Assembly (NCBI GenBank): GCA_903904335.1
Contig: CAIVCF010000147.1
Coordinates: forward strand, 1 to 53,976
Reading direction: 5' to 3'
DNA from: an uncultured Chitinophagaceae bacterium
GTDB taxonomy: Bacteria > Bacteroidota > Bacteroidia > Chitinophagales > Chitinophagaceae
DNA length: 53,976 nucleotides
The stretch's first letter is position 1, and every line of letters starts with the position of its first letter. Of the stretch, positions 1 through 53,976 are shown in pieces. The notes under the pieces are model-generated. The model made no database searches. It was not told where the DNA came from and saw nothing but the letters and a program-made list of their open reading frames with translations. The translations under genes and the position numbers were made by a program.

Positions 1-2230
1 ATTTTGCAATATCATCATTCCACCATTCGTAAGGAGGAATGAATAATCTTCTTTCCGGATCATACACATCTAATTGTTCCATTGCCTGTTCATTCAAATT
101 ATAATCATGTACAAAAGTTTCTCTGCTGATCAATGTACTGTCGCGTTTATTCCAATCGCAATACAATAAATGATCATTCGAGTGAGGGCCTAAATAATAA
201 AAATTCTCATCGAGTAATTTGATGTTGGCGGTATTCCTTGGATCATTATAAAATTTTCCTGTAAAAAAGAAAGAACCTGAAATGTTTTCTTGCTTCAGTG
301 TTTTGGCAATAACAGGAATGCCTTCACCAAATTCATCTGCCGTAAATACCAATGCAATTTCTTTTTTGGTACTGTCGCCTCGCACTATCGCACCATGACT
401 CCATGTGAGATTTTTTTTTGGCGTGATTGATTTAGGCATAGCAATCAAATTTTTACTTTCTGATTCTTTGGCAGCCAATAAATAAATGAGATTCGCAGTT
501 CCATCCATAGTTGGTTCATTGGTGCTGTAATCGCCATAATCATCATGGTAGACAGCCATATCACTTTGAAAATCTTTGTACGAATCTTCATGAGTGAGTT
601 TGATGCCGATCAAATGTTTATAAATGGAAGTGTACACCGGGCCGTCGATCAATCCACCATTGATCGGATAATTTTTTAAATGCGTGAATGCAGAATGCGG
701 ATCAACAGGTGTATCTCCCCAAGTAGGTAAACCATACACCATGCTTGTGCCCCAAGGGTTACAGCCAAATAGCCAATCTATATTGGCTTGCTCTAATTCT
801 GCATAAGTATTATCTTTTTGAAATTGCCGATACCAATAACATTCAGTTGCAAATGCAACTGTCAAGTTATTGCTGCACCAGATAAAAGGAATGCCGCGAT
901 AAAATGCATTGTGTTTTGCTTTTTGCCAAACACTGATGATGCCGTCTCTGTAACTCAAAATTAATTCAGCTGCATCATCAGTATTCGCGGAAGCTTTTGC
1001 CAGTTCATTCACACCAATATTGATGAAGGGATAATATTGATAATGATTGGCAGTGTCTTTTCCCAACCATGTTTGATGATATGCACTGTCTAAAAATGTG
1101 TAAGCAGCCTCTCTATATTTTTTTTCTTTCGTTATTCTATATAATTCTGTTGCAGCCAAGCCCATGTCATCTTCCCAATCTTCTTCAGCATAGATATAAG
1201 GTGATACTACGGAGACGGTTTGTGTAACGCCTTGTTTTTTGTTTGCATAAGCAAAAGATGAAAATGCTTTTTCTCTTAAAAGATGAGCGTATACAGTATC
1301 CGTTTTATGAAATAAAGAATACCCCAATACAAATGCACTGGTAAATTTTGCAGCAGTGGAACTGGTGCCTGTTGTATTGTTCATGAACTTGCCGCGTTGC
1401 TGTGGCTCGCCGGTAACTAAATAAACAGGACGTTCGAAACCCTTACCATAATAATTATCTTCTTTTGGAATACGCATTCCTCTGTGATCACGATCATCTC
1501 CTACTTGATTGAATAAAAGATTTTCTTTTGGATGCATTTTCAACAACCAATCCAATCCCCATTTGGCCTCATCCAATACATCAGCAATTCCATTCTTTCC
1601 ATCTAATCCATTGCTTTGTTTTTCATCAGCAAATACTTTTGGGAAATCTCTGTAAGCCATCAGCAGGTGATATGTTGCATTGGCAGAAGTGGCACTGTAT
1701 TGCAAATAATCACTCGCATCATGCCAGCCGCCTGTAACATCAATATGAGTAATGTCTTTTATTCCTGCAGATGAACCATACAGAACATAACCGTCATGTG
1801 TATGGCAACTGTCTTTTAAAAAAGGATTGAAACCGCTTCTTTGTTGTCGCATATATTTCAAACAAAAATCTGCAGCACCTTTATATACATCATCATCAAT
1901 TTTAAAAATCGTTGAAACTGCATCGCCTGCTTTAATAAAGTACTTACCCGATTTTGTGAATGCAGAAAAATTCAGTCGATATGTTTGTTTGAAAGGACCG
2001 TAAGCGCCAAATCCATTACCGGGAATATTTGAATAAACAATTTTATTTGTAGATGAATCGATCAAGTCAAAAGAAGTAACTGTAGCATTTCCTTTACTGC
2101 ACCAAACAGCCACTTTAATTCCTTTTGTGGTATAGCCTAACTGGTTGATGCGAATCCAAGAGTTAGTAGTTTGATCTTGTTTAAATGAGACCAGAAGTAA
2201 GATCATCAATGAAAAGGATAAATTTTTCAT
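1..2230 (-). CDS. GH9 family glycosidase with C-terminal CE4-like deacetylase domain (partial, runs off left edge)
   Basis: Translated by hand from the ATG at 2230 to the edge: 743 open codons with no stop. After a short hydrophobic leader (MKNLSFSLMILLLVSF) comes an Ig-like CelD_N region beginning WIRINQLGY, then a GH9 (alpha/alpha)6 catalytic domain. Its catalytic motifs are intact: GGWHDASDY with D171 and D174 (usual base/nucleophile pair) and DYSTNEPTMDG with E572 (usual acid). From about residue 625 a second domain starts that resembles NodB/CE4 polysaccharide deacetylases: ALVFTADEFGEG (D632, E633 where the family has DD) and an HSxxH metal motif (H683, H687), followed by an IPPYEWW segment resembling the RxPY motif. 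GH9 enzymes hydrolyse beta-1,4-glucans or, in some branches, glucosamine polymers; a deacetylase partner fits an N-acetylated substrate, which is inference. Divergent from the FAH gene, 86 bp away. The 3' end lies outside the window. Confidence 0.88.
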   Translation of the reverse strand, partial: MKNLSFSLMILLLVSFKQDQTTNSWIRINQLGYTTKGIKVAVWCSKGNATVTSFDLIDSSTNKIVYSNIPGNGFGAYGPFKQTYRLNFSAFTKSGKYFIKAGDAVSTIFKIDDDVYKGAADFCLKYMRQQRSGFNPFLKDSCHTHDGYVLYGSSAGIKDITHIDVTGGWHDASDYLQYSATSANATYHLLMAYRDFPKVFADEKQSNGLDGKNGIADVLDEAKWGLDWLLKMHPKENLLFNQVGDDRDHRGMRIPKEDNYYGKGFERPVYLVTGEPQQRGKFMNNTTGTSSTAAKFTSAFVLGYSLFHKTDTVYAHLLREKAFSSFAYANKKQGVTQTVSVVSPYIYAEEDWEDDMGLAATELYRITKEKKYREAAYTFLDSAYHQTWLGKDTANHYQYYPFINIGVNELAKASANTDDAAELILSYRDGIISVWQKAKHNAFYRGIPFIWCSNNLTVAFATECYWYRQFQKDNTYAELEQANIDWLFGCNPWGTSMVYGLPTWGDTPVDPHSAFTHLKNYPINGGLIDGPVYTSIYKHLIGIKLTHEDSYKDFQSDMAVYHDDYGDYSTNEPTMDGTANLIYLLAAKESESKNLIAMPKSITPKKNLTWSHGAIVRGDSTKKEIALVFTADEFGEGIPVIAKTLKQENISGSFFFTGKFYNDPRNTANIKLLDENFYYLGPHSNDHLLYCDWNKRDSTLISRETFVHDYNLNEQAMEQLDVYDPERRLFIPPYEWWNDDIAK

Positions 2231-2290
2231 AACAAAAAGTTCTTCTTTAAAGGTACTTAGCATTTTAATGATGACCTCCGATTTTTAGTA

Positions 2291-2298
2291 TAATTTCG
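2291..2298 (+). promoter_or_regulatory. Candidate -7 element for the FAH gene
   Basis: TAATTTCG matches the Bacteroidota TAnnTTTG consensus at all but one base and lies 19 bp upstream of the ATG at 2317, which would give a short leader. No clear -33 TTTG was found, so support is modest. Its position favours the ATG at 2317 over the upstream TTG at 2302. Confidence 0.35.
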
Positions 2299-2316
2299 GT
2301 ATTGAAAATTATAAGT

Positions 2317-3327
2317 ATGAAACTTGTTTCTTATTTGCGTGAAGGGCATGATCAATTGGCATTTTTAGTAGATGATATTTTATATGATTGCGATCTTTTG
2401 CAGCCCGAATTGCCCAATAGTATGAATATGTTTTTGCAGTATTGGGACGATATGTTCCCGATCGCGCAGCAGGTTGATGCAGCAATTAAATCCGGAAAAA
2501 TAAGTAAAGAAAAAGGTATTGCGATTGCTGAAGTAACTGTGCTTTCACCGGTTCCGTTTCCAACAAGTTTAAGAGATGCGTATTCATTCCGGCAACATGT
2601 GGCAACTTCACGAAAAAATCATCAAAAGCCCATGCCTGCTGAGTTTGATCAATTTCCGGTATTCTACTTTTCTAATCATCACTGCATACAAGGACCCGGT
2701 GAAATCAATTGCATGCCCGATCATTTTAATAAACTCGATTTTGAATTAGAGGCGGCAGTAGTGATATGCAAATATGGAAGAAATATTATTGCAGAAGAGG
2801 CCGATCATTATATAGGTGGATTAATGATCATGAATGATATGAGTGCTAGAATATTGCAGGGAGAAGAAATGGTTTTGAATCTTGGTCCCGCAAAAGGAAA
2901 GGATTTTTCAACGGTCATCGGTCCATGTTTAGTTACATTGGATGAGTTGGAAGGTTTTGAAATTACTGCAAAGGAAAATCATGTCGGCAAGTCTTGGAAC
3001 CTGAAAATGAATTGTTGGGTAAACGGTGTGCAGGTAAGTGAAGGAAATTTGAGTGATATGGATTGGACTTTTGCCGAGATCATTGAAAGATGTTCCTATG
3101 GCGTAACATTACAACCCGGTGATGTGATAGGCAGCGGCACAGTTGGAACAGGATGTTTTTTGGAATTGAACGGAACAGGTAGATTGAATGATCCAAATTA
3201 TGAAGAACAATGGTTGAAAGAAGGTGATATTGTTGAGATGGAAATTGAAGGCATTGGTAAAATAAAAAACACTATCGTAAAAGAAGAAAGTGATTTTTCT
3301 GTTTTGAATAAGAAAAAAAATATTTGA
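2317..3327 (+). CDS. Fumarylacetoacetate hydrolase (FAH) family protein
   Basis: 336 residues from the ATG at 2317; an in-frame TTG at 2302 would add five residues but the ATG fits the upstream -7-like element better. The FAH fold is recognisable from the acidic metal site region LDFELEAAVVICKYGRN (E-x-E in mid protein), the GLMIMNDMSARIL segment, KGKDFSTVIGPCLVT and the C-terminal GDVIGSGTVGTGC motif. Family members hydrolyse C-C bonds in acylpyruvates or fumarylacetoacetate using Mg2+; the last step of tyrosine/homogentisate breakdown is one such reaction, but no hmgA or hpd gene is in the window, so the substrate is not fixed. Its stop overlaps the next start (TGATG), so the two genes are very probably co-translated. 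Confidence 0.88.
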   Translation: MKLVSYLREGHDQLAFLVDDILYDCDLLQPELPNSMNMFLQYWDDMFPIAQQVDAAIKSGKISKEKGIAIAEVTVLSPVPFPTSLRDAYSFRQHVATSRKNHQKPMPAEFDQFPVFYFSNHHCIQGPGEINCMPDHFNKLDFELEAAVVICKYGRNIIAEEADHYIGGLMIMNDMSARILQGEEMVLNLGPAKGKDFSTVIGPCLVTLDELEGFEITAKENHVGKSWNLKMNCWVNGVQVSEGNLSDMDWTFAEIIERCSYGVTLQPGDVIGSGTVGTGCFLELNGTGRLNDPNYEEQWLKEGDIVEMEIEGIGKIKNTIVKEESDFSVLNKKKNI

Positions 3328-4217
3328 TGTTTATAGACATCCAATCTGCAAAGATTCAACAGCGTCAGGCATGGCTGCAATATGCTATAGCACCACGTCC
3401 CATTGCATTTGCCAGTACAATTGACAAAGAGGGAAATGTAAATCTTAGCCCATTCAGTTTTTTTAATTTATTCTCAACCAATCCGCCGATCATTATTATC
3501 TCTACTTCCATAAAAGCAAGGGACAAAAGTTTCAAACATACTTTATTGAATGTAATGGACGTGCCGGAAGTGGTGATCAGCATTTGCGATTACAATATGG
3601 TGCAACAAATGAGTTTAAGCAGTTGCGAATTCCCTAAAGGAGTCGATGAATTTATAAAATCAGGATTTACCAAAGAAACTTCAACACGCATCAAACCACC
3701 CATGGTGAAAGAAGCGAAAGTAAAATTGGAATGTAAGGTGAATGAAATAAAAAGCCTGGGAAACGAAGGTGGTGCGGGGCAATTGATCATTGCAGAAGTA
3801 TTGTGTATGCATGTGGATGAAAGTATTTTGAATGATGAAAAAACAATGATCGATCCGATTAAATTTCACCAGGTCGCAAGAATGGGCGGCGATTGGTATG
3901 CTGTTGTAAATGAAAATAATTTATTCAAAGTTGCAAAGCCAACTACAGAGATTGCTATCGGCATCGATGCATTGCCGGATAGTATCAGGAACAGCAGTAT
4001 TCTCACAGGAAATAATCTGGGGCAATTGGCAAATGTGCATGAAATGCCTTTGGTGGATCCGGGTTTTGCAAATGAACGGTTAAAAAATATTGTGCAATAT
4101 TTTTCTGTTAATCCAACAGAAATGGAAAAGGAATTACATATTTATGCAAAGGAATTATTGAACAAAGAAAATGTTAAGGATGCCTGGCAGATTTTGCTGG
4201 CAGGAGAAAATGTATAA
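3327..4217 (+). CDS. Flavin reductase-like FMN-binding split-barrel protein
   Basis: 296 residues from the ATG at 3327, which shares its A with the TGA of the FAH gene; the TTG at 3324 is a less likely start. The N-terminal 200 residues show the flavin reductase (DIM6/NTAB) split-barrel pattern: YAIAPRPIAFASTID, NLSPFSFFNLFSTNPPII and a central VxLECKVNEIKSL strand. Such proteins bind FMN and serve as reductases or as small oxidoreductases. The C-terminal 90 residues (from about GIDALPDSIRNSSIL) form an extra segment seen in the longer subgroup and have no motif I recognise. Tight coupling to an FAH enzyme suggests that both act in one catabolic route, perhaps on an aromatic compound; that is inference from linkage. 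Confidence 0.82.
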   Translation: MFIDIQSAKIQQRQAWLQYAIAPRPIAFASTIDKEGNVNLSPFSFFNLFSTNPPIIIISTSIKARDKSFKHTLLNVMDVPEVVISICDYNMVQQMSLSSCEFPKGVDEFIKSGFTKETSTRIKPPMVKEAKVKLECKVNEIKSLGNEGGAGQLIIAEVLCMHVDESILNDEKTMIDPIKFHQVARMGGDWYAVVNENNLFKVAKPTTEIAIGIDALPDSIRNSSILTGNNLGQLANVHEMPLVDPGFANERLKNIVQYFSVNPTEMEKELHIYAKELLNKENVKDAWQILLAGENV

Positions 4218-4243
4218 TTTCATTTTAAATTGAATTCATTAGT

Positions 4244-5011
4244 ATGAATACTTTCTGGGAACATTTCAGTAGAACCATTCAAATCATTTCATTGCGTTAT
4301 TTTATTTTCGCCGGAATCGTTTGGCTTATCTGGTATGTGCTCTTAAGAAAAAAGATCAGCTTTAAAAAAATACAATTGCGTTTTCCTGAGAATAAAGATT
4401 ATCGCCGTGAAATATTTTACTCCATACTTACCATGATCATTTTTGCATTAGTGCCGGCATTTATTTTGGGCACCTCATTCAGGCAATACACACAATTTTA
4501 TTCAAATATCCATGATCATAGCATGTTGTGGTTCTGGATAGCTTTCCCTATAATGTTAATCATTCACGACACTTATTTTTACTGGATGCACCGCCTAATG
4601 CATCACCCGAAACTGTTTAAGATATTTCACCTGCTGCATCACAAGTCTGTAAACCCTTCGCCTTGGGCTGCCTATTCATTCTATCCAACCGAAGCTGTTG
4701 TGGAAGCAGGAATATTTATTGTGTTTGTGATGATAATGCCCATACATTTTTTACATCTGTTCATTTTCTTTTTGTTTATGATCATCTATAATGTATATGG
4801 TCATCTTGGTTGGGAATTGTATCCTAAAGGATTCAATAAACATTGGTTTGGAAAATGGATCAACACATCCGTTAATCATAACCAGCACCATCAATATTTT
4901 AAAGGCAACTACAGTTTATATTTTTTGTGGTGGGACAGGTGGATGAAAACCCTTCGTGAAGATTATGATACAAAATTTGAAGAAGTAAAATCAAGAACCA
5001 AATTGGCTTAA
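4244..5011 (+). CDS. Sterol desaturase / fatty acid hydroxylase family membrane protein
   Basis: 255 residues, with hydrophobic spans near 15-33, 58-78, 92-112 and a paired span around 150-185. The di-iron histidine boxes are all present: HDTYFYWMHRLMHH, FHLLHHKS and NHNQHHQYFKGNYSLYF. Members use a non-haem di-iron centre and O2 to hydroxylate or desaturate lipid substrates at the membrane; the actual lipid cannot be told from sequence. It begins 26 bp after the flavin-reductase gene and could be in the same transcript. Its TAA shares the tetranucleotide TTAA with the stop of the convergent glycosyltransferase gene, leaving no room for an intergenic terminator. Confidence 0.86.
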   Translation: MNTFWEHFSRTIQIISLRYFIFAGIVWLIWYVLLRKKISFKKIQLRFPENKDYRREIFYSILTMIIFALVPAFILGTSFRQYTQFYSNIHDHSMLWFWIAFPIMLIIHDTYFYWMHRLMHHPKLFKIFHLLHHKSVNPSPWAAYSFYPTEAVVEAGIFIVFVMIMPIHFLHLFIFFLFMIIYNVYGHLGWELYPKGFNKHWFGKWINTSVNHNQHHQYFKGNYSLYFLWWDRWMKTLREDYDTKFEEVKSRTKLA

Positions 5012-6057
5012 CCCATCACTAAAAAATCTTCCTCGCTTAATAAAGCAGCATTTGTTTTATCTGCTTTTAAAGCTCTTGCTTTTTCCATTACTGATTGAAC
5101 AATTTCGTAAGTAGAATGAGAAAGTTGTAATTGTTTTGGACTTGGCCCTATTAACCACTTTTTAATTTTTGCACTGAAATTAATGTCGATAGAATCAATG
5201 ATCGGCACATCAAATCTTTTTAAAGCTTCTGCATTGCATAATTGTTCGTATTGCCCTTTAATGGGCAGGCACATTAATTTTTTGCCGAGATATAAAGCTT
5301 CAGCAGGTGTTTCAAAACCTGCACCTGTAATCACTCCGTGAGAATGGATCATACTTTCATTGAATGCTTTACTGTCAACCGGAATAAAAGTAATATTGGC
5401 ATCAACTTTCCTCTCTTTTACCTTTTTGCTGAATACCTCAAATCTCATACCCGCAATATTTTTCAAATTTTTTCCAACTAATTCATCGCTGTAATGCGAT
5501 AAATAAACAGTAATGTGGCCATTATCTTTTGCTTCGGCTTTTAATATTTCATTTTTAATGATCGGTGGAAAAATAAAATCATCATATTGCTCAAAGTGAA
5601 GTCCAGCATAACTTGTAGCGGTGGCATATTTTTTCAAAACAATTTCTCCTGCAATATCTTTTCTTACAGGCCTTGGTGTTTTATCAGAAATAAAACTTGC
5701 CTGATGGCCAAAATTAATACTTGGTATTTTTTTTAATCTACAAGCTAAAGAAGTGATACTTTCAAAATCATTGATCACGATATCATATTTTTCTACGGGC
5801 AATGATTTTGCTTCTTTCCAAATTCGTAAAGGTGAAAATGCAGTCAACATTTTCCAATAATCTAAACCGCCACTATTGCCGTAAAATAAGCTAACACCTT
5901 TGCTGCGATATGTAACCGGAAGATTTGCATTCAAGTTTGAATTACTTCCGCTTAAAAAAACATCCACCTGACCGTATTGTTGCAGATACGGCATCAATTC
6001 CATAGCACGGCTGATATGCCCGTTGCCTGTTGCTTGTATGGCGTAAAATATTTTCAT
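5008..6057 (-). CDS. Glycosyltransferase family protein (GT28/MurG-like fold)
   Basis: 349 residues beginning MKIFYAIQATGNGHISRAMEL, the glycine-rich N-terminal loop of MurG/MGDG-synthase-type GT-B enzymes (GNGHISR). The C-terminal half holds the sugar-nucleotide side motif GVITGAGFETPAEALYLGKK and LMCLPIKGQYEQLCNA, typical of this group, in which a base/phosphate-binding GxGFxTxxEAL loop is followed by a Q/N-rich segment. No signal peptide or membrane span, so it is probably cytosolic or peripheral. It follows the LpxH-like gene by 6 bp on the same strand, so the pair is likely one operon acting on an envelope lipid; donor and acceptor are not known. Confidence 0.8.
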   Translation of the reverse strand: MKIFYAIQATGNGHISRAMELMPYLQQYGQVDVFLSGSNSNLNANLPVTYRSKGVSLFYGNSGGLDYWKMLTAFSPLRIWKEAKSLPVEKYDIVINDFESITSLACRLKKIPSINFGHQASFISDKTPRPVRKDIAGEIVLKKYATATSYAGLHFEQYDDFIFPPIIKNEILKAEAKDNGHITVYLSHYSDELVGKNLKNIAGMRFEVFSKKVKERKVDANITFIPVDSKAFNESMIHSHGVITGAGFETPAEALYLGKKLMCLPIKGQYEQLCNAEALKRFDVPIIDSIDINFSAKIKKWLIGPSPKQLQLSHSTYEIVQSVMEKARALKADKTNAALLSEEDFLVMG

Positions 6058-6063
6058 AAAATT

Positions 6064-6957
6064 TTAATTAAAGGGGAACACTGTTGAGAATGCTGCTGCA
6101 CCATTCATGATTTCAACTGGCTGACCTAATGAACTGATGAACATGGCAACCTCATCCGTAATTACATTCAAGTGCGGATATTTTTCCATTTTAATTATCG
6201 GCGCTCCTGCAAATTTTTTTTCATCATGTTGATACATATGCCAATCATTATCATAAAACTCCAGTGCAGTTAAATGCTCCACCCAATCGCCACTGTTTAA
6301 ATAAATGACTTTGCCATTTTTTGTTTCTACCGTTCTCATCTGTGGTTCGTGAATATGACCGCATATCACATAATCGTATTTTTTTTCAATGGCAATTTCA
6401 GCGGCAGTTTGTTCAAATTTGTTAACACTCACGGCTTTATTCACTCTGTCCATCACGTTCTTCGACAAACTCATTTTTTCTTTACCCATCATTTGTAAGA
6501 TCCAATTCATAAAACGGTTGAATCGAATCAACAGATCATAACCGCTGCTTCCCAACTTTGCTAGCATTTTAGCACTTCCTTTTGTAGTGGCATCAAATAC
6601 ATCGCCATGAAATATCCAGCACATCTTTCCGTTAATTTCCATCACCACTTTATCAACCAATTGAAAGTTACCAAATTCAATATCGCTATATCTTCTCATC
6701 GCTTCATCATGATTGCCTGTTACATAAATAACACGTGTTCCTTTTGCAGCTAGGCTCATCACTTCTTTGATCACCTGAATATGTTCGATAGGAAAATATC
6801 TTTTTCGGAATTGCCAAACATCAATCACATCACCGTTGAGAATCAGAATTTGCGGAGAGATACTTTTTAAGTAGTGTACGATTTCTTTTGCCTGACAACC
6901 GTAAGTACCTAAATGCAGATCACTGATTACAGCCACATCAACCGGTCTTCGTTCCAT
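6064..6957 (-). CDS. UDP-2,3-diacylglucosamine diphosphatase-like metallophosphoesterase
   Basis: 297 residues with a full calcineurin-type metal site: ISDLHLG (D-x-H), LNGDVIDVW (GD), VTGNHDE (GNHD), FHGDVFD and CGHIHEPQ (GHxH). The order and spacing match the LpxH/YbbF-like group that cleaves UDP-2,3-diacylglucosamine in lipid A synthesis, though the C-terminal 60 residues are longer than in E. coli LpxH and other substrates are possible. There is no signal peptide. It is the upstream gene of a two-gene unit with the glycosyltransferase 6 bp downstream, which supports an envelope lipid role. Confidence 0.84.
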   Translation of the reverse strand: MERRPVDVAVISDLHLGTYGCQAKEIVHYLKSISPQILILNGDVIDVWQFRKRYFPIEHIQVIKEVMSLAAKGTRVIYVTGNHDEAMRRYSDIEFGNFQLVDKVVMEINGKMCWIFHGDVFDATTKGSAKMLAKLGSSGYDLLIRFNRFMNWILQMMGKEKMSLSKNVMDRVNKAVSVNKFEQTAAEIAIEKKYDYVICGHIHEPQMRTVETKNGKVIYLNSGDWVEHLTALEFYDNDWHMYQHDEKKFAGAPIIKMEKYPHLNVITDEVAMFISSLGQPVEIMNGAAAFSTVFPFN

Positions 6958-7040
6958 AGAATTATAGGTTTACCAAAACTCTAAAGATTATGTTATGCCA
7001 ATATGATGATGTGATGAAGAAATTGTTATGTAACAGGCAG

Positions 7041-7081
7041 TAGAATAGGAATGTGGCTAAGGTTGCGTCGCACTGTTGAAC
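7041..7081 (+). repeat. Dispersed intergenic repeat, copy A
   Basis: Contains GTTGCGTCGCACTGTTGAAC (7062-7081), matching two further copies at 9053-9072 (opposite strand) and 10804-10823. Similarity to the 10.8 kb copy extends upstream without gaps through TAGAATA. It lies between the start of the LpxH-like gene and the THX terminator. Confidence 0.7.
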
Positions 7082-7113
7082 TGTATGGCATTGTGCAGCA
7101 AGTTATTTAGGCA

Positions 7114-7148
7114 AATAAAAAACAGTCCCGAAGAAATTCAGGACTGTT
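7114..7148 (-). terminator. Rho-independent terminator of the THX gene
   Basis: Perfect 8-bp stem AACAGTCC (7121-7128) with GGACTGTT (7141-7148), loop of 12, followed on the minus strand by a run of T residues (7114-7122). It sits 26 bp past the THX stop. Confidence 0.8.
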
Positions 7149-7173
7149 CAAATATCGTATGCGTCTTAAATTA

Positions 7174-7290
7174 TTAAGAAGCTTTTACAACAGGTTTCTT
7201 TGGTGCAGCAGCATTTGTATGCGGCCTGCTTTTGCCAAATGAACCTTTAAAACGTTTTCCTTTTGCGGTTTTTTTGTCGCCTCTGCCCAT
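7174..7290 (-). CDS. 30S ribosomal protein THX
   Basis: 38 codons from the ATG at 7290 to TAA at 7174. The product starts MGRGDKKTAKGKRFKGSFGK and continues SRPHTNAAAPKKPVVKAS. The G-[RK]-G-D-K-K-T-x-x-G-K-x-F-[KR]-G-S-[FY]-G-x-S-R-P signature is that of the small, highly basic THX protein bound to the head of the 30S subunit, known from Thermus and widespread in Bacteroidota. It is flanked by two rho-independent terminators, so it probably makes a short transcript of its own or by read-through from hup. Too short for ordinary ORF cut-offs. Confidence 0.93.
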   Translation of the reverse strand: MGRGDKKTAKGKRFKGSFGKSRPHTNAAAPKKPVVKAS

Positions 7291-7332
7291 GATATTATTT
7301 TTTTGATTTTATTGTTGTGAGCATCAAAAATA

Positions 7333-7362
7333 AAAAAGTCCCGCCAAATGGCAGGACTTTTT
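7333..7362. terminator. Terminator between hup and THX (usable from both strands)
   Basis: AAAAAGTCCCGCC (7333-7345 region) pairs with GGCAGGACTTTTT over 13 positions with one mismatch, loop AAAT. The A-tract and T-tract at either side give a U-run in both directions. It lies 16 bp after the hup stop, so the main use is to end hup on the minus strand. Confidence 0.8.
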
Positions 7363-7377
7363 ATTTTTTGGGAAGAA

Positions 7378-7647
7378 TTAGAGTTTTCCGCTTAATTCTT
7401 TACCTGCTTTAAAACGAGCAACTTTCTTAGCTTTAATTTTAATAGCAGCACCTGTTTGAGGGTTACGTCCAACGCGTGCAGCACGTTTAGATACTGAGAA
7501 AGTACCAAAACCAACTAAGGTAACTTTACCACCACCTTTTAATGTTTTAGTAACTGCTTCTACAAAAGAATCTAAAGCAGCATTTGCCTGTGTTTTAGTA
7601 ACACCAGCATCTTCGGCGAGTTTCGCAATCAATTCGGCTTTGTTCAT
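7378..7647 (-). CDS. hup: HU-family DNA-binding protein
   Basis: 89 residues, the usual HU length (about 90). MNKAELIAKLAEDAGVTKTQA is the family's helical N-terminus, GFGTFSV leads into the beta arm, and RVGRNPQTGAAIKIKAKKV is the DNA-binding arm with the conserved RNPxTG tip (Pro intercalates in the minor groove). HU bends and compacts DNA in the nucleoid. It has its own strong-looking promoter upstream (7681-7710) and a terminator just after the stop, so it is likely monocistronic and highly expressed. Confidence 0.96.
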   Translation of the reverse strand: MNKAELIAKLAEDAGVTKTQANAALDSFVEAVTKTLKGGGKVTLVGFGTFSVSKRAARVGRNPQTGAAIKIKAKKVARFKAGKELSGKL

Positions 7648-7943
7648 AATTGTGTGTTTGATTAGTTATTTAACGAACAACAAATTTATCTGCTTTTATG
7701 ATTAAACAAAACTTTTTTTAATTTTTCACAAATCATTTTTCTATGGCTAAAAGCCTTATGAATAAAGGGTTTGAAGATTTTTAAGAGAAATGAAAATAAT
7801 AAATTAAAAATTGCATTCCTCTGAAACGCAATCTGGTAAAGGATTTCAACGTTATTCTTCTGAAATCCGCTTCGGGCAAAGGTTTGAAAGAAATATAGCG
7901 AAGATTTGTGATTGACAAAATTTAGTTTTAAATGTTTCCACAC
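7648..7943. other. Non-coding spacer upstream of hup
   Basis: 296 bp between the hup start and the DUF4286 stop. It holds the hup promoter at its left end. The rest is AT-rich; an 85-codon minus-strand frame (7686-7943) has no family features and overlaps that promoter, so I do not call it. No hairpin of terminator quality was found for the DUF4286 side. Confidence 0.5.
7681..7710 (-). promoter_or_regulatory. hup promoter
   Basis: On the minus strand TTTG (7710-7707) and TAAATTTG (7688-7681) are separated by 18 bp. Both match the Bacteroidota vegetative consensus TTTG / TAnnTTTG exactly, and the start of hup lies 34 bp downstream. Confidence 0.75.
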
Positions 7944-8249
7944 CTAATGCACAACTTGCATTAATGAACGGAATCCGGCAAATTTATTACCCCAGGTATT
8001 CATGGCATCTTGTCTCAATGCAGGAGCAAACTGATCAATATAACGTTGATACGCTTCTTTTGAATCGGCATAATATTGAACGGCATAAGTAAAACCGTCA
8101 CTTTCATCTGTTTCCAGTACTTGTACAAATTGATACCTTGTAAAGCAGCCGGAGTTCATTACTTCAGGAATATGTTTGTGTTTCATCCATTCTACCCAAG
8201 CTTCGTTGATACTCAGTTCTACTTTTGTGGTTACGTTATAAATGATCAT
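7944..8249 (-). CDS. DUF4286 family protein
   Basis: 101 residues from the ATG at 8249. A longer frame exists to 8282 but would overlap exonuclease III by 31 bp, and the family begins MIIYNVTTKVE, as here. Small alpha/beta protein with IPEVMNSGCFTRYQF and YADSKEAYQRYIDQFAPALRQ, which match the DUF4286 pattern; the fold resembles ferredoxin-like dimeric alpha-beta barrels. No catalytic residues are recognisable and the function is unknown. It starts 2 bp after the xth stop, so it is co-transcribed with the DNA repair nuclease. Confidence 0.8.
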   Translation of the reverse strand: MIIYNVTTKVELSINEAWVEWMKHKHIPEVMNSGCFTRYQFVQVLETDESDGFTYAVQYYADSKEAYQRYIDQFAPALRQDAMNTWGNKFAGFRSLMQVVH

Positions 8250-8251
8250 GT

Positions 8252-9022
8252 TTATAATTTTAATTCGGCGTAAATGGGACAATGATCACTTTGTTTTACA
8301 TCAGGATAAATTCTTGCATCTTTCAATTTATCTTTTAAATTGTCTGTAATGCTGATGTAGTCTATTCTCCAGCCTTTGTTTTGCAAACGGACAGTTGGGA
8401 AACGCTGGCTCCACCAACTATATGCTCCTTTAGTTTCAGGATGGATAAAACGGAACGTATCTATAAAACCATCGGCTAAAAATGCGGTCATCCATTCTCT
8501 TTCTTCAGGCAAAAATCCGGACGAATTTTTATTACCCTTCGGATCATGAATATCAATTTCTGTATGTGCAATATTATAATCACCGGTGATGATGAGTTGC
8601 GGTCTTTTTTTTCTGAGGTCTTTTACATAATCATGGAATTCTTTTAACCAAACATATTTATATGTCTGTCTTTCATCGCCGCTGGTGCCGGATGGAAAAT
8701 AGGCATTGATCAAAGTGATCTTGCCGAAATCCAACCGTATCACTCTTCCTTCAAAATCACTTTGTTCTTTTTTATGACCGTATTCAACATTGTCAGGCTT
8801 TATTTTTGTGAATACCGCAACACCACTATATCCTTTTTTTTGTGCGGAGAACCAATAGGTTTCAAAGCCCAAAGCTTCAATACTTTTTACATCTACATCT
8901 TCTTTTGATGCTTTTGTTTCCTGAATGCAGATGATATCAGCAGGATTTGTTTGCAACCATTCCAATAAACCTTTTTTAATGGCAGCTCTGATACCGTTTG
9001 TGTTGTATGAAATGATTCGCAT
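8252..9022 (-). CDS. xth: Exodeoxyribonuclease III
   Basis: 256 residues, near the usual length. All AP-endonuclease/ExoIII motifs are visible: N-terminal MRIISYNTNGIRAA (Asn), IICIQETKAS (metal-binding Glu), ITGDYNIAHTEIDIHDP (catalytic Asp/Asn), WSQRFPTVRLQNKGWRIDYI and C-terminal SDHCPIYAEL (Asp-His pair). It cleaves at abasic sites and degrades 3' ends in base excision repair in the cytosol. DUF4286 follows 2 bp downstream. Copy C of a dispersed repeat lies just upstream of its start. Confidence 0.95.
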   Translation of the reverse strand: MRIISYNTNGIRAAIKKGLLEWLQTNPADIICIQETKASKEDVDVKSIEALGFETYWFSAQKKGYSGVAVFTKIKPDNVEYGHKKEQSDFEGRVIRLDFGKITLINAYFPSGTSGDERQTYKYVWLKEFHDYVKDLRKKRPQLIITGDYNIAHTEIDIHDPKGNKNSSGFLPEEREWMTAFLADGFIDTFRFIHPETKGAYSWWSQRFPTVRLQNKGWRIDYISITDNLKDKLKDARIYPDVKQSDHCPIYAELKL

Positions 9023-9052
9023 AATCTATTGATTGATGAATAAAGATTTACT

Positions 9053-9072
9053 GTACAAGTGTGCGACGCAAC
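9053..9072 (-). repeat. Dispersed intergenic repeat, copy C
   Basis: Minus-strand reading GTTGCGTCGCACACTTGTAC, identical over 20 bp to the copy at 10804-10823. Flanks allow a hairpin, CAAGTGTG with CATACTTG (one mismatch). Lies between the start of xth and the stop of the beta-barrel gene. Confidence 0.75.
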
Positions 9073-9121
9073 TATGCATCATACTTGCACAAAAGCATGC
9101 AACAAAAAAACAGTTATTTTT

Positions 9122-9919
9122 TTAAAAAGTGAAACCTAAATTTAGAATTAATTCATACGTTCCGAATGCATGTTTGATAGTTCCCTGATTAATAGTTAAC
9201 CCGCTGTAACGTGCATAATCTATTTTATTGCAAAACTCCAAATAAACTGTTTTATAAAAAGTAGCACGCAAAGCACCTTCTGCACCTATGTTCCAGCCTC
9301 CTACTTGGAAATGCGGATCGTTCTTTACGCCAAAAAGCATATTTTCAACATGCGGAACAACAGGCCCGATACCGGCTTTACCTAAAAAGTCTAACTTAAA
9401 TTTATTGTTTTGTGATTGATATACCGGCCACCGTTTCACTAAATTGAACAATAGAAAATTAGCGCCATTGTTTAAGTAATAGAAAAATCCATTGGCTTCA
9501 TTGAATGCAATGGTTGTATCCACTTGTCGGTTATTGAGTTTTCCTGTAAGATGTGCATCCTGATCGCGCATAATGAATTTGGTATGATCGAAATTGATTT
9601 CAAAGAACAGGTTCTTTTTTTTATTGATCAAAAAGCCAATTCGGTAATTGTATTGAGGAATGGATAAAGGAATTTTAAGCAAACCCATATCCCAGCCAAT
9701 ATGATCACGGCCGCTGATATTTTTAAAAGTATAATCATTTCCCAATGCAGCCTGTGTTACATGAACATTGCTATGCGTGTACCATTCCGCATTATATCCC
9801 CAAGAGAAATAGAATTCACCTTTTTTTTCTTTTTTCTTTTTGGTTTGTGCTTCTGTTGAAAAATAAGTCAGGGATAAGAAGGTTAAAAAAACTAAAGCTG
9901 CTGCATATTTCTTGTTCAT
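9122..9919 (-). CDS. Predicted secreted outer-membrane beta-barrel protein, function unknown
   Basis: 265 residues. A clear signal peptide (MNKKYAAALVFLTFLSLTYF, then STEAQT with a likely cut after the second Ala-Gln) is followed by a lysine-rich stretch TKKKKEKKGEF. The rest alternates polar and hydrophobic residues in short strands and ends ELILNLGFTF, with aromatic Phe at the C-terminus as expected for a barrel inserted by BAM. I see no family-specific motif. Mature length would allow 8-10 strands. Single gene between two repeat copies; no operon partner is evident. Confidence 0.7.
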   Translation of the reverse strand: MNKKYAAALVFLTFLSLTYFSTEAQTKKKKEKKGEFYFSWGYNAEWYTHSNVHVTQAALGNDYTFKNISGRDHIGWDMGLLKIPLSIPQYNYRIGFLINKKKNLFFEINFDHTKFIMRDQDAHLTGKLNNRQVDTTIAFNEANGFFYYLNNGANFLLFNLVKRWPVYQSQNNKFKLDFLGKAGIGPVVPHVENMLFGVKNDPHFQVGGWNIGAEGALRATFYKTVYLEFCNKIDYARYSGLTINQGTIKHAFGTYELILNLGFTF

Positions 9920-10020
9920 CGTGCAATATTTCTATTAAGGATTAAGTGATTTGCAAAAGTATTGCAGTAATTCCACTTCAAAAATTTTGAATCTTGTATT
10001 TTAAGTAATTTTATTACTTT

Positions 10021-10767
10021 ATGGAAAAGATCAGAAAGGCCAATATTGAAAGAATTATTCCCGCAAAACAACCGGTTTATTTAGACGGGCCTAAGCCACG
10101 TATCTATGAGCTTGGCTTTGCATGGCGCGTATTCAAAGAATTTATTTATGCCTTCAGGACATTACATTTTGCGGGGCCCTGTATCACTGTTTTCGGCAGC
10201 GCCAGATTTGATGAAGCGCATCCTTATTATATTGCTGCCAGAGAATTCGGCAAACGCATTGCTGCTTTGGGTTTTACCACATTAACAGGGGGAGGTCCGG
10301 GAGTGATGGAAGCAGCCAACCGCGGTGCTTTTGAAAACGGCGGTGAGTCAATAGGCTGCAATATCAAACTGCCATACGAACAAAAACCCAATCCTTATGT
10401 AAATGCAACCATTACTTTCGATCACTTCTTCAGCCGGAAGGTAGTGTTGGTAAAATATTCTTATGCATTCATCATTTTACCCGGTGGTTTTGGAACGATG
10501 GATGAGTTTTTTGAAACACTCACGTTGGTACAAACAAAAAGTATTGAACAGTTCCCGATTGTTTTGTTTGGTATCAAATATTATCAGCCATTGGTCGATT
10601 ACCTGCATCTCATGGCACACAAAGGAACTATTAAGAGAGAAGACCTCGATCTTGTTTTATTGACCGATGATTATGATCATGCCATGCATCACATTCATAC
10701 CTATGTAAATAAAAATTATAAAGTGAAACCCCGAAAAAGATTGTGGTGGTTATTGGAGAAGAGGTGA
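10021..10767 (+). CDS. LOG family protein (TIGR00730; nucleotide 5'-monophosphate phosphoribohydrolase-like)
   Basis: 248 residues with the Rossmann-like LOG core: TVFGSARF near residue 58, LTGGGPGVMEAANRGAFENGG and ILPGGFGTMDEFFETLTLVQT (PGGxGTxxE motif). LOG enzymes remove ribose 5-phosphate from nucleoside monophosphates, first known from cytokinin activation in plants; in bacteria the substrate is usually unknown. Compared with short LOG proteins it has about 45 extra N-terminal and 25 extra C-terminal residues, placing it in the longer bacterial subgroup. Cytosolic. It converges with metH and is separated from it by repeat copy B. Confidence 0.87.
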   Translation: MEKIRKANIERIIPAKQPVYLDGPKPRIYELGFAWRVFKEFIYAFRTLHFAGPCITVFGSARFDEAHPYYIAAREFGKRIAALGFTTLTGGGPGVMEAANRGAFENGGESIGCNIKLPYEQKPNPYVNATITFDHFFSRKVVLVKYSYAFIILPGGFGTMDEFFETLTLVQTKSIEQFPIVLFGIKYYQPLVDYLHLMAHKGTIKREDLDLVLLTDDYDHAMHHIHTYVNKNYKVKPRKRLWWLLEKR

Positions 10768-10784
10768 TTTTGTCACCGGCGATA

Positions 10785-10839
10785 GAATAAGCATTGGGCT
10801 GTGGTTGCGTCGCACACTTGTACTGCAACAATGCTATTC
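10785..10839 (+). repeat. Dispersed intergenic repeat, copy B, with hairpin
   Basis: Core GTTGCGTCGCACACTTGTAC at 10804-10823. It is enclosed by an inverted repeat, GAATAAGCATTG (10785-10796) with CAATGCTATTC (10829-10839), one base unpaired. The right arm includes the metH stop codon (10834-10836). It lies between convergent genes and could act as a terminator, though it has no long U-tract. Confidence 0.7.
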
Positions 10840-13536
10840 AACATTTTGCCTCAACCATCTTTCCATTTCATTATAACTAATTCCTTTGCGTTTGGCATAA
10901 TCTTCCAATTGATCTTTGCTAATTTTTCCAACACCAAAATATTGACTTTGCGGATGAGAAAAATACCAACCGCAAACAGAGGATGCAGGGTACATCGCTA
11001 AGCTTTCAGTAAGTGTGATACCAATGGCTTCAGTGGCATTCAGTAATTCAAATAGTCTATATTTTTCTGTATGATCGGGACAGGCAGGATAGCCCGGTGC
11101 CGGACGAATGCCCTGATATTTTTCGTGAATCAGATCCTCATTACTTAATTGTTCATCCTTCACATAACCCCAATATTCTTTTCTTGTTTTTTGATGCAAT
11201 GCTTCTGCAAATGCTTCTGCCAGCCGATCTGCCAATGCCTGCAGCATGATCTTATTATAATCATCCAAATTAGCTTCAAACTTTTTAATATGCTGTTCAA
11301 TACCATAAATGGTAACTGCAAACGCCCCGATGAAATCTTGTAACTTATTTTCTTTGGGTGCAATAAAATCTGCTAAACTGATATTCGGTTGATCTTTTCC
11401 TTTTTGAATTTGTTGACGAAGGAAATTCAATTTTACTTTTTCATTTTTTAATTCAACTTCATCATCATTGCTCGAAGCTTCAAAGAATCCAATGGCTCCT
11501 TTTGCAGTCAACCATTTTTCTGAAATGATTTTATCCAACAAAGCATTCGCATCGTTGAATAATTTTATTGCTTCTTTGCCAACAATGTTATCAGTTAATA
11601 TTTCAGGAAAATTGCCATGCATTTCCCATGCAATAAAGAAAGGTTTCCAATCGATGAATGGTCTTAATTCATTCAAATCAAAATTATCAAACACTTTTGT
11701 TCCGGTGAATGCTGGTGTAACAGGTTTGTAGTTGCTCCAATCAATTTGCACTTTATTTTTCTTTGCTTCTTCGTAAGGCAAATAATTTTTGACAACTTTT
11801 TTATTATCAAAATTTTCTTTCAGCTTGATATATTCTGCATTAATGCCTTTCAGAAAATCTTCTTTCAATTCTTTATTCAACAAAGAACCCGCAACGGTTA
11901 CACTTCTTGATGCATCCAACACATGCACAATACCATTATCATATTCCGGCGCAATCCTTACAGCGGTATGAATACGGGAAGTGGTTGCTCCACCGATTAA
12001 CAATGGTTGTTTCATTCCTCTTCGTTTCATTTCTTTAGCGATGTGCACCATTTCATCCAATGAAGGAGTGATCAATCCGCTTAATCCGATAATGTCTGCA
12101 TTCTCTTTCATGGCCGCATCTAAAATTTTATCGGCAGGAACCATCACGCCGAGATCAACAATATCATATCCGTTACAACCCAACACAACTCCCACAATAT
12201 TTTTACCGATATCATGCACATCACCTTTTACGGTTGCCAATAAAATTTTTGCGGCACCTGCTGTTTCTTCATTTATTGTTCCTGCTTTTAAATGTGCCTG
12301 TTTCCTGTCTTCTTTTTCCTGTTCAATGAAAGGAGTTAAAACGGCTACACTTTTTTTCATCACCCTTGCACTCTTTACAACCTGCGGCAAGAACATTTTT
12401 CCTGCACCGAACAGATCGCCCACCACATTCATTCCATCCATCAATGGACCTTCAATTACATCTAATGGTTTTGGATATTTCTGACGAGCTTCTTCTGTAT
12501 CAGCATCAATATAATCGGTGATACCATTTACCAAGGAGTGCTTCAAACGCTCTTCTACACTGCTGTTGCGCCATGCTTCATCTTTTATTTCAACCTTACC
12601 TTTTGCCTTTACGGTTTCGGCATGAGTGATTAATTTTTCTGTTGCTTCGTTGTTATCATTATTCCTGTTCAACAAAACATCTTCGCACAATTGACGAAGT
12701 GTTGGCTCAATTTCATCGTACACCACTAATTGTCCTGCATTCACAATACCCATGTCCATTCCTGCTTTGATGGCATGGAATAAGAATACAGAATGGATCG
12801 CTTCGCGAACATGATCGTTACCGCGAAAAGAAAATGAAACATTTGAAACACCACCGCTTACTTTTGTTAGCGGCATTAGTCTTTTTATTTCTTTTGTTGC
12901 TTCAATAAAATCAACCGCATAATTATTATGTTCTTCAATACCTGTTGCAACAGCAAAGATGTTCGGATCGAAAATAATATCCTGCGGGTCATAGCCAACC
13001 TGTTCGGTTAATATTTTATAAGCACGATGACAAATTTCTATTTTGCGATCTTTTGTATCTGCTTGTCCTGCTTCATCAAAAGCCATTACAATCACTGCAG
13101 CACCAAAAGCTTTACAGATGAAAGCTTGTTCGATAAATTTTTGTTCCCCTTCTTTCATGGAGATGGAATTCACGATACATCTTCCCTGCACACATTTTAA
13201 TCCTGCTTCGATAATAGAAAATTTTGAAGAATCGATCATGATGGGGATCTTCGCAATATCAGGCTCTGCTTGTAACAGATTTAAAAAGGTGGTCATTGCC
13301 TGAATACCATCTAATAGTGCATCATCCATATTTACATCTAAAACCTGTGCGCCGCTTTCTACTTGTTGACGTGCAACAGACAATGCTTCTTCATATTTAT
13401 TTTCACGGATAAGTCGTGCGAATTTCTTAGAACCGGTAACATTGGTTCTTTCACCCACATTCACAAAATTTGTTTCCGGGCGAATGATCAATGGTTCTAA
13501 TCCGGATAAACGTAAGTATGGTTTGATCGTGTTCAT
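10834..13536 (-). CDS. metH: Methionine synthase, pterin / cobalamin / activation domains (MetH C-terminal part)
   Basis: 900 residues. Domains in order: pterin-binding barrel (about 1-300; [38 protein letters not shown]), cobalamin cap and binding domain (about 320-570; [19 protein letters not shown] contains the His that ligates cobalt, and [16 protein letters not shown]), and the AdoMet-dependent reactivation domain (about 600-900; [15 protein letters not shown]). It transfers the methyl group of 5-methyltetrahydrofolate to homocysteine through B12. The homocysteine domain is absent and is encoded 12 bp upstream as a separate gene; together they equal one full MetH. Both genes are intact, so this is a stable split rather than a decayed gene. 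Confidence 0.95.
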
Positions 13537-13548
13537 TTCTCTTAATAA

Positions 13549-14562
13549 TTATGCCAACTGTGTTTCTAAAACAGGTAATGGTCTTGGTTGAATTGTTTTT
13601 ACATGATCTGCGATATGTTTGATATGATCAGGTGTTGTACCGCAACAGCCACCCACAATATTTACAAAACCTTCTTTTGCCCACTCTTCAATGAAGTGTG
13701 CAGTTTGATGCGGTTGCTCATCATATTCACCCATTGCGTTTGGTAAACCTGCATTGGGATATGCTGATGTATAACATGCAGCTATTTGTGATAACTCTTC
13801 AATATGCGCTCTCATTTCTGCAGCACCGAGTGCACAATTCAAGCCAACACTTAATGGTTTTGCATGCATTACTGAAGTATAAAAAGCTTCGAGCGTTTGT
13901 CCGCTTAATGTTCTGCCGCTTGCATCAGTGATCGTTCCGCTGATCATGATCGGTAATTCTTCTTTCTTTGTTTCTCTGAAATATTTTTTGATGGCGAAGA
14001 TGGCAGCTTTAGCATTGAGTGTATCAAAAATAGTTTCAACTAGAAGTATATCAACACCACCATCCACCAATCCGCTGATCTGTGTATAATAAGCATCCAC
14101 CACTTCATCAAATGTTACGGCACGATAACCGGGATTATTTACATCGGGAGATAAACTTAAAGTTTTATTCAACGGACCAATAGCTCCTGCAACATAACGC
14201 TTCTTAGATGGATCCTTTGCTGTGTAAGCATCCGCAGCTGTTCTGGCACATTTGGCAGAAGCCACATTTAATTCGTAAGCCAATGATTGCATGTCGTAAT
14301 CAGCTTGTGCAATCACGGTACTGCTGAATGTATTGGTTTCAATGATATCAGCACCGGCTTCTAAATATAATTTATGAATGCCGATGATGATATCGGGTTG
14401 AGTGATACTTAATAGGTCGTTATTGCCTTTTACATCGCTATGCCAGTCTTTAAAACGCTCACCGCGATAATCGGCTTCAGTTAATTTATGTCGCTGGATC
14501 ATGGTGCCCATTGCGCCATCGATGATAAATATTCTTTTCTCGAGTTCTTTTCTAATGCTCAT
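13549..14562 (-). CDS. metH: Homocysteine S-methyltransferase module of split methionine synthase (MetH N-terminal part)
   Basis: 337 residues from the ATG at 14562 ([10 protein letters not shown]); the longer frame to 14625 lies in the leader and codes for a repeat, so I reject it. [36 protein letters not shown] and [11 protein letters not shown] give the substrate barrel and the three zinc-binding cysteines (Cys in GLNC and the GGCC pair). It demethylates methylcobalamin held on the partner protein encoded 12 bp downstream to make methionine. The split falls exactly at the domain border of one-chain MetH. Leader of about 85 nt from a -7-like element at 14654-14661. Confidence 0.94.
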
Positions 14563-14584
14563 AATTTCATTTTTGTTCCAAAAT

Positions 14585-14625
14585 GTTGAGTATTGTTTTG
14601 AACGTTGAAGTGAGTGACACAACAA
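14585..14625 (-). repeat. Dispersed repeat in the metH leader (related to copies A-C)
   Basis: Minus-strand text starts TTGTTGTGTCACTCACTTCA and matches the copy at 27154-27194 at roughly 34 of 41 positions. GTTGTGTCACTCACTTCAAC also lines up with the GTTGCGTCGCACACTTGTAC core of copies B and C. Short arms TTTTG/CAAAA flank it. It would be transcribed in the metH 5' leader, 23 nt before the ATG. Confidence 0.65.
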
Positions 14626-14653
14626 AAGTTGAATTGTGTTATATCGCTGACAA

Positions 14654-14661
14654 CAAAATTA
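14654..14661 (-). promoter_or_regulatory. Candidate -7 element of the metH operon
   Basis: TAATTTTG on the minus strand is an exact TAnnTTTG match, about 92 bp upstream of the metH start at 14562. No clear -33 TTTG at the right distance. No SAM or cobalamin riboswitch pattern was recognised in the leader. Confidence 0.4.
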
Positions 14662-14759
14662 ATTTACTGAACTTAAACGTTTGTGAGAGTATATGATGTT
14701 ATGATACTTCGGCAACGTTTATTAGTTCAATTTTTTGGACAGGCCGAACAATAAACAAA

Positions 14760-14791
14760 TCCGCCTGCTATATGCAAAAATAGCAGGCGGA
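14760..14791 (-). terminator. Terminator of the OB-fold/YceI gene
   Basis: Perfect 12-bp stem, CCGCCTGCTAT (14761-14771) with ATAGCAGGCGG (14780-14790) plus one flanking pair, loop of 8. On the minus strand it is followed by ATTTGTTTATTG. It lies 26 bp past the stop of the upstream gene. Confidence 0.75.
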
Positions 14792-14816
14792 GCTTGAATT
14801 ACCAAAGATTGAGGCA

Positions 14817-15926
14817 TCAATCATATTTACAGGTAACAGTTATTTCGAGTTCGTCTGCGATTTCGTTGGTGGTGATGCCGTAATCGGCTCTCTTGATTTT
14901 GAAAACACTCTTTAAACTTATTTTACCTTTTGCGACTGTGATTGTTCCTGTTGCAAAAACTTTTTGGGTAATGCCATGAATGGTTAAACTACCGGTAGCA
15001 CTAATCTTATTGGTCGCATCTTTTGTAAGGTCTAATTTATTGAGATTGTTAAGTACACCTTTGAATTCGCTTTTGGGAAAAGCATCACTGTTCATATAAT
15101 CTTCGCTGTTGAAATGGTCCTGCATCAATTCATTCTCGAAATGAAAGCCTTTGATGAGTGCAGCAAAACTCAATTGCCCCGTTTGATTGTTGAGTTTGCT
15201 AATGACCTGACTGTTGGTTGCCTCAATATCTTCTTCAGGAGTGTGTGAAAAAAATCGGATGGATGCCTTGTTGGTGCTGTAAATTTTTGCTTCAGCGTTT
15301 TTCTCGGCGACAACAATATTTTTTACTGAGTCTTTAATTGGTTTTGCGGTGGTATCTTTTGCAGCCGGAGCAGTTGTTTTAATTGCAGAGGAATTATTAG
15401 TGATGATAGCTTCACTTAACTGCACCTGATCTGCAATGAAACCTGTTAATATTCCTTTTACAGAAATAATCGCACCGATTGCTGCATCTTGTTTTGATTT
15501 TAACCTGCAGGAAATGGATGTACCGGGAATATCTGTTTTTAGGATAACAGTGGCTGAAATGCTGTCTGCATCAACCTTTTCAACTTCTCCACTTATTTCA
15601 ACTGCTTTGTTATTATATTTTGCGTATGCTGCATTTTCACTGCTTTGAAATTCTTTGATGATATCGGTTGCAGATAAAGCGATCGATTTTTCATTCGTAA
15701 TATCTCTTCTGAAATGTGTGGGAACATATTCTATAAAATACCAGATATCAACTGCTGTTAATGAAATTGCAACCAAAATAAGAAGCCCGATATTTTTATT
15801 CTTCTTAAAAAATGCGGCATTACTTTTTGCAAAGAATTTTTTCCATAAAAGAAAGGCAACGATCAGCCAGATAATAAATGCGATGGCAAACATCCATGGC
15901 AGATCTTTGAGCAATTTAAAAAACAT
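14817..15926 (-). CDS. Membrane-anchored OB-fold (tRNA_anti-like) and YceI domain fusion protein
   Basis: 369 residues. Two N-terminal membrane segments (about 9-28 and 46-66), then an OB-fold-like region (about 90-180: NNKAVEISGEVEKVDADSIS, GAIISVKGILTGFIADQVQL) similar to tRNA_anti-like domains, a Pro/Lys/Ala-rich linker with TTAPAAKDTTAKPIKDSV, and a C-terminal YceI-like lipocalin barrel (about 215-369: NNQTGQLSFAALIKGFHFEN, AFPKSEFKGVLNNL, ATGSLTIHGITQKVFATGTI). YceI domains bind isoprenoid or amphipathic lipids in the periplasm; the OB-fold role is unknown. Followed by its own terminator, so probably one transcript unit. Domain calls are from pattern; the OB-fold is less certain than YceI. 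Confidence 0.8.
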   Translation of the reverse strand: MFFKLLKDLPWMFAIAFIIWLIVAFLLWKKFFAKSNAAFFKKNKNIGLLILVAISLTAVDIWYFIEYVPTHFRRDITNEKSIALSATDIIKEFQSSENAAYAKYNNKAVEISGEVEKVDADSISATVILKTDIPGTSISCRLKSKQDAAIGAIISVKGILTGFIADQVQLSEAIITNNSSAIKTTAPAAKDTTAKPIKDSVKNIVVAEKNAEAKIYSTNKASIRFFSHTPEEDIEATNSQVISKLNNQTGQLSFAALIKGFHFENELMQDHFNSEDYMNSDAFPKSEFKGVLNNLNKLDLTKDATNKISATGSLTIHGITQKVFATGTITVAKGKISLKSVFKIKRADYGITTNEIADELEITVTCKYD

Positions 15927-16011
15927 AAGCTTACTTTTTTTTCAAAAGTAAGTTGTTTTAAAATGGCGTTGAAAAGTGAGCTCTTTGAAAGATTTATCAG
16001 AAACGGAAAAA

Positions 16012-16626
16012 TTATTTTACATACTGCTGAACAGGCAAGCGATTGGCGAGGCTTCTTGCCAAGGTCATTTCATCGGCATATTCCAATTCGCCGCCAAATG
16101 CAATGCCTCGGGCAATAGTAGTAACACGGCAAGTGAAATGTGCGATCTTCTTTTGAATATAATAAATGGTAGTATCGCCCTGAATGTTTGGGCTTAATGC
16201 AAATATCAATTCTTCCGTTTGTTCTTTTTCGATTCGATGAACAAGCGATTCGATTTTTAATTGATCGGGACCGATGCCATCCAATGGCGAAATGATGCCG
16301 CCAAGCACATGATAAGTTCCGTTATATTGTTGTGTGCTTTCAATCGCGATCACATCACGAATGGTTTCGACCACACATATCATATTTTGTTTGCGGACTG
16401 AATTGCTGCAGATGCTGCAAATATCTCCATCACTGATGTTGTGGCAGCGTTGACAAAATTTTATATCCCTCCGCATCCTGGCAATGGTCTCACCAAAGTG
16501 TTGCACATCATTCACATCCTGTTTTAATAAATGCAACACCAAACGCAAGGCGGTCTTTTTACCGATGCCCGGCAATTTTGAAAATTGAGCCACTGCATTT
16601 TCAAGAAGTAGGGAAGGAAGTTGCAT
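16012..16626 (-). CDS. recR: Recombination mediator protein RecR
   Basis: 204 residues from the ATG at 16626 (MQLPSLLLENAVAQ), which fits the family length of about 200; the longer frame to 16656 has no support. It has the N-terminal helix-hairpin-helix KLPGIGKKTALRLVLHLL, a four-cysteine zinc site FCQRCHNISDGDICSIC, and a Toprim domain (MICVVETIRDVIAIE, YHVLGGIISPLDGIGPDQL). With RecO and RecF it loads RecA at gaps. It lies downstream of the Ig-like lipoprotein gene with a 59-bp spacer. Confidence 0.95.
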   Translation of the reverse strand: MQLPSLLLENAVAQFSKLPGIGKKTALRLVLHLLKQDVNDVQHFGETIARMRRDIKFCQRCHNISDGDICSICSNSVRKQNMICVVETIRDVIAIESTQQYNGTYHVLGGIISPLDGIGPDQLKIESLVHRIEKEQTEELIFALSPNIQGDTTIYYIQKKIAHFTCRVTTIARGIAFGGELEYADEMTLARSLANRLPVQQYVK

Positions 16627-16685
16627 GTTGTAAAGATAACAAGTGCTTTGAAACAATGTCCATGCTGAAAGGATAATTTAGTAAA

Positions 16686-18092
16686 TCAAAACCTAAGTTC
16701 GATCTCATTATCCCAATCAGCTTTTACATTTAATTTTTTATTGAGGAACTGAACAACTTCGGGTTGTTTCCTTTTTTTATAATTACCCGTATCCCAAACA
16801 CCGTTTTTATTAGCATCAAATAAAACGCGGAGATCATACTCTCCCGGTTTAAACAGTTTTTTGAATATTTCCTTTTGTGTAATAGTAATGGATTCAACGA
16901 TCTTATCCATCTGCACAAACTGTAATACCGGATTTTTGGAAAGATCGGCGTTGGTAAATCTTATTTTCAAGCTGCCGTATTCTGATTCTTTTTTTGTTGC
17001 GAATTTCAATGTGTCTGACTTTGTAAGTGTTACGCCACTTGTATCCGCAATTCCGTCTTTTAATATAATTAAACGCAAATGTGTTTCGGCTTTCCAGTTA
17101 TACTTAACAGTCACTTTTGTTTTTCCGGTGTCTAATTTCACTGTATAATTTTTCAATTCCCTGTAATTCGTATCAGTCAGGATTATTTTTGAGGAATCGA
17201 ATAATTTTAATTTTCTGTTGAAAACAATATCCAAACCCGGTGTTAGAATGTCCTGTAAACCGTTCTCTAATGAAGCTGTAAAACGCAAGCGGTTATCTTC
17301 TCTTTTGGTTTTGGTGTTTGATTTATCCGTTGACGAAGATTTTGTTTGCTCTTTTCTTTTCACTTCTTCGTAAGCATAAAAAGTTACAGATTTTGTGTTT
17401 TTATTTATTGTAATTATAGAATCGGAGAAGGCAAATAATTTAGTACTATCGTCATATTTTTTATTGTACTCATTGGGTAAAACGAATGCTGCAAATTTCC
17501 CTTCAGGAAGATTAGTGAAAATAAAATTTCCTTTGCCATCCAAACGTGTGTAATAACGGGGGCGGCTTTTATAAATGGCAGTATCATTCAGGTCTCTATG
17601 CAAAAGCACAATTAGTGTTGAGTCTGTTTTTCCGGTTTCCGCAAGAATCACTTTTCCTGAAAAAGTATTTTGATCCACTGTTTTTCCGGTAGAAAAGACG
17701 TAGGTAAAATTCTTTGAAATATTACCTTCATTCACATCTTTCAAGGCATTGCCGAAATTGAGTGAATAAGTGGTGTTTGGTTCCAGCGAATCCCTTAATT
17801 TAATGGTAACATTCCTTAATTTATAATCTACGAACGGCTGATTTTTAGGAACAGGAGATACAATTAAATTTGATTGCACATCTTTCACTTCTACAAACTC
17901 ATCGAATATCAAACTGATTTTAGTAGTATTCACATTTGTGGCAGAATCTTTAGGCAAAGCGGCTACCAATCTTGGTGGAATGGTATCTTTTGGTCCGCCA
18001 GTTGGCGGAATTATATTAGCGCAACCCGTTTGAATATTTGCGATATAAATAATTAAAGTAAGAACAGAAATATATCGGAACAGTTGGCTCAT
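16686..18092 (-). CDS. Ig-like domain-containing lipoprotein
   Basis: 468 residues. The N-terminus has a lipoprotein signal, ISVLTLIIYIANIQTGCANI, with Cys around residue 24 as the probable lipidation site. PPTGGPKDTIPPRLVAALPKD leads into a SbsA/Big_5-type Ig-like domain (about 35-135: SATNVNTTKISLIFDEFVEV, NVTIKLRDSLEPNTTYSLNF, FTYVFSTGK). A second region from about 265 has a similar beta-rich pattern (DIVFNRKLKLFDSSKIILTD, LKFATKKES). This architecture is common in Bacteroidota envelope proteins of unknown role. Phased 11-bp repeats lie about 95 bp upstream. Confidence 0.82.
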   Translation of the reverse strand: MSQLFRYISVLTLIIYIANIQTGCANIIPPTGGPKDTIPPRLVAALPKDSATNVNTTKISLIFDEFVEVKDVQSNLIVSPVPKNQPFVDYKLRNVTIKLRDSLEPNTTYSLNFGNALKDVNEGNISKNFTYVFSTGKTVDQNTFSGKVILAETGKTDSTLIVLLHRDLNDTAIYKSRPRYYTRLDGKGNFIFTNLPEGKFAAFVLPNEYNKKYDDSTKLFAFSDSIITINKNTKSVTFYAYEEVKRKEQTKSSSTDKSNTKTKREDNRLRFTASLENGLQDILTPGLDIVFNRKLKLFDSSKIILTDTNYRELKNYTVKLDTGKTKVTVKYNWKAETHLRLIILKDGIADTSGVTLTKSDTLKFATKKESEYGSLKIRFTNADLSKNPVLQFVQMDKIVESITITQKEIFKKLFKPGEYDLRVLFDANKNGVWDTGNYKKRKQPEVVQFLNKKLNVKADWDNEIELRF

Positions 18093-18187
18093 ATAATAAT
18101 TTTATAACTAATTGTACAAACATAAATCGTTTCAAGCTAATCAAATCCTAATGATCATATAAATCTCTGACAACTTGGCGCATACTC

Positions 18188-18221
18188 CTTATATACTTCT
18201 TATATAAGCCTTATATACTTC
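18188..18221. repeat. Three tandem 11-bp repeats starting CTTATATA
   Basis: The octamer CTTATATA begins at 18188, 18199 and 18210, exactly 11 bp apart. The outer two copies are part of a repeated 13-mer CCTTATATACTTC (18187-18199 and 18209-18221), and the middle copy forms the palindrome CTTATATAAG (18199-18208). It lies between the helicase stop and the Ig-like lipoprotein start. Confidence 0.8.
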
Positions 18222-18249
18222 ATGGTTAATTCACCTCATAAAGGGTAAT

Positions 18250-21200
18250 TTATTCAACTTCTTCATTTAAATCGTGTAATGCAACTGCCATATTGTTCGA
18301 TTTTACAAAATTGCACCAATGGCAATCGGGCTTACCGCAACCTGAATAAAATTCTTTATTCTGAATTTTTTGCCAAACAGTTACAATTTGTTCACGCACG
18401 GTTGTGATATCTTCCGGACTGATCACTAATTTTTCCTTACGATAATTCTTGTTTTTATCGGGCTCAATAAAATCAAATTCGGTTGAAATAACCTTCCAAT
18501 CTTTCTGCTCATAATTATCCACTAAAATTTTATAGAATACAGCCTGTCGCCAATAATCTCCACCATTCGGGTCTTTTTCATGCGGCGGTTTCAATTTATC
18601 TTTTGCTTTATCAATATCCCCCGTTTTGTAATCAACCACATTGGCATTTTTACCATCAAATTCGATCTTATCCAATTTGCCTTTCAGGGGAACATTTTTA
18701 ACTACAACATTTTTGATGGTTCTTTCAACCGTCACCACTTTATTGAAAGAATAAATATTGTTATCATAATAGTTCCGCAATACTTCATCACCGTATTCCA
18801 TTCGCCTTGCGAACTGTTCTTTTGTAAAATTTTCACGATGACGATGCATATACCATTCAAAATCTTTTACGAATTCTTCCTTGGAAGGAAACTGGTTATT
18901 ATTCTCCTGCATTTTCTTGAATAGCCGTTCTAATGCAAAATGCACAGCAGACCCGAATTCCAACGCTTCCGATTTCCCCGACGGAACACGGATCAGATTA
19001 TTATAATAAAACTGCAGCGGGCATTTTAAATAATTATTGAGTGCCGTTACATTCATTACAAATTTTTCGAGGATACCATTAATAAGATCATCTTCTGCTT
19101 TTTCAATTTCGGGAGAAACACTTTCCGAAAATTGAAGCATTCTAAACTCTGCAAGCAGATTTTCATCAACAAATACTTTTTCAACAGCAATAGCATGTTG
19201 CTCCTGTATTTCAGCAATGAACATGGAAGCTTCTATTTCTTTACCATCATTTTTAAAACGGCTGTATGATATCTGCAAATGTTGTTCTGCTCTTGTTAAT
19301 GCCACATAAAATAAGCGCCGCAATTCTTCTGCATCTTTATGTTTGGCAACAGATGTGAACATGGTATCGGGAAAAGAATAACCGCCGCCGGGTTTCCTTT
19401 TCTTTTCCCAATTGTAGGCATTGCAACCGACAAAGAAAATATATTCAAATTCCAAACCTTTAGAACCATGTGCTGTTAATAAGTTTACCCCTTTTTCGCT
19501 GCCGCTGACCTGTATCAAAGGCAATGCAATATCTTCTTTCTCCATCAACTCAATGATATTGATCAGATCCTGCAAACGCATCGAGGGGTTGCGCCTTGTT
19601 TCTTCTTTTACAAAATCGAATAAACCTGTTAATACCTGTAAAAGCCAATGTTTATCTGGATCCTGCATGATGAAATTCAGCACGCCTGCATCACGGATAA
19701 TGTTTTCAAACAAAGTTTGCAGCGTAACATTCGGCACATCTGCAATTAATTTTTCAATAACAGTACCGGCTTTTTTTAATCCTTCGCCTGAGCCCTGGCT
19801 GAATAAATCCTTTGCAGGGGTATTGATGGTTTGATAGATTAATTGACGCAATGAAACTTTATTATCACCGAATCTTTTATTTGCTACTTCAACAGTGAGC
19901 TTTGCAATTTCAATCGGCGGAATTTTGAACCAGTCAAAATGAAGTATCTCAAACAACATTTCATCACCACCATAAGGGATATCATGTTCTGCTGCGAGAT
20001 ATTTAAGGACCAATAATATTTTTTGTGCCAGCGGAATATCAAGAATATTCAAGCTTCTTTTGCTGAAAGCGGGAAGGTTCTTCAATTTAAAATACTGTGT
20101 TAACTCTTCGCCGTATTTATTCTCTTTATAAATGATGCCGATCTTGCCGGGTGTAATGTTTTGTTGCAATAATTTTTCAACTTGCAGCACCACATCTATC
20201 ATTTCCTGGTGTTGCGTTTCATATTCTTTCAGAATGGGTTTATGGATTAATTGGTTTATCTGTTTATTGGAGGATCGTAAATCTTTGCTTAATCCCGGTA
20301 ACTGATTGACCAAACGCTCTTCATTTTTATCAATGATCGTTTTTGAAACATCCAGTATGGGTTGCGTGCTTCGGTAGTTATCAGTAAGAACGATCGTCAA
20401 CAGGTCTTTTTGATAATTGTCAGCGAAGTTGATCATATTCTCAATATTCGCTCCCTGAAAACGATAGATACTTTGGTCATCATCACCCACTACAAAAACA
20501 TTGGGAACATTCCAGTAATTGATCAATAACTCAACTAATTTATTTTGTGTGCCGCTGGTATCCTGATATTCATCAACCAGGATGTAAAGGAACTGTTCCT
20601 GATAACGCTTAAGTAGATTCTTATTTTCTTGAAATGCCTCGATCACCCAATTGATCATATCATCAAAATCATACCTGTTGCGGCTTCGCATCATTTGCTG
20701 AAAACGGTCAAATTCATTTATAGCTGCACGCAATTTTCCCATCTTTTCTTTTTCTTCATCGATCTTATCGGTGCGTACATCACCTTTTTTGAATTCTTTC
20801 GTGGCACGTTTGGCAATATATTCATCACGCTTTGGAAGGTCTGCAATGTATTCATCAATTTTAGTGATGATGAAATCAGGTGTATAACCTTCACGCTTCA
20901 TGGTGCTGAATAAATTCTTCAGGTTATTGATCTCAAAATAAACATCACCCCTGTATCTTTTCAGCGGATGATTTTTTGGGAAGCCATCTATCAATTGTTT
21001 GAACAGATCAATTCTTTCCAATTCGGAGATCGGGTCGAGGGCGGTTTTTTCAAACAAAGAAAGATTTTCCTGAATTACATCATTGCAAAAAGCATGGAAA
21101 GTATAAATATTTACTTTGTATGCATCACTGCCTATAAAACCGAATAATCGTTTACGCATGGCTACCACACCTGCATCGGTATAAGTGAGACATAAAATAT

Positions 21201-21390
21201 TTTCTGGGGCAGTATCGGTATCCAATAAAATTTTCCCGATGCGTGCAGACAATATCTGTGTTTTGCCTGTACCCGGTCCGGCAATTACCATCACAGGACC
21301 TTCAATCGTATCAACTGCAATGCGCTGCTGTTCATTGAGGCTTTCATAAATAACCTGAAATTTTTCTTTTTGTAATTGCTTACTTGCCAT
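18250..21390 (-). CDS. UvrD/AddA-like ATP-dependent helicase with C-terminal iron-sulfur PD-(D/E)XK nuclease
   Basis: 1046 residues. Superfamily 1 motifs: NEQQRIAVDTIEGPVMVIAG followed by GPGTGKT (Walker A), LVDEYQDTSGTQ (motif II), VVGDDDQSIYRFQGA (motif III), LTDNYRST (IV), NLLTAHGSKGLEFEYIF (V) and LFYVALTRAEQ (VI). The C-terminal about 250 residues hold a RecB-like nuclease: LKCPLQFYYNN, GSAVHFALERLF, GKLDKIEFDG, NVVDYKTGD (catalytic Asp and Lys) and a final CGKPDCHWC cluster. The upstream Cys plus C-x4-C-x2-C fits the AddB/Cas4-type 4Fe-4S staple. Likely acts in double-strand-break repair or DNA processing. No separate AddB gene is adjacent. Confidence 0.9.
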   Translation of the reverse strand: MASKQLQKEKFQVIYESLNEQQRIAVDTIEGPVMVIAGPGTGKTQILSARIGKILLDTDTAPENILCLTYTDAGVVAMRKRLFGFIGSDAYKVNIYTFHAFCNDVIQENLSLFEKTALDPISELERIDLFKQLIDGFPKNHPLKRYRGDVYFEINNLKNLFSTMKREGYTPDFIITKIDEYIADLPKRDEYIAKRATKEFKKGDVRTDKIDEEKEKMGKLRAAINEFDRFQQMMRSRNRYDFDDMINWVIEAFQENKNLLKRYQEQFLYILVDEYQDTSGTQNKLVELLINYWNVPNVFVVGDDDQSIYRFQGANIENMINFADNYQKDLLTIVLTDNYRSTQPILDVSKTIIDKNEERLVNQLPGLSKDLRSSNKQINQLIHKPILKEYETQHQEMIDVVLQVEKLLQQNITPGKIGIIYKENKYGEELTQYFKLKNLPAFSKRSLNILDIPLAQKILLVLKYLAAEHDIPYGGDEMLFEILHFDWFKIPPIEIAKLTVEVANKRFGDNKVSLRQLIYQTINTPAKDLFSQGSGEGLKKAGTVIEKLIADVPNVTLQTLFENIIRDAGVLNFIMQDPDKHWLLQVLTGLFDFVKEETRRNPSMRLQDLINIIELMEKEDIALPLIQVSGSEKGVNLLTAHGSKGLEFEYIFFVGCNAYNWEKKRKPGGGYSFPDTMFTSVAKHKDAEELRRLFYVALTRAEQHLQISYSRFKNDGKEIEASMFIAEIQEQHAIAVEKVFVDENLLAEFRMLQFSESVSPEIEKAEDDLINGILEKFVMNVTALNNYLKCPLQFYYNNLIRVPSGKSEALEFGSAVHFALERLFKKMQENNNQFPSKEEFVKDFEWYMHRHRENFTKEQFARRMEYGDEVLRNYYDNNIYSFNKVVTVERTIKNVVVKNVPLKGKLDKIEFDGKNANVVDYKTGDIDKAKDKLKPPHEKDPNGGDYWRQAVFYKILVDNYEQKDWKVISTEFDFIEPDKNKNYRKEKLVISPEDITTVREQIVTVWQKIQNKEFYSGCGKPDCHWCNFVKSNNMAVALHDLNEEVE

Positions 21391-21469
21391 CTGCTAAAGG
21401 TAATTCTTGCAAAAGAAACTTTTGGTCAACTTATCAGAAAAATTGTTGTTATAATTCAAACAGAATGCA

Positions 21470-21937
21470 ATGAGTAAAGTCTATTCCATTAAAACAGTTC
21501 AGAAAATCCCGATCACATTAACAGAAGCATGGGCATTTTTCAGTAAGCCGGATAATCTGAAACAAATCACCCCTGCAGATCTTGGTTTTAATATCATTAG
21601 CAAGCATCATGGCGAAACCATGTATCCGGGGCAGGTGATAGAATATAAGATCAGTCCCCTATTGGGCATCTCTTTGTATTGGATGACGGAGATCACACAT
21701 GTAGCCGATCAAAAATATTTTGTGGATGAACAGCGTTTCGGTCCTTACAGTTTATGGCATCATCAGCATCATTTCAAAACGATCGAAGGCGGTGTTGAAA
21801 TGACCGATATCGTTCATTATAAATTGCCTCTGTTCTTTATCGGCGATATCGCCCATATTTTATTTGTTAAAGCACAGTTGCAAAAGATATTTGATTATCG
21901 CTTTGATGCAGTGGAACAAAAATTCGGCAAATGGTAG
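21470..21937 (+). CDS. SRPBCC family protein (START-like ligand-binding fold)
   Basis: 155 residues, the normal size for a single SRPBCC domain. KIPITLTEAWAFFSKPDNL is the typical N-terminal strand-helix, and PLLGISLYWMTEITHVADQK, FVDEQRFGPYSLWHHQHHF and ITDIVHYKLP-like strands match the group related to the C-terminal part of YfcH-like proteins and SRPBCC cell-division-inhibitor homologues. These domains bind hydrophobic ligands; no ligand can be named. It stands alone, divergent from the helicase gene 79 bp away and 332 bp before kup. Confidence 0.8.
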   Translation: MSKVYSIKTVQKIPITLTEAWAFFSKPDNLKQITPADLGFNIISKHHGETMYPGQVIEYKISPLLGISLYWMTEITHVADQKYFVDEQRFGPYSLWHHQHHFKTIEGGVEMTDIVHYKLPLFFIGDIAHILFVKAQLQKIFDYRFDAVEQKFGKW

Positions 21938-22269
21938 GATAATAGTAAAACAATAATCAATTTTAGTGAATTGTCCAACGCTGCTCACTAACATTTGTTA
22001 GTTGATAAATTTAGCTTCGTGCAGAATCATTTTTGTTTATGAAAGGAAAAGGCTTATAAATTTGCATCCTGACCGGAAATAGAAAGGGTAAAGAGAATAG
22101 AATTGGATTATTCATATCGTATTGCTTCCTTTGAAATTAAAATGAGTGACTTATCATTATTGCAAACGTTTGAGAAAATAATTTGCATGTAAATTGTAAG
22201 TTCATTGCATCAAATCAACGAAACATATTGTCAAGTAAATACTTCAATTGAACCTTAACCCCAAAACCA
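21938..22269 (+). other. Intergenic region and long leader of kup
   Basis: 332 bp. It contains a strong-looking promoter at 22032-22064, implying a leader near 200 nt for kup. I looked for riboswitch-like stems, small ORFs and terminators and found none convincing. A weaker second promoter-like pair (TTTG near 22170 and TAAATTGT near 22190) may be present. Confidence 0.45.
22032..22064 (+). promoter_or_regulatory. Candidate promoter upstream of kup
   Basis: TTTG (22032-22035) and TAAATTTG (22057-22064), exact matches to both consensus parts with a 21-bp spacer. The kup start is about 205 bp downstream. Confidence 0.6.
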
Positions 22270-24258
22270 ATGGCATCGCAAACAGCCAGTCACCCTACTT
22301 CTCAAATTAGTAAACTTACAGTAGCGGGATTAATAGTAACACTCGGGATTATTTACGGAGACATCGGAACTTCACCTTTATATGTATTCAAATCCATCAT
22401 TGGCGACAGGAAGATCACGGAAGAATTGGTATACGGTGGTATTTCTTGTGTTATCTGGACACTGACCTTACAAACTACTTTTAAATATGTTTTGCTTACA
22501 CTTCGTGCAGATAACAGGGGTGAAGGTGGTATATTTTCTCTATTTGCATTGGTTCGTCGTTATGCAAAGTGGTTATATATTCCTGCCATCATAGGTGCGG
22601 CAACATTGCTGGCTGATGGTATTATCACGCCACCCATTTCTGTTGCATCAGCTGTGGAAGGTTTAAATGGTGTTCATGGATTAGAAGATGTGATTGTACC
22701 GGGAAATACTTTAACCATTGGAATTGTTATCGGCATCATCTCCTTATTATTCTTTTTTCAGCGGTTCGGAACCAAAGTGGTTGGTTTTTCTTTCGGACCT
22801 ATGATGTTAATCTGGTTCTCGATGATCATGCTTTTAGGCGTTTTACAAATCTTTCATAGCCCCGGCATATTAAGAGCGATCAATCCTTATTATGGTTTTG
22901 AACTGCTCACTAATTATCCGCATGGGTTCTGGTTATTGGGTGCTGTATTTCTTTGTACAACAGGAGCGGAAGCATTATATAGTGATCTCGGACATTGCGG
23001 AAGAAAGAATATTCAGATCAGTTGGATATTCGTAAAGATCGCATTGATATTTAATTATATGGGTCAGGGTGCCTGGTTGCTGGCACAGGGAAGTGATACA
23101 TTAGGCGCCAATATCAATCCATTCTATGAATTAATGCCACATTGGTTTTTATTGATAGGCGTTATCATTGCAACATTTGCCACTATTATCGCCAGTCAGG
23201 CTTTGATCAGCGGTTCGTTTACTTTGATCAGCGAAGCCATCAGCATGAATTTCTGGCCAAGAGTAACCATTAAATTCCCGACGGATGTGAAAGGGCAGAT
23301 CTATATCCCAAGCCTCAATTTTATTTTATGGATCGGATGTGTTGGTATGATGCTGTACTTTAAGAAAAGTGAGCACATGGAAGCTGCTTATGGTTTTTCG
23401 ATTGTAATTGCCATGTTAATGACTACGACTTTAATGTATGTGTACATGCATTTTGTAAAGAAGTGGAACAATATTATTGTATTCCTCATCATGAGTGTAT
23501 TTATTGTTGTTGAGGTTTCTTTCTTTATTACCAATGTTGCAAAGATCAAACAACGTTGGATGTTCTTATTCTTTGAATTCGGATTGATGTTCATCATGAT
23601 CGTTTGGTATAGAGCCAGAAAGATCACCAACCGTTACCTGTATTTTGTGAAGATGAGAGACTATCTGCAATCATTAACGGATCTAAGTGCCGATAAAGAA
23701 GTTCCAAAATATGCAACACATTTGGTGTATTTAACAAAAGCTGATATTCCCGGTGATATTGAAAAAAGAATTATTGATTCCATCATCAACCGAAAACCCA
23801 AACGTGCAGATGTATATTGGTTTGTACATATTGACCGTGCAGACAATCCATACGAAATGGAATATTCCATTAACGAAATGCTGCATAACAAAGTAGTTCG
23901 TGTGAATTTCAAATTAGGTTTCCGTGTTCAGCCAAGGATCAATCTACTGTTTAAGATGGTCATGCAGGAAATGAAAAAAAATAAAGAACTCGAATTCTTA
24001 AATAAATATGAAAATCTGGATCAGAATGATTTTCATACCGACATCACTTATGTGATCATTGAAACTTTCCTTTCTATCGAAAATGAATTAACACTGCGTG
24101 AAGGTTTTATCATGGATTCTTATTTTGCTATTAAACAATTGGCACAATCCGATCAAAAAGCGTTTGGTTTGGATAATGCGGTAACGCTTACAGAAAGAGT
24201 TCCTTTGCTGATCACGCCAAGAAGTTATTTGCCACTAAGGCGTGTACAACAATCCTGA
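22270..24258 (+). CDS. kup: Kup-type low-affinity potassium transporter
   Basis: 662 residues, close to E. coli Kup (622). The N-terminal signature GLIVTLGIIYGDIGTSPLYV is present, followed by IISCVIWTLTLQTTFKYVLL-like spans, ADNRGEGGIFSLFALV, LLADGIITPPISVASAVEG and GAEALYSDLGHCG, giving about 12 membrane segments in the first 450 residues and a cytosolic C-terminal domain of about 200. It moves K+ with H+. Its neighbour across an 8-bp convergent gap is the Kdp-linked histidine kinase, so low- and high-affinity K+ uptake genes sit together. There is no space for a separate terminator between them. Confidence 0.95.
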   Translation: MASQTASHPTSQISKLTVAGLIVTLGIIYGDIGTSPLYVFKSIIGDRKITEELVYGGISCVIWTLTLQTTFKYVLLTLRADNRGEGGIFSLFALVRRYAKWLYIPAIIGAATLLADGIITPPISVASAVEGLNGVHGLEDVIVPGNTLTIGIVIGIISLLFFFQRFGTKVVGFSFGPMMLIWFSMIMLLGVLQIFHSPGILRAINPYYGFELLTNYPHGFWLLGAVFLCTTGAEALYSDLGHCGRKNIQISWIFVKIALIFNYMGQGAWLLAQGSDTLGANINPFYELMPHWFLLIGVIIATFATIIASQALISGSFTLISEAISMNFWPRVTIKFPTDVKGQIYIPSLNFILWIGCVGMMLYFKKSEHMEAAYGFSIVIAMLMTTTLMYVYMHFVKKWNNIIVFLIMSVFIVVEVSFFITNVAKIKQRWMFLFFEFGLMFIMIVWYRARKITNRYLYFVKMRDYLQSLTDLSADKEVPKYATHLVYLTKADIPGDIEKRIIDSIINRKPKRADVYWFVHIDRADNPYEMEYSINEMLHNKVVRVNFKLGFRVQPRINLLFKMVMQEMKKNKELEFLNKYENLDQNDFHTDITYVIIETFLSIENELTLREGFIMDSYFAIKQLAQSDQKAFGLDNAVTLTERVPLLITPRSYLPLRRVQQS

Positions 24259-24266
24259 TGATTTTC

Positions 24267-25964
24267 TTATGAAGCTGCAGTCAAAGTGAAAGAAAAAATA
24301 CTGCCTTCATTCAAAATGCTTTTTACCTGAATGGTGCCGCCTTGTGCTTCAATGAATTCTTTGGAGATGGCAAGACCCAAACCTGTGCCGCTGCGTTCAT
24401 AAGTGCCGGGTACTTTAAAATAACGATCGAATAATTTGGGTAAATATTTTTCTTCAATCCCTTTCCCATGATCTGTAACAGCGAAAGAGATCTTATTTTC
24501 TTTTTGTGAAATGGAGATTTCAATAACTGAAGATTCCGGAGAATATTTTACTGCATTGGTGAGAAAATTGATCAATACCCACGAAGTTTTTTCTGCATCT
24601 GCATAAACGGATGATAATTTTGAAGGAAGGTTTTTTGTAATGCTGATATTTTTATGCTGTGCCTGAAAAAGAACCGCCTGTAATGCATTCTCCACAATAA
24701 CTTCAGGCTGCACAGGCTGCAGTTTTAATTGAATGTTTCCTGTTTCTGCCTGCGACATGTTCAATAATTCGCTGGTTATTTTCAATAGGCGGTCTGCATC
24801 GTCTGTAATACTTTTCAATAATTCTGTTTGATCAGCATTCAATGCACTCACTCTGTTGTCTGCCAATAATTGTGCACTCATTTTTATGGATGAAATGGGT
24901 GTTTTTAACTCGTGTGAAACAGTGGCGATGAAATTCGTTTTTGCTTCATTGAGTTCATGAAATGGTGTGATATTTCGCAATACGATCACTTGACCGATCA
25001 CTTCATTGTTATTGGTTACATCCAATATATCCTTATTAAAATAGCTTTCTTTATTATCGGCATAAATCTTCAGTTCATTTGCATTTCCGTTTTGTAACAA
25101 TGTCCGCATCAGGTCATTTTTCAAAGCAATATCTGCCGTGTATTTACCGATGATCTCGGCTTCTTTCAATCCCAATAATTTTTCAGCAACCGCATTCAGA
25201 AATAATATATGTTTCTTTTCATCTAATCCGATGATGCCGTCTTTCATTTGGTTGATGATGGTTTCTATCCTGCTCTTTTCAAATTTTATCTTTGCCAAAT
25301 TACTGTGTTCATACTCGTCTAATTTTTGTGCCATTACATTAAAGGCATTGGCAAGATCGCCGAACTCATCATCCTGATTCAAATAGATCCTTTTGTCGTA
25401 ACTTTTATCAGATATGGCGCTGATGCCTTCCGACAAAGCCCTGATAGGCGCTGCAATAACTTCAGGAATATTAAATACCAGTGTAAAAGCGATTAAGCTA
25501 AATACAGAAAAAATGATGGTTAGCCAAAATGTTGCATCACTTGCGGTCTTTTCTGCCACAACATTTTTGCGAAGAATGGCATTTTGATTCAAATCATTGA
25601 TCACCTGGATGGCTTGCCTTATTTGCACATAATTTTCATGATTGGAGGGATTCGATTTTATTTCATCAAAATTTTTCCGCACATCATTGGTTGCTTCTTT
25701 TTCCCCGATCTCGGTAATATTATTTTCCTGTTTTTTTAAATTATTTTCAAAGTCATCCAGTGCTTTTTTATTTTGAGGCAGCTCTTCCAAAGCCTTCAGC
25801 ATATTGTTATTGTATACCAATGTTTCATAATTATTCTTAATGATATTATTGGTATCGCTGCTTAATTTATTAATATAAAAAATACCAAGAATGCCAAATA
25901 ATAAAATCACAATAAAAAGGAAGCCTAGCCCAAAACCCAGTTTTGTCTTTAATCGCAGTTTCAT
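24267..25964 (-). CDS. Sensor histidine kinase linked to the kdp operon
   Basis: 565 residues. A membrane span near 9-30, a helical extracytoplasmic sensor of about 120 residues rich in Asn/Lys, a second span near 147-168, HAMP (IPEVIAAPIRALSEGISAIS), PAS (about 230-330, MKDGIIGLDEKKHILFLNA), HisKA with the phospho-acceptor in ATVSHELKTPISSIKMSA (near 350) and a HATPase_c domain (NAVKYSPESS as N box, VTDHGKGIEEKYLPKLFDRY, GTGLGLAISKEFIEAQGGTI). It begins 1 bp after the stop of kdpD, which lacks a kinase domain. The pair therefore looks like a KdpD divided over two chains, with a changed sensor region. Its partner is probably the NtrC-type regulator at the other end of the locus. Confidence 0.9.
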   Translation of the reverse strand: MKLRLKTKLGFGLGFLFIVILLFGILGIFYINKLSSDTNNIIKNNYETLVYNNNMLKALEELPQNKKALDDFENNLKKQENNITEIGEKEATNDVRKNFDEIKSNPSNHENYVQIRQAIQVINDLNQNAILRKNVVAEKTASDATFWLTIIFSVFSLIAFTLVFNIPEVIAAPIRALSEGISAISDKSYDKRIYLNQDDEFGDLANAFNVMAQKLDEYEHSNLAKIKFEKSRIETIINQMKDGIIGLDEKKHILFLNAVAEKLLGLKEAEIIGKYTADIALKNDLMRTLLQNGNANELKIYADNKESYFNKDILDVTNNNEVIGQVIVLRNITPFHELNEAKTNFIATVSHELKTPISSIKMSAQLLADNRVSALNADQTELLKSITDDADRLLKITSELLNMSQAETGNIQLKLQPVQPEVIVENALQAVLFQAQHKNISITKNLPSKLSSVYADAEKTSWVLINFLTNAVKYSPESSVIEISISQKENKISFAVTDHGKGIEEKYLPKLFDRYFKVPGTYERSGTGLGLAISKEFIEAQGGTIQVKSILNEGSIFSFTLTAAS

Positions 25965-25965
25965 A

Positions 25966-27093
25966 TTATGAAAGTATTACAATATCAATTTCCATTGCCG
26001 ACAATTTATTAAGCAACTGATTAAATACGGCTGTATTTAAAATTACATTAAATAGATTCAGATGTGGTTTGCCAATGCATATTGTGGTGATCTGTTTATT
26101 CTCTGTTACTTCTAAAATCCCTTTACCAATTTTGTTGCTTTTAACTTTAATTACTTCAGCGCCTAATTCTGTTGCGAGTTTAAAATTGTTGATGAGATGA
26201 CGTTGTGCTGCCAAACCAATTTTATCTCCATCTTCTTTTGGTGTTTGCACATACAACAAATACCATTTTGAATTATAATAAGAAGAAAGCCTGGCAGTTT
26301 TCCGGATGACTTTTTTTGCGATCTCGTGATTACTGCTGATGCAGGCTAAAAAGCGTTCCTGTTTTAAATGCGTGTTTCGAGGAAGCTCTGTCTGTATCTT
26401 TCTTTCCACCTGGGATGCCACTTCTTTCAAAGCCAATTCGCGTAATTGCAATATTCTTTCGCTTTGAAAAAAATTTTTTAATGCGATTTCGATTTTATCG
26501 GGCGAATAGATCTTACCTTCTTTTAATCTTGTTACCAATTCATCTGCAGTAAGATCAATATTCACTACTTCGTCTGCTTGTTTTAGAACAATGTCGGGAA
26601 TTCGCTCAGTTACATTTACATTGGTAATGACTTTTACTTCTTCATTCAAACTTTCGATATGCTGAATATTCACAGCACTGATCACATTGATGCCGGCATC
26701 TAAAATATCCATCACATCCTGCCAGCGTTTTTCATTTTTGCTGCCTTCAATATTGGTGTGTGCCAATTCATCAACAATCACCACTTCAGGATGTAAATTC
26801 AAAATCGCCTGCACATCCAATTCTTCTAATTCCTTTCCTTTATAAAATAATTTTCTTCGCGGAATAACAGGTAAACCTTCCAACAGGTCATGCGTTTCTT
26901 TTCTGCCATGCGTTTCAATATAACCGATCTTCACATCAACACCATTGCGCAACAATGCAGCAGCTTCCTGCAACATGCGATAAGTTTTGCCAACACCGGC
27001 ACTCATACCTATATAGATCTTAAACTTGCCCCGCCTGCTTTTGCGAATTAGGTTTAAAAAATGTTCAGCATTATTTTTTATTTCTTCTGCCAT
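25966..27093 (-). CDS. kdpD: KdpD sensor domain protein (KdpD domain plus Usp domain, no kinase)
   Basis: 375 residues against about 890 in E. coli KdpD. The KdpD domain fills residues 1-230: KIYIGMSAGVGKTYRMLQEA (Walker A GVGKT), GYIETHGRKETHDLLEGL and VVIVDELAHTNIEGSKNEKR (Walker B). A universal-stress-like domain follows (about 245-375: FLACISSNHEIAKKVIRKT, GKGILEVTENKQITTICIGK). There are no membrane spans, no HisKA and no ATPase domain; those are in the next gene, 1 bp downstream. The residues where Gram-positive KdpD binds c-di-AMP (FTAxY) read WYLLY here, so that control is unlikely. Probably a cytosolic K+/ATP-responsive partner of the kinase. Confidence 0.92.
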   Translation of the reverse strand: MAEEIKNNAEHFLNLIRKSRRGKFKIYIGMSAGVGKTYRMLQEAAALLRNGVDVKIGYIETHGRKETHDLLEGLPVIPRRKLFYKGKELEELDVQAILNLHPEVVIVDELAHTNIEGSKNEKRWQDVMDILDAGINVISAVNIQHIESLNEEVKVITNVNVTERIPDIVLKQADEVVNIDLTADELVTRLKEGKIYSPDKIEIALKNFFQSERILQLRELALKEVASQVERKIQTELPRNTHLKQERFLACISSNHEIAKKVIRKTARLSSYYNSKWYLLYVQTPKEDGDKIGLAAQRHLINNFKLATELGAEVIKVKSNKIGKGILEVTENKQITTICIGKPHLNLFNVILNTAVFNQLLNKLSAMEIDIVILS

Positions 27094-27153
27094 TAGTTTT
27101 TCTGTTGTCGGCTTTTGCCTTCCTGCCGATAGACGGGTATTTCATAGCATCAA

Positions 27154-27194
27154 TTGTTGTGTCACTCGCTTCAAAATTCCGAACAATTCTCACC
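27154..27194 (+). repeat. Dispersed repeat between porin and kdpD
   Basis: Starts TTGTTGTGTCACTCGCTTCA and matches the metH-leader copy (14585-14625, minus strand) over about 41 bp. ATTGTT and AACAAT (near 27153-27158 and 27182-27187) form flanking arms. It is on the strand opposite to the kdp operon and runs up to the porin stop codon. Confidence 0.65.
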
Positions 27195-28249
27195 TAAAAC
27201 TTATAAACGGCAGCAAGAATAAAACTTGCATCAGTTTTAGTTCCGGAGCCACCACTTTTCACAAAAATAGTATTGCTTGCATCATCCAAGCGTAATTCCG
27301 GTATAATGGTCAAATTATTCAGATGAATATTTCCCGAAAGTGTTGTTTGAAATATTTTACTGTTTACGCCTGCAACATTTTTTGAATCATCAAAATATTC
27401 GCCGCGTAATGCGAACCCAAACTTACTTGTCGGATCATAATTGAAATAAATGGCATTGCTTGACCAGCTGTTATTTGTGCCATTTGTTTTTACCGTTTTA
27501 ATGGTACCGTCATAATTGATTACGAATGAATTGCTGACAGCAGCATTCAACACGAGATCAATTTGATTAAAATCATTCCCTCCTTGAAAATTCAAGAATA
27601 ATTTCAACTTATCGTTTTTGGTTCCGGTACTAAATTGTGCGATGATTACTTTATTTGTTTCTGTTGTTGTTGAATAATCAGTTGGATTTGCAATGCCGAT
27701 CATAAAAGCTGATTTCCCTCCCAATGAAATATCTGTCTTGATTCCGGTATGAAAGAAAGGCCCGTAAGAAAATCCATAACTCATACTGTAATTTCTATTT
27801 GCGTAAGCATCTAACATTTCATAACCAATATGCGTTGCCCATTTGCCTATTGTAAATTTTAAAACAGAAGATGGGGCATAACTGATGTATAATTGTTTGA
27901 TGGCCGCAAGTGTATTAAATCCATTGCCATTTCCTGTAGGATAGCCTGAGCCATCATGATAAGAAAATTCTTCAGCCCTTCTTCCAAACCCAAGATCTGC
28001 AGTAGCGGCGATCTTGCCAAATGAATGATCGACTCTTATAGAAGCCATTCCCAACTCAAATGAATTTTTAGAGTTTGTAAAGCTAGTTAAGTTATTAGTT
28101 GTTGTATTAAGGGCATTGTTAAGATCAGCTCTATAATAAACATCTGCCGAATAAGTAAATGTTGTTGTTGGCTTTTTCGTAGAATCAGTTTGGGCGAATA
28201 GTGTTACTGTTGTGATCAGACAGATACCTGCTGAAATTATTTTTTTCAT
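27194..28249 (-). CDS. Outer-membrane beta-barrel porin (BBP2/OmpL-like) in the kdp operon
   Basis: 351 residues from the ATG at 28249 (MKKIISAGICLITTVTLFAQT, a clean signal peptide). The frame can be extended to 28276 but that overlaps kdpC. After the leader come repeated amphipathic strands: FTYSADVYYRADLNNALN, SFELGMASIRVDHSFGKIAA, SVLKFTIGKWATHIGYEMLD, FALRGEYFDDSKN and a C-terminal FILAAVYKF that ends in Phe, as in outer-membrane barrels. The pattern fits the BBP2/OmpL-like porin group. It starts 4 bp after kdpC and is followed by kdpD, so it is embedded in the potassium operon. A role as K+ entry channel is inference from position only. Confidence 0.82.
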   Translation of the reverse strand: MKKIISAGICLITTVTLFAQTDSTKKPTTTFTYSADVYYRADLNNALNTTTNNLTSFTNSKNSFELGMASIRVDHSFGKIAATADLGFGRRAEEFSYHDGSGYPTGNGNGFNTLAAIKQLYISYAPSSVLKFTIGKWATHIGYEMLDAYANRNYSMSYGFSYGPFFHTGIKTDISLGGKSAFMIGIANPTDYSTTTETNKVIIAQFSTGTKNDKLKLFLNFQGGNDFNQIDLVLNAAVSNSFVINYDGTIKTVKTNGTNNSWSSNAIYFNYDPTSKFGFALRGEYFDDSKNVAGVNSKIFQTTLSGNIHLNNLTIIPELRLDDASNTIFVKSGGSGTKTDASFILAAVYKF

Positions 28250-28253
28250 TTTC

Positions 28254-28817
28254 CTATTTAAGTTTATCCAGTTCAATATTTAATTGTAACACATTTATTT
28301 TCTCTGTACCAAATAATCCAAGTAATGGTTTTTGAATTTGACCTTGTACCAACGCATTTATTTTTTCTTCAGAGATATTTCTTGTTTTTGCTATTCTGTT
28401 AATTTGAATTTTTGCAGCAGCAACAGAGATATCCGGATCTAATCCACTACCACTGTATGTTACCAAATCAGATGGTATATCTTCTTTTTTTACGGTTGGA
28501 TTATGTACTAAAAATGTATCGATCTTACTTTGAACATCTTTTAGATAATCAGGATTGCTGGTTCCTTTATTACTTCCTGATGATGCAGCTGCATTATAAC
28601 CTGCTGCAGAGGGACGGCTCCAGAAATATTTATCATCACTGAATTTTTGTCCTTCTAATTTATAACCAACAACTTTATTGTTCACGGAAATTGTTTCGCC
28701 TTCTCCTTTGTTTGGCGCAGCTTGCGCTACAGCCCAAACAAACAAAGTATAAATGCCCATAAAAAAGATGATGGTTACTGCTGTTAATTTTATAGCCGGA
28801 AGAATATGTTGTTTCAT
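28254..28817 (-). CDS. kdpC: Potassium-transporting ATPase subunit C
   Basis: 187 residues, the usual length. One N-terminal membrane span (AVTIIFFMGIYTLFVWAVAQ) and the KdpC periplasmic domain with GQKFSDDKYFWSRPSAAGYN, NPDYLKDVQSKIDTFL, IPSDLVTYSGSGLDPDISVA and INALVQGQIQKPLLGLFGTE, matching the family's conserved S-G-S-G-L-D-P block. It supports KdpB in ATP binding within the KdpFABC pump. Follows kdpB by 17 bp. Confidence 0.96.
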   Translation of the reverse strand: MKQHILPAIKLTAVTIIFFMGIYTLFVWAVAQAAPNKGEGETISVNNKVVGYKLEGQKFSDDKYFWSRPSAAGYNAAASSGSNKGTSNPDYLKDVQSKIDTFLVHNPTVKKEDIPSDLVTYSGSGLDPDISVAAAKIQINRIAKTRNISEEKINALVQGQIQKPLLGLFGTEKINVLQLNIELDKLK

Positions 28818-28834
28818 AAAAATTTATTTGAATG

Positions 28835-30871
28835 TTAAAACCAAATACTAACCAATAAATCAATTAATTTAATGCCGATAAACGGTACGATCACACCACC
28901 CAAGCCATAGATCAATAAATTTCTTCTCAACAAAGCACTTGCACCAATGGGTTTATACGCAACGCCTCTTAATGCCAACGGGATTAATAATGGAATGATG
29001 ATGGCATTAAAAATTACTGCAGATAAAATGGCACTTTCCGGACTGTGCAGTTTCATCACATTTAAACTTTGCAATCCTGGAATGGATGCAATGAATAATG
29101 CAGGAACGATCGCAAAATATTTTGCAACATCATTGGCAATAGAGAATGTTGTAAGTGTTCCTCTCGTCATTAATAATTGTTTTCCTATTTCAACGATCTC
29201 GATCAATTTAGTTGGATCGTTATCCAAGTCAACCATATTACCTGCTTCTTTTGCGGCTTGTGTTCCGCTGTTCATAGCCACACCAACATCCGCTTGCGCT
29301 AATGCAGGAGCATCGTTTGTGCCATCCCCCATCATCGCAACTAACTTACCGCCCTGTTGTTCCTTCTTGATATAATTCATTTTGTCTTCAGGCTTTGCTT
29401 CAGCAATAAAATCATCCACACCTGCTTTTTCAGCAATGAATTTTGCGGTCAATGGATTATCACCTGTTACCATTACTGTCTTTACACCCATTTTTCTTAA
29501 TCTTTCGAAACGCTCATGGATATTGGGTTTGATAATATCCTGCAATTCGATCACACCCAATATTTTTTCATTCTGACTCACTACCAATGGTGTTCCGCCG
29601 TTTGAAGAAATAAGTTTTACACGTTCAGTCGTTTCATCAGGAAAAATATTTCCGGATTTAGTGACGATATTTTTAATTGAATCAAAAGCACCTTTACGAA
29701 TACGCAGACCATCCAGATCAATTCCGCTGCTTCTTGTTTCTGCAGAAAACTTTATGAATATTACTTTATCTTTTTGCAGTGATGGTGCTTTGATATTTTT
29801 TTCGTGCGCTAATTCAATGATCGATTTTCCTTCGGGCGTTTCATCAGCCAGGGATGAGAGCACACATGCTTCTATGAAAATATTTTCATCAATATTATTT
29901 GCATTCCAAAAATGTGTTGCCTTCCTGTTCCCGATAGTGATGGTTCCTGTTTTGTCCAATAATAAAACATCCAGATCGCCTGCTGTTTCAACGGCTTTGC
30001 CGCTTTTTGTAATAACGTTTGCACGCAACGCTCTGTCCATTCCGGCAATACCGATAGCACTTAATAAACCACCAATGGTTGTTGGAATTAAACAAACAAA
30101 CAATGAAATAAATGCAGCTATAGTGATAGGGGTGTTGGCGTAATCACCAAATGGCTTAAGTGTTACACAAACAATAATAAATACCAAAGTAAAACCTGCC
30201 AATAAAATTGTCAATGCAATTTCGTTCGGCGTTTTTTGACGAGAAGCACCTTCTACCAATGCGATCATTTTATCTAAAAAACTTTCGCCGGGCTCTGTGG
30301 TAACACGAACGGTTATTTTATCGGACAATACTTTTGTTCCGCCTGTAACGCTTGATTTATCGCCTCCTGATTCGCGAATAACTGGTGCAGATTCGCCTGT
30401 AATAGCAGATTCATCAATGGTTGCAAGACCTTCAATGATCTCGCCATCCATCGGGATCATGTCACCAGCTTCGCAGAAAAACAAATCACCTTTCTTTAAA
30501 AGAGAACTGTTTACGATTTCAATTTTGTTATTCACTATTTTTTTTGCAGGCGTTTCTTCTCTTGTTTTTCTTAAACTATCTGCTTGTGCTTTACCTCTTG
30601 CTTCTGCAATGGCTTCTGCAAAATTTGCAAACAATAAAGTGATAAGTAAAACAAGAAACACAATTAAATTATAAATGAAACTTCCTTGTGTTTTATCGCC
30701 AGTTACAATCCAGATGCATACAACGAACATTACAATGGTTCCAATCTCTACGGTAAACATTACCGGATTACGGAACATAATTCTGGGATCGAGTTTAATG
30801 AACGATTGTTTGAATGCTTCTTTCACCAATGCAGGTTCAAATAATTTATTCGATGATTTTTTCTTTGCCAT
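28835..30871 (-). CDS. kdpB: Potassium-transporting P-type ATPase subunit B
   Basis: 678 residues, normal length. P-type ATPase motifs: [11 protein letters not shown] (actuator TGES, with the regulatory Ser of E. coli KdpB), [14 protein letters not shown] (phosphorylated Asp), [20 protein letters not shown], and [20 protein letters not shown] (hinge). The seven membrane segments of KdpB are visible, including [18 protein letters not shown] in the ion path region. It hydrolyses ATP to drive K+ uptake through KdpA. Spacers to kdpA (42 bp) and kdpC (17 bp) indicate one operon. Confidence 0.97.
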
Positions 30872-30913
30872 AATTGAAAATGTATAAAGTATGATTTTCT
30901 GAATGCTGCTATT

Positions 30914-32620
30914 TTATTTTGAAAAGTATTCTGATATCGGTCCCAATGCCAGCGCAGGAAAGAAGCTGAGTGCTGCAATAATGGCGATCACTGCAAAAAC
31001 CATGATGCCAAATGTGGTGGTATCTGTTTTTAGTGTACCTGCACTTTCAGGCACATATTTCTTTTTTGCCAAGATGCCTGCAATTGCAACGGGTCCAATG
31101 ATGGGAAGAAAACGCGACAACAACATTACAATGCCGCATGTGATATTCCAGAAAATGGATACCGGATAGCTATCGCCTAAACCTTCGAAACCACTACCAT
31201 TATTGGCTGATGAGGATGTGTATTCGTATAGCATTTCACTAAATCCATGGTAACCCGGATTGTTTAACCATGCTGCATAAGTTTTTGGATCATGTGCAAA
31301 TAAATATGACGACAATGCAGTGAAACTTAAGATCAAAAACGGATGTAACAATGCAATGATAGTGGCGATCTTCATTTCTTTCGCTTCGATTTTTTTACCG
31401 AGAAACTCCGGAGTTCTTCCTACCATTAGACCACTAATAAAAACCGCGATGATAATGAAGATGTAAAAATTTAAAAAGCCCACACCAACACCGCCGAAAA
31501 ATGAGTTGACCATCATGCCCAACATAGCAAACATGCCGCTTAATGGTGTAAGTGAATCGTGCATGGCATTTACACTTCCGTTGGATGTAACAGTTGTAGT
31601 GATGACCCAATGTGCTGATGCGGCAGGGCCAAAACGAACTTCTTTTCCTTCCATACTTCCCAATGGTTGTGCAACATGCATGGCTGCAATATTGCTGCTG
31701 CCTTTCATTTCATAATAAACAGTTGGAACTAATAGCAATAAATACCCGAGCATCATTACACCAAAAACCATCCAGGCTATTTTTTTTCTTTTCAATACAA
31801 AACCCAAAGCAAATACCATTGCAATTGGAATGAGAATAATAGAAATTACTTCAACCGCATTGGTAAAATAATTTGGATTTTCTAATGGATGAGCAGAATT
31901 AGCCCCGAAGAAACCTCCGCCATTTGTTCCCAATTGTTTGATGGCCACCATCGCAGCAGCGGGACCTCTTGAAACATTCACTGTATCGCCCTGAACAGAA
32001 ATGAATTGATCTTTTCCTTTAAAGGTCATCGGGGTTCCGTTGAATACAAGAAGTATTGCAACGATGATAGATAATGGAAGTAATATCCTTGTGCATGACT
32101 TTACAAAATAATTATAAAAGTTTCCCAACTTATCAGTTGTTCTTTCTTTCATTGCATTAAATACAACAGCACAAACTGCCATACCTGCACCGGCACTGAT
32201 GAATTGAAACAACATCAATACCAATTGTCCCAAATATGAAACACCGCTTTCTCCTGAATAGTGTTGCAAATTGGTGTTGGATATAAAACTGATGGAAGTA
32301 TTAAATGCTGTATCGGCGGTCATGGATGGATTGCCATCAGGATTCAATGGCAGCCAACTCATATTCATTAACACCAACATAGAAAAAAGAAACCAGATTA
32401 AGTTGATGGTTAATAAAGCAACCAGATGTTGCTTCCAGTTCATTTCTCTATCGGCCTTAATACCACTGAGTTTGTAGAACAGATTATCTATCGGATCGAA
32501 AATAAAATCCAATTTAGTTTTATCGCCATTATATAATTTTCCGATATAACGTCCTAACGGAATTGCGAATAAAACCGTTGCGAAGAATATAGTAACAATA
32601 CCTAAAATTTCTGTGTTCAT
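30914..32620 (-). CDS. kdpA: Potassium-transporting ATPase subunit A
   Basis: 568 residues, near E. coli KdpA (557). It keeps the four selectivity-loop regions of the KtrB/TrkH-like fold: ISFISNTNLQHYSGESGVSY, IKQLGTNGGGFFGANSAHP, a GMFAMLGMMVNSFFGGVGVG segment and a GSGFEGLGDSYP segment. KdpA is the K+-selective channel part of the pump in the inner membrane. Its start is 75 bp after the kdpF stop; this spacer holds a 7-bp tandem repeat. Confidence 0.97.
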   Translation of the reverse strand: MNTEILGIVTIFFATVLFAIPLGRYIGKLYNGDKTKLDFIFDPIDNLFYKLSGIKADREMNWKQHLVALLTINLIWFLFSMLVLMNMSWLPLNPDGNPSMTADTAFNTSISFISNTNLQHYSGESGVSYLGQLVLMLFQFISAGAGMAVCAVVFNAMKERTTDKLGNFYNYFVKSCTRILLPLSIIVAILLVFNGTPMTFKGKDQFISVQGDTVNVSRGPAAAMVAIKQLGTNGGGFFGANSAHPLENPNYFTNAVEVISIILIPIAMVFALGFVLKRKKIAWMVFGVMMLGYLLLLVPTVYYEMKGSSNIAAMHVAQPLGSMEGKEVRFGPAASAHWVITTTVTSNGSVNAMHDSLTPLSGMFAMLGMMVNSFFGGVGVGFLNFYIFIIIAVFISGLMVGRTPEFLGKKIEAKEMKIATIIALLHPFLILSFTALSSYLFAHDPKTYAAWLNNPGYHGFSEMLYEYTSSSANNGSGFEGLGDSYPVSIFWNITCGIVMLLSRFLPIIGPVAIAGILAKKKYVPESAGTLKTDTTTFGIMVFAVIAIIAALSFFPALALGPISEYFSK

Positions 32621-32628
32621 ATTTGGAA

Positions 32629-32656
32629 GGTTTAAGGTTTAGGGCTTAAGGTTGGA
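32629..32656. repeat. 7-bp tandem repeat in the kdpF-kdpA spacer
   Basis: On the + strand GGTTTAA, GGTTTAG, GGCTTAA and the decayed GGTTGGA follow each other without gaps from 32629. In the kdp transcript they read as CCTTAAA-like heptamers just before the kdpA start. Confidence 0.75.
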
Positions 32657-32694
32657 GCGTTGATTAATCTTTCGTTTTTTACCTTATGCCTTAT

Positions 32695-32772
32695 CTAAAA
32701 TTTTTCCGGTTTAATTAAAACATAACATAAGTAACCGAAAACAAGGATCGAGATAATGAATAGTAATAACAT
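32695..32772 (-). CDS. kdpF: Potassium-transporting ATPase subunit F
   Basis: 25 residues from the ATG at 32772 to TAG at 32695. The product MLLLFIISILVFGYLCYVLI then KPEKF has the single membrane helix and the x-L-x-K-P-E-x-F end shared by KdpF proteins (29 residues in E. coli), which bind as a lipid-like stabilising peptide between KdpA and KdpB. Position directly before kdpA fits. It starts 5 bp after the stop of the 31-residue membrane peptide gene. Confidence 0.92.
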   Translation of the reverse strand: MLLLFIISILVFGYLCYVLIKPEKF

Positions 32773-32777
32773 AGCGT

Positions 32778-32873
32778 TTAAATTTTATCGAAGAAATCAA
32801 TGGATTTAAAAAAAATGACGAAGCCGATTAAAGCCGCTGCAATAAGAATGACTGTGAGCCACATAATGATCAT
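32778..32873 (-). CDS. 31-residue single-span membrane peptide, kdp operon
   Basis: ATG at 32873, TAA at 32778: MIIMWLTVILIAAALIGFVI, then FFKSIDFFDKI. One strongly hydrophobic helix covers residues 2-22 with a short charged, aromatic tail. Its start overlaps the stop of the upstream 47-residue gene (ATGA) and its own stop is 5 bp before kdpF, so translation of all three is probably linked. It is like KdpF in size and layout but lacks the KPE end. I do not recognise the family; a second small pump subunit or a regulator peptide are both possible. Confidence 0.72.
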   Translation of the reverse strand: MIIMWLTVILIAAALIGFVIFFKSIDFFDKI

Positions 32874-33013
32874 TTTAAATGAAATAATATTTTGAATTTT
32901 AGATAAACGATATGCAGAGCACTCCATACAATCAGCCATACAAATAATATCCCAATCACTTTAGTGGTATCTATATTTTTTTTATGCATAGATGGATGCT
33001 GTTGCACAGACAT
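32870..33013 (-). CDS. 47-residue single-span membrane protein, first gene of the kdp operon
   Basis: ATG at 33013, TGA at 32870, with a second in-frame ATG at 32989 that would give 39 residues. The product has a polar N-terminus (MSVQQHPSMHKKNIDTTK), one membrane helix (VIGILFVWLIVWSALHIVYL) and a basic tail (KFKILFHLK). An in-frame stop lies 33 bp upstream of the first ATG. The ATGA overlap with the next small gene is the main reason to think that it is real. No family recognised. A sigma-54-like element covers the bases just before 33013, which, if used, would favour the start at 32989. Confidence 0.66.
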   Translation of the reverse strand: MSVQQHPSMHKKNIDTTKVIGILFVWLIVWSALHIVYLKFKILFHLK

Positions 33014-33016
33014 GAT

Positions 33017-33032
33017 TCCAAATCGAATGCCC
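33017..33032 (-). promoter_or_regulatory. Weak candidate sigma-54 promoter of the kdp operon
   Basis: Minus-strand GGGCATTCGATTTGGA compared with TGGCAC-N5-TTGCW: the -24 GG-C-A and the -12 TTG are kept, but the -12 C is G and two further bases differ. The NtrC-type regulator next door makes a sigma-54 promoter expected. The match alone is not decisive. Confidence 0.25.
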
Positions 33033-33125
33033 CGTTTCTTATTGGCTTAAAAAATTTGATAGACATTAATACAGCAAAGGGTTTTAACAAGAATGAAAAT
33101 CCCGGACGCCATTATAATAAATAAA

Positions 33126-33148
33126 AACCCTTCCACTTTGGAAGGGTT
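33126..33148 (-). terminator. Terminator between the NtrC-type regulator and the kdp operon
   Basis: Perfect 9-bp stem AACCCTTCC (33126-33134) with GGAAGGGTT (33140-33148), loop of 5, followed on the minus strand by TTTTTATTTATT. It lies 37 bp after the regulator stop, so regulator and kdp genes are probably separate transcripts. Confidence 0.85.
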
Positions 33149-33184
33149 CGTTTTCAAAATGACATGGTCAAGTAAATGAAAATA

Positions 33185-34522
33185 TTACATTAGATGAAAC
33201 TCTTCGATCTTTCGGTATAAAGTGGTGAGCCCAATGTTGAGTAACCTTGCAGCTTCGGTTTTGTTTCCTTTGGTGTGATTGAGGACACGTTGAATATGCA
33301 ATTTTTCTACACTGCTTAGATCAAAAGCAGAAAGCGTTCCGGGTTTTAATACGGGTGTTTGCATTTCAACCGGTAAACAATTGAAACCAAGTTGAGCTGT
33401 TTCAGTAAGAATGACAGATCTTTCAATCACATTTTTTAGTTCACGTATATTTCCTTTCCATTGATGATCGGTTAAATGATCTTTAAAATCGGTTGTCATG
33501 CTGTCAATCGTCTTATTCATCTTTTGTGCAAAGAGTTTGATAAAATGATCAGCTAAAACAGGAATATCTGTTTTTCTTTCCCGCAATGGCGGCAATGAAA
33601 TGGCAAAAACATTCAAACGATAAAAAAGATCTTCTCGAAATTTTCCTTCTTTCACATCGTCCTGCAGATCTCTATTGGTGGCAGCAATGATGCGCACATT
33701 TACTTTGGTTGATTTGGTATCACCCACTTTAATAAATTCATTCGTTTCTAAAACGCGCAATAATTTTGATTGAAGATCGATATGCATTTCACCGATCTCA
33801 TCTAAAAACAAAGTTCCGTTATTCGCTTCTTCGATCAATCCCTTTTTGTCTTTGGTAGCTCCTGTAAAAGCACCGGCTTTGTGACCAAATATCTCACTCT
33901 CCAAAATTTCTTTGCTGAATGCGCTGCAATTCAATGCCAGAAAGGATTTTCCATTTCTTTTACTGCCGGAATGAATAGCTTGCGCAAATACTTCCTTTCC
34001 CGTTCCCGTTTCTCCTAATAATAAAACAGTGGCATCAGTGGGTGCAACTTTTTGTGCTAAATTGATGGCATCTTTTATGACCGGAGATTCGCCCAGAATA
34101 CTTTCAAAGCCATAACGCTTGCCAACCTGTTTTTCTAAATGTTCAATCCTTTTTTGCAGTTGTACTTTTTCTAATGCACGATTTAATAATGGAATGATCT
34201 TGTCATTATCATCACCTTTGGTGATATAATCAAATGCACCATTTTTCATCGCCTGAACGCCGTCGGCAATATTACCGTAAGCCGTTAGCAGGATAATTTC
34301 AATAGCAGGATATTTTGATTTTGTTTCTTTCGCAAATTCCACACCATTGCCATCCGGAAGTTTTACATCACATAAAATAACATCAATATTTTCCTTCTCC
34401 AATGATTTTATGGCATTTTTCAAATTATCGGCTTCTAATACAGCATAGCCTTCCAGCCTGATGATACGGGAAAGGAGGTTGCGTAATTTTTCTTCATCAT
34501 CAATAATAAGAACGGTATTCAC
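33185..34522 (-). CDS. NtrC-type sigma-54-dependent response regulator, probable kdp regulator
   Basis: 445 residues. Receiver domain 1-120 (LIIDDEEKLRNLL, phospho-acceptor D52 in ILCDVKLPDG, LLTAYG, Lys in DYITKGDD). AAA+ domain about 140-380 with GETGTGKEVFAQAIH (Walker A), HKAGAFTGATKDKKG (the GAFTGA loop that contacts sigma-54), NGTLFLDEIGEM (Walker B) and a sensor region NVRIIAATNRDLQ. C-terminal Fis-type helix-turn-helix (HIQRVLNHTKGNKTEAARLL). It activates sigma-54 promoters when phosphorylated. Classical kdp loci use the OmpR-type KdpE instead; none is in this window. It is upstream of the kdp genes, behind a terminator, with the kinase at the operon's far end. Confidence 0.9.
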   Translation of the reverse strand: MNTVLIIDDEEKLRNLLSRIIRLEGYAVLEADNLKNAIKSLEKENIDVILCDVKLPDGNGVEFAKETKSKYPAIEIILLTAYGNIADGVQAMKNGAFDYITKGDDNDKIIPLLNRALEKVQLQKRIEHLEKQVGKRYGFESILGESPVIKDAINLAQKVAPTDATVLLLGETGTGKEVFAQAIHSGSKRNGKSFLALNCSAFSKEILESEIFGHKAGAFTGATKDKKGLIEEANNGTLFLDEIGEMHIDLQSKLLRVLETNEFIKVGDTKSTKVNVRIIAATNRDLQDDVKEGKFREDLFYRLNVFAISLPPLRERKTDIPVLADHFIKLFAQKMNKTIDSMTTDFKDHLTDHQWKGNIRELKNVIERSVILTETAQLGFNCLPVEMQTPVLKPGTLSAFDLSSVEKLHIQRVLNHTKGNKTEAARLLNIGLTTLYRKIEEFHLM

Positions 34523-34569
34523 GTTGCAGTTAATTTGACAATAAAATTAGATAAAATAAAACGGAATGG

Positions 34570-36045
34570 TTATTTCAATTCTATCCATTCACTCAGATTG
34601 TTATTCAGGTCAACAGCGGCAGTAAAGATTCTGTCGTCCGAAGATGCAATACTTTTCGTTCTGTCAAATAAAGAAATCTTATCGGTAATTAGTATGTCTA
34701 TCAATGTTGCATATTCTCTTTTTTCTTTAATATTAGGCGGCAATACAAAAACTGCGAAACCTTTTATTTTTTCTTTTCCATTATAAACGATCCTGAAATT
34801 ATTATTCTTTAATTTTTCAATGAAAGGTTTAGGAGGAGGAATGCTGTCGATCCATTTCATAGGTGGTACCAATGCAGGCAATGCATAATAATTTAATCGC
34901 AAACTGTCGCTCCATCCATTTGGGTTCTTTTCAAAAACCCTGCTGTTGAAATAAACACTTCCTTGTGTCGTGGAATAATTGCGAAGATTTTTTATCTGAT
35001 TGGGCAATTCATTTTTATCTCTCCATGCTGCATTACTTCCGGCACGTTCGATTGCATGACCAATGAAAAGTTGTTTGCCATATGCATGTGCATTCCACCA
35101 TTCCAAAAGAATATCATAGTCGCAAAGTTTATGTCCCCGCTCCCAATACAATTGAGGTACAACATAATCAATCCAACCTTTCCGAAGCCATAATAAAATA
35201 TCGGCGTAGAGATCATCGTAATTGGTTTGACCGGCTCTGGTATTGCTTCCCATTGGATCCTTGTCTTTATTCCGCCACACACCAAAAGGGCTAATACCAA
35301 ATTTTACTCTTGCATTATTATTACGGATCGTTTCAAATAATAATTTAATGACGCTATCGCAATTGCTTCTTCGCCAATCCTCTTTATTTAAACCTCTGCT
35401 ATATTGACGATACGTTTTTTCATCCGGGAATTCTTTTCCCTTAATACGATAAGGGTAGAAATAATCATCCATGTGAATGCCATCAATGTCATAACGTGTT
35501 ATCAGATCTTTTACCACTCTTGCAACATGTTCTCTTACCTGCGGCATGCCGGGATTAAAATATTTTATATTCCCGTAAGTCAAAAACCATTCGGGATGAA
35601 TTTTTGTAAGATGCGATGGCGCGATGGAAGAAGTATGAATATTGAATACCGCACGATAGGGATTTAACCATGCATGAAATTCCATGCCGCGTTTATGTGT
35701 TTCCTCTATCATGAAAGCAAGCGGATCGTAAAATGGTGTTGGTGGTAAGCCTTGCTTACCATTTAAATATTCACTCCAGGGTTCGTATTGTGAAGGATAG
35801 AATGCATCTCCTGCGGGGCGTATCTGCACAACAACGGCATTCATACCATTGTGCTGATGCATATCCAATAAATGAATGAACTGGGCCTTTTGTTCATCAA
35901 CGCTCATTCCTTTTTTATCAGGCCAATCAATATTTTCAATGGTGGCAACCCAAACGGCACGAAACTCATACAACGGCGCATTTTGCGCAATGCATGAAGA
36001 TGTATAAAACAGTGTACATAAAAAAATAACAAAGCGGTATTTCAT
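34570..36045 (-). CDS. GHL10/DUF187 family glycoside hydrolase-like protein, secreted
   Basis: 491 residues. Signal peptide MKYRFVIFLCTLFYTSSCIA, with the Cys at about 18 not in a classical lipobox. The family begins RAVWVATIENIDWP (residue about 28) and continues with MNAVVVQIRPAGDAFYPSQY, EEWS-like PWSEYLNGKQG, RGMEFHAWLNPYR, YDIDGIHMDDYFYPY and DYVVPQLYWERG, all typical of the TIM-barrel GHL10 (DUF187) group. Such proteins are found on the cell surface or in the periplasm and are thought to act on glycans; some relatives act on peptidoglycan. The C-terminal about 100 residues look like a beta-sandwich add-on. Stands between the regulator gene (47 bp) and MarR. Confidence 0.86.
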   Translation of the reverse strand: MKYRFVIFLCTLFYTSSCIAQNAPLYEFRAVWVATIENIDWPDKKGMSVDEQKAQFIHLLDMHQHNGMNAVVVQIRPAGDAFYPSQYEPWSEYLNGKQGLPPTPFYDPLAFMIEETHKRGMEFHAWLNPYRAVFNIHTSSIAPSHLTKIHPEWFLTYGNIKYFNPGMPQVREHVARVVKDLITRYDIDGIHMDDYFYPYRIKGKEFPDEKTYRQYSRGLNKEDWRRSNCDSVIKLLFETIRNNNARVKFGISPFGVWRNKDKDPMGSNTRAGQTNYDDLYADILLWLRKGWIDYVVPQLYWERGHKLCDYDILLEWWNAHAYGKQLFIGHAIERAGSNAAWRDKNELPNQIKNLRNYSTTQGSVYFNSRVFEKNPNGWSDSLRLNYYALPALVPPMKWIDSIPPPKPFIEKLKNNNFRIVYNGKEKIKGFAVFVLPPNIKEKREYATLIDILITDKISLFDRTKSIASSDDRIFTAAVDLNNNLSEWIELK

Positions 36046-36122
36046 GCATCTAAGATAAGAACTGCATGTAAGTGTAAAAGCAATGTGGAAGAATTAGAGG
36101 AATCGTTCAATTAATGCACAAA

Positions 36123-36578
36123 TCATTTTGAACCACGCATTTTGTCGAGTAGTTCGTTCATGATCAATGCTTCTGCTAAAGTAAGTGTATCTGTAATGCT
36201 GTCTATTTCGTGATTCTTTTGATCCAATCTTTCCAATAAGGCCAGCCCTTTTTCTGAAATGCTTACATCAACAAGGCGTTTATCGGTGGTGCTGATTTTT
36301 TTTACAGCTAATTCTTTTTTTACCAAACGTTCTACTAAACGGCTCGTATCACTCATCTTGTCTAACATCCTTTCACGGATCTGTAAAGTAGAAATGGGCA
36401 CTTCACTGCCACGTAAAATGCGGAGAATATTATATTGTTGAGGCGTTATATCCTCGTGGCTTACAAACTCTTTTACTTTTTCCAAAATCCAATTGGCGGA
36501 GTAAATGATATTGACAGATGCCTTATGAAATTCACTCCTGAAATCTTTTCTCTGTTGTATATCTTCTTCTATTCCCAT
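36123..36578 (-). CDS. MarR family transcriptional regulator
   Basis: 151 residues. Winged-helix core about 35-120: ITPQQYNILRILRGSEVPIS, MSDTSRLVERLVKKELAVKK (recognition helix) and TDKRLVDVSISEKGLALLER (wing with the D-x-R-x-V pattern of MarR proteins). N- and C-terminal helices form the dimer region. MarR proteins usually repress nearby genes and respond to small molecules or redox change. The gene 103 bp upstream on the same strand is a radical SAM protein; the gene downstream is the GHL10 protein. No palindromic operator was identified. Confidence 0.9.
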   Translation of the reverse strand: MGIEEDIQQRKDFRSEFHKASVNIIYSANWILEKVKEFVSHEDITPQQYNILRILRGSEVPISTLQIRERMLDKMSDTSRLVERLVKKELAVKKISTTDKRLVDVSISEKGLALLERLDQKNHEIDSITDTLTLAEALIMNELLDKMRGSK

Positions 36579-36681
36579 ATCGCAAAGCTACTCAGCCATT
36601 ATTTTTAAAGAAATGACTTTTGAGGGATGTGAAAATGATTTTTATCAATAAATGTTTATACAACGAATGGTAAAATAGGGC

Positions 36682-37713
36682 TTAATCTTCCCAAACTTTT
36701 AGACCCTCGCTGCAATTAGAGCAGATATCAATATTCTTTCTGCTTGTCATTAATTCTTTGCGAAACTGTTTGTAATTATCGTTGTTCCATATCTGTTTGA
36801 AAGATTGCATTTGCAGATTACCCAACTGATGTGCGGCATCTTTATCAAAACAGCAAGGCACCACCAAACCATCCCATGTAATAACATTGGCATGCGATAG
36901 TTTCCAGCAATGATTGCTTAATCCGCTTTTCACTTTCACATTTCCTTTCTTATCTTTTTTATAACGGCTGTATTTTTCGTTAAGCGGAATTAATTGGTTT
37001 GGGTCATTTTCAAAATCATATACTTGTGCTGTTTTAAATCGAACCTGATCTACGCCCATCTCTTTGCCGAGTTTTTTTATTTCTTCTATCTGATGTTCAT
37101 TCGGTTTCACAACCAGAAACTGAAAAAAGATAAAAGGTGTTTTACTTTTCAACTCTTTTTTCCATTTCACGATATTTCTTGTTCCTTCCAGAACCTTATC
37201 CAGCTTACCTCCTACACGATATTGTTCATAAACATCCTGCGTGGTGCCGTCAATCGAAATGATTAACCTGTCTAATCCGCTTTCAACAGTTTGTTTTGCT
37301 TTTTCATCCGTTAAATAATGTGCATTGGTTGATGTGGCAGTATAAATCCCTTTTTGATGAGCATAGCTCACCATTTCCAAAAAATCGGGATTCAGATAAG
37401 GTTCTCCCTGAAAATAGAAGATCAGGTATAGTAAATCTTTATAAATATCATCAATCGTTTCACGAAAAAAATTTTTCTCCAACATGCCCGTTGGCCGTGT
37501 AAACTCTCTTAATCCGCTGGGGCATTCGGGGCAACGAAGGTTACAGGACGTAGTGGGCTCAAAAGAAACAGAGATCGGATAACCCCATTGAACTGGCTTT
37601 CCTGTCAGCTTGCCGATCTGATAGCTGCCCATCACTTTCAAAGCATTCAATAATCTGCGGAATGTGATTTTTGAAAAAAGATTAAGACTATCTGTTAAAT
37701 TAAAGTAAGGCAT
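36682..37713 (-). CDS. Radical SAM / SPASM domain protein
   Basis: 343 residues. Radical SAM cluster motif C57-x3-C61-x2-C64 in TTSCNLRCPECPSGL, then FYFQGEPYLNPDFLEMV (GEP-like), LDRLIISIDGTTQDVYEQYR and a C-terminal SPASM-type cysteine set: SNHCWKLSHANVITWDG, VVPCCFDKD and IDICSNCSEGLKVW. These domains reduce AdoMet and carry auxiliary Fe-S clusters; members mature peptides or modify small molecules. No small precursor peptide gene was seen nearby, so the substrate is unknown. Probably cytosolic, own transcript or with the MarR gene downstream. Confidence 0.9.
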   Translation of the reverse strand: MPYFNLTDSLNLFSKITFRRLLNALKVMGSYQIGKLTGKPVQWGYPISVSFEPTTSCNLRCPECPSGLREFTRPTGMLEKNFFRETIDDIYKDLLYLIFYFQGEPYLNPDFLEMVSYAHQKGIYTATSTNAHYLTDEKAKQTVESGLDRLIISIDGTTQDVYEQYRVGGKLDKVLEGTRNIVKWKKELKSKTPFIFFQFLVVKPNEHQIEEIKKLGKEMGVDQVRFKTAQVYDFENDPNQLIPLNEKYSRYKKDKKGNVKVKSGLSNHCWKLSHANVITWDGLVVPCCFDKDAAHQLGNLQMQSFKQIWNNDNYKQFRKELMTSRKNIDICSNCSEGLKVWED

Positions 37714-37874
37714 ATTGTATTGTAAAAATACGCTTCAAAGGGCGATTCAGGCGTTAAACATCAAATCTTCTTCTTTTGCCCGAAAACCTGATGGATTGCA
37801 TTTTTTTTGGAAAACAATGATTCTATTTTCGCTTTGGTTCAGTAAAAACCCTTGATTAAAAACCCGAAAAACGT

Positions 37875-38597
37875 ATGGTAAGTTCAAACATTTCACACGA
37901 CGCTGAGCATCTTTGCCAGTCTTGTGCCCAAAAAAACACTTCGGTTTTTTGCAAGGCTAAAGTTGAATACCTCACTGAGGTAAACAATCAAAAGGTCTGC
38001 AACACTTTTAAAAAGGGGCAAACCATCTTCAACGAAGGTTCTTATCCTTTTGGCGTTTTTTGTATTAACAGCGGAAAAGTAAAGTTGGCTCATTTGGGCG
38101 ATGATGGCAAAGAACAAATTATCCGGTTATTAAAAGGCGGCGATATTGTTGGTTACAGAGCATTATTGAGTAATGAAAGATACAGTGCTACTGCTGTGGC
38201 TTTGGAAGATACACAAGTGTGTTTTATTCCTAAAGAATTGTTCATTCATATTTTAAAAAATGATGCCGGATTGACTTTCGAAATGATGAAATTACTGAGC
38301 GACGAATTACATAAAACAGAATTGAAATTAACGCACCTTGCTCAAAAACCTGTTCGCGAAAGATTAGCAGAGATATTACTTTTCATTAAAGAGACTTATG
38401 GTTTTGAAGATGATGGTATCACATTAAATGTGAGATTATCGAGAGAAGAGATTGCCAATCTCGTTGGCACTGCAACAGAATCGACGATCCGTTTATTGTC
38501 TGAATTTAAACGTGATGCTATGGTTGAGTTAGACGGGAAAAAAATAAAGATCATCAATCAAAAAAAATTATTGAAAACTGCAAATCTACAGGATTAA
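37875..38597 (+). CDS. FNR-like Crp/Fnr family transcription regulator
   Basis: 240 residues. N-terminal cysteines C14, C17 and C26 (HLCQSCAQKNTSVFCKAK) and C116 in EDTQVCFIPKE line up with the four ligands of the E. coli FNR [4Fe-4S] cluster, whose C122 sits in a similar V-C-x-I-P. The effector-type barrel is GQTIFNEGSYPFGVFCINSG to ERYSATAVAL, then a long dimer helix and a helix-turn-helix, SREEIANLVGTATESTIRLL. In the recognition helix Glu and Arg match FNR E209 and R213, but FNR S212 is Ile here. It stands at the head of the cbb3 oxidase locus and two FNR-like boxes lie downstream, so an oxygen-sensing activator is likely. Confidence 0.88.
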   Translation: MVSSNISHDAEHLCQSCAQKNTSVFCKAKVEYLTEVNNQKVCNTFKKGQTIFNEGSYPFGVFCINSGKVKLAHLGDDGKEQIIRLLKGGDIVGYRALLSNERYSATAVALEDTQVCFIPKELFIHILKNDAGLTFEMMKLLSDELHKTELKLTHLAQKPVRERLAEILLFIKETYGFEDDGITLNVRLSREEIANLVGTATESTIRLLSEFKRDAMVELDGKKIKIINQKKLLKTANLQD

Positions 38598-38656
38598 ACA
38601 CCACCATAAGATCCTTTTAATGTGTATAATGAATATGATAAAAGTCATACTGGGGC

Positions 38657-38670
38657 TTGAGTTACATCAT
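38657..38670 (+). promoter_or_regulatory. FNR-like box upstream of the hemerythrin gene
   Basis: TTGAG-TTAC-ATCAT matches the FNR consensus TTGAT-N4-ATCAA at 8 of 10 bases. A TA-box-like element (TAACTTGC) starts at 38693, 36 bp after the box start, the same distance as at ccoS. The gene begins at 38711. Confidence 0.6.
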
Positions 38671-38710
38671 TGATATACTTGACAGTGAAGAATAACTTGC
38701 AGAAACAAAA

Positions 38711-39280
38711 ATGTATAATATGTTTTTGAACCGATTAGATAACTACAGTAATGCAGCCTTAACACCTGAAGGGCTTTGCAATTTAATTCAGTTAGAATAC
38801 CAGCCCGAGATAATGGGATCTTGTAATACAATCGAACACTATTTGACCACCCATCCTTTTGTAAAAGAATTACCTGCTTCCGTTTCAGAAGTTGTACAAT
38901 TACTTTTCAAAAAATTAGAAGACGAATTAAAACATTTGTTCTTGAAAGAATCAGGAATTGTATTTCCCTATATCAAAAAAAATTATCACGGTACCGAGAA
39001 AGTAGATAACAATACAGTTGATATGAAAGTGGTGGAATCTGTTCATAACACGCATCAAACTATTATCGGTCTTACACAAAAAATACGGCAGCAGTTAAAT
39101 AATTATGTTGTTAAACCTGCCTGGAGCAAAGAATGGAAAGATTGTGTGAATGAATTGTTCGCATTGGAAAACAGTATTTTTCAATGGATACATGTTGAAC
39201 AGAATTTATTATACCCTAAAGTAACCGGTTTGGGAAATCATTATCGTGCCGGTCATCATCACCATCATCATCTTAATTAA
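38711..39280 (+). CDS. Hemerythrin-like protein with natural hexahistidine C-terminus
   Basis: 189 residues; a second in-frame ATG at codon 4 is an alternative start. The helical bundle carries spaced histidines in IEHYLTTHPF, ELKHLFLKESGIVFPYIKKN, SVHNTHQTIIGL and WIHVEQNLLYPKV, the pattern of HHE/RIC di-iron proteins (ScdA, YtfE) that repair Fe-S clusters after nitrosative or oxidative damage. The C-terminus reads RAGHHHHHHLN, six His in a row, which may bind metal; it is encoded by CAT/CAC codons and is part of the native frame. It lies behind an FNR-like box and 9 bp before ccoI, which fits a low-oxygen role. Confidence 0.8.
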   Translation: MYNMFLNRLDNYSNAALTPEGLCNLIQLEYQPEIMGSCNTIEHYLTTHPFVKELPASVSEVVQLLFKKLEDELKHLFLKESGIVFPYIKKNYHGTEKVDNNTVDMKVVESVHNTHQTIIGLTQKIRQQLNNYVVKPAWSKEWKDCVNELFALENSIFQWIHVEQNLLYPKVTGLGNHYRAGHHHHHHLN

Positions 39281-39289
39281 AAAGTAAGA

Positions 39290-41689
39290 ATGAGCAATAA
39301 GGAAAAGGCAATTGCTGTGCAATGTTATCATTGCGGTGAGGATTGTGTTGACAAGCCCGTTCATGTGCACGAAAAAGATTTTTGCTGTGAAGGCTGCAGG
39401 ATGGTGTATGAAATCTTAAATCAAAACGGTTTATGTGATTATTATGCCATCAGCAAAAATCCGGGTATCAACCAGCGAATTAAAATAAGAGAAAATAAAT
39501 TTGCCTTTCTGGATGATGAAAACATTCAACAATCACTCACTGTTTTTAAAGACGATAAACAAACACATATTTCATTCTATTTACCGCAAATGCACTGCAG
39601 CAGTTGTTTGTGGCTATTGGAGAACCTGCATCGGCTAAATGAAAATGTAATAAGCAGTAAAGTAAATTTTACAAGAAAAGAAGCCGATATTATTTTCAAT
39701 CATAGGAATGTTTCCATGCGGGAAGTGGCTGAATTATTAACGGCCATCGGGTATGAACCTTATATCAGTTTAAATGATGCAAAGAATAGAAAGCCTAAGG
39801 TTAGTAAATCGAAGATTTATAAATTAGGTGTTGCGGGATTTTGTTTCGGAAACATCATGTTGATGAGCTTTCCGGAATATTTGGGAATCGATGCAAAAGA
39901 GCAAAGCCTGGTAAATATTTTCCGTTACCTCAACGTATTATTAAGTCTGCCAGTTTTCTTTTATTCGTCGTCGGAATTATACATGAGTGCATGGAAGAGT
40001 TTGAAACATGGTTTCTTAAGTATCGATGCACCTATTGTTTTGGCAGTAGTAGTTACTTTCGGAAGAAGTTTATATGAAGTGTTATCAGGAACAGGAAGCG
40101 GATACTTTGACAGCATGGCAGGTATTGTTTTTTTTATGTTGATTGGAAGAGTGTTGCAGGATAAAACGTATGAGCAATTAAGTTTTGAAAGAGATTATAC
40201 ATCTTACTTTCCTATTGCAGTTACACGAGTAAAAGATGAGAAAGAAGAAACAGCTCCATTGCAGGATATTAAACTCAATGATACTTTATTAATACATAAT
40301 CAGGAATTGATCCCCGCTGATGGCATTTTAACCAAAGGAAAAGCTGTGGTCGATTACAGTTTTGTAACGGGTGAAAGTTTACCGGTTGAAAAAGAAATGG
40401 GCGAGATCATTTATGCCGGCGGAAAGCAAATCGGAAGCAATATCGAAATGCTGGTTGTAAAAGAAGTAGCGCAGAGTTATCTCACCAAACTTTGGAACAG
40501 AGAAGAGTTTAGTCGAAACAGTATCGATTCAGAACGCTCGTTTGTTCATTTGCTGTCAAAGTATTTTACATGGATCGTTTTATTTCTTTCACTTTCATCA
40601 GCAACATACTGGTATTTTAATGATGTAAGCAGAATGTGGGTAGCAGCAACATCTGTTTTGATCATCGCCTGCCCATGCGCATTATTATTGAGCAACACTT
40701 TCACTAATGGAAATATTTTAAGAATACTGGGGCGCAGACATTTATATCTGCGCAATGCGCAAACCATAGAAGACATAGCAGGCGTTGATTATATCGTATT
40801 TGATAAGACTGGAACACTCACTACAGGCCGTTATAATGAACTCGCATACAGTGGAATGCCTTTGAGTAAAGATGTAAAAAGGAAGATTGCTGCATTGGCG
40901 TCTCAGTCAACTCATCCTATGAGTAAAGCGATTGCTGCATGGACAAATGAAAACAACAGAGCCAAAGTAGCAGCCTATGAAGAACATACCGGCAAAGGTG
41001 TTGAAGGTATCGTTGATGGAGAATTCATCACACTCGGATCTAAAAGTTATGTGACGGGTGTACACGCCGAAAGAGATATTGAAACGGCAACTTATTTGTC
41101 GATCGATGGAAATGTATTGGGCAAATTCACTTTCAGGAACCATTATCGTAATCATGTGCCGTTAATGATTAAACGGCTTCGCAAAAAATATGAGCTGGCA
41201 GTATTAAGTGGCGACAATGCAGGAGAGAAAGATTATTTACAGGAATTATTGGGGTTTAATGCCAATATACTTTTTCATCAGAAGCCCGAAGATAAATTAG
41301 AGGCGATCAAACACTTGCAACAAACAGGGAAGCGGGTGATGATGGTGGGCGACGGATTAAATGATGCAGGAGCTTTGCGTCAGGCAGATGTAGGAATTGC
41401 TGTTGCAGAAAACAGCAACAATTTCACGCCTGCAAGTGATGCCATCCTGGAAGCGGATCAATTACCATATTTATACAAATTCATTCAATTGTGTAAAGAC
41501 AATAAAAAAGTGGTAATGGCAGCATTTACCGTTTCGATACTTTATAATATCGTAGGTAATTATTATGCAGTGCAGGGGCTTTTATCGCCCATGTATGCTG
41601 CTATTTTAATGCCATGCAGCAGTATCAGTATTTTATTGATAACATTCGGTTTCAGCAATTTTTCTGCATGGAGAATGCGACTGAAATAG
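39290..41689 (+). CDS. ccoI: Copper-translocating P1B-type ATPase for cbb3 oxidase assembly (CcoI/FixI)
   Basis: 799 residues. An N-terminal Cys-rich segment (VQCYHCGEDC, KDFCCEGCRMVYEIL) precedes an HMA-type domain with LPQMHCSSCLWLLENL. ATPase motifs: VTGESLPVEK, the membrane CPC motif (IIACPCALLLS), VFDKTGTLTTGRY, SQSTHPMSKAIA (HP motif) and MVGDGLNDAGALRQADVGIA. This layout is that of CcoI/FixI, which exports Cu to the periplasm for the CuB site of the oxidase. Start 9 bp after the hemerythrin gene. It is followed by a 146-bp spacer with an FNR-like box before ccoS. Confidence 0.95.
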   Translation: MSNKEKAIAVQCYHCGEDCVDKPVHVHEKDFCCEGCRMVYEILNQNGLCDYYAISKNPGINQRIKIRENKFAFLDDENIQQSLTVFKDDKQTHISFYLPQMHCSSCLWLLENLHRLNENVISSKVNFTRKEADIIFNHRNVSMREVAELLTAIGYEPYISLNDAKNRKPKVSKSKIYKLGVAGFCFGNIMLMSFPEYLGIDAKEQSLVNIFRYLNVLLSLPVFFYSSSELYMSAWKSLKHGFLSIDAPIVLAVVVTFGRSLYEVLSGTGSGYFDSMAGIVFFMLIGRVLQDKTYEQLSFERDYTSYFPIAVTRVKDEKEETAPLQDIKLNDTLLIHNQELIPADGILTKGKAVVDYSFVTGESLPVEKEMGEIIYAGGKQIGSNIEMLVVKEVAQSYLTKLWNREEFSRNSIDSERSFVHLLSKYFTWIVLFLSLSSATYWYFNDVSRMWVAATSVLIIACPCALLLSNTFTNGNILRILGRRHLYLRNAQTIEDIAGVDYIVFDKTGTLTTGRYNELAYSGMPLSKDVKRKIAALASQSTHPMSKAIAAWTNENNRAKVAAYEEHTGKGVEGIVDGEFITLGSKSYVTGVHAERDIETATYLSIDGNVLGKFTFRNHYRNHVPLMIKRLRKKYELAVLSGDNAGEKDYLQELLGFNANILFHQKPEDKLEAIKHLQQTGKRVMMVGDGLNDAGALRQADVGIAVAENSNNFTPASDAILEADQLPYLYKFIQLCKDNKKVVMAAFTVSILYNIVGNYYAVQGLLSPMYAAILMPCSSISILLITFGFSNFSAWRMRLK

Positions 41690-41750
41690 TGCGATTACGA
41701 TCTGAAGTATATCAAAAAGAATGCGGTAATACTTGTTTTCTAATGAAAAC

Positions 41751-41764
41751 ATGACAAATGTCAT
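41751..41764. promoter_or_regulatory. Palindrome upstream of the cco FNR-like box
   Basis: ATGACAAATGTCAT has 6-bp arms ATGACA/TGTCAT around a 2-bp centre. It ends 8 bp before the FNR-like box. Could be an operator for a second regulator; none is named. Confidence 0.4.
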
Positions 41765-41772
41765 TTATCCCC

Positions 41773-41786
41773 TTGAGTTTTATCAT
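41773..41786 (+). promoter_or_regulatory. FNR-like box of the cco operon
   Basis: TTGAG-TTTT-ATCAT, the same half-sites as the box at 38657. A perfect -7 element TATTTTTG (41809-41816) begins 36 bp after its start. With initiation near 41822 the box centre is about 42 bp upstream, the usual place for class II activation by FNR/CRP proteins. Confidence 0.7.
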
Positions 41787-41808
41787 AGACTTCGGAGGGG
41801 TATGAAAA

Positions 41809-41816
41809 TATTTTTG
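41809..41816 (+). promoter_or_regulatory. -7 element of the cco operon
   Basis: TATTTTTG is an exact TAnnTTTG match, 20 bp before the ccoS start. There is no good -33 element, as expected for an activator-dependent promoter. Confidence 0.6.
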
Positions 41817-41835
41817 ATAGCTAATTGTTTTGTTT

Positions 41836-42009
41836 ATGAGCGTTATTATACTTCTGTTAATAGCAAGTATCACTGTTGCATGCCTTTTCCTCGCGGCATT
41901 TATCTGGAGTGTAAAAAACGGCCAGTACGATGATGAAGAAAGTCCTCCTTTAAGAATGTTATTCGACGACCCTCCTTTAGAGCATAAAGAAAAAACAACC
42001 TCGTTATAA
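41836..42009 (+). CDS. ccoS: Cbb3-type oxidase assembly protein CcoS
   Basis: 57 residues, MSVIILLLIASITVACLFLA then AFIWSVKNGQYDDEESPPLR. One membrane helix followed by the conserved W-[SA]-[VI]-K-x-G-Q-[FY]-[DE]-D-x-x-x-P motif of CcoS, needed for cofactor insertion in cbb3 oxidase. The C-terminal tail (MLFDDPPLEHKEKTTSL) is normal for the family. It is the first gene behind the FNR-like box and starts 26 bp before ccoNO. Confidence 0.92.
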   Translation: MSVIILLLIASITVACLFLAAFIWSVKNGQYDDEESPPLRMLFDDPPLEHKEKTTSL

Positions 42010-42035
42010 TCAACAACCAATCACAAACCAAAAGT

Positions 42036-44168
42036 ATGCAAGTAGAGAAATTTTATTACGACAACAAAATTGTAAAGATGTTTGCCTATGCAACCATGTT
42101 ATGGGGAATCGTAGGAATGTTGGCGGGTTTATTAATTGCAGTGCAGATTTATTTGCCGGCAGCTAATTTCAATTTGCCCTTTACAACTTTCGGACGTGTT
42201 CGTCCGGTACATACCAACGCGGTAATTTTCGCTTTTGTTGGTAACGGTATTTTTATGGGAGTTTATTATTCACTGCAACGCTTGTGTAAAGCAAGAATGT
42301 TCAGCGATGTATTGGGACGAATTCATTTTTGGGTTTGGCAATTGATCATTGTTGCCGCTGCGGTTACTTTATTAGCGGGTTATACAAGTGGTAAAGAATA
42401 TGCAGAATTGGAATGGCCGATTGACATTGTAATCACGCTGGTTTGGGTAGTATTTGGTATTAACATGTTTGGTACCATTATAAAAAGAAGAGAAAGTCAT
42501 TTGTATGTGGCTATCTGGTTCTTTATTGCAACATGGGTTACTGTTGCCATGCTGCATATTGTAAACTCTTTCGAAATCCCATTCAGTTGGATGAAGAGCT
42601 ATAGTTTTTATGCAGGCGTTCAGGATGCATTGGTTCAATGGTGGTATGGGCATAATGCTGTTGCATTCTTTTTAACCACGCCTTATTTGGGATTGATGTA
42701 TTACTTTATTCCTAAAGTTGCAAACAGACCTGTTTACAGTTATCGTTTATCAATTGTGCATTTTTGGGCATTGATATTTTTATATATATGGGCTGGACCA
42801 CACCATTTATTATACACTGCTTTACCCGATTGGGCACAAAGCTTAGGTACGGTTTTCAGCATTATGTTGATTGCACCAAGTTGGGGTGGTATGTTGAATG
42901 GATTATTTACACTTCGCGGTGCATGGGATAAAGTGAGGGAAGAACCCGTATTGAAATTCATGGTGGTGGCTGTTACCTGTTATGGTATGGCAACTTTTGA
43001 AGGACCGATGTTAAGTTTAAAAAGCGTAAATGCTATTTCGCATTTTACAGATTGGACCATTGCACATGTGCACGTGGGTGCATTAGGATGGAATGGCTTC
43101 TTAACTTTTGGAATGTTGTATTGGCTGATTCCAAAAATGTTCAATACACCATTGTATTCTAAAAAATTAGCAACAAATCACTTCTGGATAGGAACCATTG
43201 GTATTGTATTGTATGCGATCCCGATGTATTGGGCAGGTTTTACACAAGCAACTATGTGGAAACAATTTACTGAAGATGGTACTTTGAAATTTCAGTTCCT
43301 TGAAACTGTAACACATATCATTCCGATGTATATCACCAGAAGTATCGGTGGTGCCATTTATTTGGTTGGTGCATTATTGATGATCTATAACCTGATCAAA
43401 ACAATTAAAGCGGGATCATTCATTGCTGATGAAGCAGCCGAAGCAGCGCCTCTGCCAAAAGTGATTGCAACCCATGGCAAACAATATTGGCATCGTTGGA
43501 TCGAAGCAAGACCCATTCAAATGCTGATAGTAAGTTTAGTAATGGTTGCTATCGGCGGGTTAATTGAAATGCTTCCTACTTTTTTGATAAAAAGTAATAT
43601 CCCTACTATATCTTCTGTAAAACCTTACACACCGCTTGAATTACAGGGACGTGATATTTATATACGTGAAGGCTGTTATTTATGCCATTCACAAATGATA
43701 CGCCCTTTCCGTGATGAAGTAGCACGTTATGGTGAATATAGTAAAGCAGGTGAATTTGTGTATGATCATCCATTCCAATGGGGAAGTAAAAGAACAGGCC
43801 CGGATTTAGCACGCATTGGTGGCAAATATCCAGACAGCTGGCATTACAATCACATGTGGGATCCTCGTTCCATGAGTCCGGGTTCGATCATGCCTAACTA
43901 TACTTGGCTATTTGATAATAAGATCGATACAGCCATCACACCGGCAAAGATCAGAGCCATGCAAACATTGGGTGTTCCTTATCCCGAAGGTTATGATAAG
44001 TTAGCAAATGCTGATCTGGTTACACAAGCAGAATCAATCAAAGCAAATCTGAAGAAAGATAAATTAGATACACCTGCCGACAGAGAAATTGTTGCACTGA
44101 TCGCTTACCTGCAAAGAGTAGGGATCGATATTAAAGGACAACAAAAAACAGCAGCGGCTCTCAAATAA
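42036..44168 (+). CDS. ccoNO: Cbb3-type cytochrome c oxidase, fused subunits I and II (CcoN-CcoO)
   Basis: 710 residues. The CcoN part (1-about 500) has 12 membrane spans and the haem/copper histidines: RPVHTNAVIFAFVGNG (low-spin haem), WWYGHNAVAFFLT and AGPHHLLYT (CuB), and HFTDWTIAHVHVGALGWNGF (haem pair). The CcoO part starts after the span at about 490 and has one haem c site, EGCYLCHSQMIRPF, followed by RTGPDLARIGGKYPDSWHYN and a Met ligand region SPGSIMPNYTWL. Such fusion is common in Bacteroidota. It reduces O2 to water with high affinity and pumps protons. No frameshift at the junction. Confidence 0.96.
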   Translation: MQVEKFYYDNKIVKMFAYATMLWGIVGMLAGLLIAVQIYLPAANFNLPFTTFGRVRPVHTNAVIFAFVGNGIFMGVYYSLQRLCKARMFSDVLGRIHFWVWQLIIVAAAVTLLAGYTSGKEYAELEWPIDIVITLVWVVFGINMFGTIIKRRESHLYVAIWFFIATWVTVAMLHIVNSFEIPFSWMKSYSFYAGVQDALVQWWYGHNAVAFFLTTPYLGLMYYFIPKVANRPVYSYRLSIVHFWALIFLYIWAGPHHLLYTALPDWAQSLGTVFSIMLIAPSWGGMLNGLFTLRGAWDKVREEPVLKFMVVAVTCYGMATFEGPMLSLKSVNAISHFTDWTIAHVHVGALGWNGFLTFGMLYWLIPKMFNTPLYSKKLATNHFWIGTIGIVLYAIPMYWAGFTQATMWKQFTEDGTLKFQFLETVTHIIPMYITRSIGGAIYLVGALLMIYNLIKTIKAGSFIADEAAEAAPLPKVIATHGKQYWHRWIEARPIQMLIVSLVMVAIGGLIEMLPTFLIKSNIPTISSVKPYTPLELQGRDIYIREGCYLCHSQMIRPFRDEVARYGEYSKAGEFVYDHPFQWGSKRTGPDLARIGGKYPDSWHYNHMWDPRSMSPGSIMPNYTWLFDNKIDTAITPAKIRAMQTLGVPYPEGYDKLANADLVTQAESIKANLKKDKLDTPADREIVALIAYLQRVGIDIKGQQKTAAALK

Positions 44169-44191
44169 AAATTGATTGTAAACTTATTATT

Positions 44192-44359
44192 ATGAAATCA
44201 AAGTTTGTTGAAACATTAGAAAATACAACAGGTGTAGATATTTATGCACTTATATCGTTGAGCCTTTTCTTTACCATATTTGTTTTGGTGGCTTTATATG
44301 CTTGGAAAGCTGATAAAGATATGATCAACGAAATAAGACAAATACCCCTGGATAACTAA
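44192..44359 (+). CDS. ccoQ: CcoQ-like small subunit of cbb3 oxidase
   Basis: 55 residues: MKSKFVETLENTTGVDIYAL then ISLSLFFTIFVLVALYAWKA, with a polar tail. One membrane helix, conserved position between ccoNO (23 bp) and ccoP (25 bp), and the V-x-x-x-x-A-[WY]-[KR]-x-[DN]-K pattern after the helix support CcoQ, a stabilising subunit. Sequence identity in this family is low, so position is the main evidence. Confidence 0.82.
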   Translation: MKSKFVETLENTTGVDIYALISLSLFFTIFVLVALYAWKADKDMINEIRQIPLDN

Positions 44360-44384
44360 GCACAAACTCTTAAAACATTCAGCA

Positions 44385-45587
44385 ATGAAAAACTTGTTAA
44401 AAAAATATAGCTCGTTAAAATGGAAAGTGATGATCGTAACCGTATTACTTTCTCCCGCAGGTGCTTTTGCTGCAGGACCTCCCGTAGCATCAGAACTTTC
44501 TAACCCGTTAGCAATCGTTTTACTGGTTGTGATCTTCGGATTATTATTGGTAATTGCATTATTGGCTAATATCGTTATCGGTGCAGCGAAATTAAATCTG
44601 CAACGTTTTCTTTCCGAAAAGAAAAAGAACAATACGGTAAGTAAAATACTCAGTATCGTTTTGTTGTGTTGTATTACAGGTGCCGCTTTTGCTGCCGATT
44701 CTCCGGCTGCAACAACTGCCACAACAGACTCATCCATTGCAGGATTATCATCAACATCTTTCTATGCTTTATTAAGTGTGATATTTTTAGAACTCATCAT
44801 TCTACTCACTCTTTTATTTAACCTGAAAAAATTATTACAAAGCGAAAAACTTGCAGCAGCAGTTGAAGGAAGCGAAACTGTGGTTAGTGAAACTGCAGTT
44901 TCAGGATGGTGGGATAAAGTGAACAGTTTTGTTCCGATGAAAGAAGAAGCACAAATTGATCTCGGTCATAATTATGATGGTATCCGAGAATTGGATAATC
45001 GTTTACCACCATGGTGGTTGTATGGTTTTTATGTTTGTATTCTTTTTGCTGCCATTTATTTGTACCGTTATCATGTTGCACATTCAGCACCTCTAAGTGG
45101 CGAAGAATTGAAAATAGAAATGGCAAAAGCTGATGCTGATAAACAAGAATATTTGAAAAGGGCAGGAAACAGTGTTGATGAAAATACAGTGAAACTGTTA
45201 ACTGATCCTAAAGATCTGGAAGCTGCAAAAGCAATATTCACAACAGTTTGTGCTGCTTGTCACAAACCCGATGGTGGTGGGTTAGTTGGCCCTAATTTAA
45301 CTGATGATTATTGGTTGCATGGTGGAAGTATCAAAGATATTTTTACCACAATCAAATACGGTTGGCCGGCAAAAGGTATGCAGAGTTGGAAAGATACTTA
45401 TTCACCATTACAGATTGCGCAATTGGCAAGCTATATAAAATCATTGCGAGGCACTAATCCTGCTAACCCTAAAGAGCCGCAGGGAACTTTATATGTTGAA
45501 GAAAAATCAGGGACTTCAGATTCAACAAAAGCTAAAACAGATTCGTTAAAAACGAATGCCGATAAAAAACCAACAGGAGCAAAATAA
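44385..45587 (+). CDS. ccoP: Cbb3-type oxidase cytochrome c subunit III (CcoP) with extended N-terminus
   Basis: 400 residues. It carries only one haem c motif, TVCAACHKPDGGGLVGPNLT, plus a Met ligand region in GWPAKGMQSWKDTYSPLQIA; two haems are usual in Proteobacteria. The CcoP marker LDNRLPPWWLYGFYVCILFA is at about 207-226. The first 150 residues are extra: hydrophobic runs near 15-30, 42-66, 85-103 and 122-143, two of them ending in A-F-A-A, as if processed membrane segments were joined. The C-terminus ends in a Lys/Ser/Thr-rich tail. It passes electrons from periplasmic donors to CcoO. The role of the extension is unknown. Stop is 2 bp before ccoG. Confidence 0.93.
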   Translation: MKNLLKKYSSLKWKVMIVTVLLSPAGAFAAGPPVASELSNPLAIVLLVVIFGLLLVIALLANIVIGAAKLNLQRFLSEKKKNNTVSKILSIVLLCCITGAAFAADSPAATTATTDSSIAGLSSTSFYALLSVIFLELIILLTLLFNLKKLLQSEKLAAAVEGSETVVSETAVSGWWDKVNSFVPMKEEAQIDLGHNYDGIRELDNRLPPWWLYGFYVCILFAAIYLYRYHVAHSAPLSGEELKIEMAKADADKQEYLKRAGNSVDENTVKLLTDPKDLEAAKAIFTTVCAACHKPDGGGLVGPNLTDDYWLHGGSIKDIFTTIKYGWPAKGMQSWKDTYSPLQIAQLASYIKSLRGTNPANPKEPQGTLYVEEKSGTSDSTKAKTDSLKTNADKKPTGAK

Positions 45588-45589
45588 GA

Positions 45590-47014
45590 ATGAGTAAACC
45601 AACAGAACACATTAATGAACCGATTACCGAAGGAGAGAGTTTCAGAGACAAGATTGCAACAGTTGATGAAACGGGCAAACGCAAATGGGTATTTGCACAT
45701 AAACCCAGCGGTAAATTTTATAGTATCCGTTCCTGGTTAAGTTATTTGTATTTTATTGTGTTCTTTGGTTTGCCTTTTATTGAGATTAACGACAGACCTT
45801 TGTTCTTATTCAATGTACCTGCGGCAAGATTTATTTTATTTGGGAAGGTTTTCTGGCCGCAGGACTTTTTCATTTTCGGGTTGACGATGGTCACATTCGT
45901 CTTCTTTATCATTTTATTTACAGCTGCTTTTGGAAGATTGTTTTGCGGTTGGGCTTGTCCGCAAACCAATTTTATGGAAATGATGTTCCGTAAATTGGAG
46001 TTCTTTATCCTAGGAGATGCTGCTGCACAAAAACAATTGAGGAATGCTGCATGGACAGGTAATAAAATATTCAAAGTTGTAATAAAGAATATTGCTTTTT
46101 ATCTCTTATCATTCATCATCGCCAATTTCTTTCTTGCGTATGTGATAGGGATGAAGCAAGTAATAAAAATCATTACCGAACCTATTAGTGAACATACGAG
46201 TGGATTCACCGCCATCCTTATTTTCAGTGCGGTGTTTTATGCCGTCTATGCTTATTTCAGAGAGCAGGCATGTATTGTCATTTGCCCTTACGGAAGATTA
46301 CAAAGCGTTTTGTTAGACAAGAATTCCATGATCGTGGCGTATGATTATAAAAGAGGAGAGCCACGAGGCAACTTTAAAAAACATGCATCAGAAAATTTAG
46401 GTGACTGTATTGACTGTTTTCAATGTGTAAGAGTTTGCCCAACCGGCATTGATATCCGCAATGGTGTGCAAATGGAATGTGTTGGATGCACTGCATGTAT
46501 TGATGCATGCGATAATGTGATGGATAAAATTGGCAAACCGAGGGGGTTAGTTAGATACGCATCGGAAAATTCAATAGCAAATGGCGAAGGGTTGCGTTTT
46601 ACTGCCAGAATGAAATTATACACAGGGTTATGTTTTGTTGTTCTTACTTTATTAAGCATTTTATTGATCACCAGAAAAGATGTGGATGCAACCATCATGC
46701 GTACTCCGGGCATCTTATTTTTTGAAAGAGGAAAAGACAGTATCGCCAACTTGTATAATATCAAAGTAGTGAATAAAACCATCAAAGAAGTTTTGTTGGT
46801 TGTAAAACTGGAAGATGGAAACGGAAAGATCGAAATTATAGGCAAACCATATATCACTGTTGCAAAAGAAGGACAGGGTTCGGGTTCGTTCTTTGTGGTT
46901 CTTCCCAAAAGCAGGATCCATGAAAGATCGACCCACTTGATATTGGGATTGTATCAGGGTGATGTGAAGATCAGTGATGCAAAAACGAATTTCTTAGGTC
47001 CGGTATCTGAATAA
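45590..47014 (+). CDS. ccoG: Cytochrome c oxidase accessory protein CcoG (FixG/RdxA-like)
   Basis: 474 residues. Five membrane segments in the first 350 residues, FCGWACPQTNFMEMMFR (polyferredoxin-type motif), and two 4Fe-4S motifs, CIDCFQCVRVCPTG and CVGCTACIDAC, around 265-305. The C-terminal Ig-like domain (YNIKVVNKTIKEVLLVVKLE to LGLYQGDVKIS) completes the family. CcoG reduces Cu(II) for delivery to the oxidase CuB site. 2 bp after ccoP and 21 bp before ccoH. Confidence 0.95.
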   Translation: MSKPTEHINEPITEGESFRDKIATVDETGKRKWVFAHKPSGKFYSIRSWLSYLYFIVFFGLPFIEINDRPLFLFNVPAARFILFGKVFWPQDFFIFGLTMVTFVFFIILFTAAFGRLFCGWACPQTNFMEMMFRKLEFFILGDAAAQKQLRNAAWTGNKIFKVVIKNIAFYLLSFIIANFFLAYVIGMKQVIKIITEPISEHTSGFTAILIFSAVFYAVYAYFREQACIVICPYGRLQSVLLDKNSMIVAYDYKRGEPRGNFKKHASENLGDCIDCFQCVRVCPTGIDIRNGVQMECVGCTACIDACDNVMDKIGKPRGLVRYASENSIANGEGLRFTARMKLYTGLCFVVLTLLSILLITRKDVDATIMRTPGILFFERGKDSIANLYNIKVVNKTIKEVLLVVKLEDGNGKIEIIGKPYITVAKEGQGSGSFFVVLPKSRIHERSTHLILGLYQGDVKISDAKTNFLGPVSE

Positions 47015-47035
47015 TTAAACCTTAAAATTTTTATT

Positions 47036-47470
47036 ATGAATTGGGGAAACAAACTAATACTGGTGTTTATTTTATTTGCTGTTTTGATGAGTGTGCTTGT
47101 TTATAAATCTGTGAACACAAGATATGATCTGGTGAGTAAGGATTATTATAAAGACGAGCTGCGCTATCAGGATAAGATAGACGGCATGGCCAATGCGGCT
47201 AAAGTAAGTGATGTGATTGTTTCACAAGATGCAGCTAATGTAGTTGTAGATTTTCCGAAAGAGCTCAACGGTTATAAAACAGAAGGAGAAGCATGGTTTT
47301 ATTGTGCTACTGATGATGTGAAAGATAAAAAAATCACATTACAAGTAGATTCAAACGGAAGACAAACGTTTCCCAAAAATCAATTGTCAAAGACAAATTA
47401 TTTACTGAAACTGAGTTGGAAGATAGGTAACAGTAATTACTTTGCAGAAAAAAGCGTAATCATCAAATAA
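47036..47470 (+). CDS. ccoH: FixH/CcoH family protein
   Basis: 144 residues. One N-terminal membrane helix (LILVFILFAVLMSVLVYKSV) and then NTRYDLVSKDYYKDELRYQD, the FixH signature (LVxxDYYxxEhxYQ). The remaining 100 residues form a periplasmic beta-sandwich. It is needed for cbb3 assembly, with CcoI and CcoG in copper supply. Its TAA shares one base with the next ATG (47470). Confidence 0.93.
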   Translation: MNWGNKLILVFILFAVLMSVLVYKSVNTRYDLVSKDYYKDELRYQDKIDGMANAAKVSDVIVSQDAANVVVDFPKELNGYKTEGEAWFYCATDDVKDKKITLQVDSNGRQTFPKNQLSKTNYLLKLSWKIGNSNYFAEKSVIIK

Positions 47471-48177
47471 TGTATTGGCAGTTATTGATATCAGGAATAG
47501 TATTAGGCATGGTCAGCAGTTTCCATTGTGTGGGAATGTGCGGCCCTATTGCATTTTCTTTGCCACTTCAATATTTACCTGCTACTAAAAAGATTGTCGG
47601 TATTTTATTATACAATGCCGGAAGGGTGATCACTTATTCAATATTAGGATTGGTTTTCGGTTTTATTGGAAGGCAGGTTTATCTCGGCGGGTTTCAGCAA
47701 TGGTTCTCCATTGTTTTAGGTGTTGTCATTTTAATTATTTTAATTCAATCCATCATAAGCAAAAAGTTCCTGCATCTTAATTTTTTGGATAAAACAAATC
47801 TTAAATTACAACTGTTCATCGGAAAGTATATTCAACAAAAACAGTTATACGGCATGTTTTTGATTGGAGCTGCGAACGGCTTGTTGCCTTGCGGTATGGT
47901 TTATTTCGCTATTACCGGTGCATTGGCCACCGGAAGTATTTTAGGTGGTGTTGGGTTTATGGCATCTTATGGCTTGGGCACCATGCCATTAATGGTAATG
48001 CTGTCTTATTTTGGTTTTATGATCAAGATATCTGTCAGGAATACCATGAAAAAAATAATCCCTTATTTTATTGCATCAATAGCTGTACTGTTGATATTGA
48101 GAGGAATGAATCTCGGCATTCCTTACATCAGCCCTTATTTTGAAAATACGGCAGGCAAGGCTGTTTCCTGTCATTAA
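47470..48177 (+). CDS. TauE/SafE-like (UreH/DsbD-type) membrane protein of the cco locus
   Basis: 235 residues, six predicted spans. ISGIVLGMVSSFHCVGMCGP, with the H-C-x-G-M-C-G-P motif, and GAANGLLPCGMVYFAITGAL (LPCG) are the paired cysteine motifs of the UreH-type sulfite-exporter subgroup found at the end of cbb3 gene clusters. A role in copper handling has been proposed for such proteins; for this one it is inference. Start overlaps the ccoH stop by 1 bp. A terminator follows 224 bp later. Confidence 0.88.
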   Translation: MYWQLLISGIVLGMVSSFHCVGMCGPIAFSLPLQYLPATKKIVGILLYNAGRVITYSILGLVFGFIGRQVYLGGFQQWFSIVLGVVILIILIQSIISKKFLHLNFLDKTNLKLQLFIGKYIQQKQLYGMFLIGAANGLLPCGMVYFAITGALATGSILGGVGFMASYGLGTMPLMVMLSYFGFMIKISVRNTMKKIIPYFIASIAVLLILRGMNLGIPYISPYFENTAGKAVSCH

Positions 48178-48216
48178 TGGCATCCTGCGCAGCATTAACA
48201 TTTCTTTCTTAAACCC

Positions 48217-48244
48217 TTGACATTTCTTTCAGTCTTTAATTGTG
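48217..48244 (+). promoter_or_regulatory. Candidate promoter before a possible small transcript
   Basis: TTG at 48217-48219 and TAATTGTG (48237-48244; 7 of 8 positions fit TAnnTTTG when the two free positions are counted) with a 17-bp spacer. It would start a transcript ending at the terminator at 48401-48430. Confidence 0.3.
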
Positions 48245-48253
48245 ACATTTGTA

Positions 48254-48346
48254 ATGCGACAGGCAGCAAAGAAATTGGATGAGGCACTTGATAAGAAATG
48301 TTTAACAATTAAAATAGATCTTCTGGCAAGCCTTTTGCGTAAGTAA
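48254..48346 (+). CDS. Possible 30-residue ORF (doubtful)
   Basis: ATG at 48254 to TAA at 48344-48346: MRQAAKKLDEALDKKCLTIK, then IDLLASLLRK. It is lysine-rich and could form an amphipathic helix. No family recognised. It lies between a weak promoter and a clear terminator, so the region may instead be a small RNA or just the 3' leader of the cco transcript. A 30-codon frame may occur by chance. Confidence 0.25.
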   Translation: MRQAAKKLDEALDKKCLTIKIDLLASLLRK

Positions 48347-48400
48347 TATCAGAAAACAAAAAGATTAAAATTTTTCTCATAAGCAGTTAGTTTTGGTTGC

Positions 48401-48430
48401 GGCCCTGATTTCAATCGGGGCCAATTTTTT
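48401..48430 (+). terminator. Terminator after the cco locus
   Basis: GGCCCTGATT (48401-48410) pairs with AATCGGGGCC (48413-48422) with one G-T pair, followed by AATTTTTTT. The U-tract abuts the VanZ stop codon of the opposite strand. Confidence 0.85.
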
Positions 48431-48816
48431 TACAGGTAGTCAACATCTGCCTTTTTAAACTGCCTCCTCCACCAAACGTAAGCGATCAAACAACCAATTC
48501 CATCGGCGATCATATCATCCACATCACAAGAACGAAAAGGGATACAATATTTCTGCACAAATTCCATTGCAATTCCATATACCAAACCGACAATAGCAAT
48601 GTATGCGATCAAAGAATATTTTCTGTCTGATTTTTTTATGGCGAATGAAAATAAAAAGCAAAGTGTGAAAAACATGATGATATGAACGATCTTATCTGAC
48701 TGATAAAAATCCATCCAGCTAATTTTCGGGATCTTCGTACCCGGAAGTGTCAGTAAAACAAAACTGATGATGAACCAGATAATGCCCGGGATAAAATATA
48801 TAAAACGGGGTTTCAA
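48430..48816 (-). CDS. VanZ family membrane protein
   Basis: 128 residues with four hydrophobic spans (about 6-24, 43-60, 68-86, 104-118). SDKIVHIIMFFTLCFLFSFA and GLVYGIAMEFVQKYCIPFRS, then DVDDMIADGIGCLIAYVWWR, are the VanZ-family pattern: charged residues D-K-x-x-H, an E-x-x-Q segment and D-D-x-x-A-D-x-x-G. The function is not known in Bacteroidota; VanZ itself gives low-level teicoplanin resistance. Lies between two terminators, so it is likely monocistronic. Confidence 0.87.
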   Translation of the reverse strand: MKPRFIYFIPGIIWFIISFVLLTLPGTKIPKISWMDFYQSDKIVHIIMFFTLCFLFSFAIKKSDRKYSLIAYIAIVGLVYGIAMEFVQKYCIPFRSCDVDDMIADGIGCLIAYVWWRRQFKKADVDYL

Positions 48817-48839
48817 ATAAAATATGTTTTAACAAAAAT

Positions 48840-48866
48840 AAGGGAGTTGTTTGTAGCAACTCCCTT
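48840..48866 (-). terminator. Terminator of the sigma/anti-sigma operon
   Basis: Perfect 10-bp stem AAGGGAGTTG (48840-48849) with CAACTCCCTT (48857-48866), loop TTTGTAG, followed on the minus strand by ATTTTTGTT. It lies 100 bp after the anti-sigma stop. Confidence 0.75.
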
Positions 48867-48965
48867 CCATCTGTAAAACCCTGCTATTGAATAGCTCAAT
48901 AATAAATACGGCAATAACTTTTGTTTGGATTGATTTTAATGAAATAAATAGGAAAAATGAAAGGT

Positions 48966-49754
48966 TTATACTTTACCCAGAACATAGATCTGCGTAAGCG
49001 TAGGAGTTGCACTGCCGCCTTTCTTTTCTAACGTGATGGCAAATGCCTGTGCAGCAGGAATATTTTTTAATTTGCAAAGGCCGTTGCAATCTTCCAATAA
49101 ACCTGCATCAACAGGTTTGCCATCTACGATGGCCCATAATTGGTATTGCTGATCTGCATTAGGCTGCGATAGTTTATTCGCTAACAAATAAACATCTTTT
49201 GATTTGCTGTCCCAGAAAACGGTAGCCAGATTATTTTCCTTTCCTGCAACACCTTTCATGGAAACTTTCAACATGGCAGGATCGCTCATCATCTGCATAC
49301 TGTTATACATATCGAGCATCTTGGTTTGATATGTTTTATTGTCTGCAAGAATGCCGTTCTTTTCTGATAACAAAGCAACATATTTATCATTCACATTATT
49401 GAACTGTTTGAAAAAATAAATATTCAAGGCAGAACTTGCCAATAATAAAATGATGGATGCAGCAGCAAGATATTTTACCCAAACCGAACTTTGTAGCGGA
49501 ATAGTTTTAGCAGTTGATTGTTCGGCAAATTCATTTTTTAATTGCGCGAATAGTTTTTCCTTCACTTCAGTTTTAGGGGCAACAGCATTTGACAAAGCAG
49601 ATCTTTCCAATGAAGCTTCAAATGCAGTAACAGCCTGTTTGATCTCAGGGTATTGATTCATCAGCTGCTCTAATTGGGCAGATTCTTGTGTATCGGTCAT
49701 GCCTAAAACATAACTTTCAATCACACCACTTTCTATATATGCCAGTACATCCAA
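48966..49754 (-). CDS. RskA-type anti-sigma factor
   Basis: 262 residues. N-terminal cytosolic part about 1-95 with MDVLAYIESGVIESYVLGMT (the Y-V-L-G motif of zinc-free anti-sigma domains), one membrane helix (YLAAASIILLLASSALNIYF), a coiled segment with NDKYVALLSEKNGILADNKT, and a C-terminal RskA domain (ATVFWDSKSKDVYLLANKLS, QYQLWAIVDGKPVDAGLLED). It holds the ECF sigma factor inactive until a periplasmic signal. It begins 4 bp after the sigma gene. Confidence 0.93.
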   Translation of the reverse strand: MDVLAYIESGVIESYVLGMTDTQESAQLEQLMNQYPEIKQAVTAFEASLERSALSNAVAPKTEVKEKLFAQLKNEFAEQSTAKTIPLQSSVWVKYLAAASIILLLASSALNIYFFKQFNNVNDKYVALLSEKNGILADNKTYQTKMLDMYNSMQMMSDPAMLKVSMKGVAGKENNLATVFWDSKSKDVYLLANKLSQPNADQQYQLWAIVDGKPVDAGLLEDCNGLCKLKNIPAAQAFAITLEKKGGSATPTLTQIYVLGKV

Positions 49755-49758
49755 TTTA

Positions 49759-50301
49759 TCAAGGTTTAATGATTTGTCTGAGTTGTGTTAAAGCTGTTCG
49801 TAATCTCGTTTTCACAGTTCCCAAAGGGATATCCAACAGTTTGGAAATTTCATCTTGTGTGTATCCCTGAAAATAAGATAAGTCCACTAAAACTTTATAT
49901 TCATCCTTTAAGCTGTGCACAATTTTTTTTAATCCGATCTGATCTGTTTGCTGTTGTGTGCTTCCTGCCTTTTCATATACGCCTTCTGTCAATTCCCGGT
50001 TTTGCAGGTTGTTCTGGTAATTCTTGCTTCTTACCGTATCGATAGATGCGTTTCTTGCGATGTTCAGCATCCAGGTAAACAATCTGCCTTTTGTTTCATC
50101 ATAAGTTTCTATCTGCTTCCAGATCTTCACAAATACTTCCTGCAATACATCGCCTGCAAGGTCATTGTCCGGTACGATATTCAGTATCACTGCATTCAAT
50201 GCACCTGAATAATTATCATACAAATAACTGAAAGCAGTTTGCTGGCGTTGCTTCAATAACATCACCAGCTCATATTCGCTGTATTTTTTTACTGCTTCCA
50301 A
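49759..50301 (-). CDS. ECF-type RNA polymerase sigma factor
   Basis: 180 residues. Region 2 (FSYLYDNYSGALNAVILNIV, AGDVLQEVFVKIWKQIETYD, RLFTWMLNIARNASIDTVRS) and region 4 (LKDEYKVLVDLSYFQGYTQD then EISKLLDIPLGTVKTRLRTA), as in SigK-like ECF factors that pair with RskA-type anti-sigma proteins. Initiates transcription of a stress or envelope regulon. With the anti-sigma gene 4 bp downstream it forms a two-gene operon, ended by the hairpin at 48840. Confidence 0.95.
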   Translation of the reverse strand: MEAVKKYSEYELVMLLKQRQQTAFSYLYDNYSGALNAVILNIVPDNDLAGDVLQEVFVKIWKQIETYDETKGRLFTWMLNIARNASIDTVRSKNYQNNLQNRELTEGVYEKAGSTQQQTDQIGLKKIVHSLKDEYKVLVDLSYFQGYTQDEISKLLDIPLGTVKTRLRTALTQLRQIIKP

Positions 50302-50354
50302 TACGGATTTATGTTAATGATTCAGATGGTTACAACTATATACGTAACAAAAAG

Positions 50355-50380
50355 AAATCCGGTTTTAATGAACCAGATTT
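50355..50380 (-). terminator. Probable terminator overlapping the gcvH stop
   Basis: AAATCCGGTT (50355-50364) pairs with AACCAGATTT (50371-50380), one mismatch, loop TTAATG. On the minus strand it is followed by CTTTTTG. The gcvH stop (50365-50367) lies in the loop, so the stem overlaps the last codons. Confidence 0.55.
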
Positions 50381-50742
50381 TGATAAGCTGCAGCATCCAA
50401 TAATGCTTCCACCTCTTTCGGGTCAGTTACTTCTAATTTAATCATCCAACCACCAACATAAGGATCATTGTTCACCAACTCCGGCTGCTTTTCCAATGCT
50501 GTATTGAATTCTAAGATTTTTCCGGCTACGGGCAGGAAAAGATCGCTCACTGTTTTCACAGCTTCCACTGTTCCGAAAACAGTTTCGGCAGCTAAAGTTT
50601 GACCAACTGTGCCAATTTCAACATAAACAATATCGCCCAATTCGCTTTGTGCAAAATCAGTGATACCAATGGTGGCAATATTGCCTTCGATGCTGATCCA
50701 TTCGTGATCTTTTGTGTAACGGAGGTTGGAAGGAAAATTCAT
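50365..50742 (-). CDS. gcvH: Glycine cleavage system H protein
   Basis: 125 residues, normal length. [20 protein letters not shown] is the N-terminal signature, [15 protein letters not shown] holds the lipoylated Lys, and [17 protein letters not shown] completes the barrel. The lipoyl arm carries the aminomethyl group between GcvP, GcvT and the dihydrolipoyl dehydrogenase. The other gcv genes are not in this window. Followed by a probable terminator. Confidence 0.97.
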
Positions 50743-50795
50743 TGTGATTTATTTTTTTGAATTACAAATATGAAAACAAATTTTAAGTATACATA

Positions 50796-51530
50796 TTAAT
50801 TGAGCATGCGCATCTTCATGATCACATTTTTCTCAGGTCGGTCGCCCGGTTTGGTTTGAACGGATGCAATTTTATCGATCACATCAATTCCGCTGATGAC
50901 TTCTCCAAACACAGTATAATTCTGATCCAGAAATGCCGTGCCACCAATTCGTTCGTAAATTTCTTTTTGTGCTTTACTGTATTTGAATGAAGGATTATTT
51001 TGTTTCACGCCCTGATTGTAAATATTATTTAATTGAGCAGTATCAATTTTTTTTCCTTCCACAATATAAAACTGACAATTGCTGCTCGCTTTCGCAGGAT
51101 TGCCATCTCTTGCTGCGGCCAATGCTCCTTTTTTATGAAAGAAATTAGGACGAAACTCAGCAGGGATGCGATCTCCCGGTGCGCTACCTGCGCCAAGCAT
51201 GATACTGTCAGGCGCATTTTTACTTCCCGGATCACCGCCCTGAATCATGAATTCTTTGATCACCCGATGAAATAACAAACTATCATAAAATCCACTTTGC
51301 ACCAATTTGATAAAATTGTCACGATGCAAAGGTGTTTGGTTGTATAACTTAGCGATCATCGTTCCGTAATCAGTTGTTATTTCAACTAATCTTTCTGATG
51401 CTACAGGAGCAACTACCTTTTGAACTGTGGGTTTGGAAACAGTTGCCGGTTTCTTTTGTATAGGCTTTGTTTGAGCCGAAGCCGTCATTACTGTAAGCAC
51501 ACTGATCAATAAAAGAATATTTTTCTTCAT
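50796..51530 (-). CDS. Secreted cyclophilin-type peptidyl-prolyl isomerase
   Basis: 244 residues. Signal peptide MKKNILLLISVLTVMTASAQ (cut likely after ASA), a Lys/Pro/Val linker (TKPIQKKPATVSKPTVQK), and a cyclophilin domain from about 48: VEITTDYGTMIAKLYNQTPL, LFHRVIKEFMIQGGDP (active-site FHRV and MIQGGD), GALAAARDGNPAKASSNCQF (QF site) and TVFGEVISGIDVIDKIA. An insert of about 35 residues (AQLNNIYNQGVKQNNPSFKY) separates the QFYI and FGEV regions, as in several Bacteroidota homologues. Folds periplasmic or outer-membrane proteins. Confidence 0.94.
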   Translation of the reverse strand: MKKNILLLISVLTVMTASAQTKPIQKKPATVSKPTVQKVVAPVASERLVEITTDYGTMIAKLYNQTPLHRDNFIKLVQSGFYDSLLFHRVIKEFMIQGGDPGSKNAPDSIMLGAGSAPGDRIPAEFRPNFFHKKGALAAARDGNPAKASSNCQFYIVEGKKIDTAQLNNIYNQGVKQNNPSFKYSKAQKEIYERIGGTAFLDQNYTVFGEVISGIDVIDKIASVQTKPGDRPEKNVIMKMRMLN

Positions 51531-51551
51531 TCGTTGTATAAATAAATATTA

Positions 51552-51896
51552 TCAGAATTCTTGTTGCTCAAAGTAAAGCAGAATATGATCTTTCAAAAAA
51601 TTTTCCTGTTCTCGCAGATCAAAAGTTGGTAATTCTTTAACTTGTTTAAAGTGCGGCCAGCCATCTGCATCATTCCCTTCATGTACATAATAACCGCTTG
51701 GTTTCAGTACAGTGCAAACTGCTACATGCATCAGGTCCTGCTTCTGCTCTTTGGATATTTGTTGCTGCACAAATCCCGTTTCCTGCATGCCAATTAAAAA
51801 TAATACGGCTTCCACATCCGGCTTTTTGCCAAAACGGTCAACCAATTTGGCTTCCAAGTTCCACCAGCGTTGTTGTAAATCGTCTGAAATAAACAT
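51552..51896 (-). CDS. Small protein of unknown function
   Basis: 114 residues from the ATG at 51896 (MFISDDLQQRWWNLEAKLVD); a TTG three codons upstream would add MCG and is less likely. Mostly helical, no membrane span and no signal peptide. Recognisable stretches are EAVLFLIGMQETGFVQQQIS, KQDLMHVAVCTVLKPSGYYV and DADGWPHFKQVKELPTFDLR, but no known domain. The length and even codon use suggest that it is a real gene. It lies 21 bp upstream of the cyclophilin start on the same strand, so the two may be co-transcribed, and diverges from serS. Confidence 0.7.
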   Translation of the reverse strand: MFISDDLQQRWWNLEAKLVDRFGKKPDVEAVLFLIGMQETGFVQQQISKEQKQDLMHVAVCTVLKPSGYYVHEGNDADGWPHFKQVKELPTFDLREQENFLKDHILLYFEQQEF

Positions 51897-51943
51897 ACCG
51901 CACAAAGATAGTATTTGCAGCGTGCCATCTTACATGCAACAAT

Positions 51944-51951
51944 TATCTTTG
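51944..51951 (+). promoter_or_regulatory. -7 element of serS
   Basis: TATCTTTG matches TAnnTTTG exactly and is 17 bp upstream of the serS ATG. No clear -33 TTTG at the usual distance. Confidence 0.5.
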
Positions 51952-51968
51952 CCGAAAATTGAATTTAT

Positions 51969-53237
51969 ATGTTACAGGTGAATGTGTTGAGAAATAATCC
52001 CGAATGGGTGAAAGAAAGATTGGCTGTGAAGAATTTTAAGCAATTGGAATTGGTGGATGAAATCATTCAATTGGATGATGAAAGAAAAAAGATTCAGTCA
52101 GAATATGATAATACACAGTCTAAAGTAAATGCGGCCTCAAAAGAAATTGGAAAATTGATGGGGCAGGGTAAAAAAGAAGAAGCTGAAGAAATGAAACTGC
52201 AAGTTGCAAGTTACAAGTTGCAGATTACAAGCCTTGTTGAAAATTTGAATGCAACTGAAAAATTATTACAGGATAAAATAATTGTGTTACCCAATCTTCC
52301 TGCACAAATCGTTCCCATTGGTAAAACGCCCGAAGAAAATGTTGTTGCGAAAGAAGGTGGTATAAAACCAACACTTCATGCAAATGCAGTTCCGCATTGG
52401 GATTTGATCAAACGGTATGATATCGTAGATTTTGAAACAGGCGCAAAGATTACAGGAAGCGGCTTTCCATTATTTAAAGGCAAAGGAGCAAAATTGCAAC
52501 GTGCATTGGTTCAATATTTTTTAGATTATAATACTGCTGCAGGTTATACAGAATATATCCCGCCGTTCATGGTGAATGAAGCAAGTGCATTTGCAACGGG
52601 ACAATTGCCCGATAAAGAAGGGCAGATGTATCATGCAACAGCCGATAATTTTTATTTGATACCAACAGCAGAAGTTCCTGTTACCAATATTTATCGTGAT
52701 ACGATCTTAAAAGAAGATGAGTTGCCAATCAAGATGACTGCCTATTCTCCATGCTTCAGAAGAGAAGCGGGAAGTTTCGGAAAAGATGTGCGTGGATTGA
52801 ATCGTGTACATCAATTTGAAAAAGTGGAGATCATTCAAATCGTGAAACCCGAAACGAGTTATGAAGTATTGGATGCAATGGTAGCGCATGTAGAAAGACT
52901 AATTCAATCATTGGAATTGCCTTACCGCATTTTACGTTTATGCGGTGGCGATATGAGTTTTACTTCTGCGCTCACGTATGATTTCGAAGTATTCAGCGCA
53001 GCACAGCAACGTTGGTTAGAAGTAAGCAGCGTAAGTAATTTCGAGAATTTTCAAACCAACAGATTAAAATGCAGATTCAAAGATGCAAATGGTAAAATGC
53101 AATTGACACACTCATTGAACGGAAGTTCTTTAGCATTACCAAGGATCATGGCTGCCTTGTTGGAAAATAATCAAACTGAAAACGGAATTAATATTCCAAA
53201 AGTTTTACAACCTTATTTTGGTGCAGCTTCTATCTAA
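51969..53237 (+). CDS. serS: Seryl-tRNA synthetase
   Basis: 422 residues, the usual length. N-terminal coiled-coil arm 25-110 that contacts the long variable arm of tRNA-Ser, then class II motifs: motif 1 around PLFKGKGAKLQRALVQYFLD, motif 2 in TAYSPCFRREAGSFGKDVRG and motif 3 in NGSSLALPRIMAALLENNQT. The serine-binding loop LIPTAEVPVTNIYRD (TAE) is present. It makes Ser-tRNA-Ser in the cytosol. Residues about 77-90 of the arm (KLQVASYKLQITSL) are encoded by 7-bp tandem repeats, described separately. Confidence 0.97.
   Translation: MLQVNVLRNNPEWVKERLAVKNFKQLELVDEIIQLDDERKKIQSEYDNTQSKVNAASKEIGKLMGQGKKEEAEEMKLQVASYKLQITSLVENLNATEKLLQDKIIVLPNLPAQIVPIGKTPEENVVAKEGGIKPTLHANAVPHWDLIKRYDIVDFETGAKITGSGFPLFKGKGAKLQRALVQYFLDYNTAAGYTEYIPPFMVNEASAFATGQLPDKEGQMYHATADNFYLIPTAEVPVTNIYRDTILKEDELPIKMTAYSPCFRREAGSFGKDVRGLNRVHQFEKVEIIQIVKPETSYEVLDAMVAHVERLIQSLELPYRILRLCGGDMSFTSALTYDFEVFSAAQQRWLEVSSVSNFENFQTNRLKCRFKDANGKMQLTHSLNGSSLALPRIMAALLENNQTENGINIPKVLQPYFGAASI
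52200..52231 (+). repeat. 7-bp tandem repeat inside the serS coiled-coil arm
   Basis: CAAGTTG, CAAGTTA, CAAGTTG, CAGATTA and a partial CAAG follow without gaps from 52200. Three 7-bp units equal seven codons, so the repeat encodes a heptad pattern, LQVASYK-LQITSLV. Confidence 0.8.
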
Positions 53238-53255
53238 TTGAATAATTGATTAAAT

Positions 53256-53293
53256 AAAAATGATGATCATGAAATTTCGTGATCATCATTTTT
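53256..53293. terminator. Bidirectional terminator between serS and the DinB-family gene
   Basis: AAAAATGATGATCA (53256-53269) pairs perfectly with TGATCATCATTTTT (53280-53293); the inner GAAATTTC is self-complementary. A-tract and T-tract give a U-run to either strand. Confidence 0.9.
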
Positions 53294-53311
53294 ATTAATA
53301 GGTCATAAAAC

Positions 53312-53809
53312 TTAACCTCTATCATCTGCTGTAGGTCCGTAAAGCCCGGGAACTTTATTTCCTGTTGCGCGCAAATAAATAATTAACTCTCCTCTATGAT
53401 GATACAAGTGATTCATTAAAAAACCTCTGATCATTTGGATACGGGGAGAAGGCGGCATAAAAACGGCATCTCCCATTACCATACTCCAGTTTTCCATCAT
53501 GCTTTCATCAGTCGCTTTTTCTAAACTTGATTGTGCCAATTTTAAGTTTTCTTCAAACTTTGCTACGATATTCGACGCTTTAGAAATATCACCCTTATCA
53601 TATTTATATGTAGCCATATCAAATACCGGTTGGTCTAAAGTTCCGGGCCACCAATTGTAAGTTTCGGCAATATGGGATGCGAGTTGCCCGGTGGTCCAGC
53701 TTTTTTCTGAAGGCTTATAACTTAAAGCACTGTCGGGAATTGCGTTTAACAATTTGCGGGTGTTTTCTGCTTCATGCAAAAATTCGCCCAAAAGAGATTG
53801 TACTATCAT
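53312..53809 (-). CDS. DinB family protein (four-helix metal-binding bundle)
   Basis: 165 residues. Helix pattern of DinB/YfiT-like proteins: LLGEFLHEAENTRKLLNAIP, KSWTTGQLASHIAETYNWWP (first His ligand), and FLMNHLYHHRGELIIYLRAT (His pair; H-x-x-H-H-R-G-x-L motif), then GLYGPTADDRG at the end, typical of the family. They bind a divalent metal and some are thiol transferases; this substrate is unknown. Probably monocistronic. Confidence 0.9.
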   Translation of the reverse strand: MIVQSLLGEFLHEAENTRKLLNAIPDSALSYKPSEKSWTTGQLASHIAETYNWWPGTLDQPVFDMATYKYDKGDISKASNIVAKFEENLKLAQSSLEKATDESMMENWSMVMGDAVFMPPSPRIQMIRGFLMNHLYHHRGELIIYLRATGNKVPGLYGPTADDRG

Positions 53810-53928
53810 TGTTTTTGGTTTTGAACTTTAAATTAATTTTTAGGATTAGGCATAATGTTCGCAAAGAATAATAAAAGGTTTGGATGCGACTAAATATATT
53901 AGTAATTTGAAGTCTAAAATATTTAGCT

Positions 53929-53976
53929 ATGTTTAAAGGGATCAATGCGATTGAGTTTTCAAAACAGTTTAATACC
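53929..53976 (+). CDS. IS1595-like transposase, first 16 codons (runs off right edge)
   Basis: ATG at 53929 followed by MFKGINAIEFSKQFNT to the last base of the window. The start F-K-G-I-N-A-I-E-F-x-K-x-F matches my memory of IS1595-type transposases in Bacteroidota, which begin with this helix before a zinc ribbon. Only 16 residues are visible, so this is a lead only; the zinc ribbon and DDE domain would have to be read past the edge. The 5' inverted repeat, if present, would lie between about 53875 and 53928, where I can not define it. Confidence 0.5.
   Translation, partial: MFKGINAIEFSKQFNT

Follow-up and report, generated by a model that had tools for sequence, protein, structure and literature searches.

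The Kdp pump, KdpFABC, is a model chimera of a channel and a P-type ATPase, and to our knowledge its structures and related structural work all concern the E. coli pump. KdpF is said, in work attributed to Gassel and dated 1999, to stabilise or tune the complex. Peptides of comparable description are found on different complexes: CydX and AcrZ have fewer than 50 residues and one membrane span, and each acts on a large membrane complex. Further genes also occur at the head of some kdp operons in Bacillota. In the kdpZFABCN operon of Alicyclobacillus, KdpZ is a "small hydrophobic peptide". PMC5401905 cites a kdpZYABCXDE transcript for Clostridium acetobutylicum, and extra genes before kdpA had thus been named earlier.

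Here we report the analysis of a kdp operon in a window of 53,976 nucleotides (the whole stretch of DNA analysed), a contig of a Bacteroidota genome; the operon head carries two small single-span frames, ORF1 and ORF2, ahead of kdpF. ORF2 resembles KdpF in its size, single span, basic residues near the C-terminus, location before kdpA and presence in the same operon head, but the conserved motif is YVLxKPEKF in KdpF and FFKxIxFF[DE]KI in ORF2. Neither KdpF model (PF09604, TIGR02115) hits ORF2 at E<=10, while the adjoining 25-aa frame does match, and hhalign detected no homology between ORF2 and KdpF (probability 1.6%; global mode P 0.23). ORF2 is likened to CydX and AcrZ by description, and to KdpZ/OrfZ of C. 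acetobutylicum and Alicyclobacillus by position, as a further gene at the kdp head; a small gene directly before a kdpF-type gene is present both in the window and in a Listeria innocua plasmid. The original prediction knew of no such peptide described in KdpFABC. We likewise found no description of an ORF2-type kdp peptide in the literature searched, which leaves most subscription journals outside it, so that prior notice is possible, and 'kdp' is absent from the main text of a small-proteome paper on S. meliloti; the statement nevertheless needs qualifying for the gene named kdpZ in Clostridium.

The head of the kdp operon

The operon lies on the minus strand, and the nearest named relatives of its kdpA are labelled Chitinophagaceae. 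Its order, from the head, is a sigma54-type response regulator gene (33185-34522, with a sigma54-activation domain), a terminator-like hairpin, ORF1, ORF2, kdpF, kdpA, kdpB and kdpC. The 25-aa product of kdpF (32695..32772, minus strand) matches PF09604 with 31.3 bits (cut-off 21.2) and TIGR02115 with 31.1 (cut-off 26.85), and that of kdpA (30914..32620, minus strand, 568 aa) matches PF03814 with an E-value of 1.5e-222. From their family features, and on the basis of open reading frame and translation, we take the next two minus-strand genes to be kdpB (28835..30871, 678 aa) and kdpC (28254..28817, 187 aa). After kdpC, and still within the kdp operon, comes a BBP2 porin-like gene (27194-28276), followed by a split KdpD (24267-27093): one protein has the KdpD sensor domain and a Usp match below threshold, and the histidine kinase, with HAMP and PAS domains, is separate.

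The hairpin (33120..33148, minus strand), which was read by eye, resembles an intrinsic terminator with a T run and stands between the response regulator gene and ORF1. A similar hairpin with a T run follows the response regulator in all four aligned loci of the genus, which suggests that ORF1-ORF2-kdpF form the head of a new transcription unit. Rfam gave four matches in the stretch 33105-33241, which surrounds the upstream gene's terminator, every one scoring well under its gathering threshold. We make no claim of a sigma54 promoter for ORF2: the motif TGG-N9-[TC]GC was found upstream of ORF2 in five of 71 loci, against six on the antisense strand, and the window has none.

The original prediction described frames of 47 and 31 residues before kdpF, overlapping by ATGA, the second ending 5 bp before kdpF, and all of these features are present in the window. 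ORF1 occupies 33013..32870 on the minus strand, which gives 47 aa if it begins at its first ATG, and ORF2, read as 31 residues, occupies 32873..32778 on the same strand; the two share ATGA at 32870-32873, and the stop of ORF2 lies 5 nt ahead of kdpF (32772..32695). The open reading frame called mechanically for ORF2 is larger, with 53 aa beginning at 32939. Alignment of the window with three congeneric kdp loci shifts the starts. Two of these congeners carry ORF1, and their aligned start corresponds to an internal ATG of the window, giving about 39 aa (32870..32989, minus strand), one span and the C-terminal sequence KFKILFHLK; the start of ORF2 conserved among the congeners is the ATG at 32864, giving a one-span microprotein of 28 aa (32778..32864, minus strand) that ends in FFDKI, with 5 nt separating it from the stop of ORF1. 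Neither the ATG within ATGA nor the overlap is conserved among the aligned congeners.

Conservation of ORF2 and linkage to kdpA in Bacteroidota

Conservation was analysed in 80 loci fetched with KdpA, each with up to 4 kb of upstream sequence, a sample biased to near relatives because the best 80 of 544 were taken. Once a frame in L051 had been dropped as spurious, a pattern scan counted ORF2 in 71 of them; it located kdpF in 78, and ORF2 of L034 was added by eye. An ORF2 profile built from 71 loci and the window matched upstream of kdpA in 72 of the 80 loci at E<=0.05, 71 of which had built the profile (L034 is the sole matching locus outside the build), and matched nowhere else in the 80 loci. 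Among the eight loci without a match, the frames of L051 and L052 look broken, L044 offers only 80 nt of upstream sequence, and ORF2 was not seen in L029, L031, L043, L068 and L082. Independently of the profile, a one-span open reading frame of 22-45 codons ending no more than about 110 nt before kdpF (hereafter the slot) was present in 69 of 78 Bacteroidota loci, the window not among them. Dinucleotide shuffles would predict 4.2 such loci, and the antisense strand had 3.

The conservation is that of a protein. The consensus reads MLTxILIxAGLxxFALFFKxIDFFEKI, with F24 in all 72 sequences, L6, F14 and F17 in 70 each, K26 in 67 and I27 in 66, and nucleotide entropy by codon position is 0.94, 0.55 and 1.51. 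Pooled pN/pS is 0.36 (0.21 for kdpF). When the forward frame is shifted the two values are 1.0 and 1.4, each with stops in 63 of 72 sequences, and the three reverse frames have 0.99, 0.52 and 1.40, with stops in 57, 24 and 69 of 72. Compared with its three congeners, the ORF2 of the window has a dN of 0.08-0.10 and a dS of 0.55-1.12. On this comparison of synonymous and non-synonymous change, which the original prediction had proposed as a check, ORF2 is under purifying selection, and we regard it as very probably a real protein. The same prediction was to fail if the frames were not conserved at the same place in related operons: ORF2 is conserved in both place and sequence, while ORF1, found in 17 of the 80 loci, is patchy. 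No Pfam or NCBIfam model reached its cut-off with ORF1, with ORF2 or with any of eight outside or divergent members, although there were a few weak hits below threshold, and the PDB contained no relative by sequence at E<=10. Nor did a search for fusions yield a convincing ORF2 match within a longer protein; the five non-C-terminal matches above 8 bits were three long-tailed ORF2-like peptides (L116, L118, L119) and two short open reading frames.

Linkage to kdpA is near-exclusive. KdpA (PF03814) occurs in 112 of 395 Bacteroidota genomes. Across the 395, the ORF2 profile, with at most 21 first-look candidates scored per genome, gave 44 matches at E<=1e-3. Forty-three are on the same strand as a kdpA match and 114-918 nt upstream of it; the remaining match is partial, covers 14 residues and falls in a genome that lacks KdpA. 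These figures come from a comparison of the best 64 ORF2 matches (to E 0.031) with 78 of 117 KdpA matches, most of those of family f18 being omitted (by eye, no compared ORF2 match lay on their contigs); four weaker matches (E 0.003-0.031) were also at kdpA, and the other 16 weak ones compared were not. Some genomes (G249, G043, G168) have two or more KdpA matches, and the second of G249 is without a clear ORF2-like peptide in front.

At least 65 of the 112 KdpA genomes have no ORF2 profile match, and some of these carry another peptide in the slot. We read 19 further kdpA heads, mostly from genomes without a match but including three with weak matches and one that is the second kdpA of a genome with ORF2 (L187, a repeat of L178, was dropped). 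In twelve the slot holds a one-span open reading frame 26-33 codons long, which in family f18 lacks the DKI-type tail, and in seven it does not. In 17 other kdpA loci of the phylum, an ORF2-like slot peptide of 27-47 residues was present in seven and absent from ten.

As we read it, ORF1 is an optional membrane microprotein in its own right, carried by some kdp operons, and belongs to a patchy family with the consensus tail LKFKILFH. Its profile matched upstream of kdpA in 17 of the 80 loci, 15 of which had built it, and in L038, L056 and L070 kdpF precedes the frame and kdpA follows it. In the 395 genomes there were only three strong matches, all at kdp, and no kdp link was shown for seven weak ones (E 0.003-0.009). 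One of the three aligned congeners has no counterpart, and purifying selection on ORF1 is weaker, with a pN/pS of 0.21-0.48 over the last 30 codons of three sequences. A strong ORF1-like match (E 1e-10) also lies away from the kdp head, about 2.5 kb upstream of kdpA, in L037:1425-1541. A further one-span family (PFHLL..Y....GI.Y) is present at the kdp head in 17 of the 80 loci, 12 of which had built its profile, for instance at L034:3473-3580; in L034 the ORF1 family, this further family, ORF2 and kdpF stand in a row.

ORF2-like peptides outside Bacteroidota

Twenty-five non-Bacteroidota kdp loci were hand-picked for breadth rather than at random; 23 are on plasmids and two are filed as phages. 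By eye, 17 of them, from Pseudomonadota, Actinomycetota, Deinococcota and Bacillota, have an ORF2-like peptide just upstream of kdpF: Rhizobium, Sinorhizobium, Azospirillum, Acidiphilium, Acetobacter, Methylocystis, Sphingomonas, Novosphingobium, Paracoccus, Caballeronia, Mycetohabitans, Nonomuraea, Streptomyces, Arthrobacter, Rhodococcus, Deinococcus radiodurans and Listeria innocua. A peptide of similar appearance comes after kdpF in Deinococcus D7000, and no ORF2-like peptide was found in the remaining seven (E. coli, Providencia, Comamonas, an Acinetobacter contig, a Staphylococcus contig, Lactiplantibacillus and Halobacterium). The Acinetobacter and Staphylococcus sequences (L168, L169) are those filed as phages; both carry kdp genes, L168 also has ordinary bacterial metabolic genes, and they look like bacterial contigs. 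A search of viral contigs with the Nonomuraea query found no KdpA.

In the 22 outside loci with a located kdpF, the slot was occupied in 16, against 0.4 expected from shuffles and none on the antisense strand; the Listeria locus, with a 30-residue one-span frame directly before a kdpF-type gene, fell just outside the limits of the test. A [DE]-[RK]-[LI] tail is common among the outside peptides, with deviations in Rhodococcus, Paracoccus, Acetobacter, Sphingomonas and others. In all four actinobacterial loci the ORF2-like frame overlaps kdpF by 4 nt. For M. smegmatis, PMC5401905 describes a transcript detected only when K+ is low, with its start 120 nt before kdpF, and calls this a long 5' UTR; it is long enough for an ORF2 placed as in the four actinobacterial loci.

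Searches of 7.3 Gb of plasmid sequence placed the peptides at kdpA again. The Azospirillum peptide (E<=10) matched 122 records, by genus Alphaproteobacteria and one Caballeronia, and in the 26 of 60 listed records that could be compared with a kdpA position the match lies 119-240 nt upstream of kdpA. With tblastn, the Mycetohabitans peptide matched 28 records of Mycetohabitans, Caballeronia and Rhizobium, eight of which have a listed kdpA, 92-240 nt downstream of the match, and the Nonomuraea peptide matched one other record, from Shinella, just before kdpA. The Rhizobium and Shinella matches are weak (E 3-10) and were counted because of their position at kdpA. The gene tables of the plasmid records are incomplete, and in them the ORF2 gene is absent, labelled "hypothetical", given a wrong name or truncated by a misplaced kdpF start. 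On the Shinella plasmid (L191:2250-2378) the annotated kdpF starts inside ORF2, and its N-terminus is probably overextended. The Mycetohabitans protein WP_338861741.1 (34 aa) is named 'potassium ABC transporter ATPase' in RefSeq, a misleading name, and no family model matches it above cut-off; like ORF2 it has one span and is encoded directly upstream of kdpF, but its CDKL motif is followed by an eight-residue extension that makes the tail longer.

Common descent of the Bacteroidota and outside peptides is, on their sequences, probable but not proven. A comparison of the two profiles with hhalign gave a gapless alignment of 27 columns with P 0.003, against 0.095-0.32 for three other small families. 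Searched against 31,078 open reading frames (E<=0.05), the Bacteroidota profile recruited only the Acidiphilium ORF2 from L146-L170, the outside profile recruited ORF2-like peptides from five further Bacteroidota loci (L115, L116, L118, L119, L120), and several near-threshold hits of either were again ORF2. Nine of 17 outside peptides scored better than their shuffles with the Bacteroidota profile (p<0.05), as did six of 12 in the reverse direction, where the ORF2 of the window itself failed (p=0.71). This test is not specific, because control families also pass it: in the two directions respectively, outside KdpF passed in 2/15 and 1/15, Bacteroidota KdpF in 8/30 and 2/30, the ORF1 family in 0/16 and 0/16, and the further small family in 4/12 and 5/12. 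Column conservation in the gapless register is uncorrelated between the two sets (r=0.05; a shift of 3, among nine tried, gives 0.68), and the 17 non-Bacteroidota peptides have no conserved helix face (p=0.53), a null result that either counts against deep homology or reflects too few data. With neither a correlation at that register nor an outside face, the wider family could be partly convergent.

Possible roles of ORF2 at the Kdp pump

AlphaFold2, run without an alignment, predicted a single helix for each microprotein, with a pLDDT of 95.9 for ORF2 and 82.1 for ORF1. In the Bacteroidota, ORF2 is conserved on one face of this helix: over positions 4-24 the conservation periodicity peaks at 100 degrees per residue (p=0.003), over positions 4-21 alone at 94 degrees (p=0.013), and the conserved face comprises L6-G10-F14-F17-I21-F24. 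The same test gave p=0.12 and a peak at 106 for KdpF. One-faced conservation of this kind would be expected of a helix packed on a fixed partner, and since kdpF and kdpA are the most constant neighbours of ORF2, a membrane subunit of Kdp would be the likeliest partner.

Our best reading, which we hold to be more likely than not, is that ORF2 is a KdpF-like fifth subunit of the Kdp pump. ORF2 would be translated alongside the pump, its gene being at the operon head, as a single-span inner-membrane microprotein of about 27 residues, its conserved face packing on a membrane helix of KdpA, KdpB or KdpC. Its charged [DE]-[KR]-[IL] tail would probably be cytoplasmic: positive residues tend to remain inside, and those at the C-terminus suggest an N-out, C-in orientation. 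We infer that, stably bound in this way, ORF2 would stabilise or tune the complex, by analogy with KdpF. Against such a subunit, E. coli has no ORF2, five of the 80 close loci are without one and two more have a broken one, at least 65 of the 112 KdpA genomes give no match to the profile, and ORF2 shows no homology to KdpF. The original prediction is partly supported, and its further small subunits or regulators are kept as the best reading.

A regulator acting off the assembled pump, through a KdpD-type kinase, a protease or inhibition of KdpB and without being a stable subunit, is unlikely, although the signalling proteins here differ from those of E. coli (a split KdpD and a sigma54-type response regulator). 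In the plasmid loci, ORF2-like peptides stand beside kdp with quite different neighbours while the kdpF-kdpA adjacency is constant, and a single conserved face fits constant packing; neither counterpoint is decisive.

It is less likely still that ORF2 acts mainly in cis, as a leader or coupling frame whose translation opens or couples the kdpF start. Its stop is within 30 nt of the kdpF start in 62 of 71 loci and overlaps it by 4 nt in eight, as it does in all four actinobacterial loci. Yet the adjacency is not strict: ORF2 stands directly before kdpF, within 103 nt, in 68 of the 71 loci, and in the other three it is 382-470 nt away and intact, with a DUF7674 (PF24722) sequence between (L073:3275-3661, L076:3389-3769, L079:3533-3784). 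This interposition makes a cis-only role unlikely and argues that ORF2 acts as a protein, and amino-acid selection along the whole span, the peptide placed after kdpF in Deinococcus D7000 and the failure of every Rfam match to reach its gathering score also speak against a leader. The DUF7674 frame of L079 is shorter at the N-terminus, and in L080 (3556-3834) a DUF7674 gene lies upstream of ORF2.

ORF2 might instead help KdpF or KdpA to assemble or insert and then leave the finished pump. Its gene stands ahead of kdpF, often in translational adjacency, which would agree with such a helper, but this reading is improbable, several loci with kdpF and kdpA being without ORF2. The frames are short and overlap other mechanical frames, and could have arisen by chance in a leader that codes for nothing. 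For ORF2 this can be practically dismissed given the slot occupancy (69/78 against 4.2 expected), the pN/pS of 0.36 and the 43 of 44 genome-wide matches at kdpA; the evidence is weaker for ORF1.

The reach of ORF2 is wider than was originally guessed, and the role as a pump subunit is our best reading rather than a result. More tentatively, with slightly less than even chances, a fifth subunit of about 27 residues could be native to Kdp in many bacteria and have been missed since E. coli lacks it, with ORF1 and the further family giving some Bacteroidota pumps three or four one-span peptides. For annotators, ORF2 is a family to model, its gene of about 27 codons being often unannotated. Should the pump of five phyla prove to have an extra conserved membrane peptide with it, the complex of E. 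coli may be atypical, and the sealing and regulation of the KdpA-KdpB interface would become addressable with a natural variant.
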